Below are positions 1-64,000 of a stretch of 64,000 nucleotides of DNA, in pieces. How positions within the stretch are numbered: position 1 is the stretch's first letter; the number at the start of each line of letters is the position of its first letter. Made by a program: the position numbers and the translations under genes. The DNA comes from Egibacteraceae bacterium. Its GTDB lineage: Bacteria > Actinomycetota > Nitriliruptoria > Euzebyales > Egibacteraceae. Location of the stretch: the NCBI GenBank assembly GCA_030446745.1, contig JAUJMS010000002.1, positions 1 through 64,000 on the forward strand, written 5' to 3'. The notes beneath the pieces are model-generated. The model saw only the letters and a list, made by a program, of their open reading frames with translations. It made no database searches and was not told where the DNA came from.

Positions 1-122
1 AGGAGCTCGACCACGAGGACGGCGAGCTGACCGCCACGCAGAAGGTCAAGCGCGCGGCCATCGGCTCGATGTTCGGAGACCTCGTCGAGGAGCTCTACGG
101 CCAGCGGGGGGCGCAGCGGTGA
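1..122 (+). CDS. Acyl-CoA synthetase (AMP-dependent ligase), C-terminal end only
   Basis: Only the last 39 codons are present; the gene starts before the window. The tail reads GELTATQKVKR followed by FGDLVEELYG, which matches the C-terminal end of long-chain fatty-acid-CoA ligases, where the LT-x-TxKVKR segment carries the catalytic lysine that acts in adenylation. The stop codon overlaps the livH start as GTGA, so the two are translationally coupled. In actinobacteria and proteobacteria an AMP-dependent ligase is often embedded in a Liv-type ABC transporter operon, which fits here. The assignment rests on a short segment, so the substrate class is uncertain. Confidence 0.7.
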   Translation, partial: ELDHEDGELTATQKVKRAAIGSMFGDLVEELYGQRGAQR

Positions 123-1012
123 CCGAGTTCCTGCAGAGCCTCACCCGCGGCCTCGGCACCGGGTCGCTCTACGCGCTGCTCGCCGTCGGCTTCGTCATCA
201 TCTACAAGTCGACGCTGGTCATCAGCTTCGCCCAGCCCGCGCTGATGGTCGCCGGCGCGGTGACGGTGACCTACCTCGCGGTCGACTTCGGGCTGAACTT
301 CTTCCTCGCCGTCGCGATCGCGGTGGCCGCGACCGCGGCGCTCGGCCTGCTGGTGGAACGCGCCGCGCTGCGACCGATGGTCGGCAAACCGGTCTTCGTC
401 ATCGCGATCATCACCCTCGGGGTCGACATCTTCATCCGCGTCATCGTCAACCGCTTCATCGGGCTCAACGTCCGCCAGGTCGGCGATCCCTGGGGGCTCA
501 ACGTGATCGACGCCGGCGGCGTCGTCATCCAGCAGCGCTACATCGCCATGGTCGTGACGACCGCAGTCGTCGTGACGGCGCTGTTCGCCTTCTTCAAGTA
601 CTCGCGCATCGGGCTGGCCATGCGCGCGACCGCGTTCGATCAGGAGACCGCGCTGGCGCAGGGGATCTCCGTCGGCACGGTGTTCGCGCTGAGCTGGGCG
701 ATCGCGGGCGGGCTGGCCGCGCTGGCGGGGACGTTTCTCGGAACCAGCGCCGGCATCGACCAGCAGACGTGGCTCGTCGCGCTCAAGGCGCTGCCAGCGA
801 TCATCCTCGGCGGGCTGGACTCCATCGGCGGGGCGGTGATCGGCGGCCTGGCGGTCGGCGTTCTCGAGTCGCTCGTCGGCACCTACCAGGGCCAGTACGC
901 GCCGTGGCTCGGGCAGAACTTCGCTGTCGTGTCCCCCTACGTGCTCATGCTGCTGGTCCTGCTCGTGCGCCCGTACGGGCTGTTCGGCACGCCGGAGGTC
1001 GAGCGCGTGTGA
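119..1012 (+). CDS. livH: Branched-chain amino acid ABC transporter permease LivH
   Basis: Inner-membrane permease of a high-affinity branched-chain amino acid (or related amide/carboxylate) importer, 297 aa, the normal family length. It starts near the N-terminus with GTGSLYALLAVGFVIIYKST, the typical LivH opening, and has about eight hydrophobic segments. The EAA-like cytoplasmic loop region near residues 180-200 is followed by AIAGGLAALAG. The GTG start overlaps the upstream stop by four bases and its own stop overlaps the livM start in the same way. Because it sits next to an acyl-CoA synthetase, the real substrate could be another carboxylate or amide; the family does not tell these apart by sequence. 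Confidence 0.9.
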   Translation: MTEFLQSLTRGLGTGSLYALLAVGFVIIYKSTLVISFAQPALMVAGAVTVTYLAVDFGLNFFLAVAIAVAATAALGLLVERAALRPMVGKPVFVIAIITLGVDIFIRVIVNRFIGLNVRQVGDPWGLNVIDAGGVVIQQRYIAMVVTTAVVVTALFAFFKYSRIGLAMRATAFDQETALAQGISVGTVFALSWAIAGGLAALAGTFLGTSAGIDQQTWLVALKALPAIILGGLDSIGGAVIGGLAVGVLESLVGTYQGQYAPWLGQNFAVVSPYVLMLLVLLVRPYGLFGTPEVERV

Positions 1013-2124
1013 GGGGCCGGCCCGAGCTGTACACCTCCTACGAGGCCGACGCCGCGCTGCTGAACACGCCGGCGAAGAAGGTCGCCGTCGTCGGACTGTG
1101 CCTGCTTGCGGTCGCCCTGCCGTTTCTGGTAAAAGACGCGCAGCTGCTCGTCCTCGCGACCGCGTACGTCGCCGCGATCGGCGCGATCGGGCTCAACCTC
1201 GTCACCGGCTACGCCGGCCAGGTGTCGCTGGGCCACGCGTTCTTCCTCGGACTCGGCGCCTACACCGGCGCCGTGCTCAGCGGTGACCCGGACCACAGCA
1301 CGCTCGGGTTCGGCCTGCAGATGGCCGTGTGGCTGCCCGCAGCGGGGCTCGTCGCCGCGCTCGCCGGCCTGCTGGTGGCGCCACTGGCCGCGCGCCTGCG
1401 CGGGCTGTACCTGGCGATCGTGACGCTGGGCCTGGTGTTCCTCGGCGAGCACCTGTTCAAGGAGCTGCGGTTCATCACCGGCGGCGTCGGCGTCGGCCGC
1501 CCCGCCCCCGTGCCCGAGCTGTTCGGCTTTCGCTTCGACCAGACCGGCCCGGTCCTCGGGGTGCTGCTGACCCGCAACCAGCGCCTGTACTTTCTGATGT
1601 TCGCGCTGCTCGTCGTGTTCGCGGTGCTCGGCCGCAACCTCGCGCGGAGCGCCGTGGGTCGCGCGTTCGCCGCCGTGCGCGACCGCGACATCGCCGCCGA
1701 GGTCATCGGCGTGCCCCTGACCCGCTACAAGGCGATCGCGTTCACGATCTCGTCGTTCTACGCGGGCGTCGCCGGAGCGCTGCTGTACACGCTCATCGGC
1801 TTCATCGAGCCGGCGGCGTTCAACCTGCTGCTCAGCGTCCAGTACATCGCCATGGTGCTCATCGGCGGGGTCGCGACGATCTCGGGCTCGATCCTGGGCG
1901 CGATGTTCATCACGCTGCTGCCGCGAATCACCCGCGAGATCCCCAAGCTCTTGCCGTTCGTCAGCGGCCAGGCCACCGGCGGTGGCCTCCTTACCGTCTT
2001 CCAGCTCGAGGCGCTGCTCTACGGCCTGCTGATCATCGGCTTTCTCATCTTCGAGCCGCGCGGCCTGTTCGGGATCTGGGTCCGCATCCGCAACTACTGG
2101 AAGGGCTGGCCCTTCTCCTACTGA
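1009..2124 (+). CDS. livM: Branched-chain amino acid ABC transporter permease LivM
   Basis: Second membrane subunit of the importer, 371 aa from the GTG at 1009, which lies in a GTGA overlap with the livH stop. Longer in-frame extensions upstream lie wholly inside livH and are rejected. The core contains GLNLVTGYAGQVSLGHAFF, the hallmark of LivM permeases, then about ten membrane segments and the conserved loop GRAFAAVRDRDIAAEVIGV near residue 220. It ends FEPRGLFGIW, a common LivM ending. No ATPase subunits are visible in the window; they are presumably upstream, before the ligase. Confidence 0.92.
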   Translation: MRGRPELYTSYEADAALLNTPAKKVAVVGLCLLAVALPFLVKDAQLLVLATAYVAAIGAIGLNLVTGYAGQVSLGHAFFLGLGAYTGAVLSGDPDHSTLGFGLQMAVWLPAAGLVAALAGLLVAPLAARLRGLYLAIVTLGLVFLGEHLFKELRFITGGVGVGRPAPVPELFGFRFDQTGPVLGVLLTRNQRLYFLMFALLVVFAVLGRNLARSAVGRAFAAVRDRDIAAEVIGVPLTRYKAIAFTISSFYAGVAGALLYTLIGFIEPAAFNLLLSVQYIAMVLIGGVATISGSILGAMFITLLPRITREIPKLLPFVSGQATGGGLLTVFQLEALLYGLLIIGFLIFEPRGLFGIWVRIRNYWKGWPFSY

Positions 2125-2164
2125 GCACCGCCCACCGACACACGACCCGTCGAAAGGACAGACC

Positions 2165-3526
2165 ATGACGCACACCCAACGATGGACGCGCCTGGCGGTG
2201 CTCGTCGCCGTCCTCGCGCTCGTCGGCACGGCGTGCCGCAGCAACACCGGGGCGCCGTCGGCCGACCCGACCGCCGCCGGTTCCGCCCCCGCGGGCGGCG
2301 GCAGCGAAGCGGCGTCGGGCGACATGAAGACCGACGTCGGCGTGACCGAGGAGGCCTGCCCCAACGCGGTCAACCCCGACAACGGCTGCATCTACCTCGG
2401 CAGCATCTCCGACCTGACCGAGGGGCCGTTCGCCGCGTTGGCCGTGCCCATCACCGACGCGCAGAAGGCCTTCTGGAACAAGGTGAACGAGGACGGTGGC
2501 ATCGGCGGCTACGACATCGACGTGACGACCTACGTCCGCGACAACAAGTACAACCCCGAGGTCCACAACCAGGTGTACCAGGAGATCAAGCCCAACGTCC
2601 TGGCGCTGGCGCAGAGCCTGGGGTCGCCGACGACCGCCGCGATCCTCGACGACCTCGAGGCGAACAACGTCGTGACCGTGCCGGCGTCGTGGACGTCGGC
2701 GTGGGAGTTCTCCGACGTCATCATCGAGTCCGGAACCAACTACTGCCTGGAGTCGATGAACGCCATCGACTACGCGCTCGAGGAGTTCGGAGAGGACTTG
2801 TCGGTCATGGCGGTGCACTACCCCGGCGACTACGGCGGCGACGCCGCGGCCGGCGCCAAGGTCGCCGCCGAGGAGAACAACCTCGAGTTCACCGACGTCG
2901 AGACCGCCCCGGGACAGGAGAACCAGGCCGGCGCGGTCGACGAGATCGTGTCGAAGAAGCCCGACGTCGTCATCCTGACGACCGGTCCGACCGACGCGGC
3001 CGTCATCGTCGGCCAGGCTGCCGCGCGTGGCTTCAAGGGCAAGTACCTCGGCACCAGCCCCAGCTGGAACCCCGGGCTGCTGGGGACCCCCGCCGCCGAC
3101 GCGCTGAAGGAGCAGTACCTGCAGACGGCGTACTGGGAGTCCTACGAGGCCGACACGCCTGGCCACCAGGCGATGCGCGAGGCGCTCGGTGACGTCGAGG
3201 GCAACGACGGCTACACCTCCGGGTGGGTGTGGTCCTACCCGCTGAAGGCGGCGCTCGAGGCGGCCGCGGAGTCCGGTGACCTCACCCGTGAGGGTCTGCT
3301 CAACGCGGTGAAGTCGCTCGAGACCGTCGACTACCAGGGCATGCTGCCCGAGGAGGCCGGCAGGTTCGCCGGTGAGCCCAACGAGACGGTGTTCCGCCAG
3401 ATCATCGTCTCCAAGCCCGACGAGGAGTCGACGACGGGCGTGTCGAAGATCGAGGACTTCTTCGTCAGCGAAACGGCGGAGAACTACAACCTGGAGGCGC
3501 CCTGCTTCGAGGCCGCGGCCGGCTGA
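2165..3526 (+). CDS. livK: Branched-chain amino acid ABC transporter substrate-binding lipoprotein
   Basis: Extracytoplasmic solute receptor of the same importer, 453 aa. A positively charged N-terminus and hydrophobic stretch end in the lipobox LVGTAC at about residues 19-24, so it is a lipoprotein, followed by a Gly/Ser/Ala-rich linker. The rest is a type I periplasmic-binding fold of the Leu/Ile/Val family, with GSISDLTEGPFAA near residue 80 and NDGYTSGWVWSYPLKAALEAA near residue 350. An AAAGGA ribosome-binding site precedes the ATG. It is the last gene of the operon, 40 bp after livM, and is followed by a strong hairpin. Confidence 0.9.
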   Translation: MTHTQRWTRLAVLVAVLALVGTACRSNTGAPSADPTAAGSAPAGGGSEAASGDMKTDVGVTEEACPNAVNPDNGCIYLGSISDLTEGPFAALAVPITDAQKAFWNKVNEDGGIGGYDIDVTTYVRDNKYNPEVHNQVYQEIKPNVLALAQSLGSPTTAAILDDLEANNVVTVPASWTSAWEFSDVIIESGTNYCLESMNAIDYALEEFGEDLSVMAVHYPGDYGGDAAAGAKVAAEENNLEFTDVETAPGQENQAGAVDEIVSKKPDVVILTTGPTDAAVIVGQAAARGFKGKYLGTSPSWNPGLLGTPAADALKEQYLQTAYWESYEADTPGHQAMREALGDVEGNDGYTSGWVWSYPLKAALEAAAESGDLTREGLLNAVKSLETVDYQGMLPEEAGRFAGEPNETVFRQIIVSKPDEESTTGVSKIEDFFVSETAENYNLEAPCFEAAAG

Positions 3527-3536
3527 CCAGGTGATT

Positions 3537-3577
3537 CGACGGCGGGGTCGGCGCAGCGCCGGTCGACCCCGCCGTCG
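3537..3577 (+). terminator. Strong intrinsic hairpin after livK
   Basis: A perfect 14-bp inverted repeat (CGACGGCGGGGTCG and its complement) encloses a loop that itself pairs (GGCGC-A-GCGCC). It lies 10 bp after the livK stop and before glgC. There is no T-tract, as is usual for GC-rich actinobacterial terminators. Confidence 0.75.
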
Positions 3578-3613
3578 CAGCCGCCGACCACCGCTCGGTA
3601 GGGTGGCCGCGTC

Positions 3614-4855
3614 ATGCGGCGCCCGCACGTCTTCGCGATCGTCCTCGCCGGCGGCGAGGGCAAACGCCTCGCGCCGCTGACCGCCGACCGCGCGAAGCCC
3701 GCGGTCCCGTTCGGCGGCAACTACCGACTCGTCGACTTCGTGCTGTCCAACCTCGTCAACGGCGGCTACCTGCGTGTCGTCGTCCTGACCCAGTACAAGT
3801 CCCACAGCCTCGACCGCCACATCAGCCAGACCTGGCGCATGTCGCCGCTGGTCGGCAACTACGTCGCCCCGGTCCCCGCGCAGATGCGCCGCGGTCCGCA
3901 CTGGTTCGCCGGGTCCGCCGATGCGATCTTTCAGAACCTCAACCTCATCCACGACGAACGTCCCGAGTACGTCTGCGTGTTCGGCGCCGACCACATCTAC
4001 CGCATGGACCCGCGCCAGATGGTCGAGCAGCACATCGCGTCGGGCGCCGCGGTGACCGTCGCCGCGCTGCGCGTGCCGCGGGAGGACGCGAGCCGTTTCG
4101 GGGTGCTCGAGCCGGGCGACGCCCATCGCATCCGGTCGTTCCGCGAGAAGCCGAGCGTCGCGCCCGAGGGGCTGCCCGACGCCCCGGACGAGGTCTACGC
4201 GTCGATGGGCAACTACGTGTTCACCGCCACCGCGCTGGTCGAGGCGGTGACGACCGACGCGGCGTCGCAGTCCAGCGGCCATGACGTCGGCGGCGACATC
4301 ATCCCGATGCTCGTCGACAGCGGCGACGCGGCGGTGTACGACTTCGCCGCCAACGACGTGCCAGGAGCGACGGAGCGCGACGCCGGCTACTGGCGCGACG
4401 TCGGCACCCTCGACGCGTACTACGACGCGCACATGGACCTCGTGTCGGTCCATCCCATCTTCAACCTCTACAACAACGACTGGCCGATCTACTCCTGGCA
4501 CCGGCCGATGCCACCGGCGAAGTTCGTCTTCGACGACGACGCGCGGCGCGGCCAGGCGCTGAACTCGATGGTCAGTGCCGGCGTCATCGTGTCCGGGGGG
4601 TGCGTGCGCCGCTCGGTGCTGTCGCCGGAGGTGCGGGTCTCCTCCTCCGCGACGGTGGAGGGCTCAGTGCTGCTCGACAACGTGCGTGTCGGTCGCGGCG
4701 CCCGCGTGTGCAACGCGATCCTCGACAAGAACGTCGTGGTGCCCGCCGGCATGGAGATCGGCGTCGACCTCGACGCGGACCGCGAACGGTTCACCGTCTC
4801 CGACAACGGCGTCGTCGTCATCGGCAAGAACGCCAAGATCCTGCCGCCGGAGTGA
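3614..4855 (+). CDS. glgC: Glucose-1-phosphate adenylyltransferase
   Basis: Makes ADP-glucose from ATP and glucose 1-phosphate, the committed donor for glycogen synthesis. The 413-aa length is standard for GlgC. The N-terminal nucleotidyltransferase signature [20 protein letters not shown] is followed by [14 protein letters not shown], and the glucose-1-phosphate site contains FREKPS and later [15 protein letters not shown]. The C-terminal third is a left-handed beta-helix (repeated V[11 protein letters not shown] type hexapeptides) ending in VVVIGKNA. The gene follows the livK terminator, so it begins a new unit, and it is 2 bp upstream of the glgA start. Confidence 0.95.
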
Positions 4856-4857
4856 GC

Positions 4858-6051
4858 ATGCGCGTGGCGCTGTTGACCCGCGAGTTCCCGCCGCACGTGT
4901 ACGGCGGCGCCGGCGTCCACGTCGAGCACCTCGCACCCGCGCTGAGCGCGCACGTCGACGTCGCCGTCCACCGCTTCGCCGAGCCGGGCGACCGCGCGGT
5001 GGCCGCTGCGGCCTACGCGCCGTGGGAGGCGCTGGCCGACCCCGCCCCGCACACCGCGGCGCTGCGGACCATGTCGGTCAACCTCGCGATGGCGGCGAAC
5101 CTCGGGGGCGTCGACCTCGTCCACAGCCACACCTGGTACGCCAACTTCGCCGGCCACCTCGCCAAGCTGCTCTACGACGTCCCGCACGTGATGACGAGCC
5201 ACAGCCTCGAGCCGCTGCGGCCCTGGAAGGCCGAGCAGCTCGGCGGCGGCTACGCGCTGTCGTCGTTCTGCGAGCGCGTCGCGGTGGAGGCGGCCGACCG
5301 GGTGATCGCCGTGTCGGCACGCATGCGCGACGACCTGCTCGCCTGCTACCCGGCCGTTGACCGCAACCGCGTCGTGGTGGTCCACAACGGCGTCGACGTC
5401 AGCGCCTACGCGCCCGACCCCCGCACCGACGTCCTCGACCGTCACGGCGTCGACCCGGACCGTCCCACCGTGATCTTCGTCGGACGGATCACGCGCCAGA
5501 AGGGACTGGTGCACCTGCTCGCCGCCGCCGAGCAGCTCGACCCCGACGCGCAGCTCGTGCTGTGCGCCGGCGCGCCGGACACGCCCGACATCGCCGCGGA
5601 GGTTCGCGCCGGGGTGGCGCGCCTGGCAGCCACCCGCACCGGCGTCGTCTGGATCGAGCGGCTGCTCCCCCGCGCCGACGTCGTCCAGCTGCTGTCGCAC
5701 GCCACCGTTCTCGCCTGCCCGTCGGTCTACGAGCCCTTCGGGTTGGTGAACGTCGAGGCGATGGCGTGCGCGACCGCGGTCGTCGCCAGCCGCGTCGGCG
5801 GCATCCCCGAGATCGTCGTCGACGGCGAGACCGGCCTCCTCGTCGACGTCGGCCCGTCCGTCGACGCCCACGGCGAGCCGGCGGACCGGTGCGCCTTCAC
5901 CGCACGACTCGCGACGGCGCTCAACGACCTCGTCCGCGACCCGGACCGTGCCGTGGCGCTCGGCGCCGCCGGCCGGCGCCGCGTCGAGGAGCACTTCAGC
6001 TGGGACGCCGTCGCGGCGCACACCGCGACGGTGTACCGGAGCGTGCGGTGA
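4858..6051 (+). CDS. glgA: GT4-family glycogen synthase / alpha-maltose-1-phosphate synthase
   Basis: Actinobacterial-type GlgA, 397 aa from the ATG at 4858. It is shorter than the GT5 glycogen synthase of enterobacteria and belongs to the GT4 fold. The N-terminal domain opens RVALLTREFPPHVYGGAGVH. The C-terminal Rossmann domain has VGRITRQKGL near residue 210 and the donor-binding EPFGLVNVEAMA near residue 295. In mycobacteria the orthologue (GlgM) condenses ADP-glucose with glucose 1-phosphate to maltose 1-phosphate, feeding the GlgE route; whether this protein is a synthase or GlgM-like cannot be decided from sequence alone. It is co-transcribed with glgC, and its stop overlaps the next start (GTGA). 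Confidence 0.9.
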   Translation: MRVALLTREFPPHVYGGAGVHVEHLAPALSAHVDVAVHRFAEPGDRAVAAAAYAPWEALADPAPHTAALRTMSVNLAMAANLGGVDLVHSHTWYANFAGHLAKLLYDVPHVMTSHSLEPLRPWKAEQLGGGYALSSFCERVAVEAADRVIAVSARMRDDLLACYPAVDRNRVVVVHNGVDVSAYAPDPRTDVLDRHGVDPDRPTVIFVGRITRQKGLVHLLAAAEQLDPDAQLVLCAGAPDTPDIAAEVRAGVARLAATRTGVVWIERLLPRADVVQLLSHATVLACPSVYEPFGLVNVEAMACATAVVASRVGGIPEIVVDGETGLLVDVGPSVDAHGEPADRCAFTARLATALNDLVRDPDRAVALGAAGRRRVEEHFSWDAVAAHTATVYRSVR

Positions 6052-6275
6052 CGGCCCGCCGCGGCCGGCCCGCGCGTATCGCCCGGCGGATCGCCATCGC
6101 CCTCGGCGCCGTCGCGCTGCTCGCCGGGTTGACCGTCGCCTCGGTGCTGCTCATCACGCCCGACGTGGCGCAGGGCCCCTGCGAGCGTGTGGACATCATC
6201 AGCGTCGCGCCGTGCTCGCCGATCGCGCCGGCGCGCCCGCCCAACGAGTCAGTTGGCGAGGGTTCCGACTCCTGA
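6048..6275 (+). CDS. Small single-pass membrane protein, unknown
   Basis: A 75-aa product from a GTG that overlaps the glgA stop as GTGA. A basic N-terminus (about ten Arg in the first 15 residues) precedes one hydrophobic helix, IALGAVALLAGLTVASVLLI, then an outside tail with two cysteines spaced about 13 residues apart. The overlap argues that it is translated with glgA. Its 3' end overlaps the converging sensor kinase gene by 27 bp. I recognise no family; it could be a non-coding extension of the frame, but the basic-helix architecture is credible. Confidence 0.5.
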   Translation: MTARRGRPARIARRIAIALGAVALLAGLTVASVLLITPDVAQGPCERVDIISVAPCSPIAPARPPNESVGEGSDS

Positions 6276-7658
6276 CGGTTCCCGCACCGGGGACGCCGCG
6301 GGGGGCGACAGCGCGGCCAGCGGCAGCCGCAGCGTGACCCGCGTGCCGCCGTCGGTGTCCAGCGCGACGCTGCCGCCCCAGCGCTGCACCGCCTCGCGCA
6401 CGATCGCAAGGCCGAGACCGGTGCCCGGCAAGTCGCCGCCGCTGCGGCCGCGGTAGAAGCGCTCGAACACCGCGTCGCGCTCGTCGTCGGCGATGCCAGG
6501 GCCGTCGTCGGCAACGGTGAGCACGCCGTGCTCGCCGTCGCGGTCCAAGGTGACGGTGACGGTGCTGCCCGTCGGCGAGTACTTCAGCGCGTTCTCGATG
6601 AGGTTGTCCAACGCGATCTCGAGGTCCTGCTCGCCCACGGCCAGCGGGGGGCATTCGGTGACCGCCCGGAACGTCAGCCGCTGGCCGCGGTCGCCGGCCA
6701 GGATGGCCCAACGGTCCACCGCCTCCTGGCCGGCGACGCCGGCGTCGGTGGTGTCGCCGGCGGCCGGCGGCACGCCGGCGCGCAACAGGGTCAACAGGTC
6801 GCCGACGAGCCGGCCGAGCCGGTCGACCTCCGCCAGGCCGGCGCGGGCGTTGGGGTCGCCGGTCACGTTCAGCGCCTCCAGCCGCAGCCGCAGCCCGGTC
6901 AGCGGCGTGCGCAGTTGGTGCGAGGCGTTGGCCAGAAAGTCGCGCTGCGCCTTCAGCGTCCGCTCGATGCGGTCGGCCATCGTGTTGAGCGCCGCCGCGA
7001 CCTCGACGACCTCGGCCTGGCCGTCCTCGTCGACGCGGGCGGACAGGTCGCCCTGACCGAGCCGCCCGGCGGTTGTCGCGAGGCGCCGCAGCGGCCGGGT
7101 GAGCGAGCCCGCGACGGCAACGGCGACCGCGGTACCGACGGCGAGAACGGTCAGGCTGACCGCCACGAGGACAGCGAGCCGCTCGCGGATCCGCTGCTGC
7201 ACCTGCTCGATGCGCGCGTTGACCCGTACAGCGCCCACGATGCGTCCGTCCTCGACGACCGGGGTCGCGACGACGTACTGCGTGCCGGTGTTGCGGTAGG
7301 TCCGCTCCAAGCGCGTCGGCTGCCCGTTCAACGCCAGCGGGATCTCGCCGCGATAGCGGTAGTCCGTGCCGAGCGGTCGCCGTCCGGTCGAGTCGGCGAC
7401 GAGCGTGGCGTCGTCGTCGACGACGATCACCCGTCCCAGCTCGGGTTGGCGCCGCACGAGGGCCGCCAGCGCCGCGTCGCCCTGACGTTGGGCCGCGGGA
7501 ACTTCGGCGGCGATGTCCTCGGCCTTTTCGGTCAGCTGCACCGCGAAGTCGCTACTGGCGCGGCGCGCGACGTTGATCCCCAGCGGCAGCGCCAGCGCGA
7601 TGATCGCCAGCAGCAGCAGGTAGACGAACGCGACGACGAGCCGCGCCCGCAGCGTCAT
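6249..7658 (-). CDS. Two-component sensor histidine kinase
   Basis: Membrane sensor kinase of 469 aa, starting at the ATG that overlaps the response-regulator stop (ATGA). Order: transmembrane helix at about 9-29; an extracytoplasmic sensor domain of about 135 residues; second helix near 165-190; HAMP linker; HisKA with DFLANASHQLRTPLTGL carrying the phosphorylated His near residue 250; and a HATPase domain with LIENALKYSP (N box), VADDGPGI (G1) and GTGLGLAI (G2). The stimulus is unknown. A longer reading from further upstream lies inside the regulator gene and is rejected. It forms a classical pair with the regulator at 7655-8365. Confidence 0.92.
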   Translation of the reverse strand: MTLRARLVVAFVYLLLLAIIALALPLGINVARRASSDFAVQLTEKAEDIAAEVPAAQRQGDAALAALVRRQPELGRVIVVDDDATLVADSTGRRPLGTDYRYRGEIPLALNGQPTRLERTYRNTGTQYVVATPVVEDGRIVGAVRVNARIEQVQQRIRERLAVLVAVSLTVLAVGTAVAVAVAGSLTRPLRRLATTAGRLGQGDLSARVDEDGQAEVVEVAAALNTMADRIERTLKAQRDFLANASHQLRTPLTGLRLRLEALNVTGDPNARAGLAEVDRLGRLVGDLLTLLRAGVPPAAGDTTDAGVAGQEAVDRWAILAGDRGQRLTFRAVTECPPLAVGEQDLEIALDNLIENALKYSPTGSTVTVTLDRDGEHGVLTVADDGPGIADDERDAVFERFYRGRSGGDLPGTGLGLAIVREAVQRWGGSVALDTDGGTRVTLRLPLAALSPPAASPVREPSGVGTLAN

Positions 7659-8365
7659 CCCGCCAGCTCCTCTGGCGCGGCGAACCGGAAGCCGACGCCC
7701 CGGACGGTGTGGATGTAGCGCGGCGCGGTCGGGTCGTCGCCCAGCTTGCGGCGCAACGCGCTGACGTGGACGTCGAGCGTCTTCGTCGGCCCGAACCAGT
7801 TCGGGTCCCACACCTCCTCCATGAGCTGCTCGCGCGACAGGACGGTGCCCGCGTTGCGCATGAGCAGGCGCAGCAGCTCGAACTCGCGCCGCGCCAGCTC
7901 GAGGTCGGTGTCGCCCCGCGTCGCGCTCCAGGTCCGCTCGTCCAGGCGCACGTCGCCGACCTGCAGCGTGGTCGCCGGCGGCTCAACCGGCGCGGCCGGC
8001 TGGCCGGCACGGCGAAGGACGGCGCGCATCCGCGCGACGAGCTCGGCCATGCCGAACGGCTTCACGACGTAGTCGTCGGCGCCGAGCTCCAGACCGACGA
8101 CACGGTCGGTCTCGCGCCCGCGGGCGGTCAGCATGATGACCGGGACGTCGCTGCGCGCCCGCAGCGTGCGGCACACGTCGCGCCCGTCGATGTCGGGCAG
8201 CATCACGTCGAGCAGCACGAGATCGGGCTCGCGCTGCGCGATGAGGTCGAGGCCCGCCCGCCCCGTCCCGGCGACCGCAACGTCGAAGCCCTCGCCGGCC
8301 AGGGCGGCGGCCAGGGGCTCCGAGATCGACGGCTCGTCCTCGATCAGCACGACGGTGTGCGACAT
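7655..8365 (-). CDS. OmpR-family response regulator
   Basis: DNA-binding response regulator, 236 aa. The receiver domain has the acidic pair ED at residues 9-10, the phospho-acceptor Asp53 in LVLLDVMLPD, the Thr of MLTARG and Lys of VVKPFG. The C-terminal winged helix (about residues 135-230) has ARREFELLRLLMRNAGTVLSREQL and ALRRKLGDDP. The start at 8365 is the only one consistent with the receiver fold. It is transcribed first, with the kinase coupled after it. The divergent promoter region towards 8543 contains a 35-bp motif that recurs at 9906-9940 and may be its binding site (inference). Confidence 0.94.
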   Translation of the reverse strand: MSHTVVLIEDEPSISEPLAAALAGEGFDVAVAGTGRAGLDLIAQREPDLVLLDVMLPDIDGRDVCRTLRARSDVPVIMLTARGRETDRVVGLELGADDYVVKPFGMAELVARMRAVLRRAGQPAAPVEPPATTLQVGDVRLDERTWSATRGDTDLELARREFELLRLLMRNAGTVLSREQLMEEVWDPNWFGPTKTLDVHVSALRRKLGDDPTAPRYIHTVRGVGFRFAAPEELAG

Positions 8366-8418
8366 GGCGCTCAGTATGGCGGCTGCCTCCCGTCGGGTCC
8401 CCCGGACAAAGCGCGCCT

Positions 8419-8453
8419 GCCAAGAGTTGGGCAGCCGTTGACCGTTGGTTGGG
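8419..8453 (+). promoter_or_regulatory. 35-bp motif, copy 1, in the divergent regulator intergenic region
   Basis: Shares 25 of 35 positions, without gaps, with 9906-9940. The core begins with the small palindrome CCAA-GAG-TTGG, then CAGC, ACCGTT and ends TGGG. It lies about 53 bp from the response-regulator start and 89 bp from the HTH regulator start, in the only promoter space of both genes. The role as an operator is inferred from position and repetition. Confidence 0.5.
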
Positions 8454-8542
8454 CTCGAGCAGGGCGGACGCATTCTTTCGTCTCAGAACGCTGCCGTTAG
8501 AATCACCGACGACAGCGCCGAGGCGGCCAGCCGGAGGCCCGC

Positions 8543-9250
8543 ATGGACTCGAGCATCGCGCGACAGCTACCCGTCCTGCGGTCGCTCGACGACGACGCCC
8601 GCCGGCGCATCTACCAGGTGCTGCGCGATGCCGGGCGGCCGCTGACCCGCCGGGAGGTCGCCGCCGCGGCCGACCTCCCGCTGCGGTTGACGACCTTCCA
8701 CCTCGAGCGTCTCCTGGACGCCGGGCTCCTCACGAGCGCCTACGCCCGTCCACCCGGGCGCTCGGGTCCCGGCGCCGGCCGCAGCGCCAAGTACTACGAG
8801 CCCGCTGCGGTCGAGCTCGAGGTCTCGATTCCGCAACGCCGCTACGCGTTGGTCGGCAGCCTGCTCGTCGACGCGCTGAGCGCGGCGCAGCGCGGCGAAG
8901 CTGCCTACGACGCCGCGTTGCGCGTCGCCCGCAACCGCGGGCAGGCGATCGCCCGGCAGGCGGCGACCATCCCACGTCGCGGGCGTGCCGGTGAGCGGCA
9001 GCTGCCCGCCTCGCTGGCGGCGGTGTTGCGGCGGCTCGGCTACGAGCCGTACGAGCCAGCCGCGGGGACGGTGGCCTTGCGCAACTGCCCCTTCAACACA
9101 CTCGCCGAGCAGGCGCCGGACCTCGTGTGCGCGCTGAACCGCACCTTCCTGCAGGGAGTGCTCGAAGGACTCGGCGACCCCAACGGGAAGGCGCTGCTGG
9201 CCAGCTGCCGCCCCGGCGACTGCTGCGTCGTCCTGCAACCTGCTTCGTGA
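8543..9250 (+). CDS. Winged-HTH transcriptional regulator with Cys-rich C-terminus
   Basis: A 235-aa regulator with an ArsR-like winged helix at about 15-75 (RRIYQVLRDAGRPLTRREVAAA, then FHLERLLDAGLL). The C-terminal region carries NCPFNTLAEQAPDLVCALN at about 180-198 and ASCRPGDCCVVL at the end. That gives five cysteines arranged as in SufR-like regulators, which use such residues to hold an Fe-S cluster or metal. A GGAGG site sits five bases before the ATG. The next gene is a DUF2231 membrane protein, and the two are probably co-transcribed. The family is known in actinobacteria, but ligand and targets are not, and cluster binding is inference. Confidence 0.8.
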   Translation: MDSSIARQLPVLRSLDDDARRRIYQVLRDAGRPLTRREVAAAADLPLRLTTFHLERLLDAGLLTSAYARPPGRSGPGAGRSAKYYEPAAVELEVSIPQRRYALVGSLLVDALSAAQRGEAAYDAALRVARNRGQAIARQAATIPRRGRAGERQLPASLAAVLRRLGYEPYEPAAGTVALRNCPFNTLAEQAPDLVCALNRTFLQGVLEGLGDPNGKALLASCRPGDCCVVLQPAS

Positions 9251-9272
9251 ACCCACCCGCAAAGGAGATGGC

Positions 9273-9860
9273 ATGCCCCGGTTGTTCTCCATCGCTCCGG
9301 CGATCAGCATCAAAGGCCGCAAGTTCAAGGGACTGCGCGGCTTCGCCGGCAAGCCGGCCCACCCGCCGCTGACGGACATCCCCGTCGCGGCCTACGTGTT
9401 CGCGATGGCGTTCGACGCGGTCTCGTTCTTCGCCGGCAGCGACTCCGGCATCGCGCGCGACGCGTACGTTGCTGGGACGTGGGCGATCATCGCGGGCGCC
9501 ATCGTCTCCGTGCCGACCGCGCTCACCGGTTTCTGGGACTGGCTGAAGTCCACCCCGCGCGGCACGCAGGCGTGGCGCACCGCCAACTGGCACATGGCCG
9601 TGATGCTCACGGTGACCGCCATCGTCGTCGTCGACATCGTGCTGCGCCTCGGCAGCGCCGACGCGGCCGTCGTGCCAGGCAGCGTGCTGATCCTGTCGGT
9701 CCTCGCCGGCTCGCTGGTGATGTACGGCTCCGCCTACGGCGGGGCGCTGGTCTACGACTACGGCTTCAACGTCGAGACCTCCGGTGACCACCCCGTCTGG
9801 CACCCGTCCACCCACGACGTCGGTCCCGGCGAGCACGCCTTCCCCGCCGAGGAGCAGTAG
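9273..9860 (+). CDS. DUF2231-family membrane protein
   Basis: A 195-aa polytopic membrane protein with four hydrophobic segments, in the DUF2231 style: PAHPPLTDIPVAAYVFAMAFD near residue 28, then ALTGFWDWLKS and YGGALVYDYGFNVE. DUF2231 proteins are often found beside or fused to electron-transfer modules such as Rieske domains; a second DUF2231, fused to Rieske, occurs at 17389 in this window. An AAGGAGAT site precedes the ATG. It starts 22 bp after the Cys-rich regulator, which may control it. Function unknown. Confidence 0.82.
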   Translation: MPRLFSIAPAISIKGRKFKGLRGFAGKPAHPPLTDIPVAAYVFAMAFDAVSFFAGSDSGIARDAYVAGTWAIIAGAIVSVPTALTGFWDWLKSTPRGTQAWRTANWHMAVMLTVTAIVVVDIVLRLGSADAAVVPGSVLILSVLAGSLVMYGSAYGGALVYDYGFNVETSGDHPVWHPSTHDVGPGEHAFPAEEQ

Positions 9861-9905
9861 CGCCACCGTGAGCGCCGGTCGCTCGGCGGCCGCCGTTCGC
9901 GCCTC

Positions 9906-9940
9906 GCCAAAGATTGGTCAGCGCGTAACCGTTCGCTGGG
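9906..9940 (+). promoter_or_regulatory. 35-bp motif, copy 2, upstream of the FG-GAP protein gene
   Basis: Matches 8419-8453 at 25 of 35 positions without gaps, with the small palindrome CCAA-AGA-TTGG at 9907-9917 and a shared ACCGTT at the same offset. The end lies 73 bp before the start of the FG-GAP gene. A GTAACCG element within it resembles direct-repeat sites of OmpR-family regulators such as MtrA. The regulatory role is inferred. Confidence 0.5.
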
Positions 9941-10013
9941 AAGGTGCTGGGCAGCGCCTCCGTAGCGTGCCTTTCACGACGACCCGACACCCGGGTCGCA
10001 CACGACAAAGGGC

Positions 10014-11570
10014 ATGGTCATGCGGCGGACACGACGGATTCTGGGTCTGGTGGCGGCGGTGGCGTTCACCGGCGGCATGCTCGCCGCACCTGCAGGGGCG
10101 GTCACCCCGGACACGGTGCACACCGACTTCGACGGCGACGGCTACGCCGACCTGGCCGTCGGGGTCACCGGTCACGACATCGACGGCGTCGCCGACGCCG
10201 GCGCGGTGCAGGTGCTCTACGGCAGTGCGCAAGGCACGAGTGCGCGCGATCAGCTGTTCGCCCCCGGCGAGGGGCTCAGCCGGCAGACCGGCATGGAAGA
10301 CGACGCGCGGCTCGGCTTCGCGATCGCCGCCGGCGACTTCGACGACGACGGGCTGGACGACCTCGCGGTCGGTTCCCCGTGGGACACGGTCGACGGCGGC
10401 GAGACGCCCGGCTCCGTCCGTGTCCTGTACGGAGCGGCGTCGGGCCTGACGGCCAAGCACACCGAGCGCTTCGCCGGCACGGTCGACGCCACGGGCTTCG
10501 GTGACCGCTGGTACGGCCAGGCGCTGGCGGTCGGCGACTTCGACGCCGACGGCGACGACGACCTCGCCGTGGGCGCCGGCGTGCTCGACGCCAGCGAGAC
10601 TGCGTGCGGCAAGGTCGAGATCCTCGACGGCTCGCCGACCACCGGTCTGTCGGCGCCACGGCAGCTCGACCGGACCGCCCTGTGCGGGCCGGACGGCAGC
10701 ACGCACCTCGGGTCGGCGCTCGTGGCCGGCGACTTCGACGGCAACGGCGCCGACGACCTCGCCGTCGGCGACCCCCGCCAGACCGTCGCCGGCAAGCGGC
10801 GCGCGGGCGCGGTGATCGTCGTGGACGGCGCCCCGACGCTCGGCCTGAGCACCGTGAACATGACGCGCATCGTCCAGTCCGATGTCGAGGAGGTGCCGCA
10901 CAGCGGCGACCGCTTCGCCACGACGCTCGCGACCGGCGACCTCGACGACGACGGCATCGACGACCTGGTGGTCGGGGCGCCGTTCGAGAACCGCAGTCGC
11001 TTCTCCCGCGACACCGGCAGCGTCTCGCTGGTCTACGGCAGCGCGCTCGGGTTGGACAGCGCACGCGCGCTGTCGCAGCTCGGTCCGCGCGTCGACGGCC
11101 GCTACGGCGCGGCGATCGCGGTCGGCCAGATCGACGCCGACGCGGCCGACGACCTCCTGGTCGGTGCACCGGGCGACCACGACGACTGCTGCGACGCCGG
11201 CGGATACGTGGTCGTCCACAGCAAGCCGGTCGACTCGCGGTTGCCCTTCGAGCAGGAATGGACGCAGCGCACGCGCGGTGTGCCCGGTCGCAACGAGACG
11301 GGCGACGAGTTCGGCGCGACGCTGGTCGTCGACGACGTGAACGCCGACGGCCGGGCCGACGTCGCCGTCGGCGCCCCGGGCGAGACGATCGAGGAGCGCC
11401 GTGCCGACGCGGGCAAGATCGTCGTCATCAGCGATCCGGGTGACCTGTCCAACGGCGTCGGGTTGACGGCGGCGACCTGGGACCGCGACACCCCGGGGGT
11501 GACGGCCCGCGCCCGCGCCGGCGACCGCTTCGGCGACGCGCTGGTCGGCTCGCCGTCGCTGTTCCGCTGA
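10014..11570 (+). CDS. Secreted FG-GAP (integrin alpha-type) beta-propeller protein
   Basis: A 518-aa exported protein. A basic start (MRRTRR) and hydrophobic core end at an AGA site near residue 30, a standard signal peptide. The mature part is made of seven FG-GAP blades, each with a calcium-loop type core: DFDGDGYADLAVG, DFDDDGLDDLAVG, DFDADGDDDLAVG, DFDGNGADDLAVG, DLDDDGIDDLVVG, QIDADAADDLLVG and DVNADGRADVAVG. Seven copies are exactly enough for one closed propeller. There is no membrane anchor or catalytic domain, so it is probably a free extracellular binding protein. Its promoter carries the motif shared with the two-component locus, which suggests common control. The second ATG (10020) is an equally good start. 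Confidence 0.88.
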   Translation: MVMRRTRRILGLVAAVAFTGGMLAAPAGAVTPDTVHTDFDGDGYADLAVGVTGHDIDGVADAGAVQVLYGSAQGTSARDQLFAPGEGLSRQTGMEDDARLGFAIAAGDFDDDGLDDLAVGSPWDTVDGGETPGSVRVLYGAASGLTAKHTERFAGTVDATGFGDRWYGQALAVGDFDADGDDDLAVGAGVLDASETACGKVEILDGSPTTGLSAPRQLDRTALCGPDGSTHLGSALVAGDFDGNGADDLAVGDPRQTVAGKRRAGAVIVVDGAPTLGLSTVNMTRIVQSDVEEVPHSGDRFATTLATGDLDDDGIDDLVVGAPFENRSRFSRDTGSVSLVYGSALGLDSARALSQLGPRVDGRYGAAIAVGQIDADAADDLLVGAPGDHDDCCDAGGYVVVHSKPVDSRLPFEQEWTQRTRGVPGRNETGDEFGATLVVDDVNADGRADVAVGAPGETIEERRADAGKIVVISDPGDLSNGVGLTAATWDRDTPGVTARARAGDRFGDALVGSPSLFR

Positions 11571-11586
11571 CGCCCGTTTCGACCGA

Positions 11587-11620
11587 CCGCGGCGCCATCC
11601 CCTCGGGGGTGGCGCCGCGG
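11587..11620. terminator. Bidirectional hairpin between convergent genes
   Basis: A 16-bp inverted repeat, CCGCGGCGCCATCCCC against GGGGGTGGCGCCGCGG, with a two-base loop and one G-T type mismatch. It lies between the FG-GAP stop and the stop of the converging CDF transporter and could serve both. Confidence 0.75.
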
Positions 11621-11625
11621 TTGCG

Positions 11626-12546
11626 TCAGGCGCTGACAGGCGTAGCGACGTCGGGCTCGAGGTACATCACGCGAGCCGCCGGCACCGCCTGGCGGACGCG
11701 CGCTTCGGCCGCGTCGATGGTCTCGACCACCTGGGGGAACGACAGTCCGGCGGTGAGCTGGATCTTCGCCGCGACCAGGAGCTCCTCGGGACCGAGGTGC
11801 TGGGTCTTGACGTGCAGCAGGGCGACGACGCCGTCGCAGCCCTCGATCGCGGCACGGATCGCACGCACGTCGGCCACCGCGGCGGACTCGCCGATGAGCA
11901 GGCTTTGCATTTCCACGGCGAGGAACACGGCGATGATGCCGAGCAACACGCCGATCGCCAGGGTGCCGTAGGCGTCCCAGGCGGGATCGCCGGTGACGGC
12001 GGCGAGCCCCACGCCGGCCAGCGCGAGGATCAATCCGACGAGGGCACCAAGGTCCTCGAGGAGCACGACGGGCAGCTCGGGGACCTTCGCGTGGCGGATG
12101 AACTGCCACCAGCCGGTGGCCCCGCGGACGTGGTTCGCCTCGACGATGGCGGTGCGGAACGACAGCGTCTCCAACCCGATCGCGACGACGAGGATGGTGA
12201 CGGCGATGCCGACCGACTCGATCGGCTCCGGGTGCGCGAGCTTGTGGACGCCCTCGAACAGCGAGAACAGCGACCCGAGCGCGAACAGCACGACCGCGAC
12301 GACGAACGACCAGAAGTAGCGCAGCCGCCCGTAGCCGAACGGATGCTCGGGCGTGGCCTCGCGCGCGGCGCGGCTGCCACCGAACAGCAGCAGCCCCTGG
12401 TTGCCGCTGTCGGCGAGGCTGTGCACGGACTCGGCGAGCATCGAGCTCGCCCGGGTGATCAGGAATCCGACGAACTTCGCCACCGCGATACCGAGGTTGG
12501 CGAGCAACGCCGCGACGATCGCCTTCTTGCTGCCCCCGGTCGCCAT
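11626..12546 (-). CDS. Cation diffusion facilitator (CDF) family metal exporter
   Basis: Proton-coupled divalent-metal efflux protein of the inner membrane, 306 aa. It has about six transmembrane helices. Helix II has the CDF signature AESVHSLADSGNQGLLL (His and Asp metal ligands), and helix V the region DPAWDAYGTLAIGVLL. The cytoplasmic C-terminal domain starts after LIGESAAV. HPFGYGRLRYFWSF is the usual loop after helix II in this subgroup, which is closer to the ZnT9-like branch than to CzcD. The metal cannot be told from sequence; Zn or Mn is likely. The gene stands alone. Confidence 0.9.
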   Translation of the reverse strand: MATGGSKKAIVAALLANLGIAVAKFVGFLITRASSMLAESVHSLADSGNQGLLLFGGSRAAREATPEHPFGYGRLRYFWSFVVAVVLFALGSLFSLFEGVHKLAHPEPIESVGIAVTILVVAIGLETLSFRTAIVEANHVRGATGWWQFIRHAKVPELPVVLLEDLGALVGLILALAGVGLAAVTGDPAWDAYGTLAIGVLLGIIAVFLAVEMQSLLIGESAAVADVRAIRAAIEGCDGVVALLHVKTQHLGPEELLVAAKIQLTAGLSFPQVVETIDAAEARVRQAVPAARVMYLEPDVATPVSA

Positions 12547-12624
12547 GGCCGGGCAGCGTAGCCGATGCGACGTCGCGCGCCGCGGCGGGCGGCGCGGTGC
12601 TGCCCAGCCGCGTCGGCGCGACCG

Positions 12625-14073
12625 TCAGTCGGCGTCGGCGACCACCGCCGTGGCGGTGTCGCGCAGGCGCTGCCACAGCGCCACGACGTGCTCGCGACGG
12701 GTCTGCCACGCACCGACCGACACGCGCAGCGTGAAGCGGTCGTCCAACCGTGTGTGGGTCAGGTAAACCGCCCCGGAGTCGTTGCAGCGGTCCATCACCG
12801 CCTGGGTCACCGCGTCGCCGCCGGCGTGGCGCAGGCACACGAGGTTCAGCGGCGCCGGCGCGGCAAGCTCCCAGTCGGGGTCGTCCTCGACCCAGCCGGC
12901 GAACTGTTGAGCGAGTGCCACGTGCTCACGCACGGCGGCGCGCAGCCCGTCGACGCCGTAGCTGCGCAGCACGAACCACAGCTTCAGCGCCCGGAACCGC
13001 CGCCCGAGCGGGATCTGCCAGTCGCGATAGTCGATCACCGCCCCGGTCGCCGTCGCGGCGTTGCGCAGGTACTCGGGCTGGACGCCGAGCGCCCCGACCA
13101 GCGCCGCGCGGTCGGCGACGTAGAAGCAGTCGCAGTCGAAGTTGGTGAACAGCCACTTGTGCGGGTTGAAGCAGTAGCTGTCGGCGAACTCCAGGCCGTC
13201 GTGGATCCAGCGGTACTCGGGGCACACCGCGGCACTGCCGCTCATCGCCGCGTCGACGTGCAACCACACGCGCTCGTCGTGGCAGATCTCGCCCACCGCC
13301 GCGAGCGGGTCGAACGCGTTGGAGCTCGTCGTGCCGGCGGTCGCGACGGCCAGGCACGGCAAGCGGCCGGCCGCGCGGTCGGCGGCGATCGCGGTCGCGA
13401 GCGCGTCCGGGCGCAGCGCGTGCCGCTCGTCGGTCGCCACCCGGCGCAGCGCCGCGCTGCCGAGGCCGGCGATGCGCACCGCCTTGTCCACCGACGAGTG
13501 CGCCTCTTGCGAGGCGTAGACGGTGAGCGGCTGGTCGGTGCCCGCGAGGGCGGCGTCGCCACCGGTGACCCGCTCGCGTGCGGCGAGCAGCGCGCACAGC
13601 GTCGCGCTGGATGCCGAGTCCTGCAGCACCCCGCCGCCGGCGCCGTCCGAGTGGAAGCGGTCCGGCAACCCGAGCAGCTCGACGACCCAGTCGAGGACGA
13701 GCGTCTCCAGCTCGGTGCACGCGGGGCTGGTCGCCCACAGCATGCCCTGCACGCCGAGGCCCGCCGACAGCAGCTCGCCGAGGATCGACGGACCTGAGTT
13801 GTTCGCCGGGAAGAACGCGAAGAAGTTCGGCGACTGCCAATGCGTCAGGCCCGGGATGATCACCCGGTCGACGTCGGCCAGGATCTCCGCAAAGGGCTCG
13901 CCGTGCTGCGGCGGGGATTGCGGCAGCTGCGCGCGCACGTCGCCGGGCGCGACAACCGCACGCACCGGCAGCTGCTCGACGCGCTCGAGATAGTCCGCGA
14001 CCCAGTCGACGACCGCGCGGCCGTGCCGGCGGAACTCGTCAGGACTCATATGGTGGCGATGTGCGTCGGGCAC
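12625..14073 (-). CDS. PLP-dependent group II decarboxylase (aromatic-L-amino-acid type)
   Basis: Pyridoxal-phosphate enzyme of 482 aa, the usual length for this class, removing CO2 from an aromatic or related amino acid. Visible elements: EFRRHGRAVVDWVADYL at the N-terminus, HWQSPNFFAFFPANNS near residue 85, the PLP-stacking His in EAHSSVDKA, LHVDAAMSGSAAVCPEY (Asp to the PLP nitrogen), and the Schiff-base Lys in FNPHKWLFTNFDCDCF. I chose the GTG at 14073 because ACAGGA lies seven bases upstream; the ATG at 14049 is a possible start but has no ribosome site. Substrate (Trp, Tyr, DOPA or other) is unknown. Confidence 0.9.
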   Translation of the reverse strand: MPDAHRHHMSPDEFRRHGRAVVDWVADYLERVEQLPVRAVVAPGDVRAQLPQSPPQHGEPFAEILADVDRVIIPGLTHWQSPNFFAFFPANNSGPSILGELLSAGLGVQGMLWATSPACTELETLVLDWVVELLGLPDRFHSDGAGGGVLQDSASSATLCALLAARERVTGGDAALAGTDQPLTVYASQEAHSSVDKAVRIAGLGSAALRRVATDERHALRPDALATAIAADRAAGRLPCLAVATAGTTSSNAFDPLAAVGEICHDERVWLHVDAAMSGSAAVCPEYRWIHDGLEFADSYCFNPHKWLFTNFDCDCFYVADRAALVGALGVQPEYLRNAATATGAVIDYRDWQIPLGRRFRALKLWFVLRSYGVDGLRAAVREHVALAQQFAGWVEDDPDWELAAPAPLNLVCLRHAGGDAVTQAVMDRCNDSGAVYLTHTRLDDRFTLRVSVGAWQTRREHVVALWQRLRDTATAVVADAD

Positions 14074-14112
14074 CGCGACATCCTGTCGGCTGGTCGGCGC
14101 CGATGCGGCGCG

Positions 14113-14235
14113 GCGGCGACGCACCACATCCGGCCGGGCGGAAGGACGCTAGCGTGCCCGCGACCGCGGGCGCGCGCGGCGCGGCGACGCACCACATTGC
14201 GACGGACGGGAGGACGCCAACGTGACCGCGACGAC
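14113..14235 (+). repeat. Imperfect tandem duplication of a ribosome site and GTG start
   Basis: Two copies at a 68-bp offset: 14113-14167 and 14181-14235. The first 17 bases (GCGGCGACGCACCACAT) are identical, and the rest aligns without gaps, including GGACGC, CGTG and CCGCGAC. The second copy provides the ribosome site and GTG of the acyl-CoA dehydrogenase; the first provides an equivalent GTG at 14154. Confidence 0.8.
14154..14225 (+). CDS. Possible 23-codon leader ORF before the acyl-CoA dehydrogenase
   Basis: The first copy of the duplication supplies GGAAGGACGCTAGC and a GTG. The frame reads 23 codons, with a His-His pair near codon 13, to a TGA that overlaps the GTG of the next gene as GTGA. 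It could couple translation or simply be the decayed original start. Nothing but position and the ribosome-like site supports expression. Confidence 0.25.
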   Translation: MPATAGARGAATHHIATDGRTPT

Positions 14236-15241
14236 GACGCCTGCGGCGCTGCGCGCGGCGCTGGAGGCGCAAGGCGCGCCGGCCGCCGACCCCAAGGCCG
14301 TCGGTGCGGCGGTCGCCGCGCTGCGCCGCGACGGTCTGCTCGACCTCCCGCTGCCGGGCTCTGGCGCGACGCTGCGCCGATGGGAGGCGCTCGCCGAGCT
14401 GGGGGCGCACGACCTCGCCGTCGCGCGACTGGCCGATAGCCACCTCGACGCGCACGCGATCTTCGCCGAGGCGGGTCGCGACCTGCCCGACGGCGTGTGG
14501 GGCGTGTGGGGCGCGAACCCGCCCGACGGTCGGCTGACCGCGACCCGCGACGGCGACGGCTGGCGCCTGGACGGGCGCAAGCGGTGGTGCTCCGGCGCGG
14601 GGACGCTCGACGGGGCGCTCGTCACCGCCAGCGACGACGAGGGGGTGCGCGTCTTCGCGTTGCGGCTCGACGACCCGCGGCTGCAGTTCGACGCGTCCCG
14701 CTGGCAGGCGGTCGGGATGGCGCTGTCGGACACGCTCGACCTCGTCGCCGAGGACGTCCGTGTGCCGGCCGGGGCGGAGCTGGGGGCGGGCCACGGCTGG
14801 TACCGGTACCGGCGCGGCTTCTGGTTCGGCGCGATCGGCGTCGCCGCCACCTGGTACGGCGGGGCGCTCGGCGTGGCGCGCACCCTGCGGGCGGCGGTTG
14901 CGGCACGCGACGACGATCCGTTCGGCCTGGCTCACCTCGGCGCGGTCGACGCGGCGTGCGCCGCCATGCACGCGTTGCTCGCCACCGCCGCCGCCGCGAT
15001 CGACGCCGACCCGACCGCGAGCGCGCGAACCCCCGCGATGCAGGTCCGGGCCGTCGTCGAGGCGCTGACTTCCGAGGTTTTGCGCTCGGCCGGCCGCACG
15101 CTCGGCTCGGGGATGCTGTGCACGGACGGGGCGTACGCGCGGCGCGTCGCCGACCTCACGGTCTACCTGCGCCAACACGGTGCCGAGCGCGACCTCGCCG
15201 CCCTCGGCCGCGACGTCCTCGACACCGCCCGCCTGACCTGA
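14222..15241 (+). CDS. Acyl-CoA dehydrogenase-like flavoprotein
   Basis: A 339-aa acyl-CoA dehydrogenase family member, shorter than the usual 380-400 aa. The N-terminal helical domain is followed by the mid-domain beta barrel with WRLDGRKRWCSGAG (the usual W-x-I-x-G-x-K-x-W-x-S-G motif) near residue 115 and DTLDLVAEDVRVPA near residue 170. The C-terminal helical bundle includes GSGMLCTDGAYARRVADLTVYLRQH. A clear catalytic glutamate cannot be assigned, and the C-terminal domain is abbreviated, so the substrate and even dehydrogenase activity are uncertain. A GGGAGGA site precedes the GTG start. The 3' end overlaps the broken HNH gene by about 80 bp on the other strand. Confidence 0.75.
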   Translation: MTATTTPAALRAALEAQGAPAADPKAVGAAVAALRRDGLLDLPLPGSGATLRRWEALAELGAHDLAVARLADSHLDAHAIFAEAGRDLPDGVWGVWGANPPDGRLTATRDGDGWRLDGRKRWCSGAGTLDGALVTASDDEGVRVFALRLDDPRLQFDASRWQAVGMALSDTLDLVAEDVRVPAGAELGAGHGWYRYRRGFWFGAIGVAATWYGGALGVARTLRAAVAARDDDPFGLAHLGAVDAACAAMHALLATAAAAIDADPTASARTPAMQVRAVVEALTSEVLRSAGRTLGSGMLCTDGAYARRVADLTVYLRQHGAERDLAALGRDVLDTARLT

Positions 15242-17116
15242 GGGGCGCCGGACGCGCCCTGGCCGTGTCTACCCCGCCTCACGCAGCCGCGCCGCTGCTG
15301 CGGCCGCGCTGCTGCGGCAGCTCGCTGCACGGGCCGCCCCGCCGGTGCTCGCGCGGTCGCCCGAGCGCGGCACCGCCGCCCCGCCGCTGCGCTGCTTCGG
15401 TGCGCCGCAGGCACGCGATGGGAGCGCAGCAGGACGCCTCCGGCCCGCACGGTCCGGAGCGGTCGGGTCATGCGGTATGTCGTCCGGTTGGAGCCGCCGC
15501 GGTGCGGGGGCCGCGACGCCGCCCAGTGGTGGGTGGTGTAGCGCCCGTCGGGTTGTCGGGTGACGGTGCTACGGCCGTGGTGGACGTCGGCGTGGCACGA
15601 CCAGCACAGCAAGGTGAGGTTGTCGACGTCGGTGGGCCCGCCGGCGCGCCACCAGTGGACGTGGTGGACCTGGCAGCGCACCGCCGGCGCGTGGCAGCCC
15701 ACGCAGCGCCGGTCGCGCACGATCACCGCGACCCGCTGGCGGGTCGTCGGGTTACGCCGGGCCCGCCCGACGCGCAGCACGTCGCCGTCGGCGGCGGTGA
15801 CCACGGTGGTGACCTGCGCGTCGCAGCAGACCTGGCGGGCGGTGGCGGTGCACACCGCCCCGTACCCGTCGACCTCCGCCGGCGCGGCGCCGGGCACGCC
15901 GTGCAGCGCGTCGACGGTGGTGATCACCAACACCTGCGCGCGGGTGGCGGCCATCGCCCGCGCGGATGCGCCGACCGGTCCATCGCCGCACCGTCCGCCC
16001 GTCGTCCCGCCACCCCGCCTCGTCGCCGTGCCCGTCGGCGTCGGTTCGGCGGTGCGCAGCGCGGGGTTGCCCGCCGCCAGGGTGGTGACGGTGGCCAACG
16101 CGTCGGCCATCCGCTGCGGATGCGAACGGTCGTCGTCGGGCCCGTGGCGGCGAGCCGGCCCAGCAGGCCGTGCAAGGTCGCGCCGGCGACCGGTTCCAAC
16201 TGGCCGGCGGCGGTCCAGGCCCTGTCCGGGCCGGGGGTCAACGCGAACCGGCGCAACCGCTTGGCGCGCAGCGCCCGGTCGGCGAGCACGTCGTCGTTGA
16301 CCGTGTGCGCGAACCCGTCGAGCCGGCGGCCCAACTCGCGCCGGTCCACCCGCCGCCCCCCGCGGGCGACCACCCCACCGTCGCCGGCGTCACGGTCGCC
16401 GCCGTCGCCACCGTCGGCGGCGTCACCGCGGCCGGCGTTGATCCGCCGCCGGCGGTGCCGGCGACCAGCCGGTCGAGCCGGTCCACCGTCTCGCCGGCCA
16501 CCGGCCCGCCCGCGTCAGCCAGCTGGCCCAGCGTGCGCGCGGCGGTCGCGGCGTGGCCCAGCCCGATGTCGCCGCGTTCCAGCGCGGCGCGGGCGGGCAG
16601 CCGTCGCAACGCCGCGGCCGCCGCCACCTGGGATGCCGCCTCGCCGCGGGTCAACCCGAGCCGGCACAGCAGATCCGCAGGCGACCGGTCACCGGTCACA
16701 CGGCTGGACCCGCGCGCGGCCATCTCCGCGACCCGGCGCAGCTTCTCCCCGGCGACCGTGGCCTCCATCCGCTGCAACCGTTCCACCGACACCGCCAACG
16801 CCGCGTCGTCGACATCCCCGGCCAACGGGTTCGCGGCCAGCCGGCCCAACGCCTCGCCCGCCACCGTCAACGCCGCCGCGTCGCCGACCTCAGCGAGCAG
16901 CGCGTCCGCCACGCCCAGCCGGCCCGAGTCGCCGAGCCCGGCCACCGCCCGTCCGACCACGGTCCGCACACCGGCGTCGTCCAGCCCGGCCAACCCGCGG
17001 CCGATCACCGTGCGCACGCCCGCATCGTCCAACCGCGACAGCGCGTCAAGCGCGGCGTCGACCGCGTCGCCCCTCGCGCGGCCGCCGGTCGCGTCCGTCG
17101 CCGTACTCGTACGCAT
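15163..17116 (-). pseudogene. DUF222 / HNH endonuclease-domain protein, broken by two frameshifts
   Basis: Three consecutive minus-strand frames together encode one DUF222-HNH protein (the mycobacterial 13E12 repeat type). The N-terminal part, from ATG 17116, has repeated LDDAGVRTVIGRGLAGLDDA-type segments and DUF222 helices. The second frame continues RRELGRRLDGFAHTVNDDVLADRALRAKR from about 16370 to 16130. The third has the HNH nuclease motif CVGCHAPAVRCQVHHVHWWRAGG, then DNLTLLCWSCHADVHHG. Each shift equals one lost base. After the HNH domain the frame stays open to 15163, far past the usual end, so a third indel is likely. It may be a true pseudogene or carry sequence errors. These genes are commonly multicopy and of unknown function. 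Confidence 0.75.
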
Positions 17117-17121
17117 GTTCG
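17108..17121 (-). promoter_or_regulatory. LexA (SOS) box-like palindrome over the DUF222/HNH start
   Basis: On the minus strand the sequence is CGAAC-ATGC-GTACG, one mismatch from the mycobacterial SOS box CGAAC-N4-GTTCG. The ATG start lies inside it. In mycobacteria some 13E12/DUF222-HNH genes are LexA-regulated, which is why I record it; binding is not shown. Confidence 0.35.
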
Positions 17122-17388
17122 TATAGTACCCGACGTCAGTGACAGAAGCCCGCGGTTCCACAGGCTTTCGGCGAACGTTCTTCGCGTGACTCGCGCGCGA
17201 TACAGCGAGCCACGTTGTCATCGGAATTAGCGTGAGCACGCTCGTTCAGTCACCCGACGACGAGCGTTAAGGCGATCGCGCCGACGGCGAGCGCGAGCAC
17301 GACAGATGCAGAGCCGCCGACACCGAACAGCGCCGGCTGCCGCCGTCGCGGGTTAGGCTGCGCCCCGTCGCCGACCGGGGAACTGCCG

Positions 17389-18240
17389 ATGTCTGTCCTG
17401 CACAACCTCGTGGAGTGGATCGGCCGTCGGACCGTGCTCGACGCGGTGGCGGACCGCAGCGAGTCGATCGTGCGCCCCGCACTGCGCGCGCGCCCAGTCA
17501 CCAATGCGCTCAACGGCACCTGGTTGGGTCATCCCCTGCACCCGCTGCTCGTCGTCGCGCCGATCGGCACCTGGGCCAGCGCTGGACTGCTCGACCTCAT
17601 TGGCGGCGAGGAGGCCGAGCCCTCCGCCGACGCGCTCGTCGTGGCCGGCGTCGTCTCGGCGCTGCCGACCGCTGCGGCCGGCTACGTCCAGTGGGTCGAC
17701 ACCTACGGCGAAGGCCGCCGCGTCGGCATCGTCCACGCCATCACGAACATCGCGGCGCTCGCGCTGCAGGTCGCGTCGATCCGCGATCGCCGCGCCGGCC
17801 GGCGTGGTCGCGGGCGCGCGCTGTCCTACACCGCCCTCGGTGCGGTCGCCGCCGGCGGCTACCTCGGCGGCCACCTGTCCTACGTCTACGGCGTCGGCGT
17901 CGACCACACCGCCTTCACCAGCGGCCCAGACGACTGGACCGCGACCGGCGTCGCCCCGTCGGACGTCGTCGAGGGGCGCGCCACTGCGACGGTCGCGGGA
18001 GATCGGCAAGTGCTGCTGACCCGGCACGGGGGGCGCCTGGTCGCACTCGACGCGGTGTGCACCCACGCCGGCGGGCCGCTGCCCGACGGCGAGCTGGCCG
18101 ACGGCTGCGTGCGCTGCCCGTGGCACGGCAGCGTCTTCCGTCTCGACGACGGCACGGTTGTCGAGGGCCCGGCGACCGCGCCCCAGCCGCGGCTCGAGGT
18201 GCGCGCCCTTGCCGACGTCGTCGAGGTCCGCGCCGTGTGA
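17389..18240 (+). CDS. DUF2231-Rieske [2Fe-2S] fusion protein
   Basis: A 283-aa fusion. Residues 1-170 are a DUF2231 four-helix membrane domain (GHPLHPLLVVAPIGTWASAGLLD, then TAAAGYVQWVDTYGEGRRVG). Residues 185-283 form a Rieske domain with both cluster-binding motifs, CTHAGGPL and CPWHGSVF, i.e. Cys-x-His and Cys-x2-His, in the NirD/ferredoxin-like short form. It is a membrane-tethered electron carrier; its partner is unknown. The standalone DUF2231 at 9273 shows the same module unfused. The carboxylase gene follows 19 bp downstream in the same direction. Confidence 0.87.
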   Translation: MSVLHNLVEWIGRRTVLDAVADRSESIVRPALRARPVTNALNGTWLGHPLHPLLVVAPIGTWASAGLLDLIGGEEAEPSADALVVAGVVSALPTAAAGYVQWVDTYGEGRRVGIVHAITNIAALALQVASIRDRRAGRRGRGRALSYTALGAVAAGGYLGGHLSYVYGVGVDHTAFTSGPDDWTATGVAPSDVVEGRATATVAGDRQVLLTRHGGRLVALDAVCTHAGGPLPDGELADGCVRCPWHGSVFRLDDGTVVEGPATAPQPRLEVRALADVVEVRAV

Positions 18241-18259
18241 CGGCCTTGCCTGTCGCCGC

Positions 18260-21200
18260 GTGACCGGACCCGGCGTCCTCGTCGCGAACCGCGGCGAGAT
18301 CGCGGTACGCATCATGCGCACCGCGACGGAGGTCGGTCTGCGCACCGTCGCGGTGTTCTCCGAGGACGACGCCGGCGCCTGGCACACCGCGATCGCCGAC
18401 GAGGCGCGGCCGCTGACCGGCCGCGACCCCGCGGCCTACCTCGACACCGACCAGCTGGTGCGCATCGCCGTCGACAGCGGCTGCACGCTGGTGCACCCCG
18501 GGTACGGGTTCCTCAGCGAGAGCGCCGCCTTCGCCCGCCGCTGCGCGGAGTCGAGCCTCGTCTTCGTCGGCCCGTCGCCCGACGTGCTGGAGGTGTTCGG
18601 CGACAAGGCGGCGGCGCGGCGTCTCGCGGTCGAGCAGGGCCTGCCGGTGCCGGCCGGCACGTCGGGCGCGTCGCCGGACGAGGCCGCCGCACTGCTCGCA
18701 TCCCTGGGATCGGGCGGCGCGATCGTCGTCAAGCCGCGCCGCGGCGGGGGCGGCCGCGGACTGCGCATCGTCACCGACGCCGCCGACGTCGAGGCCGCCT
18801 TCGCGAGCTGCCGGGCGGAGGCGCGGACCGCGACCGGCGAGCGCCGCGCCGAGGAACGGACCGCGGCCGACGACTGCTACGTCGAGCAGCTGCTGCCCGG
18901 CGTCCGCCACATCGAGGTGCAGGTTCTCGGCGACGGCAGCGCCGTCGTGACCCTCGGCGACCGCGACTGCAGCGTCCAGCGCCGCCACCAGAAGCTCATC
19001 GAGCTGGCGCCCGCCCCCGGTCTCGACGACACCCTGCGCCGCCGGCTCGCCGACGCTGCGCAGCGGCTGACCGCCGCCGTCGGCTACCGCGGCCTCGGCA
19101 CCGTGGAGTTCCTGGTCCGCGCCGGCGGCGCCCAGGACCGCAAAGGCGACGGGCCGGGATTCTTCTTCCTCGAGGTCAACACCCGCCTGCAGGTCGAGCA
19201 TCCGGTCACCGAGGAGGTGCTCGGCCGGGACCTCGTGGCCGCCGGCCTGCAAGTCGCGCTCGGCGCCACGCTCGCCGACCTCCGGCTCGATCCGGACGCA
19301 CCGCCGCAGCCGCGCGGCGTCGCGCTGCAGCTGCGCGTCAACGCGGAGACGATGCGCCCCGACGGCAGCGTCGCCGCCGCCGACGGCGCCCTCACCGCGT
19401 TCGCGGCACCGACCGGACCCGGCGTGCGCACCGACACGGCGGCAGCCACCGGCTGGCGGGCAAACCCGCGGTTCGACTCGCTGCTCGCAAAGGTCATCGT
19501 GTCGACCGAGGGCACCGAGCTGCCCGTGCTGGCGGCAAAGGCCGCGCGTGCCCTCACCGACCTGCGCGTGGATGGCGTGGCGACGAACGCCGGCTTCCTC
19601 GCCGCGGTGCTGGACGACCCCGACTTCGTCGCAGGCCGGATCACGACCGACTTCGTCGACACGCACGCCGCAGAGCTCGTCGCGGCGGCGCACGCGCGCG
19701 CCCACGACGGAGCCGACGAACCCGCCCCAGCGCCCGAGGCCATCTACACCGCGCCCGCCCCGCCGGCCGGCACCGTCGCCGTCGCGGCCCCGACCGCCGG
19801 CGTCGTGACCGCCGTGCACGCGGACCCGGGTGACCCCGTCGCTCCGGGCGCCCCGTTGGTCGTCGTCGAGGCGATGAAGATGGAACACGTCGTCGCCGCA
19901 CAACGAGCTGGCGTCGTCCACAGCGTCACGGCGCAGGTCGGCGCAACCGTTGCCGAGGGCGCCCCACTGGTGTTCGTCGTCCCGCGCGACGCCGCCGACG
20001 ACGAGGCGCTCGATCCCGCCGCGGTCGACCTCGACGACATCCGCCCCGACCTCGCGGAACTTCAGCGCCGCCAGGTCCTGCTCACCGACGCCGCCCGCCG
20101 CGACGCGGTGGCCAGGCGCCACGCACGGGGACGGCGCACGGCGCGCGAGAACGTCGCCGACCTTATCGACGAGGGCAGCTTCGTCGAGTACGGCGGCTTG
20201 GTCGTCGCCGCGCAGCGCGCCCGGCGCCCGCTCGACGAGCTGCTCGCCACCACCCCCGCCGACGGGCTCGTCGCGGGCACCGCGACCGTCGGCGCCGCGC
20301 TGTTCGGCGACCGTGCCAGCTGCGCCGTCCTGTCCTACGACGCCTTGGTCCTCGCCGGAACGCAGGGTGCCAACGGTCACGTCAAGACCGACCGCCTGCT
20401 CGACGTGGTCGCGCGCCAGCGCCTTCCGGTGGTGTTCTTCGCCGAGGGCGGCGGCGGTCGTCCTGGCGACACCGACCATCCCGTCGCGTCAGGGCTGCAC
20501 GTGCGGTCCTTCGCCGCGTGGGGCCGGCTGTCCGGGCTGGTCCCCCGCATCGCCGTCGTGTCCGGCCGCTGCTTCGCCGGCAACGCGGCGATCGCCGGCA
20601 TGGCCGACGTGGTGATCGCCACCGCCGACACCACGCTCGGCATGGGCGGCCCCGCGATGATCGAGGGCGGTGGCCTCGGGCTGTTCCCGCCGGAGGACAT
20701 CGGCCCGCTCGCGATGCACGTCGGCAACGGGGTCGTGGACGTCGCCGTCGACGACGACGCCGCCGCCGTGCGTGCCGCGACCACGGTCCTCTCCTACTTC
20801 CAGGGCGCGTTGCCGTCGTGGGAGCACGCCGACCAACGGGTGCTGCGCCACGCCGTACCGGCGGACCGCAAGCGCGCCTACGACGTCCGCCGAGTGGTCG
20901 ACGCCCTCGCCGACACCGGCACGGTGACCGAGCTGCGCCCCGGCTTCGCCCCCGGGATGGTGACCGCGCTCGCGCGCGTCGAAGGGCGCCCGGTCGGCAT
21001 CCTCGCGAACAACCCGTTGCACCTCGCCGGCGCGATCACCAGCGACGGGGCGGACAAGGCGGCTCGGTTCCTGCAGCTGTGCGACGCCTTCGACCTGCCG
21101 GTGGTCACGCTGGTCGACACGCCCGGGATGATGGTCGGCCCCGCCGCAGAGCAGACCGCGCTGGTGCGCCACTGCAGCCGGCTGTTCGTCGTCGGCGCCA

Positions 21201-21595
21201 ACCTCAGCGTCCCCGTCGTCGCGCTCGTCCTGCGCAAGGGCTACGGCCTGGGGGCACAGGCGATGATGGCCGGCAGCACCCGTGAGCCGCTGCTGGTCGC
21301 CGCCTGGCCCACCGGCGAGCTCGGCCCGATGGGCCTGGAAGGAGCGGTCCGTCTCGGCTTCCGCCGCGAGCTCGACGCCATCACCGACCCGCAGCGCCGC
21401 GCCGCCCGGTACGACGAGCTCGTCGCGGCGTTGTACGAGCAGGGCGCCGCGCTCAGCGTCGCCACGTACGGCGAGATCGACGCGGTCATCGACCCGGCCC
21501 AGTCGCGCCGCGTCGTCGCCGCGACGCTGCGGGCGCCCTCGGCCTCGGGCCCGGCGCGAAACGGCAAGAAGCTGCCCTGGGTCGACACCTGGTGA
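18260..21595 (+). CDS. Single-chain biotin-dependent acyl-CoA carboxylase
   Basis: One 1111-aa chain holding every carboxylase part. Biotin carboxylase is at about 1-450 (VLVANRGEIAVRIMRTA, VKPRRGGGGRGLRIV, FLEVNTRLQVEHPVTEEV). A biotinyl domain at about 505-575 has EAMKMEH, with the biotinylated Lys near 539. Carboxyltransferase spans about 590-1111, with both N and C halves (GFAPGMVTALARVEGRPVGILANNP, DTPGMMVGP). The order matches the single-chain long-chain acyl-CoA carboxylase described from mycobacteria, a homohexamer, so acyl-CoA of varied length may be carboxylated. The GTG at 18260 is the first start that does not enter the Rieske gene. Substrate preference is inferred only. Confidence 0.92.
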   Translation: MTGPGVLVANRGEIAVRIMRTATEVGLRTVAVFSEDDAGAWHTAIADEARPLTGRDPAAYLDTDQLVRIAVDSGCTLVHPGYGFLSESAAFARRCAESSLVFVGPSPDVLEVFGDKAAARRLAVEQGLPVPAGTSGASPDEAAALLASLGSGGAIVVKPRRGGGGRGLRIVTDAADVEAAFASCRAEARTATGERRAEERTAADDCYVEQLLPGVRHIEVQVLGDGSAVVTLGDRDCSVQRRHQKLIELAPAPGLDDTLRRRLADAAQRLTAAVGYRGLGTVEFLVRAGGAQDRKGDGPGFFFLEVNTRLQVEHPVTEEVLGRDLVAAGLQVALGATLADLRLDPDAPPQPRGVALQLRVNAETMRPDGSVAAADGALTAFAAPTGPGVRTDTAAATGWRANPRFDSLLAKVIVSTEGTELPVLAAKAARALTDLRVDGVATNAGFLAAVLDDPDFVAGRITTDFVDTHAAELVAAAHARAHDGADEPAPAPEAIYTAPAPPAGTVAVAAPTAGVVTAVHADPGDPVAPGAPLVVVEAMKMEHVVAAQRAGVVHSVTAQVGATVAEGAPLVFVVPRDAADDEALDPAAVDLDDIRPDLAELQRRQVLLTDAARRDAVARRHARGRRTARENVADLIDEGSFVEYGGLVVAAQRARRPLDELLATTPADGLVAGTATVGAALFGDRASCAVLSYDALVLAGTQGANGHVKTDRLLDVVARQRLPVVFFAEGGGGRPGDTDHPVASGLHVRSFAAWGRLSGLVPRIAVVSGRCFAGNAAIAGMADVVIATADTTLGMGGPAMIEGGGLGLFPPEDIGPLAMHVGNGVVDVAVDDDAAAVRAATTVLSYFQGALPSWEHADQRVLRHAVPADRKRAYDVRRVVDALADTGTVTELRPGFAPGMVTALARVEGRPVGILANNPLHLAGAITSDGADKAARFLQLCDAFDLPVVTLVDTPGMMVGPAAEQTALVRHCSRLFVVGANLSVPVVALVLRKGYGLGAQAMMAGSTREPLLVAAWPTGELGPMGLEGAVRLGFRRELDAITDPQRRAARYDELVAALYEQGAALSVATYGEIDAVIDPAQSRRVVAATLRAPSASGPARNGKKLPWVDTW

Positions 21596-21692
21596 CCTGC
21601 TTCCGTCGTGGAGGAGTTCGCACCCTCCACGGCGAAGGATCGTTGTAGCGGGCGAACCGCTCGACCCGCCGTAGGCCAAGAGCTGCTGCCGC

Positions 21693-22204
21693 ATGTCCGT
21701 CGTCAACCCCGACGGGTTCGTGCGGTCACGCGAGACGGTGTCGGACTTTGTCGCGCCGCTGCCGGGGGCGGCCGCCGTCGCCGGCGAGTTCGCCTACCAC
21801 CGCAAGAACATGCGCCGCCAGAGCGCGCTGGGCCGTTCGGAGCTCGCCGGGAGGATCCACCAGGGCGTCGACCCCAACCGCAACTACCCGTACAAGTGGG
21901 GTGGCAGCGGCGCGAGCGGCAGCACCAGCTCGGCGACCTACTACGGCTCGGCGGCGCCGACAACGACCCGCCGCAGGCCGGCGAGGTCGTCGACCCGGCG
22001 CCGTGCGGCTACGCGCTGACCGCGGCGCAGGCCGCAACGGTTGCCGAGACGTTCCGTCTGCACGGCATCGCCGCGACGCCCGCCGACGGCGGCGGCGTCA
22101 CCGTTCCCATGGCGCAGGGCGCCAAGCCCGTGATTCCGCTGCTGCTTGACGGGCGCGGCAAGCGCAAGTCCGTGTCCGCCACGCCGCTGAGCGACTGCGG
22201 CTAG
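21693..22204 (+). pseudogene. Relic of a secreted M14 zinc carboxypeptidase
   Basis: Two fragments of an M14 peptidase in different frames. 21693-21960 has VVNPDGFVRSRE and, after YHRKNMRRQS, the substrate-binding GVDPNRNYPYKWGG. From about 21960 to 22204 another frame gives the C-terminal portion ALTAAQAATVAETFRLHGIAA, ending in PLLLDGRGKR. The signal peptide, the HxxE zinc motif, the later His ligand and the catalytic Glu are missing. This is a real deletion rather than a lone frameshift. It ends just before the converging serC stop. Confidence 0.8.
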
Positions 22205-22205
22205 C

Positions 22206-23315
22206 TCACCCGCGCAGCGCCGCGGCGATGTGGTCGACCGCGGCGGTGAGCCGTTCGACGTCGGCGGCATCCACGGCGGGGAACACCGCGATGCGCAGCT
22301 GGTTGCGGCCCAGCTTGCGGTAGGCCTCCGTGTCGACGACGCCGTGGGCGCGCAGGACCGCGCTGACCGTGTCGGCCGGGACGGTCGTGTCCAGGTCGAC
22401 GGTGCACACGACCGGGCTGCGCAGCGCCGGGTCGGCGACGAACGGTTCGGCGTAGTCGCTCGCCTGGGCCCAGGCGTAGACGTGCTCGGCCTTCGCGGCG
22501 CAGTCCTTCGCGGCGGCGGCGAGCCCGCCGCGGGCGTTGAGCTCGTCGATCTGCTCGGCGAGCAGGAACAGCGTCGCCACCGCCGGCGTGTTGTAGGTCT
22601 GGTCGGCGCGGCTGTTGGCCAGCGCGACGCCGAGGTCGAGCATCGCCGGGACGTAGCGGTCGCCGCCGGCCAGCCGCTCGATGCGCGCGCACGCCGCCGG
22701 TGACAGCAACGCGAGCCACAACCCGCCCTCGGATGCGAACGCCTTCTGCGGGCTGAAGTAGTACGCGTCGACGTCGGCGGGGTCGAACGCGATCCCGCCG
22801 GCGGCACTCGTCGCATCGACGAGCGTCAGGCCCTCGCCTCGGCGGTGCAGCGGCGTGGCCACGCCGGTCGAGGTCTCGCAGTGGGTCAACGCGTAGCAGT
22901 CGACGTCGGCGGTGCCCTGCGTCGGCGCCGTGCCCGGCGGCGACTCGACGACGACCGGGGCGTCGAGGAACGGCATGGCCGCGACCGCGGCGGCGAACTT
23001 CGCCGAGAACTCGCCGAACACCGCGTGAGCGCTGCGCCGCTGGATCAGGCAGTAACCGGCGGCCTCCCAAAACAGCGTCGCGCCGCCGTTGCCGAGGGCG
23101 ACCTCGTAACCGTCGGGCAGGTCGAAGAAACGGCGCAGGCCGTCGCGGACGCGGCGCACCTGGTCTTTGACCGCGGGTCGGCGGTGGCTGGTGCCGAGCA
23201 GGGTCGGCGCCGCCGCAGCGAGCCGGTCAACCGCCGCCTGCGGGACCTTCGACGGTCCGGAGCCGAAGCGCCCGTCGCCGGGCAGAAGCTCGGCAGGGAT
23301 TGCGATGGTCGCCAT
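22206..23315 (-). CDS. serC: Phosphoserine aminotransferase
   Basis: PLP enzyme converting 3-phosphohydroxypyruvate and glutamate to phosphoserine, the second step of serine synthesis; 369 aa, the actinobacterial SerC size. It has FGSGPSKVPQAAVDRL near the N-terminus, GNGGATLFWEAAGYCL, HCETSTGV, and the PLP lysine in YYFSPQKAFASEGGLW near residue 190. It ends with LGRNQLRIAVFPAVDAADVE. I chose the ATG at 23315; a GTG three codons upstream is also possible. No other serine genes are nearby. Confidence 0.93.
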   Translation of the reverse strand: MATIAIPAELLPGDGRFGSGPSKVPQAAVDRLAAAAPTLLGTSHRRPAVKDQVRRVRDGLRRFFDLPDGYEVALGNGGATLFWEAAGYCLIQRRSAHAVFGEFSAKFAAAVAAMPFLDAPVVVESPPGTAPTQGTADVDCYALTHCETSTGVATPLHRRGEGLTLVDATSAAGGIAFDPADVDAYYFSPQKAFASEGGLWLALLSPAACARIERLAGGDRYVPAMLDLGVALANSRADQTYNTPAVATLFLLAEQIDELNARGGLAAAAKDCAAKAEHVYAWAQASDYAEPFVADPALRSPVVCTVDLDTTVPADTVSAVLRAHGVVDTEAYRKLGRNQLRIAVFPAVDAADVERLTAAVDHIAAALRG

Positions 23316-23384
23316 GGGCGCCACTGTGCCGCACCCGCCGCACCGCCGGCCACCGGCGCAACGTGGGCAACCGCGCGGGGAGCG

Positions 23385-24533
23385 TCAGCTGGCTGGGTCC
23401 AGCACGATCTTGACGGCGCGGTCGCGCTTGTGCTGGAACATGTCGTACGCCTCTGGTGCCTCGGTCAGCGGCAGGTGGTGACTGGCGAACTGCTCGGTGC
23501 CGAGCGGGTCGTCGTCGCCGGTGAGCAGCGGCAGGATGTCGCCGGTCCAGCGGCGCACGTTCGCCTGACCCATGCGGATCTGGATCTGGCGGTCGAACAG
23601 GTCGCCCAGCGGGAACATCTGCTCGAGGCCGACGTAGACGCCGCTGATCGACAGCGTGCCGCCGCGGCGGACCGTGCCCATCGCCTTGCGCAGCGCCTCG
23701 AGCCGGTCGACCTGCACCTTCGTGGCCTGCGCCAGCTCGGCCAGCCGCGAGCCGCCGGCCTCCATGCCCACCGCGTCGATGACCGCATCGGGACCGCGCC
23801 CGTCGGTGCGTCCGACGATCTCCTGCGCGACGTCGTCGAACGCCTCGTAGTCGAGCACCTCAGCGCCCCACTGCGCCGCGAGCTCCAGGCGCTCGGGGAC
23901 CATGTCGACGCCGATCACCCGCCCGGCGCCGAGGTGGCGGGCGACGCGCACGCACATCTGCCCGATCGGGCCCAGCCCGTACACCGCGACGCTGCCGCCG
24001 GGCGGCACGTCGGCGTAGACGACGGCCTGCCAGGCGGTGGGCAGCACATCGGACAGGTACAGGAAGCGGTCGTCGGACGGGCCCTCCGGCACCTTGACCG
24101 GGCCGAAGTGCGCCTGCGGTACCCGCAGGTACTGCGCCTGGCCGCCGGGGACCGCCCCGTACAGCTTCGTGTAGCCGTACAGCCGCGCGCCCTTGACGTG
24201 CTCGCGGACCTGCGTCGTCTCGCACTGCGAGTACAGCTGCTGGTCGCAGGTGTAACAGGAGCCGCACGCGATGTTGAACGGGATGACCACGCGGTCAGCC
24301 GGCGCGATGTGCGACACGCCGGCGCCGACCTCCTCGACGATGCCCATCGGCTCGTGGCCGATGATGTCGCCGGGGGTCATGAACGGGCCGAGCTTGGAGT
24401 ACACGTGCAGGTCCGACCCGCAGATCGCCGTCGACGTGACGCGGATGATGGCGTCGGTCGGCTCCTGGATCACCGGGTCCGGCACCTCGTCGACGCGGAC
24501 GTCTTCCTTGCCGTGCCATACCACTGCCTTCAA
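23385..24533 (-). CDS. Zinc-dependent alcohol dehydrogenase
   Basis: Medium-chain dehydrogenase, 382 aa, from a TTG at 24533 with GAGGAGG five bases upstream, a very strong ribosome site. The catalytic zinc ligands are in ICGSDLHVY and GHEPMGIVEEVGAGV. A structural-zinc loop has CGSCYTCDQQLYSQC. The NAD domain has VYGLGPIGQM, followed by VIGVDMVPERLE, so NAD is preferred over NADP (Asp after the second strand). The long insertion with QVDRLEALRKAMGTVRRGG places it with the glutathione-independent formaldehyde-dehydrogenase-like branch. It is the last gene of the lipid operon or starts its own unit, 59 bp after the acyltransferase. Confidence 0.9.
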   Translation of the reverse strand: MKAVVWHGKEDVRVDEVPDPVIQEPTDAIIRVTSTAICGSDLHVYSKLGPFMTPGDIIGHEPMGIVEEVGAGVSHIAPADRVVIPFNIACGSCYTCDQQLYSQCETTQVREHVKGARLYGYTKLYGAVPGGQAQYLRVPQAHFGPVKVPEGPSDDRFLYLSDVLPTAWQAVVYADVPPGGSVAVYGLGPIGQMCVRVARHLGAGRVIGVDMVPERLELAAQWGAEVLDYEAFDDVAQEIVGRTDGRGPDAVIDAVGMEAGGSRLAELAQATKVQVDRLEALRKAMGTVRRGGTLSISGVYVGLEQMFPLGDLFDRQIQIRMGQANVRRWTGDILPLLTGDDDPLGTEQFASHHLPLTEAPEAYDMFQHKRDRAVKIVLDPAS

Positions 24534-24592
24534 CGCCGCCTCCTCGATCGGTGAGCGCAACGCTCGCCGGTGGCGGCGTCGCGCAAACCCGT

Positions 24593-25240
24593 TCAGTCGG
24601 CGGCGATCGGCGCGAAGCGGTCGACGCGGGGTTGCTCGCACAGCTCGGCCACGGCGGCGTAGACGGTGTCGGTGAACGCCCGCCGCGACCGCGGCTGCAT
24701 GGACGGTGCGGCGACGACCGCACCGAAGCGCACGGCGAGCACGCCGGCGGCCGGTCGCCGCAGCGACGGTCGGGTACCGCGCGGCCACACCTGCGCGGTG
24801 CCGACCAGGCCGACGGGGACGCACGGCACCGCGGCGGCGGCGGCGATGCGGGCCAGCCCGCTGCGGAACCGGTACAGCGCCCCGTCGGGCGAGCGCGTCC
24901 CCTCGGGGAAGATCCCGACGACGGCGCCCTCGCGCAGCAGCGCGACGACGGCGTCGAGCGCGCGGGCGTCGCCGGTCCCGCGGGCGACCGGGATCATGCC
25001 CATCGCCTGGTTGAAGCGGCCGAAGACCCCGACGGCGAGCTCTTGCTTGCCGACGAACCACGTCGGCCGGGGCGACGCCGCGTTCAGCAGAAAGTGGTCG
25101 AGGAAGGAGCGGTGGTTCGCGGCGAGCAGCACCCCGCCGGCGCCGGGCACGTTGCCCCGGCCGGTGACCTCGGCGCGCAGCCGGCGCAGCACCGGAGGAC
25201 CGACCCAGCGGTGGGCGAAGCGCAGTCCGTCGTCGTGCAC
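24593..25240 (-). CDS. PlsC-like 1-acyl-sn-glycerol-3-phosphate acyltransferase
   Basis: Membrane-associated acyltransferase, 215 aa from the GTG five bases after the fabG stop. It has the catalytic NHRSFLDHF (H-x4-D) near residue 45, [18 protein letters not shown], and the acceptor-site [15 protein letters not shown] near residue 115. Family members move an acyl chain from ACP or CoA onto lysophosphatidate or glycerol phosphate. Position at the end of a fab-type operon suggests that it uses the chain made by the preceding enzymes (inference). No membrane anchor is obvious beyond a hydrophobic core segment. Confidence 0.85.
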
Positions 25241-25245
25241 GGGGG

Positions 25246-25968
<723 letters not shown>

Positions 25969-25972
<4 letters not shown>

Positions 25973-26870
25973 CCGGCGCCCAGGTCGTCCGGCGTGGACA
26001 CGGCGCGCCGCGTGAGGCTGCGGTCGATGCGCTTGACCAGACCGTTGAGGACGGGCGTGGCGCCGAGCTCGACGACGGTGTCCGCACCCAGCTGCGCGAG
26101 CGTCGCGACGCTCTCGCGCCACCGCACCGGCGCGGTCAGCTGCGCTGGACAGCAGTCGCGGCCACGCGGCCGCGTCGTCGTGCGGTTGCGCGTCGACGTT
26201 GGCGACGACGGGCACGGCCGCGGGCGCGAAGCTGGCTGCCGCCAGCGCGTCGCCGAACGGCGCGACCGCCGCCGCCATGTGCGGGCTGGTACGCCGCGCC
26301 GACGTCGAGCGCGACGACCTTGCCGCGCCCCTCCGCGGCGAGCCGCTGCGCGAGGTCCTCCAGCGCCGCGGCGGTGCCCGCCGCGACGACCTGGCCTGGG
26401 GCGTTGTCGTTGGCGACGTGCGCTCCGGCGGCGGCGCACGCGGCGCGCACGGCGTCGACGTCGTAGCCGAGGCAGGCGACCATCGTCCCGGGCGCCGCGT
26501 CGGCCGCCTCTGCGTCCGCGCTGGCGCGGGCGTCGACCAGCCGCAGCGCGTCCGCGAACCCGAGGACCCCGGCGGCGACCAGGGCGTCGTACTCGCCGAG
26601 GGAGTGGCCGGCGACGGCGACGGGCTCGTCACCGCCCGCGGCGCGCCAGCCGTCGAGCAGCACGACGTGGTGGACGAACAGCGCCACCTGACAGGTGCGC
26701 GGCTCGCGCAGCTCGTCGGCGTCCGCGTCGACGCCCAGGCGGCTCACGTCGCGGTCGAGCAGCTCGTCGGCCTGCGCCCAGCGCCCGAAGCCGGCCGTGT
26801 CGCGCCACGGCAGCGCCATCCCCGGCACCTGGCTGCCCTGACCCGGGAACACGAGCGCGGTTGCGGTCAC
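25969..26870 (-). CDS. fabD: Malonyl-CoA:ACP transacylase FabD (two apparent frameshifts)
   Basis: Loads malonyl units onto ACP. The N-terminal frame starts at a GTG overlapping the ACP stop and has LVFPGQGSQVPGMA and the nucleophile elbow GHSLGEYDALVAAG near residue 90. It continues to VALDVGAAY. There the frame changes (near 26287) to HMAAAVAPFGDALAAASF and PVVANVDAQPHDD. It changes again near 26155 to APVRWRESVATLAQLGADTVVELG and NGLVKRIDRSL, the normal FabD ending. At the first break the SPHM motif expected after AY is short by about two bases. The protein would be about 300 aa if read through. Confidence 0.85.
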
Positions 26871-27166
26871 GCCTCGTCCGACAGGGTCAGCGGCGGCAGC
26901 GACGGCACGCCCGCCGCGATCGCGGTGTCGACCACACGCTGGAGGTCGCCGACGGTGCGGACCTGCGCCGGGTCGTCGGGCTCGATGCGCACGCCGAGGC
27001 GCTCGAGCGCCACCTGCAGCTCGACGACGGACAGCGAGTCCAGCTGCAGGTCGCGTTCCAGCTCGGCGTCGGGGCGCAGGTCGGCTGCAGGGATGCCGAA
27101 CAGGTCGTGCAGCGCCGCGGCGAGCCGCGGGTCGATGGCCGGCGCGTCGCCCGGTCCGTGGGTCAT
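26867..27166 (-). CDS. Acyl carrier protein
   Basis: A 99-aa carrier protein. The 4'-phosphopantetheine serine is in LQLDSLSVVELQVALE near residue 44. An unusual N-terminal extension (about residues 1-14) and a longer C-terminal tail make it larger than a housekeeping AcpP of about 80 aa, so it is probably dedicated to this operon. The ATG overlaps the ligase stop as ATGA and its own stop overlaps the fabD start. It should receive an activated acyl group from the upstream ligase and malonyl from FabD (inference). Confidence 0.9.
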   Translation of the reverse strand: MTHGPGDAPAIDPRLAAALHDLFGIPAADLRPDAELERDLQLDSLSVVELQVALERLGVRIEPDDPAQVRTVGDLQRVVDTAIAAGVPSLPPLTLSDEA

Positions 27167-28746
27167 GGGTGCTCGGTCCTCAGTCGCCGCTTGTCGATCT
27201 TGCCGGTCGGGTTGCGCGGGAGCGCGTCGAGACGGACGATCCGCCGCGGAACGGCGTGGACACCGATGGCGGCGCCGACGCGCCGGCGCAGCTCGCCCGC
27301 GTCGAGGGAGGCGCCGGGGGCGAGCACCACCGCCGCGGCCACCGCCTCGCCGCCGAGCCCGTCGGGCACGCCGTACACCGCGGCCTCGACGACCTCGGGA
27401 GCGGTGGAGAGTACCTGCTCGACCTCGACGCTGAACACGTTGGTGCCGCCCCGCAGGATGACGTCTTTCAGGCGGTCGAGGATGCGCACGCTGCCGTCGG
27501 CGTCGACGGCACCGATGTCGCCCGTGGACAGCCAGCCGTCGCGCACCACCGTTGCCGACAGCGCCGGGTCGTCGAAGTAGCCGGGCGTGACGTTCGCGCC
27601 GCGGACCTGCAGCTCGCCGGCGCGTCCGGCGGGCTGCACGCCCCCGGTCGCGTCGAGCACTCGCACGTCGACGCCGGCGACGGGGCGCCCCACCGTGCCG
27701 GCGGGCAGCGCGGCGCCGGGCGTCAAGCGCACCGCCGTCGCAGGTCCGTGGGTCTCGGACAGGCCCCACACGTCGTAGAGCACGACGTCGGGAAACCGCT
27801 GGTGCAGGCGCGCGGCGGTCTCCGCCGGCATCGGCGCGCCACCGTAGATCAGCGTCCGCCAGTGCGGCGGCGGCGGGCCGGCCGGCGCGTCGCGTACGAG
27901 CAGACCGAGCCACGCGGGAACGGCGTCGAGGTGGGTGACCGCGTGCCGTGCGAGCAACGCCGGCGCCGCGACGGGGCGCGGGTCGGCCGCGACGATGCTG
28001 CAGCCACCGACCAGCGGCATCGTCGTGGTCTGCGCCGACAGCGGGCCGATGTAGTACAGCGGCAGCACCACCAGCGTCCGCTCGTCGTCGCCGAGACCGA
28101 GCAGGTCCACGTACGCCAGCGCTGCGTGGATCAGCCCACGGCTCGTGACCGTCGTCATCTTCGGCACGCCGGTCGTACCGGACGTGGCGATGAGCGCGAG
28201 CGCGGCGTCCTCGCCGGCCCCCGTGTCGACGCCGGACCGGTCACCGCCCGACAGCGGCAGCGCGGCGTCCGCCGGCACGACGGCGCGGTCGCCGGCCGCC
28301 TGCGCCAAGCGGTCACGATGCGCAGTGTCGGCGACGAGCAGCGCCGGCCGCGCGCGCGACAGTTGACCGGCCCACTGCGCCGGCGACAGCGTCGTGTTCA
28401 GCAGCAGCGCCGTCACCCCGGCACGGCTGCACGCGAACGGCACGACGAACAGCGGCAGGTCGTGCCCGAGCGCGACGGCGACCCGGTCGCCGGCGGCGGC
28501 ACCCGCCCCGAGAAGGCCGGCCGCCGCCGCGTCGACGGCACGGTCGAGCTCGGCGTAGGTCAGGGTCGCCGCAGGGGCAACGACGGCCGCACGGTCTGGC
28601 CAGCGCGCGGCGGCGCCGCGCAGCAGCGCGTCGAGCGTGCGCGGCCGGTTGGCGAAGCCGCGCACCGTCGTCGCGAGGTACGGCTCGTCGACCAGCGGCC
28701 CGTAACGCGCGGCGGCGGCGCGAAGCGCTGGGATGGTGCCGGTCAT
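27163..28746 (-). CDS. AMP-dependent acyl-activating ligase (acyl-CoA/acyl-ACP synthetase)
   Basis: An adenylate-forming enzyme of 527 aa. P-loop LIATSGTTGVPKMTTV near residue 190; YGGAPMP and YDVWGLSETHG at about 310-345; hinge motif STGDIGAVDADGSVRILDRLKD; GGTNVFSVEVEQVL; and the C-terminal catalytic lysine in NPTGKIDKRRL. It belongs to the class that activates fatty or aryl acids. Being coupled by ATGA overlaps to fabF before it and to ACP after it, it may start chain building by loading a free acid onto the ACP, as FAAL-type enzymes do. No FAAL-specific insertion can be confirmed by eye, so CoA ligation is equally possible. Confidence 0.88.
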   Translation of the reverse strand: MTGTIPALRAAAARYGPLVDEPYLATTVRGFANRPRTLDALLRGAAARWPDRAAVVAPAATLTYAELDRAVDAAAAGLLGAGAAAGDRVAVALGHDLPLFVVPFACSRAGVTALLLNTTLSPAQWAGQLSRARPALLVADTAHRDRLAQAAGDRAVVPADAALPLSGGDRSGVDTGAGEDAALALIATSGTTGVPKMTTVTSRGLIHAALAYVDLLGLGDDERTLVVLPLYYIGPLSAQTTTMPLVGGCSIVAADPRPVAAPALLARHAVTHLDAVPAWLGLLVRDAPAGPPPPHWRTLIYGGAPMPAETAARLHQRFPDVVLYDVWGLSETHGPATAVRLTPGAALPAGTVGRPVAGVDVRVLDATGGVQPAGRAGELQVRGANVTPGYFDDPALSATVVRDGWLSTGDIGAVDADGSVRILDRLKDVILRGGTNVFSVEVEQVLSTAPEVVEAAVYGVPDGLGGEAVAAAVVLAPGASLDAGELRRRVGAAIGVHAVPRRIVRLDALPRNPTGKIDKRRLRTEHP

Positions 28747-30035
28747 ACCGCCCGGAACGCGAGCACCGCGTTGTGCCCGCCGAAGCCGAACGAGTTCGAG
28801 ACCGCCGCGCCGATCGCGACCTTGCGTGGGTCGCCGGTGACGACGTCGAGGTCACAGGCGGGATCCTGCTGCTCGAGGTTCAGGCTCGCGGGAACCAGCC
28901 CGTCCACCATCGCCAGCACCGTCGCGACGGCCTCGACGCCCCCCGCGGCCCCGAGCAGGTGGCCGATCGCCGACTTGGTCGACGTCGCCGCGATCTCGTC
29001 GGCGCGGGCGCCGAAGACCTCCCGAACCGCGGCCGCCTCCGCCGCGTCGTTCGGCGGCGTCGAGGTTCCGTGCGCGTTGACGTGGTCGACGTCGTCGCGG
29101 CTGATCTCGGCGTCGGCCAACGCCAGGCGCAGCGCCCGCGCCGCCCCGGTCCCGCCCGGTGCGGGCTGCGTCGGGTGGTGCGCGTCGTTGCTGATGCCGT
29201 AGCCGGCGAGCTCGACGAGCGCCTGCGCGCCGCGGGCGGCGGCGTGCTCGGCGCGTTCGACGACGAGCACGCCAGCCCCCTCGCCGGTGACGAACCCGTC
29301 GCGGTCGACGTCGAACGGTCGGCTTGCGCGCGCCGGATCGTCGTTGCGCCGGCTCAACGCGCCGGCGGCCGCGAACGCGGCGATGGTCAGCGGATTGATG
29401 GCGGCCTCGGCGCCGCCGGCGACGACCACGTCGGCGCGGCCGGCCCTGATGAGATCGAGCGCCGCGCCGATCGCGTCGCCGGCCGACGCGCACGCGGACA
29501 CGACCGAGTACGACGGGCCACGCAGCCCGTGGCGAATCGCGACCTGCCCGCCGCCCATGTTCAGCGGCATCGCGATCGACAGGTAGGGCCGGACGCGGTC
29601 GGGGCCGTCGCGCAGGAGGCGTTGATGCTGGACGGTCAACTCGGTGATGCCGCCGACGCCCGACGCGATGCACGTACCGATGCGTTCGGCATCCAGGCCT
29701 TCCACCAGCGGCAAGTGCGTCGCCGCGGCCGGATCGGTGGCAGGGGCGGGGTCGACGAGCCCAGCCTGGGTCAGCGCCTCGTGCGCCGCCACGACCGCGT
29801 ACTGGGCGAACGGGTCGAGCTGGCGCACGAGCTTGCGCGGGAGGTGTGTGAACGGGTCGAAGCCGCGGACCTCGCACGCGATCCGCACCGCGTGGTGCGT
29901 CGCGTCGAAGCGCGTGATGGGTCCGGCCGTCGCACGGCCTGCGAGCAGCCCGTCCCACAGCGCCGCCGTGCCGACCCCGTACGGGGTGACCGCGCCGAGG
30001 CCGGTGACGACGACGCGGGGGAAGCGATTGGGCAT
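28743..30035 (-). CDS. fabF: 3-oxoacyl-ACP synthase II (FabF-type ketosynthase)
   Basis: Condensing enzyme of 430 aa with the Cys-His-His set: nucleophile in VVSACASAGDAIGAAL near residue 187, VNAHGTSTPPNDAAE near 325 and KSAIGHLLGAAGGVEA near 360. It ends NSFGFGGHNAVLAF, the standard FabF tail. It extends acyl-ACP by two carbons with malonyl-ACP. As first gene of the operon it lies behind a perfect 26-bp palindrome at 30081-30106. The alternating sequence features favour fatty acid type II synthesis over type II polyketide KSalpha, and no chain-length factor partner is present. Confidence 0.93.
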   Translation of the reverse strand: MPNRFPRVVVTGLGAVTPYGVGTAALWDGLLAGRATAGPITRFDATHHAVRIACEVRGFDPFTHLPRKLVRQLDPFAQYAVVAAHEALTQAGLVDPAPATDPAAATHLPLVEGLDAERIGTCIASGVGGITELTVQHQRLLRDGPDRVRPYLSIAMPLNMGGGQVAIRHGLRGPSYSVVSACASAGDAIGAALDLIRAGRADVVVAGGAEAAINPLTIAAFAAAGALSRRNDDPARASRPFDVDRDGFVTGEGAGVLVVERAEHAAARGAQALVELAGYGISNDAHHPTQPAPGGTGAARALRLALADAEISRDDVDHVNAHGTSTPPNDAAEAAAVREVFGARADEIAATSTKSAIGHLLGAAGGVEAVATVLAMVDGLVPASLNLEQQDPACDLDVVTGDPRKVAIGAAVSNSFGFGGHNAVLAFRAV

Positions 30036-30080
30036 GCAGGCCTCGTACTCTTGGGCGACGGCGGCGATGCTAACCGTCTC

Positions 30081-30106
30081 GTCGTTTCAACGCCCGTTGA
30101 AACGAC
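30081..30106. promoter_or_regulatory. Perfect 26-bp palindromic operator between divergent fabF and ABC genes
   Basis: GTCGTTTCAACG-CC-CGTTGAAACGAC, with perfect 12-bp arms. It sits 45 bp from the fabF start and 18 bp from the ABC ATPase start, in the only shared promoter space. It is AT-richer than its surroundings. Arms of this length and a short spacer are typical of TetR-type operators; no regulator gene is adjacent. Confidence 0.75.
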
Positions 30107-30124
30107 CGTGCCCGAGGAGCCACC

Positions 30125-31036
30125 GTGGAACCCGCGATCGCGGTGGACGGACTGGTCAAGCGCTACCGCGGCCGGACGGTCGTCGACGGGCTGTCGCTGA
30201 CGGTCGCCGCCGGGACGGTGCTCGCGCTGGTCGGGCCCAACGGCGCCGGCAAGACGACCACGGTCGAGTGCGTCGAGGGGTTCCGCGTACCCGACGCCGG
30301 CCGCGTGCGGGTCCTCGGATGCGACCCGCGGCGCGACCGTGACGCCGTCGTCGCTCGCATGGGCGTGATGCTGCAGGAGGGCGGTGCGTACCAGGCCGCG
30401 TCGCCGCGCGAGATGGTGCGCCTGTACGCCAGCTTCCACATCGCCCCGGCCGACCCCGACGACCTGCTCGAGCGGCTCGGCCTGGCCGCCGTCGCCACGG
30501 CGCGCTACCGCACGCTGTCCGGTGGGCAGAAGCAGCGGCTCAACCTGGCGCTCGCGCTGGTCGGCCGGCCCGAGGTCGCCATCCTCGACGAGCCGACCGC
30601 CGGCATGGACCCGCAGGTCCGCCGCGACACCTGGCGCCTGCTGGACGGGCTGCGCGACGACGGCGCGACGGTGCTGCTGACGACCCACGCGATGGACGAG
30701 GCCGAGCACCTCGCCGACCGTGTGGCCGTCATCGACGCCGGCCGGCTCGTTGCCGCGGGTACACCGGCTGAGCTCGCCGCCGCTGCCGGCGGCGCGGTCG
30801 TCGTGGTCACCACCCCCGCCCGTGTCGACGCGGCCGCCCTCGCGGCGGCCGTCGGCGCGCCGGTCGAGCAGGCCGGTACCGGTCGGCTGGTGGTCCGGAC
30901 CGGCGCCGCGGCGATCCCGCGCGTCACCGCGTTCTTCGCCGACCACGGCTTGCCGCTGCACGGCGTCAGCGCCGGCGCGCTGAGTCTCGAGGACGCCTAC
31001 CTGCGGCTGCTGGACCGCAACCGGGGCCCGGCGTGA
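30125..31036 (+). CDS. ABC exporter ATP-binding subunit
   Basis: ATPase of an ABC-2 type exporter, 303 aa. Walker A GPNGAGKTTTVECVEG near residue 38, Q loop, signature LSGGQKQRLNLALALVG near 135, Walker B VAILDEPTAGMDPQ and switch His in LTTHAMDEAEHLADR. The C-terminal 80 residues form the extension common to drug/lipid exporter ATPases of the DrrA/CcmA type. A GAGGAG site precedes the GTG. The permease gene is coupled by GTGA overlap. In actinobacteria an ABC pair like this is commonly found beside ctaA/ctaB, as here, so a link to heme or respiratory biogenesis is possible. The shared palindrome instead links it to the lipid operon. Confidence 0.92.
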   Translation: MEPAIAVDGLVKRYRGRTVVDGLSLTVAAGTVLALVGPNGAGKTTTVECVEGFRVPDAGRVRVLGCDPRRDRDAVVARMGVMLQEGGAYQAASPREMVRLYASFHIAPADPDDLLERLGLAAVATARYRTLSGGQKQRLNLALALVGRPEVAILDEPTAGMDPQVRRDTWRLLDGLRDDGATVLLTTHAMDEAEHLADRVAVIDAGRLVAAGTPAELAAAAGGAVVVVTTPARVDAAALAAAVGAPVEQAGTGRLVVRTGAAAIPRVTAFFADHGLPLHGVSAGALSLEDAYLRLLDRNRGPA

Positions 31037-31779
31037 CCGGGGGGGTGCCGGCGCGCCGGCGGGTCGCCGCCCAGGCCGGTCTCGAGCTGCGGCTGCTCGT
31101 CCGCAACGGCGAGAACCTCCTCGTCACCGTCGGCATCCCGGTCGGGCTGCTCGTGTTCTTCTCGCTCGTGCCGGTCCTGCCGCTACCGGGGCGCCCCGTC
31201 GACTTTCTGGTTCCTGGGGTGCTCGCGCTGGCGGTCATGAGCTCGGGCATGGTGTCGCTGGCGATCGCGACGGCGTTCGAGCGGTCGTACCTGGTGCTCA
31301 AGCGGCTCGGGGCGACGCCGCTGCGCCGCCGTGAGCTCGTCGCCGCAAAGATCGCCGCGGTGCTCGCCGTGCAGCTCGCCCAGACCGGGCTGATCGTCGC
31401 CGTGGCGTTCGCACTCGGCTGGCGTCCGCAGCCAGGGGTCGTCGGCACCGCCGTCGCCGCCGGCGGTCTGCTGCTCGGCAGCGCCGGCTTCTGCGGCGTG
31501 GGGCTCGCGCTGGCGGGGCGGCTGCGCGCGCTGGCGACGCTCGCGCTGGCCAACGGGCTGTTCGTGGCGCTGCTGCTCGTCAGCGGCATCGTCGTCCCGC
31601 TCGACGCGCTGCCGGGTTGGCTCGCTGCGGTGGCCGGGGTGCTGCCGGCGGCGCCGCTGGCGACGCTGCTGCGGGCCGCGCTGGGCGCGGGCGTGGTGGC
31701 GGCCGGCCCGCTGGCGATCCTCGCCGGCTGGGCGGTCGCCGCACCGCTGGTCGCGGCGGCGGTCTTCCGCTGGGAGTGA
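31033..31779 (+). CDS. ABC-2 type exporter permease
   Basis: Integral membrane subunit of 248 aa with six hydrophobic segments: VTVGIPVGLLVFFSLVPVL, VPGVLALAVMSSGMVSLAIA, a segment around residue 115, GLLLGSAGFCGVGLALAG and two more near the end. The region AFERSYLVLKRLGATPLRRRELVAAK between helices 2 and 3 is typical of ABC2_membrane exporters. It starts at a GTG overlapping the ATPase stop. It converges on ctaB with only seven bases between the stops and no obvious terminator. Confidence 0.9.
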   Translation: MTGGVPARRRVAAQAGLELRLLVRNGENLLVTVGIPVGLLVFFSLVPVLPLPGRPVDFLVPGVLALAVMSSGMVSLAIATAFERSYLVLKRLGATPLRRRELVAAKIAAVLAVQLAQTGLIVAVAFALGWRPQPGVVGTAVAAGGLLLGSAGFCGVGLALAGRLRALATLALANGLFVALLLVSGIVVPLDALPGWLAAVAGVLPAAPLATLLRAALGAGVVAAGPLAILAGWAVAAPLVAAAVFRWE

Positions 31780-31786
31780 CCCGCGG

Positions 31787-32692
31787 TCAGACGACCAGGC
31801 CGCCGACGACCGCGTCGACCGCCATCGCGGCGAACAGCAGCCCGAGGTAGGTGATCGAGTAACGGAACAGCCGCATCGCGACCCGCTCGCTGGCGTCGCG
31901 CACCAACCGCCACGCGAGGTAGACGAACCAGCCGCCGAGCAGCGACGCCGCCGTCAGGTACAGCGCACCCATCCCGCCGATGGGTCCGAACATCAGCGTC
32001 ACCGCGACGAGCAGCACGCTGTAGAGCAGGATCTGGCGCGCGGTCTCGGCGATGCCCCGCACCGCCGGCAGCATCGGCACGCCGGCGCGCGCGTAGTCCT
32101 CGCGGTACTTCACGGCGAGCGCCCAGAAGTGCGGCGGCGTCCAGGCGAACACGATCGCGAACAGCACGAGCGCCGGCAGCCCGACGGTGTTGGTGACCGC
32201 CGCCCAGCCGACGAGGACCGGCACGCAGCCGGCCGCCCCGCCGATGACGATGTTCTGGGTCGACCGGCGCTTCAGGCCCATCGTGTAGACGAAGACGTAG
32301 AACAGGATCGCGCCGGACGCGAGGACCGCGGACAGCACGTTGACGAGCGCAGCCAGCCATGCGAACGCGACCACGCCGAGCACCAGCCCGAATCGCAGTG
32401 CGGCCTCGGGGGCGACGGTCGCCGCCACCAGCGGGCGGCGCGCGGTGCGGTCCATCACCTCGTCGATGTCGCGGTCGAGGTAGTTGTTGATCGCGTTGGC
32501 GCTCGCGGCGGCGAGCGAGCCGCCGACGAGGGTGGCGAGGACCAGCCGCAGCGGCGGCAGCCCGCGCTGGGCGACGACCATCGTCGGCACCGTCGTCACG
32601 AGCAGCAGCTCGATGATGCGCGGCTTCGTCAGGCCGACGTAGGCCCGGACGGTGTCGCGCCAGGTGCGGTCGGCGACCGCAGCGGTGGTCAT
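31787..32692 (-). CDS. ctaB: Protoheme IX farnesyltransferase (heme O synthase)
   Basis: UbiA-family membrane prenyltransferase, 301 aa, that adds a farnesyl group to heme B, giving heme O for cytochrome oxidase. It has [20 protein letters not shown] at the N-terminus and the first Asp-rich motif in [23 protein letters not shown] (N-x3-D-x2-D-x3-D) near residue 65. The second motif region is [26 protein letters not shown] near residue 175. About nine transmembrane helices. Its ATG overlaps the ctaA stop as ATGA. Confidence 0.95.
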
Positions 32693-33714
32693 CGGGCGGG
32701 CACCGCCTCAGGCGCCGCGGCGACGGGGGCGGCCGCCGACGCGGGCGTGGCCGGCAGGCGTGCGGCCAGCGCGGCCGTCGCGACGAGCGCCGCCCACAGC
32801 CAGCTCGCGACCGCGAGATGCGGGATGACCGTGACGAACGACAGCCGGCTCGCGAGGTTCGCGACGCCGAGCACGATCTGGACGCCGACGAGCGCCGCGG
32901 CCAGCCGCGGCAGCCGCAGCAGCCAGCCGCGCGCCCCGCCGCGGCGCGCTTCGATGACCAGCGCGGCGACGGCGACGACGAGCGCGGCGGCGAGCAGCCG
33001 GTGCGCGACGTTGAACGCGGTCTGGGGCGTGTCGACCGGCGCCACGCTGAACACGCCGAGGTACGGGGCGCGCCCGACGAACGCGAGCCCAGCGCCGATC
33101 CCGGTGACGTGGCCGCCGACGAGAATCTGCACCAGGGTCAGTCCCGCGACGGCCGCCGCGGTGCGCGCGAGCCGTCGGCACCCCGCGTCGATCGGCTGAG
33201 TCCGCGGCGGCAACGTCGCGCGGACCGCCACGACGACGAGGCAGCCGACGACGAGCATCCCCATGCCCAGGTGCGCGGTGACGAGCTCAGCGCGCAGCAG
33301 TTCCAGCACGACGAGCGCGCCGAGCGCCGCCTGCGCCAGCACCGCGACGGCGGCGACCGCCACCGGCCACACGAGGTCGCGCCGGTCGCGGTGGCGCACC
33401 AGCACCCACACGAGCTGCGCGGCGATGAGCAGCGCCACGACCCCGGCGAGCAACCGGTGGCTGTGCTCCAGCCACACGTTGAGCTGCAGCGGGGGCACGA
33501 AGTCGCCAGCGGCGAAGCAGCCCGGCCACGTCGGGCACGCGAGCCCCGAATCGGTCGCGCGGACGGCGCCGCCCACGGTCACGAGCAGCAGTGCGACCGC
33601 CGTCGTGACGACCGCGAGCCACGCGAAAGCGGACGGGCGACGGACGCGTTCGGGCACGACGACCTCGGCTCGCGGGACGACAGCGGGGCCGGCACGGCGG
33701 GGCGCCGCCCACAC
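32689..33714 (-). CDS. ctaA: Heme A synthase (COX15/CtaA family)
   Basis: Oxidises heme O to heme A in the membrane. Eight helices with the paired heme His sites: [25 protein letters not shown], then [16 protein letters not shown] and [11 protein letters not shown]. The loop [13 protein letters not shown] carries the conserved Cys pair near residue 50. The start is uncertain. I use the GTG at 33714 (341 aa, family length); an ATG at 33750 would add 12 residues, and a TACACT element that could be a -10 box lies between them. It is followed by ctaB with ATGA coupling. Confidence 0.9.
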
Positions 33715-33845
33715 GTGCTGGCGGGGCCAGTGTAGTGGCCCTTGCGGCATCCTCGACGCCGCCGGCGGCGGGTGGTGCGGCGCCGGCGGGCGCCCCGGCG
33801 GCCGGCGGTTCGACGCCCCGGCCGGCAACCGCGACGATGCGGCGC

Positions 33846-35063
33846 ATGACGACGACCGCCGCGCCCGTCCTGGACCTCGACGCCGTCCGCGCACGGTTTC
33901 CGGCGCTGGCGCAGACCGTCGTCGACGGTGCGGACGGCGAGGTGCCGGTCGTCCACGCCGACGCCCCCGGCGGCACCCAGGTGACCGCCGGGGTCATCGC
34001 CGCGATGACCGCCTACCTGCAGACGATGAACGCCAACAGCCACGGCTGCTTTCCCGCGTCGACCGCGACCGACGCGCTCGTCGAGGCGGTGCGCCGCAAG
34101 GTCGCCGCGTTCGTCGGCGGACAACCGGAGGGGGTGGTGTTCGGCGCGAACATGACGACGCTGACGTGGCACCTCTCACACGCGCTCGACACGCGCGTCG
34201 GCCCCGGCGACGAGCTGCTGTGCACCCGGCTGGACCACGACGCCAACGTCAGTCCCTGGTTGGCGCTGGCCGAGCGCACCGGCGCCACCGTTCGCTGGGT
34301 GGCGCTCGACCCCGTGACCGGGCGGCTGGACCTCGACACCATCGACGTCTCGGACCGCACGCGCCTGGTCGCGTTCCCCGCCGCGTCCAACGCGCTCGGC
34401 ACCGTGGTGGACCCCGCCCCGTTCGTCGCCGCGGCACGGTCGGTCGGGGCGCTGACGTTCTGCGACGCCGTCCACGCCGCCCCGCACGTGCCGCTGGACC
34501 GGGCCGCCGCCGACGTCGACCTGCTCGCCTGCTCGCCGTACAAGTTCTTCGGCCCGCACGCCGGCGTGCTGTCCGCCGACCCGGACCTGCTCGCCGAGCT
34601 GCGCCCCGACAAGGTCCGTCCCGCGCCGGACATCGGCCCCGACCGCTGGCAGACCGGCACCGCGGCGTTCGAGGCGATCGCCGGCGTCGGCGCGGCGCTC
34701 GACCACCTCGCCGAGTTCGGCATGGAGGCAGTCGTCGCGCACGAGCGCACGCTGACCCGCCGGTTCCTCGCCGGCGTGGCGCAGCTCGACCATGTCACGT
34801 TGCACGGCCCCGCGGAGGAGCACGGCCGCACCCCGACCTTCGCGGTCACCGTCCGCGGCCACGCCCCCGACGAGGTCGCCCGCGCGCTGGCGGCGCGCGG
34901 CGTGTGGGTGTGGTCGGGCGACTACTACGCGGTCGAGCCGATGCGCGCCCTCGGTCTCGCCGACGGCGGCGGGGCGGTGCGGATCGGCTTCGTCCACTAC
35001 CACCGCCTCGAGGACGTCGACCGCGTCCTCGCCCTGCTCGCCGACCTCGACCGGGGCGCGTGA
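33846..35063 (+). CDS. Class V aminotransferase fold, cysteine desulfurase-like (VC1184 type)
   Basis: PLP enzyme of 405 aa. NSHGCFPASTATDALVEAVRRKVAAF lies near residue 60. The PLP-binding Asp-x2-His is in FCDAVHAAPHVPLD and the Schiff-base Lys in CSPYKFFGPHAGVL near residue 235. Near the C-terminus, where SufS and IscS carry the catalytic cysteine, the sequence is WSGDYYAVEPMRALGL with no Cys. This tail and HYHRLEDVDR match the TIGR01976 subgroup of unknown reaction rather than true desulfurases. An alternative ATG is at 33837. NfuA lies 1.4 kb downstream, so an Fe-S link is tempting but unproven. Confidence 0.85.
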   Translation: MTTTAAPVLDLDAVRARFPALAQTVVDGADGEVPVVHADAPGGTQVTAGVIAAMTAYLQTMNANSHGCFPASTATDALVEAVRRKVAAFVGGQPEGVVFGANMTTLTWHLSHALDTRVGPGDELLCTRLDHDANVSPWLALAERTGATVRWVALDPVTGRLDLDTIDVSDRTRLVAFPAASNALGTVVDPAPFVAAARSVGALTFCDAVHAAPHVPLDRAAADVDLLACSPYKFFGPHAGVLSADPDLLAELRPDKVRPAPDIGPDRWQTGTAAFEAIAGVGAALDHLAEFGMEAVVAHERTLTRRFLAGVAQLDHVTLHGPAEEHGRTPTFAVTVRGHAPDEVARALAARGVWVWSGDYYAVEPMRALGLADGGGAVRIGFVHYHRLEDVDRVLALLADLDRGA

Positions 35064-35078
35064 CCAGCGCGTCGAGCG

Positions 35079-36287
35079 TCAGCGGATGCGCACGTCGAGT
35101 TGCGCGTGGGCGGTGCGCAGGGCCTGTTCGACCGCCGCCGGTGTCGCGCCGCGGGCGAAGACGAAGCCGAGGTAGCGGTCGCCCTCGGGCAGCGCCCACA
35201 CCCGCCGCCCCGGCGGGATGCTGAGCTCGACGCCGACGACGCCGGGGACCGCCCGGGCGGCGTCGACGCCGCCGACGCCGTCGAGCACCCCGCTGCGCGG
35301 GATGGGCAGCATCATCACCCCGGACGCGGCGACCTCCCGGCACAGGCCGTCAAGCGGCCGGCCGAGCGCCGCGTGCAAGACGACCTCCTCGAGGCTGATG
35401 CCGGCACCGAAGCGCAGCGTGCGCGCGCACAGCCCGCCGATCGTGCGGGCGGCGAGCTCGAGTACCACGACGCGGTCGCCGTCGACGCGCAGCTCGGCGT
35501 GGACCGGCCCCTCGACCAGCCCGAGCGCCGCGGCGGCCGCGGCGGCGGCGCGCTCGACGGTCGCGAGCGTGGCCGGCGGCAGCCGCGACGGGGTGACGTA
35601 GATCGTCTCCTCGAAGTAGGGGCCGTCGAGGGGGTCGGGCTTGTCGAACACCGCGAGCACCGTCAACTCGCCGCCGCGCAGCAGCGCCTCGACGGCGACC
35701 TCGCCGCCGGGGACGAAGGACTCGACCAGGATCGGCCCGAAGGGGTCGGCGTTGGCGACCGCGAGGATCCCGCGGATCCGCGCGGTGGCGACCAGCGCCG
35801 CGGTGGCGTCGTCGGCGCGGATCACCCCGCGGCTGCCCGACAGCGACACCGGCTTGACGACGCACGGGAAGCCGACCTGCGCGGCGAGTGCCTCGACGTC
35901 GTCGGCGGCGCGCGCGAGCCGCCAGCGCGGCTGGGCCCTGCCGGCGGCGGTGAGCGCGCGCCGCTGCGCCGCCTTGTCGCGGGTCGCGGCCACCGCCGCG
36001 GGCGGGTTGTGCGCCAAGCCGAGCCGCCGCGCCGCGACCGCCGCGGCGACGACCCCGCGGTCGTCGGCGGCGACGACGGCGTCGACGGGGCGGTCAGCGG
36101 CGAACGCGGCGATCGTCGCCGCGGCGGCGTCGGGGTCGTCGAGGTCGACGGTCAACGCTCTCCCCTCCGCCGGCACCGCCAGGAGGTGGTCGGAGACGAC
36201 GACGACCTCGGCCGACAGCGACGACGCCGCCACGAGGAAGTCGGCGGCCTTGTACGTCCCCGACGCCAGGACCAGGAGCACGCGCAC
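35079..36287 (-). CDS. ATP-grasp domain carboxylate-amine ligase
   Basis: A 402-aa ATP-grasp enzyme starting at one of three close GTGs; 36287 is chosen, with AGGGA just upstream. The N-terminal domain is a Rossmann-like pre-ATP-grasp (LLVLASGTYKAADFL). The ATP-grasp domain starts around residue 110 with DKAAQRRALTAAG, then FPCVVKPVSLSGSRGVI, ILVESFVPGGEVAVEALL and the Mg site VLELAARTIGGLCAR near residue 290. Such enzymes join a carboxylate to an amine through an acyl phosphate. The family includes peptide and dipeptide ligases; the substrate here is unknown. It converges on the class V enzyme. Confidence 0.85.
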   Translation of the reverse strand: MRVLLVLASGTYKAADFLVAASSLSAEVVVVSDHLLAVPAEGRALTVDLDDPDAAAATIAAFAADRPVDAVVAADDRGVVAAAVAARRLGLAHNPPAAVAATRDKAAQRRALTAAGRAQPRWRLARAADDVEALAAQVGFPCVVKPVSLSGSRGVIRADDATAALVATARIRGILAVANADPFGPILVESFVPGGEVAVEALLRGGELTVLAVFDKPDPLDGPYFEETIYVTPSRLPPATLATVERAAAAAAAALGLVEGPVHAELRVDGDRVVVLELAARTIGGLCARTLRFGAGISLEEVVLHAALGRPLDGLCREVAASGVMMLPIPRSGVLDGVGGVDAARAVPGVVGVELSIPPGRRVWALPEGDRYLGFVFARGATPAAVEQALRTAHAQLDVRIR

Positions 36288-36423
36288 CACGTCCCTATCA
36301 TGGGCATCGCGCTGGCCGCGCGGCATCGCCCTCCGGGTGCGTGCGCCGTTCGCGCTCCCGCCGGACCGGTCCCGCGCGACAGACCGGTCCCCCCGCCGCC
36401 CGACACCGAAAGCTCCGCTCCCG

Positions 36424-37056
36424 ATGACGACCGAGCACCAGGTGCTGACCGTGACCGACGGGGCGCGGGACAAGGCGCTGCGCATCCGCGCCCGCGATCC
36501 CGACGCGCAACGGCTCGCGCTGTGGCTGCGCGTGACCGGCGTCACGGCGGGGCGCTACGACGTCGTCATGACGCTGGACCACCTCGACCGGGTGACCGCC
36601 GACGACGTCGTGCAGCACACCGGCGACCTGCCGGTGGTCGTGCCCACCGACAGCGTCGACGCGCTGCGCGGCGCGCGCCTGTACCTCGACGGCGACCTGG
36701 AGTCCGGCGGGATCGCGCTGGACAACCCGAACACGCCGCCGCTGCCGGCGCCGCCCCCGCCGCTGGGCGGCGACCTGAGCGGGACCACCGCGCAGCGCCT
36801 CCTCCGGGTACTGGCCGAACAGATCAACCCCGCCATCGCGTCCCACGGGGGCGCGGCCGAGCTGGTCGCGGTCGAGGGGACGACCGCCTACCTGCGGCTG
36901 AGCGGCGGCTGCCAGGGCTGCGGCATGGCGTCGGTGACCTTGAACCAGGGCATCGTGGCGGCGCTGCGCGAGGCGGTACCGGAGATCTCCGACGTCGTCG
37001 ACGTCACCGACCACGCCAGCGGCACCAACCCCTACATGACCGCCGCGAAGAAGTAG
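36424..37056 (+). CDS. nfuA: NfuA-type Fe-S cluster carrier
   Basis: A 210-aa scaffold that passes 4Fe-4S clusters to target enzymes. Residues 1-100 are a degenerate A-type (HesB-like) domain, ending LDNPNTP. Residues 115-195 are the NifU C-terminal domain with GGAAELVAVEGTTAYLRLSGG and the cluster-binding CQGC near residue 164, then EAVPEISDVVDVTDH. A Pro-rich linker joins the two. The ATG follows a weak ribosome site. No SUF genes are in the window. Confidence 0.88.
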   Translation: MTTEHQVLTVTDGARDKALRIRARDPDAQRLALWLRVTGVTAGRYDVVMTLDHLDRVTADDVVQHTGDLPVVVPTDSVDALRGARLYLDGDLESGGIALDNPNTPPLPAPPPPLGGDLSGTTAQRLLRVLAEQINPAIASHGGAAELVAVEGTTAYLRLSGGCQGCGMASVTLNQGIVAALREAVPEISDVVDVTDHASGTNPYMTAAKK

Positions 37057-37081
37057 CGGCAGCCCGCTGGAAAGGCCCGCC

Positions 37082-37987
37082 ATGGACGTCCTGCGCACGC
37101 CCGACGAGCGCTTCGCCGACTTGCCGGACTGGCCCTACGCCCCCCACTACGTCGACGTCGACGACGGCAGCGGACAGGCGCTGCGCATGGCGGCGGTCGA
37201 CGAGGGACCCCGCAACGCCGACCCCGTGCTGCTGCTGCACGGCGAGCCGAGCTGGTCGTACCTGTACCGCTTCATGATCCCGGTTCTCGTCGACGCCGGC
37301 TGCCGCGTCGTCGCTCCTGACCTCGTCGGCTTCGGCCGCTCGGACAAGCCCGCCGACGTCGCCGACCACAGCTACGCCCGCCACGTCGCCTGGACCGCGG
37401 CGCTGCTCGACGGCCTGGACCTGCACCGGATCACCCTCGTCGGGCAGGACTGGGGCGGGTTGATCGGGCTGCGGCTGGTCGCCGAGCACCCGCAGCGCTT
37501 CGCGCGCGTCGTGGCGGCGAACACCGGCCTGCCGACCGGCGACCAGCAGCTGCCGCCCGAGTGGCACGCCTTTCGCCAGTGGGTCGCCGACGCCGAGACG
37601 CTGCCGATCGGCAAGCTGATCAACGCCGGAACGACGACGGACCTGTCGCCCGAGGTGCGCGCCGCCTACGAGGCCCCGTTCCCCGACGAGCGCTACAAGG
37701 CCGGTCCCCGCGCCTTTCCCAACCTCGTGCCGCGGACCCCGGACGACCCCGCTGCCGACGCGAACCGCCGCGCGTGGACGACGCTGACCCGTCTGCAGCT
37801 GCCGTTCTTGACCGCGTTCAGCGACGGCGACCCGATCACCCGCGGCGCCGAACGCCCGCTGCAGGAGCACATGCCCGGAGCGCGCGGGCGCCGCCACGCG
37901 ACCATCCGCGACGCCGGACACTTCCTCCAAGAGGACCGCGGCGCCGAGCTCGCCCGCGTCGTCGCCGACTTCGTCGCCGAAACGTAA
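37082..37987 (+). CDS. Haloalkane dehalogenase-like alpha/beta hydrolase
   Basis: Alpha/beta hydrolase of 301 aa with every haloalkane dehalogenase (HLD-I) hallmark: oxyanion-hole [11 protein letters not shown] near residue 60, the nucleophile elbow GQDWGG (Asp with the halide-binding Trp after it) near residue 122, catalytic acid in FSDGDPIT near 255, and catalytic His in [10 protein letters not shown] near 282. [12 protein letters not shown] is also typical. Such enzymes hydrolyse haloalkanes to alcohols, though natural substrates are mostly unknown. A GGAAAGG site precedes the ATG. It follows nfuA by 25 bp. Confidence 0.88.
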
Positions 37988-38075
37988 CCCCGGCGGACGT
38001 TCGCGCGCGTGGCGCCCGCGGGCGCTGGGCATGGTGGCAAGCAGCCCCCCAACCGTGTTGTCAAGGAGTGCCGGC

Positions 38076-40052
38076 GTGAGCGACGACCTCGACCTGCTTG
38101 CGGTCAACACCATCCGCACGCTGGCGATCGACGCCGTCGAGCAGGCGAACTCGGGACATCCCGGCACCCCGATGGCGCTGGCGCCGCTGGGCTACGCGCT
38201 GTTCACCCGCCACCTCGCACACGACCCGGCCGAGCCCGAGTGGTCGGACCGCGATCGGTTCGTGCTCAGCGCCGGCCACGCCTCGATGCTGCTGTACGCG
38301 CTCCTGCACCTGACCGGCTACGACCTGCCGCTCGAAGAGATCCGCCGGTTCCGCCAGCTGCACAGCGCCACGCCCGGACACCCCGAGCACTTCGAGACGC
38401 CGGGGGTGGACATGACCACCGGCCCGCTGGGCCAGGGCGTCGGGTCGGCGGTCGGCATGGCGCTGGCGGAGCGGCTGCTCGCCGCTCGCTTCAACCGCCC
38501 CGGCCACGAGATCGTCAATCACCGCACCTGGGTGATCGCGAGCGACGGCGACGTCATGGAGGGCGTCGCGTCAGAAGCCGCCAGCCTCGCCGGCCACCTC
38601 GGCTTGGACAAGCTCGTCGTCGTCTACGACGACAACCGCATCACCTTGTCGGGCCCGGCGAACGACAGCCTGTCCGAGGACGTCGTCGCGCGCTTCGCCG
38701 CGTACGGCTGGCGCACCCTCGACGTCGAGGACGTCAACGACCTCGCCGAGCTCGACACCGTGCTGAAGCAGGCGGCGTCGCCGGACGGGCGTCCGACGCT
38801 GATCCGCTATCCGTCCACGATCGGCTTCGGGTCGCCGAACAAGGCGGACAGCTACAAGGCGCACGGTTCGCCGCTGGGCGCCGACGAGGTCGCCGCGACC
38901 AAGCGCAACCTCGGCTGGTCCTACGACGAGCCGTTCACCGTGCCGGAGGAGGTCCGCCGGTTGACCGACCAGCGCGAGCGCGGTGGGCAGGCGCACGACG
39001 AATGGCGCCGACGCTTCGAGCGCTACCGCGGCGAGCATCCCGACCTCGCCGCCGAGTACGAGCGCCTGATGGCGGGCCGGCTGCCCGACGGTTGGGACAC
39101 CGACCTGCCCACCTTCGACAGCGGTGACGCCCTCGCGACGCGCAAGGCGTCCGGCGCGGCGCTCAACGCCATCGCCCCGCACATGCCGGAGCTGTTCGGC
39201 GGCTCGGCCGACCTGTCGACGTCGAACAACACCGACATCGACGACGGCGGCCTGGTCACCCGCGAGCGCTTCGACGCGCGCAACCTCAACTACGGCGTCC
39301 GCGAACACGCGATGGCCGCGGCGATGAACGGCTTGGCGCTGCACGGCGGCGTGCGGCCCTTCGCGGGGACGTTTCTGACCTTCACCGACTACCTGCGCCC
39401 GTCGCTGCGGCTCGCCTGCCTCATGGGGCTGCCCGTCATCTACGTGATGACCCACGACTCGATCGGGCTGGGCGAGGACGGCCCCACCCACCAGCCGATC
39501 GAGCACCTCGCCGCCCTGCGCGCCATCCCGGGTCTGCATGTGCTGCGCCCCGCCGACGCGCGCGAGACCGTCGGGGCATGGCGCCACGCGGTGTCGCGCA
39601 CCGACGGGCCGACGCTGCTCGCGCTGTCGCGCCAGGACCTTCCGGTGCTCGAGCGCACGTCCGCCGACGCCGTCGAGCGCGGGGCGTACGTCGTCGCGGG
39701 CGGCGACCGCGACGCCGACGTCGTGCTCGTGGCGACCGGCTCGGAGGTCGCGCTGGCCGTCGCCGCCGCCGAGGAGCTGGCCGGCCGCGACGTCGCGGCG
39801 ACGGTCGTGTCCATGCCCTCGTGGGAGCTGTTCGCCGACCAGGACGACGACTACCAGGAGGCGATCCTGCCCGCCGACGTGCCGGTCCTTTCGGTCGAGG
39901 CGGCAACCAGCTTCGGCTGGTCGCGCTGGGCCGACGACTCCGTCGCGATCGACGGCTTCGGCGCGTCGGCGCCGGCGGCGGACCTGTTTGAACTGTTCGG
40001 CTTCACCCCTGAGGCGGTAGCCGAGGCCGCCCTCGACCTTGTTGAGGACTGA
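38076..40052 (+). CDS. tkt: Transketolase
   Basis: Thiamine-diphosphate enzyme of the pentose phosphate pathway, 658 aa. I chose the GTG at 38076 because AAGGAG lies seven bases upstream; an ATG at 38031 would add 15 residues with no ribosome site. Motifs: [16 protein letters not shown] near 25, [16 protein letters not shown] near 115, the ThDP-binding [19 protein letters not shown] near 160, and the pyrimidine domain [21 protein letters not shown] near 410, with [16 protein letters not shown]. It is followed by transaldolase, 5 bp on, the common actinobacterial order. Confidence 0.96.
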
Positions 40053-40057
40053 CGACG

Positions 40058-41134
40058 ATGACCAACGCCCTCCAGCAGCTCCAGCAGCTCGGCCAGTCGA
40101 TCTGGCTCGACTCGATCCAGCGGTCCTACCTCGCGCCAGGGGGCTACCTGCCGTCGCTGCTCCACGCCGGCGAGGTCGACGGGCTGACGTCGAACCCGTC
40201 GATCTTCGAGAAGGCCATCGGCGACGACGAGGCCTACGACGAGCAGCTCGCGGAGCTGAAAGGCAGCGACCCGCGCACCGCGCTGTGGTCGCTGATGAAG
40301 CGTGACATCGTCGACGCCTGCGACCTGTTCCTGCCGTTGTACCGCGAGTCGTCGGCGACGAAGGGCTACGTGTCGATCGAGCTGGACCCCGCGAGCGCCT
40401 TCGACACCGAGGAAAGCGTCGCGGAGGGGCTCGCGCTGTTCGCTGAGCTGGACCGGCCCAACCTCATGGTGAAGGTGCCAGGCACGGAGCCAGGGCTCGG
40501 CGCGATCCCCCGGTTGCTCGCCGAGGGCGTCAACGTCAACGTCACGCTGCTGTTCTCGGTCGCCCGCTACGAGACCGTCGCGCAGGCCTACCTCGAGGGG
40601 CTGCGCCGGCGCGCCGACGCGGGGGGCGACCTCGCGACGCTGTCCAGCGTCGCGTCGTTCTTCGTCAGCCGTGTCGACAGCAAGGTCGACGCGGTGCTCG
40701 GCGACGACTCGCCGCGGCTGGCGACCGCCGCGATCGCGAACGCCCGCGCCGCCTATGAGTCGTTCGAGCGAATCTTCCGCGGACCCGACTTCGCCGAGCT
40801 GGCAGCCGCCGGCGCGCACGTGCAGCGCCCGCTGTGGGCGTCGACGTCGGTGAAGAACCCGGCGTACCGCGACGTGCTCTACGTCGAGGAGCTGGCCGGT
40901 CCCGACACGGTCAACACCATGCCCGAGAAGACGCTGGACGCGGCGCGCGACCACGCCGTCATCGAGGACCGCCTGTCGGGCAGCGGCGGCGAGGCGAAGC
41001 AGCAGCTCCAGCGCCTCGCCGAGCAGGGCGTCGACCTGAACCAGATCACCAAGGAGCTGGAGACCGAGGGCGTCGAAAAGTTCGTCGAGGCGTTCGAGGC
41101 CGCCGTCGCCAACGTCGCCGAGCACGTCGGCTGA
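40058..41134 (+). CDS. tal: Transaldolase
   Basis: Class I aldolase-type enzyme of the non-oxidative pentose phosphate pathway, 358 aa, the actinobacterial subtype. It opens QSIWLDSIQRSYL and GEVDGLTSNPSIFEKAI. The Schiff-base Lys is in RPNLMVKVPGTEPGLGAI near residue 140. NVNVTLLFSVARYE and RPLWASTSVKNPAYRDVLYVEEL follow. It lies five bases after the tkt stop with a GAGGA site, so the two are one unit. Confidence 0.95.
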   Translation: MTNALQQLQQLGQSIWLDSIQRSYLAPGGYLPSLLHAGEVDGLTSNPSIFEKAIGDDEAYDEQLAELKGSDPRTALWSLMKRDIVDACDLFLPLYRESSATKGYVSIELDPASAFDTEESVAEGLALFAELDRPNLMVKVPGTEPGLGAIPRLLAEGVNVNVTLLFSVARYETVAQAYLEGLRRRADAGGDLATLSSVASFFVSRVDSKVDAVLGDDSPRLATAAIANARAAYESFERIFRGPDFAELAAAGAHVQRPLWASTSVKNPAYRDVLYVEELAGPDTVNTMPEKTLDAARDHAVIEDRLSGSGGEAKQQLQRLAEQGVDLNQITKELETEGVEKFVEAFEAAVANVAEHVG

Positions 41135-41142
41135 CCGCGCGA

Positions 41143-41159
41143 CGGCGGCGCAGCCGCCG
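41143..41159 (+). terminator. Short GC hairpin after tal
   Basis: CGGCGGC-GCA-GCCGCCG, a 7-bp perfect stem with a three-base loop between the convergent tal and nitroreductase genes. No T-tract; a weak candidate. Confidence 0.35.
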
Positions 41160-41168
41160 CGGGGGGCG

Positions 41169-41759
41169 CTACCAGCGGTCGCGGTGCACGACGTCGCCGA
41201 GCGGCCGCCGGCCGCGCGCCAGCGACGCCGACGGCCGCTGCTCGGCTGACGGATGGCCCAGGGTCGCAAGGCCCACGACGGCGACCTCGCGCGGGATCGC
41301 GAGCAGGCGGCGCAGGCCGGCCCGGTCCGCGACGTCGAGGAACCCCGCGGCGAGCCCCTCATCGACCGCGGCGAGCGACAGCAGCATGACCGCCGCCCCG
41401 GCGTCGACCCACCAGAACGGCACCTCCCACCCCGCCGGCCCCGCCGAGGCGATCTTGTCAGGCGCGGCGTAGCGCATCCGGTAGTCCTGGGGGCTCACGC
41501 ACACGACGACGTGGACCGGCGCTCGCGACAGCCACGGGTCGAATCCGCGGGCGACGTAGGCGTCCTCGTTGCACAGCGCCGCGACCCCGGCGCGGGTCCT
41601 GGCCGCGGTGACGACGACGAACGACACCGACTGCGTCCAACCCGCACTGGGCCCGCGCCGCGCCACGTCGAGGACCCGGTCCACCGCCGCGGCGTCCACC
41701 GGGTCGGGACGGTACGAGCGGACCCTCCGCCGCCGCCGGACGACGTCGCCGAACTCCAC
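41169..41759 (-). CDS. Nitroreductase-family FMN oxidoreductase
   Basis: A 196-aa nitroreductase fold protein. The phosphate/FMN-binding start is EFGDVVRRRRRVRSYRPDPVD, then ARRGPSAGWTQSVSFVVV near residue 35 and DAGAAVMLLSLAAVDEGLAAGF near residue 118, followed by PREVAVVGLATLGHP. Members reduce nitro groups, quinones or flavins, or serve in cofactor synthesis; the substrate is unknown. The C-terminal tail is Arg-rich. It lies 16 bp downstream of the topoisomerase subunit A gene on the same strand. Confidence 0.85.
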   Translation of the reverse strand: MEFGDVVRRRRRVRSYRPDPVDAAAVDRVLDVARRGPSAGWTQSVSFVVVTAARTRAGVAALCNEDAYVARGFDPWLSRAPVHVVVCVSPQDYRMRYAAPDKIASAGPAGWEVPFWWVDAGAAVMLLSLAAVDEGLAAGFLDVADRAGLRRLLAIPREVAVVGLATLGHPSAEQRPSASLARGRRPLGDVVHRDRW

Positions 41760-41775
41760 GGCCGCGAAGCCGGCG

Positions 41776-44147
<2,372 letters not shown>

Positions 44148-44199
44148 GCCCGCGATTGTGCCAGCGGGGCGGCGCTCCGCCCCGTTGGCATCCCCACCG

Positions 44200-44637
44200 T
44201 CAGGTCAGCGAGGCGTCGAGCGTGATCTCGACGTTGCCGGCGATGGCCTGCGACAGCGGGCAGCCGTCCTTGGCGGCCGCAGCCGCCTGCTGGAAGGCGT
44301 CGGCGTCGATGCCGGGCACCGTGCCGCGCACCGTGAGCGCGACCTTGCTGACGTGCGGACCGCCGTCGAGCGAGAACGTCGCCACCGCCGACGTCTCGAG
44401 CCGCTCGGGCGCGTTGCCGGCGTCGGTCAGCGCCTTGGACAGCGCCATCGAGAAACACGAGGCGTGCGCCGCCGCGAGCAGCTCCTCGGGACTCGTCGTT
44501 CCCTGCGGGTCCTCGGCGCGACGGGGAAACGACACCGTCAGCGGCTCAGCGGCGTGCGACGAGTCCAACGACGTCTGCCCGGACCCGCTCGTCAGGTCGC
44601 CCTGCCAGATCGTCGTCGCCTTGCGGTCGGCAGCCAT
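44200..44637 (-). CDS. OsmC/Ohr-family organic hydroperoxide protein
   Basis: A 145-aa OsmC-type thiol peroxidase. The ATG at 44637 has AAGGAG seven bases upstream. [19 protein letters not shown] opens the domain; [23 protein letters not shown] near residue 50 carries the peroxidatic Cys, and [22 protein letters not shown] near residue 120 the second Cys. This is the OsmC subgroup (cytosolic, acts on organic peroxides) rather than Ohr. It lies between the two topoisomerase subunit genes, divergent from the unknown gene at 44789. Confidence 0.9.
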
Positions 44638-44788
44638 ACATCTGCTCCTTGTCGGTCGGGGTGGTGGCGAGCCTACCCACCGCCGGGGCGTCAACCGCCG
44701 GCCGGGATGTCCACAGGCCGCCACCGTCGCGCCCCGGTGCGCCGGCCGCTCCCGGTGACCATGCCCGCAGCGACGAACGGAGGCTGCC

Positions 44789-45343
44789 GTGGCGCACTGG
44801 GACGAACGCTTCGACCTGTTCCGCACGCTCGCCGCAGACGACCTGGAGGACGGCGACGACGTGTTCGCGACGGTCGTCGGCTTCAACGGCGACCACGGGG
44901 TGGTGCTGGTCGGCGTGCGCGACTTCTTGCAGGGCACCCACATCGCGGCCCTGACCGAGGCGCTGTCGCTGCCGTGGGGGTTGGGCTGCAGCCGGTTTTG
45001 CGTGGCGCTGGCCGGGCGGGCGTGGTCGCTGGACGACCCGATCCCGCCGGTGGCCGGCGACGCCGACCTGCGTCAGCGGGTGGTGGCGGTCGAGGAGGTC
45101 GCCGGCGGCGACGGGCACCCACGCCGGGCGAGCCACCTGCTGCCGTTCACCCGCCACGCCGGCGGCGTCACCTGGCACGACCGCGTCACGATGTCCGCGT
45201 CGCAGGGCCCGGTCGGCGACATGCTGGCGATCCTGGCGTCGCGCCCGCCCGGGCGACCGGTGACCGACGGCGACGTGCTGGAGTGCATCGCGTCGCTGGA
45301 CCGCAAGGGTCACGCGGTCAACGTCTTCGTGCGCCAACCCTGA
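44789..45343 (+). CDS. Hypothetical protein, 184 aa
   Basis: A soluble-looking acidic protein from a GTG with GGAGG five bases upstream. It has no signal peptide or membrane segment. Notable features: a Cys pair in WGLGCSRFCVALAGRAWSLDDP near residue 70, a His-rich centre (GGDGHPRRASHLLPFTRHAGGVTWHD, read in two parts) and the ending RKGHAVNVFVRQP. I recognise no family. The frame is unbroken and has a good ribosome site, so it is probably expressed; it lies opposite to and between the topoisomerase genes. Confidence 0.6.
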   Translation: MAHWDERFDLFRTLAADDLEDGDDVFATVVGFNGDHGVVLVGVRDFLQGTHIAALTEALSLPWGLGCSRFCVALAGRAWSLDDPIPPVAGDADLRQRVVAVEEVAGGDGHPRRASHLLPFTRHAGGVTWHDRVTMSASQGPVGDMLAILASRPPGRPVTDGDVLECIASLDRKGHAVNVFVRQP

Positions 45344-45358
45344 CCCGCGAACTTCCGG

Positions 45359-47270
<1,912 letters not shown>

Positions 47271-47333
47271 GGCCGCCATTGTGCCGACCGGCACCCCGCA
47301 ACCCCGCAGGACGCACCGGCGGCGGTGGGTGGA

Positions 47334-47519
47334 TCAGCGCAGCAACAGCACGACGATGAGCGCGAACACCGCCAGGCCAGCGAGCAGGGTGAGGATGCGG
47401 AACGGCGCCCCGACCGCCGGCGGCCGCGACTCCTCGCCGCGTTCGGCGAACGCTTTGAACATCCCCGTGTCGGCGCCCTCGTCGCCCGGTTCGGGCGCGG
47501 TTCCTTGGCTGTGGTCCAT
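47334..47519 (-). CDS. Small C-tail membrane protein, unknown
   Basis: A 61-aa protein: an acidic N-terminal part (DHSQGTAPEPGDEGADTGMF), then FKAFAERGEE, and one C-terminal helix RILTLLAGLAVFALIVVLLL ending in Arg. The topology would be N-in with a C-terminal anchor. It lies between the topoisomerase B gene and the dapE cluster on the same strand. No family recognised. Confidence 0.55.
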   Translation of the reverse strand: MDHSQGTAPEPGDEGADTGMFKAFAERGEESRPPAVGAPFRILTLLAGLAVFALIVVLLLR

Positions 47520-47530
47520 CGCCACGGACC

Positions 47531-47614
47531 CTACCGCGTCAGCCAGTAGCCCATCGCGATGGCGCCCGCGGCCATCACCACACCGACCAACAGCCCCTGC
47601 ACGAAGTCCGACAT
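47531..47614 (-). CDS. 27-aa membrane microprotein after dapE
   Basis: ATG TCG GAC TTC reads as a 27-residue product, SDFVQGLLVGVVMAAGAIA then MGYWLTR, that is almost entirely one membrane helix with a positive C-terminus. The ribosome site AGGAGGAG lies inside the dapE end. Stop and start share one base as TGATG, so translation is coupled to dapE. The reading frame is short, but helix, ribosome site and coupling together support it. Confidence 0.6.
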   Translation of the reverse strand: MSDFVQGLLVGVVMAAGAIAMGYWLTR

Positions 47615-48696
47615 CACTCCTCCTGTCCGCCGTCGGCCGGCTCATCGTCGCCGAGGAAGCGCGCCAACGTCGAGCGCGCCGCGACGAGGTTGCCCTCCGG
47701 AACCCACTCCCCCGCCTGGTGCGCCTGCGACGTCACGCCGGGACCGTAGTTCAGTGCCGGCACGCCCGCCGCCGACAGCCGCGCGACGTCGGTCCAGGCC
47801 TGCTTGGGGGCGACCTCGGTTCCGGCGGTGGCGAGGAAGGTCGCCACGAGCGGCGCGTTCCGGTGGGGGCGCGCCGAGGGGGCGCGGTCGACGACCGTCA
47901 CAGCACCGCGGTCCCCGACGAGGTCGCGCAGGCGCGCCTCCGCCGTCGCGGGGTCCTTGTCCGGCGCGAAGCGGTAGTTCAGGTTGACGGTGAACGCGTC
48001 GGGGACGACGTTGCGGGCGTTGGCGGTCCACGCCTGGGTTGCGGTGACCACCTCGCGGTAGACCAGCCCGTCGACGGTGACGTCGTCGGGCGCGCGGTCG
48101 TGCAGCTCGGTGAGCAGCCCACCCGCGGCGGTCAGCGCGTTGGTGCCCTGCCACGGGCGCGCCGCGTGGGCGGCGCGGCCGGCGAAGGCGACCTGCGCGT
48201 GCAACGCGCCGAGACAGCCCAGGTGCACCGCCAGGTCGGTCGGCTCGAGCACGACGGCGAGCGCGGCGTCGCGCAGGTCGGGCATCGCGTCGAGCACGGG
48301 GCCGAGCTCGTTGCCGTCGTGCGGCCCCTCCTCGCCGGCGTAGGCGACGAGCACGATGTCGTAGGGGCCGGCGCGCAGGCGGGCGTCCTCGAAGCAGTCC
48401 ATCGCGACGGCGAGACCGCTTTTCATGTCGCTCGCCCCACGACCCACGATGCGGTCGCCGTCGCGGCGCGGCGTCCGGTCCGCGTCGCTCGGCGGCACGA
48501 CGTCGGTGTGGCCGGCGAGCAGCACGACGGGCCGGCCGTCGCCGGCGCCGCCGACGACGACCGACGCGCCGCTGCGCCGGAGCCGCTCCCCCGCCGCGGT
48601 GTAGCGCGCGGCGAGCCAGTCAGCGATCGGACCCTCCTGGCCGGTGACGCACGGCAGAGCGAGCAGCTCGAGCAGCAGGTCGCCGAGCGCGGTCAC
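47614..48696 (-). CDS. dapE: Succinyl-diaminopimelate desuccinylase
   Basis: M20 zinc hydrolase, 360 aa, releasing succinate from N-succinyl-LL-diaminopimelate in lysine and cell-wall synthesis. Metal site: LLAGHTDVVPPSD (His) near residue 67, GRGASDMKSGLAV (Asp) near 99, the catalytic Glu pair in YAGEEGPHDGNELG near 133, and VLEPTDLAVHLGCLGALHAQV. The last His ligand is in GPGVTSQAHQAGEWVPEG near 325. The GTG start overlaps the stop of the aminotransferase (GTGA). Confidence 0.93.
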   Translation of the reverse strand: MTALGDLLLELLALPCVTGQEGPIADWLAARYTAAGERLRRSGASVVVGGAGDGRPVVLLAGHTDVVPPSDADRTPRRDGDRIVGRGASDMKSGLAVAMDCFEDARLRAGPYDIVLVAYAGEEGPHDGNELGPVLDAMPDLRDAALAVVLEPTDLAVHLGCLGALHAQVAFAGRAAHAARPWQGTNALTAAGGLLTELHDRAPDDVTVDGLVYREVVTATQAWTANARNVVPDAFTVNLNYRFAPDKDPATAEARLRDLVGDRGAVTVVDRAPSARPHRNAPLVATFLATAGTEVAPKQAWTDVARLSAAGVPALNYGPGVTSQAHQAGEWVPEGNLVAARSTLARFLGDDEPADGGQEE

Positions 48697-49862
48697 AGCG
48701 CCGCCCGCAGGACCGCGAGGAACCGTTCGACGTCGGCGGCGGTGTTGTAGACGTGCGGGGAGACGCGCACCGCGTCGCCGCGCAGGCTCACGACGACGTT
48801 GGCGTCGGCGAGCCGGCTGGCCAGGTCGGGCGGCGGGCCGCCGGGCAGGCGCAGCCCGACGATGTGCGGCGCGCGCAGGGCGGCCGGAGCCACCACGGCG
48901 CCGGCTGCGGTCGCGCCGGCGGCGACGGCGTCGCACAGCGGCGCGATCGTTGCGGCGACCGCGGCGACGCCCCAGTCGAGCAGGCGCCGCAGCGCGGCGA
49001 GCGCCATCGGCAGGAGCACGAAGTTCGACGCCTCGCCGACGTCGTAGCGCCGCGCGCCGGGGCGCAGCGCGTCGGTGTACTCGACGAGCCGTGCGAAGTC
49101 CTCGCTGCCGGCACGCCCGGCCCAGTGAAACTCCAGCGGCCGCCCATCGCGCCGGTGCGGGGCCACCCAGCAAAAGCCGAGGCTGTACGGGCCGAGCAGC
49201 CACTTGTAGCCGGCGGCGACGAGGAAGTCCGGCTGGACCGTGCGGACGTCGAACGGCAGCGCACCCAGGCTCTGCGTCGCGTCGACGACGAGCGCCGCGC
49301 CGCGCGCGCGGGCGGCGTGCCCGACACGCCCGAGGTCGAGCAGCCCACCGTCGGTCCAGTGGCAGTTCGGCACGGCGACGACCGCGGTCGCGTCGTCGAT
49401 CGCGGCGAGCACCGCCGCCGTCCAGTCGCCGTCGGCGGGGCGGGCGACCGACACGAGCCGCCCACCGCCGCGGGCGACGGCGTCGCGCCACGGGTAGACG
49501 TTGGACGGGTACTGCTCCGCCAGAACGACCACCGTCCGGCCGGGCGGGATCGGCAGGTTCGCGGCGGCCAGGCTCAGCCCGTAGCTGGCCGACGGCACGA
49601 CCGCCACGCCGTCCGCGTCGCCGCCGACGAGGCGCGCGACGAGGTCGCGGGCCACCTCGAGGTCGTCGAAGAAGTCTGCCGGCTTGAGGGTCCACGGCGC
49701 CGCTTTCCGCCGGACGGCGGCGACGCCGGCCTCCGTCACGCCGCGCAGCTGCGGCGCCATGAACGCGCAGTTGAGGTACGCGAGGTCGTCGGGCAGCTCG
49801 AACAGGTCCCGCTGGCATGGCAGCGCGACGACGGTCGAGGCGGCATCGGCGGCGGTGCTCAC
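48693..49862 (-). CDS. Class V PLP aminotransferase embedded in the dap operon
   Basis: PLP enzyme of 389 aa of the class V fold. [19 protein letters not shown] opens the protein; [16 protein letters not shown] near 90, [16 protein letters not shown] near 195 (PLP Asp) and the Schiff-base Lys in [17 protein letters not shown] near 220. The tail [20 protein letters not shown] lacks the desulfurase Cys loop, and the pattern resembles the kynureninase/isopenicillin epimerase-like group. It is coupled on both sides to dapD and dapE by GTGA overlaps. The usual succinyl-DAP aminotransferase (dapC, class I/II) is present at 52259, so its own reaction is unknown. Confidence 0.87.
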
Positions 49863-50677
49863 CGGCGTCGTGCTCGCGCAGCGCGTCGTTGAGCGAGACT
49901 TTCCTGTCGGTGCTCGCGGAGCGCTGTCCGATGATCAACGCACACGGGACGCCGAAGGTGCCGGCCGGGAACTGCTTGGGCCGCGATCCGGGGGATGACG
50001 ACGGCCCGCGGCGGGATCGCGCCCTTGGAGGACACCGGCTCGGCGCCGGTCACGTCGATGACCGTCGTGGAGGCCGTCAGCACGGTCAGCGCTCCGAGGA
50101 CGGCGCCCTCGCCGACGACGACGCCCTCGACGACGATGCAGCGCGACCCGACGAAGACGTCATCCTCGATGATGACCGGCCGCGCGCCGGGCGGCTCGAG
50201 CACGCCGCCGATCCCGACGCCGCCGGCGAGGTGGACGTTGCGCCCGATCTGGGCTCCCGAGCCGACCGTCGCCCAGGTGTCGACCATCGTGCCGGCGCCG
50301 ACGCGCGCGCCGATGTTGACGTAGCACGGCATCAGCACGGCGCCCGCCTCGACGAACGCGCCGGCACGCACCACCGCGGGAGGGACGACGCGCACGCCGG
50401 CGGCGGCGAACCCCTTCTTCAGCGGCACCTTGTCGTGGTACTCGTACGGGCCGACCTCGACGGTGACCATCCGCCGCTGGCGAAACGACAGCAGGATCGC
50501 CTGCTTGAGCCAGGCGTGGACGACCCACGCCCCGTCGACCTTCTCGGCGACGCGGACCTCGCCGCGGTCGAGCAGATCGAGCGCCTGGGCGACCGCCTCC
50601 CGGGCGGCCGCGCCGTCGGGGTCACCGCCGGCGAACGCCTCGGTGATCGTTGCCTGCAGCGCGGCGGTGTCGGTCAC
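49859..50677 (-). CDS. dapD: Tetrahydrodipicolinate N-succinyltransferase (frameshifted near its end)
   Basis: Left-handed beta-helix acyltransferase that succinylates tetrahydrodipicolinate. GTG at 50677 with GAGGAGG close upstream. Motifs: [21 protein letters not shown] near 45, [11 protein letters not shown], then hexapeptide repeats [32 protein letters not shown]. The frame breaks near 50001 after PRAVVIP. One base restored gives [41 protein letters not shown], partly quoted here as [13 protein letters not shown] second shift near the end would restore the TGA at 49859, which overlaps the next gene as GTGA. These overlaps favour sequence error over decay. Confidence 0.88.
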
Positions 50678-50760
50678 GCTGCTCCTCCTCGGGCACCGGC
50701 GGCGTCGGACGCGCCGGCGAGCCGGCGTTCCCCGAACGGTGTCGCGAAGCGGCCCGAAGG

Positions 50761-51144
50761 TCAAGCCGGCGGGGCGGCCGCCCAGCGGGCGACCGCGAGG
50801 AACACCACGCTCGCCACGCCGAGCGCGACACTGCTGGCGATCGGCGCGGCGAAGAACAGGACCAGCGCGACGACCGCGGCGGTGCCGACGCCGGCGACGA
50901 CCAGCCCGCGACGCAGCCGGACGGCGCCGGAGGCGGGAAGCTTCGTCTTCACCCGCGTACCGACGGCCAGCTGGACAGCGAGGAACGGGAAGAGGCCGAA
51001 CAGGATCAGCGCGTAGGTCCACCGCGGCACGTCCGCCCACTCGCAGACCACCCCGCGCTTCGTCGGCTCGCCGGTCTTCGCGCACACGGGCGGCAACGCC
51101 CGGGCGAGCAACTGGTTGATCGGAACGGTCACGTCGTCGCCCAC
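50761..51144 (-). CDS. Hypothetical membrane protein, 127 aa
   Basis: Three hydrophobic helices: [18 protein letters not shown] near residue 45, [20 protein letters not shown] near 80 and [18 protein letters not shown] near 105. A Cys pair ([15 protein letters not shown]) in the N-terminal 40 residues resembles a small zinc-ribbon-like site preceding a transport or anchoring segment. ACAGGA lies six bases before the GTG start. It sits between dapD and the epimerase on the same strand. No function assigned. Confidence 0.65.
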
Positions 51145-51258
51145 GCCGGGTCCTGTCGCCGCCGCCTACCGGTATCGGACGGGTATCGACCGCGGGGCGG
51201 ATTCGCTTGAACGACCGCTCGGCCCGACGGTGGCCGGCGAGTCCGGCTCGCGAGCAGC

Positions 51259-52254
51259 TCAGCGGCTGGCGCCGTCCGCCGCGTGCCAGGCGGCGAGTAC
51301 GTCACGTTCCCGCTGCGGGTCCAGCCCGGGCGCGTCGGCGCGGAGCGGCTGGCCGGCGTCCCAGCGCAGCGTGGCGCGCGCGGTGTCCTCCACCGACCGG
51401 TAGGTCAGGCCGGCGGCACGGGCGCTGCTCGCGTCGACGCTAGTCATGCCACGGCGGTCGTCGGGCAGCCACAGCGGCAGGTCGGTCCACGGGACGACGC
51501 CCTGGCCGGCGAGGAACGCCGCGTCGACCCAGGTCAGCGTCGCGTCGGCGTCGGCGACCGCCGCGCACGTCGCGAGCAGCTGCCCGAGCGTCAGCCGCCC
51601 TGCCGGACCGACCCCGTTGTACGTGCCGGTCGCGCCGGCGGCGGCCATCCGCACGACCCAGTCGCCCAGGTCGCGGGCGTCGATGAACTGCACCGGCGCC
51701 CCGGGATCGCCCGGCGCGAGCACCTCACCGCCGCGCGCCAGCCGTCGCGGCCAGTACGAGAAGCGCCCCGTCGGGTCGTGCGGTCCGGCGACGAGGCCGG
51801 GGCGGACGACGAGTGCCCGGTCGCCGAGGCGAGCGGTCACGGCCCGCTCGCAGCCGGCCTTGAGCCCCCCGTAGGTGTCACCGGTCACCGCCTCGGTGCC
51901 CTCTGGCACGGCGGCCAGCGGGCTCTCCTCGGACAGCGTCGCAGCGGACGGGTCGGCGTAGACCGACACCGACGACACGAACGTGTAGTGCCCCGTTGCG
52001 GCGGCGATCGCGTCGAGGGTGCGGTCGACGACCCGCGGGACGTAGCCGCTGGTGTCGACCACGGCGTCCCAGCGCCGGCCGTGCAGCGCCGACAGGTCGC
52101 CGTCGCGGTCGCCGGTCAGCCGCTCGACGTCGGCGAACAGCTCCGGGTTGGTGCGCCCGCGGGTGAACAGGGTGACGTCCATGCCGGCGGCGCGGGCGGC
52201 GAGCACGACGTGGCGCCCCACGAACGCCGTGCCGCCGAGAACCAGCAGGCGCAA
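51259..52254 (-). CDS. NAD-dependent epimerase/dehydratase-like protein
   Basis: Extended short-chain dehydrogenase, 331 aa. The nucleotide site [14 protein letters not shown] is the atypical GGTxFxG form found in RNA-binding-like and isoflavone-reductase-like epimerase relatives. [10 protein letters not shown] near 95 carries the Ser, and [12 protein letters not shown] the Tyr-x3-Lys near 130. The start is a TTG four bases after the dapC stop, so the two genes are co-transcribed; a more upstream start would lie inside dapC. The substrate is not evident, and no direct role in lysine synthesis is known for it. Confidence 0.82.
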
Positions 52255-52258
52255 GGCG

Positions 52259-53455
52259 TCAGTGCCCCGGCAGCGCGCCGACGGCGATCGCGTCGCGCCA
52301 CACCGCGACCGCCTCGGCGCAGCCGTCGACGCTCGGCACGAGCGCCAGGCGCAGCCAGTCCCGTCCGGCGGGCCCGAACGCGCGCCCCGGCGAGGCGATG
52401 ATCCGGGTCTTCAGCAGCGCCTCGGCGTAGGCGGCGTCGTCGCCCCCCGGCGCGGCGAACCACAGGTAGAACGTCGCGGCGCTGCCGCTGACGTGGATGC
52501 CGGCGTCGGCGAAGAACTCGAGCAGCACCGCCCGCTTGGCGTTGAACACGGCGCGGCGCTGCGCGGCGTGCTCGTCGTCGGACCAGGCGGCGATCGCGGC
52601 GCGCTGCAGCACCTCGGGGCTCGCGGTGCCGACGTTGGGGCGCAGCAAGCGCTGCGCCGCGATGAGCTCCGCGTCACCGACGAGCGCGCCGCAGCGGTAG
52701 CCCGTCATGCCGGAGCGCTTCGACAGCGACAGGGCGACGACGACGCCGCGCAGGTTGCCGTCGCACGCCTGCAGCAGCGACGGGGGCGCGGGCGCGTCGT
52801 CGGGATAGATGTCGGCGTAGCACTCGTCGCTGGCCAGGACCAGCTCGTGGTCGCGGGCCGTCGCCAACGTCCGCCGGTGGTAGTCGAGGTCGACCGTCGC
52901 GCCGGTGGGGTTGTGCGGGTAGTTCGTCCACACCAGGCACGCCTTCGCGAGCCGGTCGGGTGCGAGATCCCCGAGCTCCAGGCGCCAGCCGTCGGCGGCG
53001 GTCAGCGCGACAGGGTCCGAGGTGCCGCCAGCGAAGCGCTGCCCGCGCTCGTAGACGGGGTAGCCGGGGTCGCCCCACACCACCGCTCGCCGCGGCCCGG
53101 ACGGGTCGACGAGCGCCAGCGGCAGGTGGAACACCGCCTCCTTGGAGCCGGCGGTCGGCAACACCTCGCGATCCGGGTCGACCGCGACCCCGAAGCGGCG
53201 CGCGACCCACCCGGCGATGGCGGCGCGCAGCTCGGGCAGCCCGGCAGCCGTGGGGTACTGGCTGACCGGGTCGAGCCCGGCGACGAGCGCCGCGCGGATG
53301 AACGGCGGCGTCTGTTCGACCGGGTCGCCGATCGAGAAGTCGTACAGCGGCCGCCCCGACCCCGCATCGGCACGCAGCCCCCGCGCGAGGTCCTGGAACG
53401 CGGCCAACGGGTATCCGCCCAGCTCGGCGAGCAGTGGGTTCGTCGGCAGCGGCAT
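52259..53455 (-). CDS. dapC: Succinyldiaminopimelate transaminase
   Basis: Class I/II PLP aminotransferase of 398 aa. It has LYDFSIGDPVEQTPPFIRAAL near residue 45, YPTAAGLPELRAAIAGWVARR near 80, NYPHNPTGATVD near 180, and the Schiff-base Lys in ALSLSKRSGMTGYRCG near 245. The sequence pattern (IGDPxEPTP opening, RLSKRSN/GMTGYRxG) matches actinobacterial DapC rather than aspartate aminotransferase, and dapD and dapE are nearby. It transfers nitrogen from glutamate to N-succinyl-2-amino-6-ketopimelate. First gene of the minus-strand lysine cluster. Confidence 0.9.
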   Translation of the reverse strand: MPLPTNPLLAELGGYPLAAFQDLARGLRADAGSGRPLYDFSIGDPVEQTPPFIRAALVAGLDPVSQYPTAAGLPELRAAIAGWVARRFGVAVDPDREVLPTAGSKEAVFHLPLALVDPSGPRRAVVWGDPGYPVYERGQRFAGGTSDPVALTAADGWRLELGDLAPDRLAKACLVWTNYPHNPTGATVDLDYHRRTLATARDHELVLASDECYADIYPDDAPAPPSLLQACDGNLRGVVVALSLSKRSGMTGYRCGALVGDAELIAAQRLLRPNVGTASPEVLQRAAIAAWSDDEHAAQRRAVFNAKRAVLLEFFADAGIHVSGSAATFYLWFAAPGGDDAAYAEALLKTRIIASPGRAFGPAGRDWLRLALVPSVDGCAEAVAVWRDAIAVGALPGH

Positions 53456-53567
53456 CGCCGGGCAGCGTAACGGTCGGGCCGGCGCCGTCGCCGTAGTAAA
53501 GCTGCGGCAAAAAGCTTGCGCAGCGGTGAACTTCCGGCCGTTGTGCTCCGAATCCGAGGTACGGAAG

Positions 53568-53593
53568 GGAACAGTCGGCGTCGTATCGGTGTT
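53568..53593 (+). promoter_or_regulatory. ECF-type promoter match before the group 2 sigma gene
   Basis: GGAACA, 17 bases, then GTT: a match to the SigH/SigR-type -35 and -10 consensus (GGAAYA-N16-17-GTT). The downstream end is 46 bp before the start codon. Spacing and position fit a real promoter; chance occurrence cannot be excluded because both elements are short. Confidence 0.45.
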
Positions 53594-53638
53594 GGAACGC
53601 ATGTGAAGCAACGCACAAGCTATCGGGAGGGCACGGAC

Positions 53639-54535
53639 ATGAACGTCCCAGAAGACCTCCTCGACCTGTACTTCAGCGAGCTCGGCAAGGTCCGCCTGCT
53701 CACCGCGGACGACGAGGTCCGCCTCGCCAAGACGATCGAGGCCGGCCGCGAGGCGCAGGAGGCGCTTGCCGCCGGTGCGCCGGACGACAAGCGCGAGGAG
53801 CTCGAGCGCCGCGTGCGCGACGGGCAGGCCGCGTTCGACCACTTCGTCGCGGCGAACCTGCGGCTGGTCGTCAGCGTCGCCGCGCAGTTCTCCAAGCGCT
53901 CGACGCTCGACCTCGGCGAGCTCATCCAGGAAGGCAACCTCGGTCTGCTGCGCGCCGTCGAGAAGTTCGACTGGCGCCGCGGGTACAAGTTCTCGACGTA
54001 CGCCACCTGGTGGATCCGCCAGGCGATCCAGCGCGGGGTCGCCGGAAGCGAACGCACCATCCGCCTTCCCGTCGCGCTGCACGACGCGCTGGTCAAGGTT
54101 CGCGCCGCGTCGGCGCGGCTTGAGTCCGAGACCGGTCGCGAGCCCACCGTCGAGGAGCTGGCCGAGGCGACCCGGCTCACGCCCGCCAAGGTGCTCCGCG
54201 CGCTCGAGGGCGACCACGCGATGACGTCGCTGGACCGCCCGGTCGGCTACGACAGCGACGCGAGCGACCTCGGCGAGTTCGTCGCCATCGCGGAGGACTC
54301 ACCGGCCGAGGAGGTCGTCGAGCGCCACTTCGTCGCGGACCTGTTCCGCATGGCGCAGGACTCGCTGGACGACCGCAGCTGGTACGTGCTGCAGCGCCGC
54401 TACGGGCTGGACGGCGACCAGGCGCTCACGCTCGACGCGCTCGGTCGCGAGCTGGGCCTGTCGCGTGAGTCGGTCCGCAAGATCGAGAACCAGGCGCTCG
54501 CGCGCCTGCAGCAGGAGCTCAGCGCCGCCGCCTGA
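53639..54535 (+). CDS. RNA polymerase sigma factor, RpoD-family group 2 (SigB/Hrd-like)
   Basis: A 298-aa primary-like sigma without the long N-terminal region 1.1. Region 1.2 LLDLYFSELGKVRLLTADDEVRLAK; region 2 FVAANLRLVVSVAAQFSKR, LDLGELIQEGNLGLLRAVEKFDWRRGYKFSTYATWWIRQAI in the usual position (about 75-145); region 3; region 4 LQRRYGLDG and the HTH TLDALGRELGLSRESVRKIENQALARL. The ATG follows GGGAGGG by seven bases. It resembles general-stress or stationary-phase sigma factors. The ECF-type promoter match upstream suggests a sigma cascade (inference). Confidence 0.92.
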   Translation: MNVPEDLLDLYFSELGKVRLLTADDEVRLAKTIEAGREAQEALAAGAPDDKREELERRVRDGQAAFDHFVAANLRLVVSVAAQFSKRSTLDLGELIQEGNLGLLRAVEKFDWRRGYKFSTYATWWIRQAIQRGVAGSERTIRLPVALHDALVKVRAASARLESETGREPTVEELAEATRLTPAKVLRALEGDHAMTSLDRPVGYDSDASDLGEFVAIAEDSPAEEVVERHFVADLFRMAQDSLDDRSWYVLQRRYGLDGDQALTLDALGRELGLSRESVRKIENQALARLQQELSAAA

Positions 54536-54553
54536 GCTCCCGCGCCGCGCGCG

Positions 54554-55243
54554 TCAGCTGCCTGCCCGCTGGGCGAGCAGCGCGACGAGCGCCTCGGCGG
54601 CCGGCCGCGCCGACGCCGGGTTCTGCCCCGTGACGAGGTCGCCGTCGACGACGACCTTCGGCGCGAACGGCTCGTCGGCGAACTCGAGCTTCGCGCCCCG
54701 GCAGGCAAGCTCCCGCTCCAGCGACCACAGCAGCCGCCCCGCCAGGTCGCCTTCCTCCGCGTCGCTGAAGGCGGTCATCGCCTTGCCCGCGAACGGCCAG
54801 GTCGCCTCGGGGTCGTGGGTCGCCGACAGCAGTCCCGCGGGGCCGTGGCACACCGCGGCGATCGGCACGCCGGCGGCGAGTGCTTCGCGCAGGATCCGCC
54901 CGAGATGCGCGTCGCGGCACAGGTCGTTCATCGGACCGTGGCCGCCTGGCAGCACGACCGCGTCGTAGACCGTCACGTCCTCCTGCTCGGACAGGGCGTG
55001 CGGCTCGGCGAGACCCGCGACCCGCTCGACGGCGGCGTCGCCGCCGGCGTCGAGACTCCGCCGGTCCGCCGTCGGGCGCCGTCCGCCAGGGGTGGCGACG
55101 ACGACGTTGTAGCCGGCGTCGCTCAGCACCTCGTAGGGCTCGACGACCTCGCTGGCCCAGTAACCGGTCGGAAGGTCGGACCCGTCGCTCAGCGGGACGG
55201 CGTCCGCCGCGGTGACGACCATCAGGACCTGTCGCTGCGGCAT
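54554..55243 (-). CDS. DJ-1/PfpI-family protein (class I glutamine amidotransferase-like)
   Basis: A 229-aa protein of the Hsp31/DJ-1 group. VLMVVTAADAVPLSDGSD opens it, VVLPGGHGPMNDL near residue 105 and the nucleophile elbow AAVCHGPAGLLSA near residue 140 (Cys with following His). Members act as glyoxalase III/deglycase or chaperone. CAGGAG lies six bases before the ATG. It converges on the sigma factor gene and diverges from the glycosylase at 55258, sharing only 14 bp. Confidence 0.88.
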   Translation of the reverse strand: MPQRQVLMVVTAADAVPLSDGSDLPTGYWASEVVEPYEVLSDAGYNVVVATPGGRRPTADRRSLDAGGDAAVERVAGLAEPHALSEQEDVTVYDAVVLPGGHGPMNDLCRDAHLGRILREALAAGVPIAAVCHGPAGLLSATHDPEATWPFAGKAMTAFSDAEEGDLAGRLLWSLERELACRGAKLEFADEPFAPKVVVDGDLVTGQNPASARPAAEALVALLAQRAGS

Positions 55244-55257
55244 GGCACGCTCCTGTC

Positions 55258-56283
55258 GTGTCCGCACGGTCGCCAGCCACCGTTCCCGGCGCCTGGAACG
55301 CCGAACCCGCCGCACCGTCGACGCTGCTCGCGCGCGACGTGCGCGCGGTCGCCGTCGACGTTGCGGCGGTCGTGCGCCCCGACGGAGTGTCGCGCGGTGC
55401 GGTGTGCGCCCGCGTCGGCCGCCTGATCCGGCGCGCCGAGCCGGGATCGGCCGGGCCGCTGCTGTTCGAGGCGTGCCGCGTCGACGGCGGCACCGCCGTC
55501 GAGGTGTGGGGGCCGCGCGCCACGGCCGCCGACGAGGCCGAACGCGCGCTGGCCGCCGCCACGGCGTGGGCTGGGCTCGACGACGACCCCGAGGCGTTGG
55601 GCGACGTCGTGGCGGGCGATTCGGTGCTGCGCGGACTGTTGCGCCAGGTCGGCGCGGTGCGCCTGTCGCGGACACCGCGCGTGGGCGAGGCGCTGGGACG
55701 CGCGGTCGTCGAGCAGTTGGTGCAGTCCGGCGAGGCGCGGCGGTCCATCGCGGACGTCGCCGCGGCGACCGGGACCCCTGCGTCGACGGGGCTGTGGTGC
55801 TGGCCGACCGCGGCGCAGATCGGCGCGACGCCGGCCTGGACGCTGCGCCGCTGCGGCGTGTCGCTGCGCGCCGCGGGCGCGCTGCACGCGGGCGCCGTCG
55901 ACGACAGCCGGCTGACGGCCGCCGCCGCCGCAGCTGCGGCGGGCGGCGAGGCGTGGGATGTGCTCGACCGGCGCCTGCGCGCGCTGCCCGGCGTCGGCGC
56001 GTGGACCAGCGCCGAGGTGCGGCTGCGTCTGGGCGACCCGGACGCGGTCAGCGTCGGCGACTACCACCTGCCGACAACGGTCGGCGTCGCGCTGGCCGGC
56101 CCGGACGGCGACGGGCCGGGGGGTGGCTGGACCGACGCGGGGATGCTCGCCCTGCTCGCCCCGTTCGCCGGGCAGCGCGGTCGCGTCATCCGCCTGATCG
56201 AGATGGCGGTGCGGCGCGGTCTCGCACCGCGCGAGGCCCGGCGGGCGCCGCGGGCGGCGGTGTCGGCCCACCGCCGGTGGTAA
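55258..56283 (+). CDS. HhH-GPD DNA glycosylase (AlkA-like)
   Basis: Base-excision repair enzyme of 341 aa. The C-terminal half is the HhH-GPD module: RALPGVGAWTSAEVRLRLGDPDAVSVGDYHL, in which LPGVGAW is the helix-hairpin-helix and the Asp of VGDYHL the catalytic residue near 265. The N-terminal part (about 1-150) corresponds to the lipocalin-like/alkylation-binding portion of 3-methyladenine glycosylase II. The GTG start at 55258 leaves only 14 bp to the divergent DJ-1 gene, so a slightly later start is possible. Confidence 0.85.
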   Translation: MSARSPATVPGAWNAEPAAPSTLLARDVRAVAVDVAAVVRPDGVSRGAVCARVGRLIRRAEPGSAGPLLFEACRVDGGTAVEVWGPRATAADEAERALAAATAWAGLDDDPEALGDVVAGDSVLRGLLRQVGAVRLSRTPRVGEALGRAVVEQLVQSGEARRSIADVAAATGTPASTGLWCWPTAAQIGATPAWTLRRCGVSLRAAGALHAGAVDDSRLTAAAAAAAAGGEAWDVLDRRLRALPGVGAWTSAEVRLRLGDPDAVSVGDYHLPTTVGVALAGPDGDGPGGGWTDAGMLALLAPFAGQRGRVIRLIEMAVRRGLAPREARRAPRAAVSAHRRW

Positions 56284-56324
56284 CGCACCCGCGGAGCCGG
56301 AGCGACAGGCGGCCCGTGTAGGGT

Positions 56325-56340
56325 GTAAGGGATGCCTTAC
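56325..56340. promoter_or_regulatory. Metal-box-like palindrome over the start of the ABC ATPase gene
   Basis: GTAAGG-GATG-CCTTAC, a perfect 6-bp inverted repeat that includes the start codon (ATG at 56332). The CCTTACC half is identical to that of the site at 60736. It matches the DtxR/IdeR-type box at about 11 of 19 positions, so it is weaker than the second site. Confidence 0.4.
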
Positions 56341-57423
56341 CTGCCTGAGCGGGACGACGCCGCTGCGGTGCGCGCCCCCGCCGAGTCGGTGGCGGTATGC
56401 GGGCTGCATAAGGCGTTCGACACGACGGTTGTCCTCGACGGGGTGGACCTCACCGTGCCCGCCGGCGCGGTCGTCGCGCTGCTCGGACCCAGCGGTTGCG
56501 GCAAGACGACGCTGCTGCGCGCGATCGCCGGGTTGGAGCAGCCCGACGCCGGCGAGGTGTCGCTCGGCGAGCGGGTGCTGACCGCCCCGGGCGTTCACGT
56601 CGCCCCCGAGCGCCGCCGCATCGGCATGGTGTTCCAGGACTGGGCGTTGTTCCCCCACCTGTCGGTCGGACGCAACGTCGGCTTCGGGCTGCGCCGTGCG
56701 GAGCGCCGCGGCGGCCGGGTCGAGGCGGCGCTCGCGCTGGTCGACCTCGCCGGCCTGGGCGACCGCATGCCGACGACGCTGTCCGGTGGGCAGCAGCAGC
56801 GCGTGGCGCTGGCGCGTGCGCTCGCGACCCGGCCCGCCGCGCTGCTGCTCGACGAGCCGTTCTCCAACCTCGACGCCGCCCTGCGCGTCGCCATCCGCGG
56901 GGAGGTGCGGCGCCTCCTGCGCTCGCTGTCGGTCACCGCCGTCTTCGTCACGCACGACCAGGAGGAGGCGTTCCTGCTCGGCGACGAGGTTGCGGTCATG
57001 CTCGACGGACGCATCGCTCAGCAGGGGACCCCGGCCGCGGTCTACGACGCCCCGGCGTCGCGCGCGGTCGCGGCGTTTGTCGGCGACGCCAACTTTTTGC
57101 CAGGCACCGCGGTCGGCGACAAGGCGGACACCGCGATCGGCCCGGTGCCGCTGCGGGCCGAGCGTCACGGGGCGGCGGCGGTGCTCGTGCGCCCCGAACA
57201 GCTCGAGGTCGCGCCCGGCGGCGACGGGGTCGTCGAGTCCGTCGAGTACTACGGCCACGACGCGGTCTACGTCGTGCGTCCCGCCGGCGGGGCGCCCGTG
57301 CGCGCCCGCGTCATGGCGGCGCCCCGCTTCTCCGGCGGCGACCGCGTCGCGCTGCGCTACGTCGGCGACCCGACCGTCGCGTACGCCGCCGGTGAGCCGA
57401 CCGTCGCGTACGCCGCCGGCTGA
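56332..57423 (+). CDS. Ferric-iron-type ABC transporter ATP-binding protein (FbpC-like)
   Basis: Importer ATPase of 363 aa. Walker A LLGPSGCGKTTLLRAIAGLE near residue 55, Q loop GMVFQDWALFPHLSV, signature LSGGQQQRVALARALATRP near 150, Walker B ALLLDEPFSNLDAALR and switch His FVTHDQEEAF. The C-terminal TOBE-type domain runs from about 255 (NFLPGTAVGDK). The ending TVAYAAGEPTVAYAAG comes from a 27-bp tandem duplication. The order and signature match FbpC/CysA-type importers; the partner binding protein and permease lie 5 kb downstream at 61710 and 62707. Confidence 0.88.
   Translation: MPYLPERDDAAAVRAPAESVAVCGLHKAFDTTVVLDGVDLTVPAGAVVALLGPSGCGKTTLLRAIAGLEQPDAGEVSLGERVLTAPGVHVAPERRRIGMVFQDWALFPHLSVGRNVGFGLRRAERRGGRVEAALALVDLAGLGDRMPTTLSGGQQQRVALARALATRPAALLLDEPFSNLDAALRVAIRGEVRRLLRSLSVTAVFVTHDQEEAFLLGDEVAVMLDGRIAQQGTPAAVYDAPASRAVAAFVGDANFLPGTAVGDKADTAIGPVPLRAERHGAAAVLVRPEQLEVAPGGDGVVESVEYYGHDAVYVVRPAGGAPVRARVMAAPRFSGGDRVALRYVGDPTVAYAAGEPTVAYAAG
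57370..57419 (+). repeat. Two copies of a 27-bp tandem repeat at the ABC ATPase 3' end
   Basis: CCGACCGTCGCGTACGCCGCCGG occurs at 57370-57392 and 57397-57419, exactly identical over 23 bases with a period of 27. It duplicates nine residues at the protein C-terminus in frame and looks like recent slippage. Confidence 0.85.
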
Positions 57424-57446
57424 CCGGCCGAGCGCCCCGCCCCGCC

Positions 57447-58931
57447 GTGTCCGCGCTCGGATCGAGGGCGGCCGGTGTCCGCGGCCGGGCGCCGGCCGCC
57501 GTGTCCGCGGCCGAGGCGGGGGCGGCGGTGTCCGCGGCCGGGGCGACGACCGTGGACGTCGCGATCCTCGGGGCGGGGCCGGCCGGGCTGGCCGCCGCCT
57601 GGTGGGCGGCCGGGTCGGGGCACCGCGTCGCCGTGCTCGAGCGTGCCGGCGTTCCCGGCGGCCTCGCCGGCAGCTTCGAGGTCGCCGGCGTCCGGGTCGA
57701 CCACGGCAGCCACCGGCTGCACCCCGCGACCGACCCGGCGATCCTCGCGGCGCTGCGCGCGCTGCTCGGCGACGAGCTCCAGGAGCGCCCGCGCAACGGG
57801 CGCATCCGCCTCGCGGGGCGCTGGCTCGCCTTCCCGTTGCGCCCCGCCGACCTGCTGCGCCACCTGCCGCCGGGCTTCGCGCTGGGCGCCGCCCGCGACG
57901 CGGCGACCGCGCCGCTGCGCCGGCCCCGCGCTGACACCTTCGCCGAGGTCGTGCGCGCGGGTCTGGGCCCGACGATGTGGCGGCGGTTCTACGAGCCGTA
58001 CGCGCGCAAGATCTGGGGCGTCGACCCTGCGCTGCTGTCGGGCGAGCAGGCCCGCCGCCGGGTCCAGGCCAACTCGGCGGGCACGTTGCTGCGGCGCGTG
58101 GTGCGGGGCGGCGGCACCGGGGGGGGCGCCACCTTCTACTACCCGCGCGACGGGTTCGGGGCGATCAGCGAGCGGCTGGCCGACGCCGCCGCCGCGGCCG
58201 GCGCGCAGCTGCGCTACGGCGCCGCGGTGACCGGCGTGGCGCTGCGCCCCGACGCGGTGACGGTGACCACCGCCGCCGGCGACCGGCTGATCGCTGGACG
58301 GGTCTGGTCGACGCTGCCGTTGCCGGCGCTCGCGCGTCTCGCCGATCCGGCCCCTCCGCACAAGGTGGCTGCCGCGGCGGACGCGCTGGCGTTCCGGGCC
58401 CTGCTGCTCGTCTACCTCGTTCTCGACGTCGACCGGTACACGCCGTTCGACGCGCACTACCTGCCCGAGCCGTCGACGCCGGTGACGCGGCTGTCCGAGC
58501 CGAAGAACTACCGCGACGGCGACGACCCGCCGGGGCGGACCGTGCTGTGTGCCGAGGTGCCGTGCGACGCCGGCGACGAGCTGTGGCGCAGCGACGACGC
58601 GACGCTCGGCGCCCTTGTCGCGGCCGGGTTGGCACGACAGGGCCTGCCGCCGGTGCGGCCGACGGCCGTGGTCGTGCGCCGGCTGGCCTACGCGTACCCC
58701 ATCTACCGGGCCGGCTACGAGCCCGCGTCCGCCGCGCTCGACCGGTGGGCCGGGGCGCAGCCGCGGCTGCTGACCTTCGGCCGCCAAGGCCTGTTCGCCC
58801 ACGACAACACCCACCACGCCCTCGCGATGGCCAAGGCCGCCGCCGCCGCGCTGCGCCCCGACGGCGGCTTCGACGACGCGGCGTGGGCCGCCGCACGGCG
58901 GCGGTTCGCCGCGCACGTCGTCGAGGACTGA
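57447..58931 (+). CDS. FAD-dependent oxidoreductase (amine oxidase/protoporphyrinogen oxidase-like)
   Basis: Flavoprotein of up to 494 aa. The FAD dinucleotide fold VDVAILGAGPAGLAAAWWAA begins about residue 36, then VPGGLAGSFEVAGVRVDHGSH. The middle has YEPYARKIWGVDPALLSG; the C-terminal FAD signature is LTFGRQGLFAHDNTHHAL near 445. This combination is common in UDP-galactopyranose-mutase-like and oxidase-like enzymes of glycan clusters rather than in heme genes. In-frame GTGs at 57447, 57501, 57528 and 57552 are possible starts; the first 35 residues are low-complexity and may not be translated. Substrate unknown. It is flanked by the iron ATPase and the glycosyltransferase fusion. Confidence 0.82.
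   Translation: MSALGSRAAGVRGRAPAAVSAAEAGAAVSAAGATTVDVAILGAGPAGLAAAWWAAGSGHRVAVLERAGVPGGLAGSFEVAGVRVDHGSHRLHPATDPAILAALRALLGDELQERPRNGRIRLAGRWLAFPLRPADLLRHLPPGFALGAARDAATAPLRRPRADTFAEVVRAGLGPTMWRRFYEPYARKIWGVDPALLSGEQARRRVQANSAGTLLRRVVRGGGTGGGATFYYPRDGFGAISERLADAAAAAGAQLRYGAAVTGVALRPDAVTVTTAAGDRLIAGRVWSTLPLPALARLADPAPPHKVAAAADALAFRALLLVYLVLDVDRYTPFDAHYLPEPSTPVTRLSEPKNYRDGDDPPGRTVLCAEVPCDAGDELWRSDDATLGALVAAGLARQGLPPVRPTAVVVRRLAYAYPIYRAGYEPASAALDRWAGAQPRLLTFGRQGLFAHDNTHHALAMAKAAAAALRPDGGFDDAAWAAARRRFAAHVVED
57475..57540 (+). repeat. Three 26/27-bp GTGTCCGCGGCCG repeats at the FAD gene start
   Basis: GTGTCCGCGGCCG begins at 57475, 57501 and 57528 (spacing 26 then 27), with a variant GTGTCCGCGCTCG at 57447. 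Two of the copies put a GTG in the reading frame of the oxidoreductase. Similar period to the unrelated repeat just upstream. Confidence 0.75.
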
Positions 58932-58987
58932 CCGACGGCCGGCCCGGGCGCGCCCTGCTGCGTCCGCCACGGCCGCCCAACGAGAGG

Positions 58988-59026
58988 TTGTCACCGGCGT
59001 TGCGCTTTCGGTGCCGTCGGTGACAA
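58988..59026. terminator. Inverted repeat between convergent FAD and glycosyltransferase genes
   Basis: TTGTCACCG and CGGTGACAA, a perfect 9-bp stem with a 21-base loop, located between the oxidoreductase stop and the end of the converging glycosyltransferase. Probably a shared terminator. Confidence 0.5.
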
Positions 59027-59029
59027 GGG

Positions 59030-60641
59030 TCAGGTGGGGGTGTTGAGCTCGCGGTGGACGGCGGGGACGACCGCGCGAAGGTAGCGGCCGAGGCGCACGA
59101 ACGAGCGGCCCGTCGTGCGGAACCCGTAGCCGATCGGGACCTCGGCGTAGCGGTAGCCCTTGGCGAGCAGGTCAAGCGTGAGCACCTGGGCGTAGTTGAA
59201 GTCGTGAATGACCTCGGCGTCGGCGGCGGCGGCGGCAGACAGCGCCCGGTAGCCGCTTTGCCCGTCGGTCAGCGGTACCCGTGCGACGAAGCGCAACGCC
59301 GTGGTCAGCACCCGGTTGCCCAGCCGCCGGTGCGCGAGCATGCGGCGGATGTCGCCGGCGAAGCGGGAGCCGACGACGTAGTCGGCGTCGCCGGCGAGGA
59401 TCGGGGCGACGAGCCGCTCGAGCTCCTCGGGCGCGTACTCGCCGTCGGCGTCGCAGAAGGCGACGACCGCCGCGCCGCGCGCGAGTCCCTCGGCCAAGCC
59501 GCGACGCACCGCCGCGCCCAGCCCCCGGTTGGAGGCCACGCGGATGACCTCGGCGCCGGCGGCCGCCGCGACGGCGGCGGTGCGGTCGGTGGACCCGTCG
59601 TCAACGACGACGCAGCGCACGGGGCGCCCGGCGACGACCCGCGGGACGCGGCGCACGACGTCGCCGACGCTGGCTTGCTCGTCGTGGGCGGGCAGGAACA
59701 GCACGACCGGGGCGTCGGGTGGCGGTGGGGTCCAAGCGGTGGCGGGACGGGCCGCGGGGCGCGGAAGGCGCACGCGTCCGAGGAGGCCGGGCGCCGGCAC
59801 GACGGCGGCCACCGCACCGGTAGTCAGCGCGTAGGCGGTCTTGACGGCGTGCGCGGCGACTGCCGCGGCGAGCGCCGGACCGGGCGCGGCACCGAGGCCG
59901 ACGAGCGCGGCGGTCGCGGCCGCCTCGTAGGTGCCAAGGCCGCCGGGCGCGACAGCGACGACCTGCGCGGCGATCGTGACCGCCGTGACGAGCAGCGCGT
60001 CCAGCGGCGACAGCGTCACCCCAGCCCAGCGGGCGGCCTGCCACACGACGCCGCTCTCCAGCGCCCAGGCGACGGTCGCCGCGGCGAGCACCGTCGCGGC
60101 GGGCAGGCGCACCCCCCTCGGCGCGGCGGGCGAGCCGGCGCAGCGCGACCGCCGCGGCGATGCCGCCGGCGGCCACGACGACCAGCACGACCCAGGCCGC
60201 CGGTCCGAGCAGCGCCCCGGCGAAGCGCGGCGCGAGCACCGCGGCGATGGCGGCGACGGCGAGCAGGTCCGCGACGCGCAGGGTCACCGTCGACGCGGCG
60301 GCCTCGCCCAGCGTCGTGTCGGTGCGGCGCACGACCGACGTGACCCGCAGCGCCTCGCCCAAGCGCAGCGGCAGCAGGTGGTTGCCCGCCAGCGCGACGT
60401 GCAGCCCCGCCAGCGCGTGGCCGAACGGCAGCCGCGGCAGCACGCGCCGCCACACCGCCGCGCGCAGCGCGAAAGCGCCGGCGTAGGCGAGCAGCGCCAC
60501 CGCGAGGCCCTCCGGCCGGGCACGCGCCGCGGCGGCGGTGGCACGCAACGCGCCCAGATCGGCGCTGCGGACGACGACGGCGGCGCCGGCGACCAGGGCC
60601 GCCACGCCCAGCGCCGCCCGTGCCCGCCGCCAGCCGCCCAC
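59030..60641 (-). CDS. Flippase (LPG-synthase TM family)-GT2 glycosyltransferase fusion, one frameshift
   Basis: One gene in two frames. From the GTG at 60641, with GGAGG four bases upstream, an N-terminal membrane half of the UPF0104/lysylphosphatidylglycerol-synthase TM (flippase) family reads LVAGAAVVVRSADLGALRA, AGNHLLPLRLGEALR and DLLAVAAIAAVLAP. Near 60115 the frame shifts, then continues VVAVAPGGLGTYEAAATAALVGLG. The C-terminal domain (from about 295) is a GT2 enzyme: VVLFLPAHDEQASVGDVV, VVDDGSTDRTAAVAA and the DxD-like FCDADGEYAPEEL, then SRFAGDIRRML and DGQSGYRA, as in dolichol-phosphate-sugar synthases. It probably makes and moves a lipid-linked sugar (inference). Confidence 0.83.
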
Positions 60642-60735
60642 GTCACCTCCGTTGCCGCCGCCGGTGCCGCGCCGGCTGGCGCCGGCGCGATGAACCCTGC
60701 CCATGCCGCCGACTGGCGCCGGTGCTGCTGCACCG

Positions 60736-60756
60736 TCAGGTTAGGTGCACCTTACC
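60736..60756. promoter_or_regulatory. DtxR/IdeR-type iron-box candidate in the divergent intergenic region
   Basis: TCAGGTTAGGTGCACCTTACC. The part from 60739 is a near-perfect 18-bp palindrome (GGTTAGGTG against CACCTTACC, one mismatch). It agrees with the Streptomyces DmdR1-type box TTAGGTTAGGCTCACCTAA at 15 of 19 positions. It lies between the flippase-GT2 gene and the epimerase/iron-transporter operon and can control both. Confidence 0.55.
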
Positions 60757-60801
60757 GAAGGTCGGGGTGCGGGTGCACCGGCCCGGAGGAGAGCCCAGCC
60801 G

Positions 60802-61713
60802 ATGACCGTGGTCGTGACCGGCGCCGCCGGCTTCATCGGCGCGCACCTCGTGACGGCGCTCGCCGGCCGCGGGTACCGCGTCGCCGGCATCGACCGGCGT
60901 CGCGGGGTGCCGGCGGCCGCGGCGGTCGCGGTGACCGCCGACCTCGCCGACGTCGGCGCGGGCGACGGCGTCGACGACCTGCTGCGCGCCGCCGACGCGG
61001 TGTTCCACCTCGCCGGGCACGCCGGCGTGCGCGGCAGCGGCGCCGCCGTCGAGGCGCAGCGCCGCCGCGACAACGTCGACGCGGGGCGGCGGGTGCTCGC
61101 CGCCGTCCCCCGCGACGTGCCGGTCGTCGTCACCTCGTCGTCGTCGGTGTACGGCGGCGCCGTCGGCGGCGCCGCCAGCGTCGAGACCGACCACCTGCGC
61201 CCAGCCGGGGGCTACGCCGCCTCGAAGGTCGCGCTCGAGCGGTTGTGCGCCGCCCGGGTCGCCCGCGGCGGACTGGTCGCCGTCGCACGCCCGTTCACCG
61301 TCGCCGGCGAGGGGCAGCGCCCCGACATGGCAATCGCGCGCTGGCTCGCCGACGCCCGCGCGGGGCGCGCCCTGCGCGTGTTCGGGTCGCCCGCGCGCAC
61401 CCGCGACGTCACCGACGTGCGCGACGTGGTGGAGGGACTCGTCCGCCTCGCCGAGCGTGGCATCCGCGCCACCGTGAACCTCGGCACGGGTCGCGGCCAC
61501 CGGCTCGCAGACATCGCCGCGACGGTGTGCCGCGTCGTCGACGCCGACCCCGGCACGGTCGTCGCCCCGGCACCGGCCGACGACGTCGCCGCGACGCTGG
61601 CGGACCCCCGCCGCTGCGCCGCGATGCTCGGCTTCGTCCCCGTCACCGACCTCGACGACGTCGTGCGCCGCCAAGCGCACGCCGGATCCCCCGCCGTCCT
61701 GGAGCCCGCATGA
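60802..61713 (+). CDS. NAD-dependent sugar epimerase/dehydratase
   Basis: Extended short-chain dehydrogenase, 303 aa from the ATG at 60802, with GGAGGAG upstream. NAD site VVVTGAAGFIGAHLVTAL, FHLAGHAGVRGSG near residue 75, the Ser-Tyr-Lys set in VVTSSSSVYGG and AGGYAASKVALERL near 145, and RPFTVAGEGQRPDMAI. The family acts on nucleotide-activated sugars such as UDP-glucose or dTDP-sugars. A longer reading from 60745 would begin inside the iron box. Its stop overlaps the start of the iron-binding protein (ATGA), so they form one operon. Confidence 0.85.
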   Translation: MTVVVTGAAGFIGAHLVTALAGRGYRVAGIDRRRGVPAAAAVAVTADLADVGAGDGVDDLLRAADAVFHLAGHAGVRGSGAAVEAQRRRDNVDAGRRVLAAVPRDVPVVVTSSSSVYGGAVGGAASVETDHLRPAGGYAASKVALERLCAARVARGGLVAVARPFTVAGEGQRPDMAIARWLADARAGRALRVFGSPARTRDVTDVRDVVEGLVRLAERGIRATVNLGTGRGHRLADIAATVCRVVDADPGTVVAPAPADDVAATLADPRRCAAMLGFVPVTDLDDVVRRQAHAGSPAVLEPA

Positions 61714-62723
61714 TCCGCCCTCGCCTGCTCGCGCTCGCCGTCGCCGCCGCGCTCGCGCTGTCGGGCTGCGGCAACGCCTTCGGCAGCGGCCGCGACGCCC
61801 TGACGATCTACTCGGGGCGCAGCCAGACCCTCGTCGCGCCGCTGCTCGAACGGTTCCACGCCGACACCGGCATCCCCATCGACGTGCGCTACGGCGACTC
61901 GGTCGAGCTCGCCCTGCAGATCGCCGAGGAGGGCGAGCGCAGCCCCGCCGACGTGTTCTTCTCGCAGTCCCCCGGCACCGTCGGCTTCCTGGCCGCCAAG
62001 GACCTGCTCGCCCCGCTGCCCGCCGACACGCTGGCCGCCGTCGACGACCGCTACCGCAACGACGCCGGCCGCTGGGTCGGGGTGACCGCGCGCCAGCGGG
62101 TGCTCGTCTACAACGCCGACCTCGTTGACAGCGCCGAGCTGCCCGACTCGGTGTTCGACCTCACCGCGCCGGCGTACCGCGGCAAGGTCGCCGTCGCGCC
62201 GTCCAACGCGTCGTTCCAGGACTTCGTCACCGCGATGCGCGGCGCGGTCGGCGACGAGAAGACCCGGGCGTGGCTTGTCGGCATGGCCGACAACGACGCG
62301 CCGGTCTACGTCAACAACAACGCCATCGTCGAGGCGGTCGGCCGCGGCGAGGTGCCGTTCGGGCTGGTCAACCACTACTACAACGAGCAGTTCCTCGCCG
62401 AGGACCCGAGCCTGCCCAGCCGCAACCACGTCTTCCCCGACGGCGACATCGGGGCGCTCGTCATCGAGTCGTCGGTGAGCATCCTCGCCACCACCGACCA
62501 CCGCGAGGACGCCGAGCGCTTCGTCGCCTACCTGCTGTCCGAGCCGGCGCAGCGCTACTTCGCCGAGGAGACCTTCGAGTACCCGCTCGTCGACGGTGTC
62601 CAGCCGCCGGCCGACCTGCCGCCGCTGGCGACGCTCGAGGCGCCCGACGTCGACGTCGACGCGCTCGGCGGCGGCTTCGCCGAGACCCGCGCGCTCATCG
62701 CGGACAGTGGCCTCGAGGGCTGA
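61710..62723 (+). CDS. Ferric iron ABC transporter substrate-binding lipoprotein
   Basis: Receptor of 337 aa with lipobox LALSGC at about residues 14-19. DALTIYSGRSQTLVAPLLERF opens the type II binding fold, followed by GDSVELALQIAEEGERSPADVFFSQ. NHYYNEQFLAED near residue 230 holds the adjacent tyrosines that bind ferric iron in FbpA/FutA-type proteins. The length and tyrosine pair support iron rather than sulfate or spermidine. It starts in an ATGA overlap with the epimerase, which is unusual for iron transport. Confidence 0.88.
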   Translation: MIRPRLLALAVAAALALSGCGNAFGSGRDALTIYSGRSQTLVAPLLERFHADTGIPIDVRYGDSVELALQIAEEGERSPADVFFSQSPGTVGFLAAKDLLAPLPADTLAAVDDRYRNDAGRWVGVTARQRVLVYNADLVDSAELPDSVFDLTAPAYRGKVAVAPSNASFQDFVTAMRGAVGDEKTRAWLVGMADNDAPVYVNNNAIVEAVGRGEVPFGLVNHYYNEQFLAEDPSLPSRNHVFPDGDIGALVIESSVSILATTDHREDAERFVAYLLSEPAQRYFAEETFEYPLVDGVQPPADLPPLATLEAPDVDVDALGGGFAETRALIADSGLEG

Positions 62724-64000
62724 GCCGCCGGTCTGGCTGCGCGCGGCCGCGACCGCGGTGGCCGCCGCGTTCGCCGTGCCGCTGGGCTGGCTGGTCCTGC
62801 GCAACGCCGGCGGCGCCGGTCTGTTCGGCGTCGTGCGCGCGCCCGACGCGCTCGCCCCGCTGGGCCGCAGCCTCGCCGTGGCGTCGGCCGTGGCGCTGTC
62901 GACCGCCGTCGTCGGCACCGCCGCGGCTTGGGTCACCGTGCGCACCGACGTCCCCCTCGCCCGGCTGTGGCGGCTGCTCTTGCCGCTGCCGCTGGTCGTC
63001 CCGTCGTTCATCGGCGCGTTCACGCTGCTCGCGGCGTTCGCTCCGGGCGGCCTGGTCGACCGGCTCGTGCCCGGCCCGACCGCGCTGCCGCGCATCGGCG
63101 GGTTCTGGGGCGCCTTCGGCGTGCTGACGCTGCTGACCTACCCGTACGTCCTGCTGCCGGTCGCGGCGCGGCTGCGGCAGCTGCCGGCGTCGCTGGAGGA
63201 GTCCGCGCGCCTGCTCGGTCGGACGCCGTGGGCGACCTTCGTCACGGTCGTGCTGCCCCAGACCCGCGGCGCCGTCGTCGCGGGCGCGCTGCTCGCGTTC
63301 CTCTACGCGGTCAGCGACTTCGGCGCCGTCCAGCTGCTGCGCTACGACACGCTGACCCGCGCGATCTACGCGTCGCGGCTGGACCCGCCGACGTCGCTGG
63401 CGCTGAGCCTGCAGCTCGCCGTCCTCGCGGTCGCCGTGGTCGCCGCCGAGCGCGGCGTGCTGCGCGCCCCGCGGGCCGTCGCGACCGCGCGGCCGGGGCC
63501 GGCGCTGCGCGTGCCGCTGGGCCGCTGGCGCAGCGCGGCGATCGTCGGCGTGGCGAGCCTCGTCGTGCTGGCGCTGGCCGCGCCGGTGGCGGTGCTCGCC
63601 TACTGGGCGACGCGCGGGCTGCTGCGCGGATCCGGCCGGATCGGCACCGTCGTCGCAGACCCGGCGTCGCTGCTCGCCCCGCTGGTCAACACGACCACGG
63701 CGAGCGTCACCGCGGCCTTGGTCGCCGTCGTCGTCGTGCTGCCCGTCGCCTACCTGACCGCCCGCTCGCGCGGCCCGCTCGCCGGCGCCGCGAACGCCGT
63801 CGTCGTCGGGGGGTTCGCGCTGCCGGGCCTGGTCATCGCGCTCGCGCTGGTGTCGTTCACCCTGCGCGGCCCGCTGCTCGCCGCGTCGCTGTACCAGACG
63901 CTGCCGCTGCTGGTGTTCGCCTACACCGTCCACTTCGGGGCGCAGGCGCTGCGCGCGGCGCAGGTGGCGGTCGCCGGGGTGCCGCCGCGGGTGGGCGACG
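62707..64000 (+). CDS. Ferric iron ABC transporter permease (FbpB-like), 3' truncated by window end
   Basis: Runs from a GTG at 62707, overlapping the binding-protein gene by 17 bp, to the window end without a stop (at least 431 codons). Two copies of the permease domain are visible: LPLPLVVPSFIGAFTLLAAFAP with the first EAA loop SLEESARLLGRTPWATFVTVVLP near residue 160, and after a linker VNTTTASVTAALVAVVVVLPVAYLTARSR and a second half near the end. Twelve or so helices would be expected, as in FbpB. The remaining part lies outside the window. It uses the ATPase at 56332, or one downstream. Confidence 0.88.
   Translation, partial: MASRAEPPVWLRAAATAVAAAFAVPLGWLVLRNAGGAGLFGVVRAPDALAPLGRSLAVASAVALSTAVVGTAAAWVTVRTDVPLARLWRLLLPLPLVVPSFIGAFTLLAAFAPGGLVDRLVPGPTALPRIGGFWGAFGVLTLLTYPYVLLPVAARLRQLPASLEESARLLGRTPWATFVTVVLPQTRGAVVAGALLAFLYAVSDFGAVQLLRYDTLTRAIYASRLDPPTSLALSLQLAVLAVAVVAAERGVLRAPRAVATARPGPALRVPLGRWRSAAIVGVASLVVLALAAPVAVLAYWATRGLLRGSGRIGTVVADPASLLAPLVNTTTASVTAALVAVVVVLPVAYLTARSRGPLAGAANAVVVGGFALPGLVIALALVSFTLRGPLLAASLYQTLPLLVFAYTVHFGAQALRAAQVAVAGVPPRVGD

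Follow-up and report, generated by a model that had tools for sequence, protein, structure and literature searches.

What does a perfect palindrome do between a lipid-synthesis operon and an ABC exporter transcribed away from it, and which protein, if any, would read it? The question is raised by positions 30081-30106 of the window (the whole 64-kb stretch of DNA analysed here), which read directly as a perfect 26-bp palindrome, GTCGTTTCAACG-CC-CGTTGAAACGAC, with 12-bp arms and a 2-bp spacer (12-2-12). It lies in the 89 bp (30036-30124) that separate two divergent ORFs, 28743-30035 (minus strand) and 30125-31036 (plus strand), and its sequence, layout and coordinates are exactly those given in an earlier note on this DNA. 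Judged from the sequence, the palindrome is probably (at roughly 70%) a genuine operator for a dimeric helix-turn-helix (HTH) repressor encoded elsewhere. The features of the region are as follows.

24593-25312, minus strand: plsC-like acyltransferase, last in the operon (PF01553); ORF as listed, the true start being further in
25246-25869, minus strand: fabG (3-oxoacyl-ACP reductase), frame broken mid-gene (PF13561, PF00106; reading frames)
26136-26870, minus strand: fabD (malonyl-CoA:ACP transacylase), 3' part frameshifted (PF00698; reading frames)
26867-27166, minus strand: acyl carrier protein, ACP (PF00550; reading frame)
27163-28746, minus strand: AMP-binding acyl-CoA/acyl-ACP ligase (PF00501, PF13193)
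28743-30035, minus strand: fabF, beta-ketoacyl-ACP synthase II (TIGR03150, 528 bits, cut-off 493.75; Pfam)
30044-30049, plus strand: possible exporter -10, CGTACT (suggested by YRTACT / TANNCT recurring in orthologous gaps)
30067-30072, minus strand: possible fabF-operon -10, TAGCAT (suggested by GATGSTARCC recurring in orthologous gaps)
30081-30106, no strand: proposed operator, perfect palindrome GTCGTTTCAACG-CC-CGTTGAAACGAC (sequence; unique in the genome; degenerate orthologous copies)
30083-30104, no strand: 22-bp core CGTTTCAACGCCCGTTGAAACG, whose degenerate form is common to genomes G016 (CGCTTCAACGTCCGTCAAACCG) and G004 (CGATTCGATGGCCTTTGAACCG)
30114-30119, plus strand: probable RBS of the exporter ATPase, GAGGAG (seen in the sequence)
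30125-31036, plus strand: ABC exporter ATPase, DrrA-like (PF00005; TIGR01188 below cut-off)
31033-31779, plus strand: ABC-2 permease, DrrB-like (PF01061; TIGR00025 below cut-off)
31787-32692, minus strand: ctaB, heme O synthase (UbiA family), convergent neighbour (PF01040)
32689-33894, minus strand: ctaA/COX15, heme A synthase (PF02628)

Left of the gap, the lipid-synthesis operon runs in the order fabF, acyl-CoA ligase, ACP, fabD, fabG and plsC, with the acyl-CoA/acyl-ACP ligase placed between fabF and the ACP gene; right of it stand the DrrA/DrrB-type exporter pair and then the convergent ctaB and ctaA. Among the flanks examined, a divergent AMP-binding ligase adjoining the exporter is found elsewhere only in G028. 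Both fabD and fabG (25246-26870, minus strand) are split into several frames while the flanking genes are intact, which may reflect either assembly errors or gene decay in this genome.

An order-2 Markov model of the window predicts about 0.8 perfect palindromes with 12-bp arms (spacer 0-10) per 64 kb, so that the chance of one falling in the 89-bp gap is about 1 in 1000; apart from 30081-30106, the window has no perfect palindrome whose arms reach 12 bp. The description "far beyond chance" in the earlier note thus has to be qualified. Chance palindromes with 12-bp arms should, moreover, be mostly G+C, while the core of this one is A+T-rich in DNA of 74% G+C, which suggests that it is rarer than the figure of about 1 in 1000. 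For the 20-mer core with up to 3 mismatches, 0.01 occurrences are expected in the window, and the core is single-copy in the 2.71-Mb, 85%-complete genome, even when up to 3 mismatches are allowed; shortening or relaxing the core pattern gave background matches only. Being unique in the genome, the palindrome is not a dispersed repeat, which the earlier note had named as a finding that would tell against its reading, and a mobile element is ruled out likewise. The genome scan for the arms that the same note had proposed as a route to a regulon and an autoregulated regulator gene gave a single site and no such gene. In a collection of bacterial and archaeal species, the exact core has 12 scattered matches in unrelated phyla, several of which precede T-runs (terminator-like, as in Caballeronia and Domibacillus) or fall inside ORFs.

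Conservation is uneven. The palindrome is absent from most orthologous fab/exporter gaps, including those of same-family genomes, and a degenerate, still symmetric site is kept in the orthologous gap of two other genera, G016 and G004. In the gap of G016 (exporter ATPase about 70% identical), CGCTTCAACGTCCGTCAAACCG agrees at 16 of 20 core positions, a score reached by 1 in 20,000 shuffled versions of that gap, and lies 16 bp before the exporter start; in the gap of G004, from a third genus, CGATTCGATGGCCTTTGAACCG agrees at 15 of 20. A lack of conservation in related operons, which the earlier note took as grounds for rejection, is accordingly what most relatives display, but not G016 and G004. 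A second and near-perfect G016 copy, ACGTTTCAACGACGGTTGAAACGT, is found at L053:9050 (G016:C36:36049-36070), in the gap that separates gltB (glutamate synthase) from a divergently transcribed NMT1-type ABC transporter gene. The only regulator near that second site is a MarR-family gene, at a distance of about 5.5 kb. Core matches of at least 14/20 in 284 kb of related DNA comprise the G016 and G004 gaps, one 14/20 match in a coding region and the L053 copy; the present site was set aside, and the 284 kb were counted as not chosen for the motif, although L053 was actually fetched for its site.

The present core and the G016 and G004 sites share the frame CGNTT-N12-AANCG, and the half-sites of these and of the L053 copy all fit CGNTT..., the outer bases being kept on both sides, a pattern to be expected if a dimer makes contact with each half-site. 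A relaxed symmetric pattern occurs at 7 places in 66 genomes of the class versus 0 for the reversed control, namely 3 fab/exporter gaps, 1 gltB/NMT1 gap (G016) and 3 apparently incidental places; since the pattern was built from those four sites, these counts show rarity and not independent discovery.

The palindrome would act as a DNA operator for a dimeric HTH repressor encoded elsewhere. A dimer occupying 30083-30104 would overlie both the fabF -35 region and the leader of the exporter mRNA, keeping the fabF operon and the exporter repressed until a ligand releases it. We infer where the promoters lie, that the regulator represses instead of activating, and that it acts on both sides; a sigma-70 consensus scan of the gap found nothing, including at the possible fabF -10. 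The distance from the site to the exporter start is 20 bp here, 16 bp in G016 and about 57 bp in G004, compared with 47, 122 and about 110 bp to fabF, and on these distances the exporter may be the older target. The claim of the earlier note that the site ties the exporter to the lipid genes rather than to the heme genes is not supported, these distances being one reason. Across the family and order, many relatives have the fab genes divergent from the exporter, several of them with ctaB behind it, and most relatives with the exporter between the fab genes and ctaB are without the palindrome. Since the exporter has both neighbours by descent, synteny joins it to both, and the palindrome cannot assign it to either.

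The proposal of an operator with an unlinked regulator has gained support from a two-fold-symmetric site that lies in the promoter region of a divergent gap, is single-copy in the genome and has degenerate copies in two genera. Against it stand the many orthologous gaps without the site, the same family included, the failure to find a regulator gene with the site in its own promoter, and the presence of one site only in an 85%-complete genome. No regulator adjoining the palindrome was found among the ORFs scanned, as the earlier note had said; the closest that could be recognised are the ArsR-like HTH gene at 8543-9250 and, at 42 kb, a TetR gene. As to its family, the regulator is most plausibly of the ArsR/SmtB type, at somewhat less than even odds, followed closely by TetR and then by another HTH family.

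Several other explanations have to be weighed against a DNA operator. That the palindrome arose by chance, or is a recent local sequence without function, would agree with the 0.8 or so expected per 64 kb and with the many relatives that are without it, but is unlikely given its placement in the 89-bp divergent gap (about 0.001), the degenerate yet symmetric copies in the gaps of G016 and G004, and the near-perfect copy in another divergent gap. Alternatively, the exporter leader would fold at the palindrome, 8 nt ahead of GAGGAG, into a hairpin of 11 bp (-19.5 kcal/mol), which might affect the stability or translation of the exporter mRNA. The z-score of this hairpin is only -1.76, however, and G016 and G004 preserve the sequence frame without the pairing, so that the element most likely acts as DNA; a role as RNA leader thus appears very improbable. 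A terminator is ruled out, none being found at the palindrome and no T-run following it. There is also little to commend the SufR-like or ArsR-like winged-helix protein encoded at 8543-9250 as the binder. It has an ArsR-type HTH_20 domain and several C-terminal cysteines, and the SufR sites of cyanobacteria and Streptomyces, CAAC-N6-GTTG, are close to the CAAC-N4-GTTG found here (PMC8593673, PMC11995493), but the spacing of N4 instead of N6 disfavours a SufR site, the gene lies 21 kb from the palindrome, its own promoter offers no match better than 11/20, and the protein matches only a generic metalloregulator model, below cut-off. This gene precedes one for a DUF2231 membrane protein (window 8543-9860), and 8 kb away, at 17389-18240, lies the gene of another DUF2231 protein, this one fused to a Rieske domain.

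The operator of a TetR-family repressor, possibly responsive to acyl-CoA, is a more serious candidate, albeit a doubtful one. Actinobacteria have TetR-family regulators of fatty-acid synthesis, FasR among them, a TetR_N search found five TetR genes in this genome, two of them FasR-related, and the Saccharopolyspora TetR SACE_5754 protects GTTATTCAACATGCGTTGAAAACT (as core, TTCAACATGCGTTGAAA) and leaves its own gene unregulated (PMC6346578). The FasR-like protein (L045), conserved across the family and order, has M. tuberculosis FasR as its best solved match (E = 2.7e-37) and scores 163 bits with the NCBIfam FasR model, below the cut-off of 330. A palindrome close to GTTACYNNNNRGTAAC stands beside the start codon in 11 of the 16 promoters of its orthologues (L090-L105, near 1430-1530, oriented) and is likely to be the autoregulatory operator of this FasR-like family. 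It differs from the present site and is absent from the fab/exporter gap, where GTTACYNNNNRGTAAC scores only 8/12 at best, short of a FasR operator; having its own distinct operator-like palindrome, the FasR-like protein is disfavoured as the binder. The promoter of L049 holds a different double palindrome, two TACCTTGAC..GTCAAGGTA-like palindromes ahead of the TetR gene (L049:1389-1442), which likely form an autoregulatory double operator. Nothing similar to 30081-30106 was found in the promoters of L046, L047 and L048 or in those of the orthologues fetched, so that these other TetR genes offer no matching promoter site, and orthologues of the FasR-like protein and of L048 are also present where the fab/exporter gap is without the site. 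L047 (G000:C55:72275-73867) is the second, more distant FasR-related TetR, and its convergent neighbour reads by eye as an acyl-ACP desaturase. That 0 of 5 TetR genes have the palindrome in their own promoter does not by itself exclude the family, since autoregulation is not universal. The label "TetR-like" in the earlier note is nevertheless not established: a similar core is bound by the Saccharopolyspora TetR, but 12-2-12 fits ArsR/SmtB equally, the same core lies upstream of arsR-arsP in this class, and none of the five TetR promoters has a similar site.

The documented layout of ArsR/SmtB operators is a 12-2-12 inverted repeat, and the repressor of at least one such site is encoded far away from it (PMC8790569); the palindrome at 30081-30106 has this very architecture. 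In three genomes of the same class, the core TTCAAC-N4-GTTGAA or a near variant lies directly upstream of an ArsR-family gene leading into an ArsP permease gene at L064, L069 and L070. The related cores, TTCAACCATGGTTGAA, TTCCAACCATGGTTGGAA and TTTCAACCACGGTTGAAT, have outer flanks that differ from those of the present site, and such palindromes likely represent a conserved ArsR operator in same-class genomes. L067 (at 943) has the same palindrome near an ArsP gene, the only one of the two genes seen there. A search of the 218-kb contig that carries the present site gave no ArsP-linked ArsR gene, which sets aside a binder of that type encoded there; only the divergent HTH_20 protein at 8543-9250 was found. 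The specific proposal that an ArsR/SmtB-type sensor (of metal, metalloid, thiol or redox state) co-regulates the type II fatty-acid-synthesis operon and the DrrAB-type exporter beside the heme A synthesis genes is a speculative one, with the odds well against it. If it were true, such recruitment would mean that membrane-lipid production and export answer chemical stress in an uncultured actinobacterial family.

An operator is an ordinary element of a known kind, here with a lineage-specific distribution, and it leaves the general understanding of gene regulation unchanged. If real, it would be an orphan operator whose regulator could be sought by a simple pull-down, it would form a lineage-specific switch on basic fatty-acid synthesis, and it would offer a first clue to the function of the uncharacterised DrrAB-like exporter that adjoins the heme A synthesis genes.

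Among known systems, FasR of Mycobacterium and Corynebacterium offers the parallel of lipid-synthesis genes under a dedicated regulator, and a FasR-like protein is encoded here, but its orthologues carry the different operator-like palindrome GTTACYNNNNRGTAAC, and the crystal oligonucleotide of M. tuberculosis FasR (PMC7382501) does not resemble the present site. SufR operators share the CAAC/GTTG inverted repeat, yet with a spacing of 6 as against 4, and no suf genes are found at the present site. The SACE_5754 operator of Saccharopolyspora erythraea is closer, with a core TTCAAC(A)-N2-(C/T)GTTGAA of 2-bp spacing and a regulator that controls distant genes and not itself, the latter being a feature of SACE_5754; the likeness is one of site sequence, and the outer CGTT/AACG flanks and the target genes differ. 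ArsR operators known to date tend to be imperfect, and many are rich in A+T, which counts against the ArsR/SmtB reading. Unlike ArsR/SmtB operators, the palindrome described here has perfect arms, no adjacent arsR, and fatty-acid-synthesis and exporter genes instead of metal-resistance genes as its presumed targets. It resembles them in the lengths of its arms and spacer, in a TTCAAC-N4-GTTGAA core like that upstream of arsR-arsP, and in its position over a promoter or leader.
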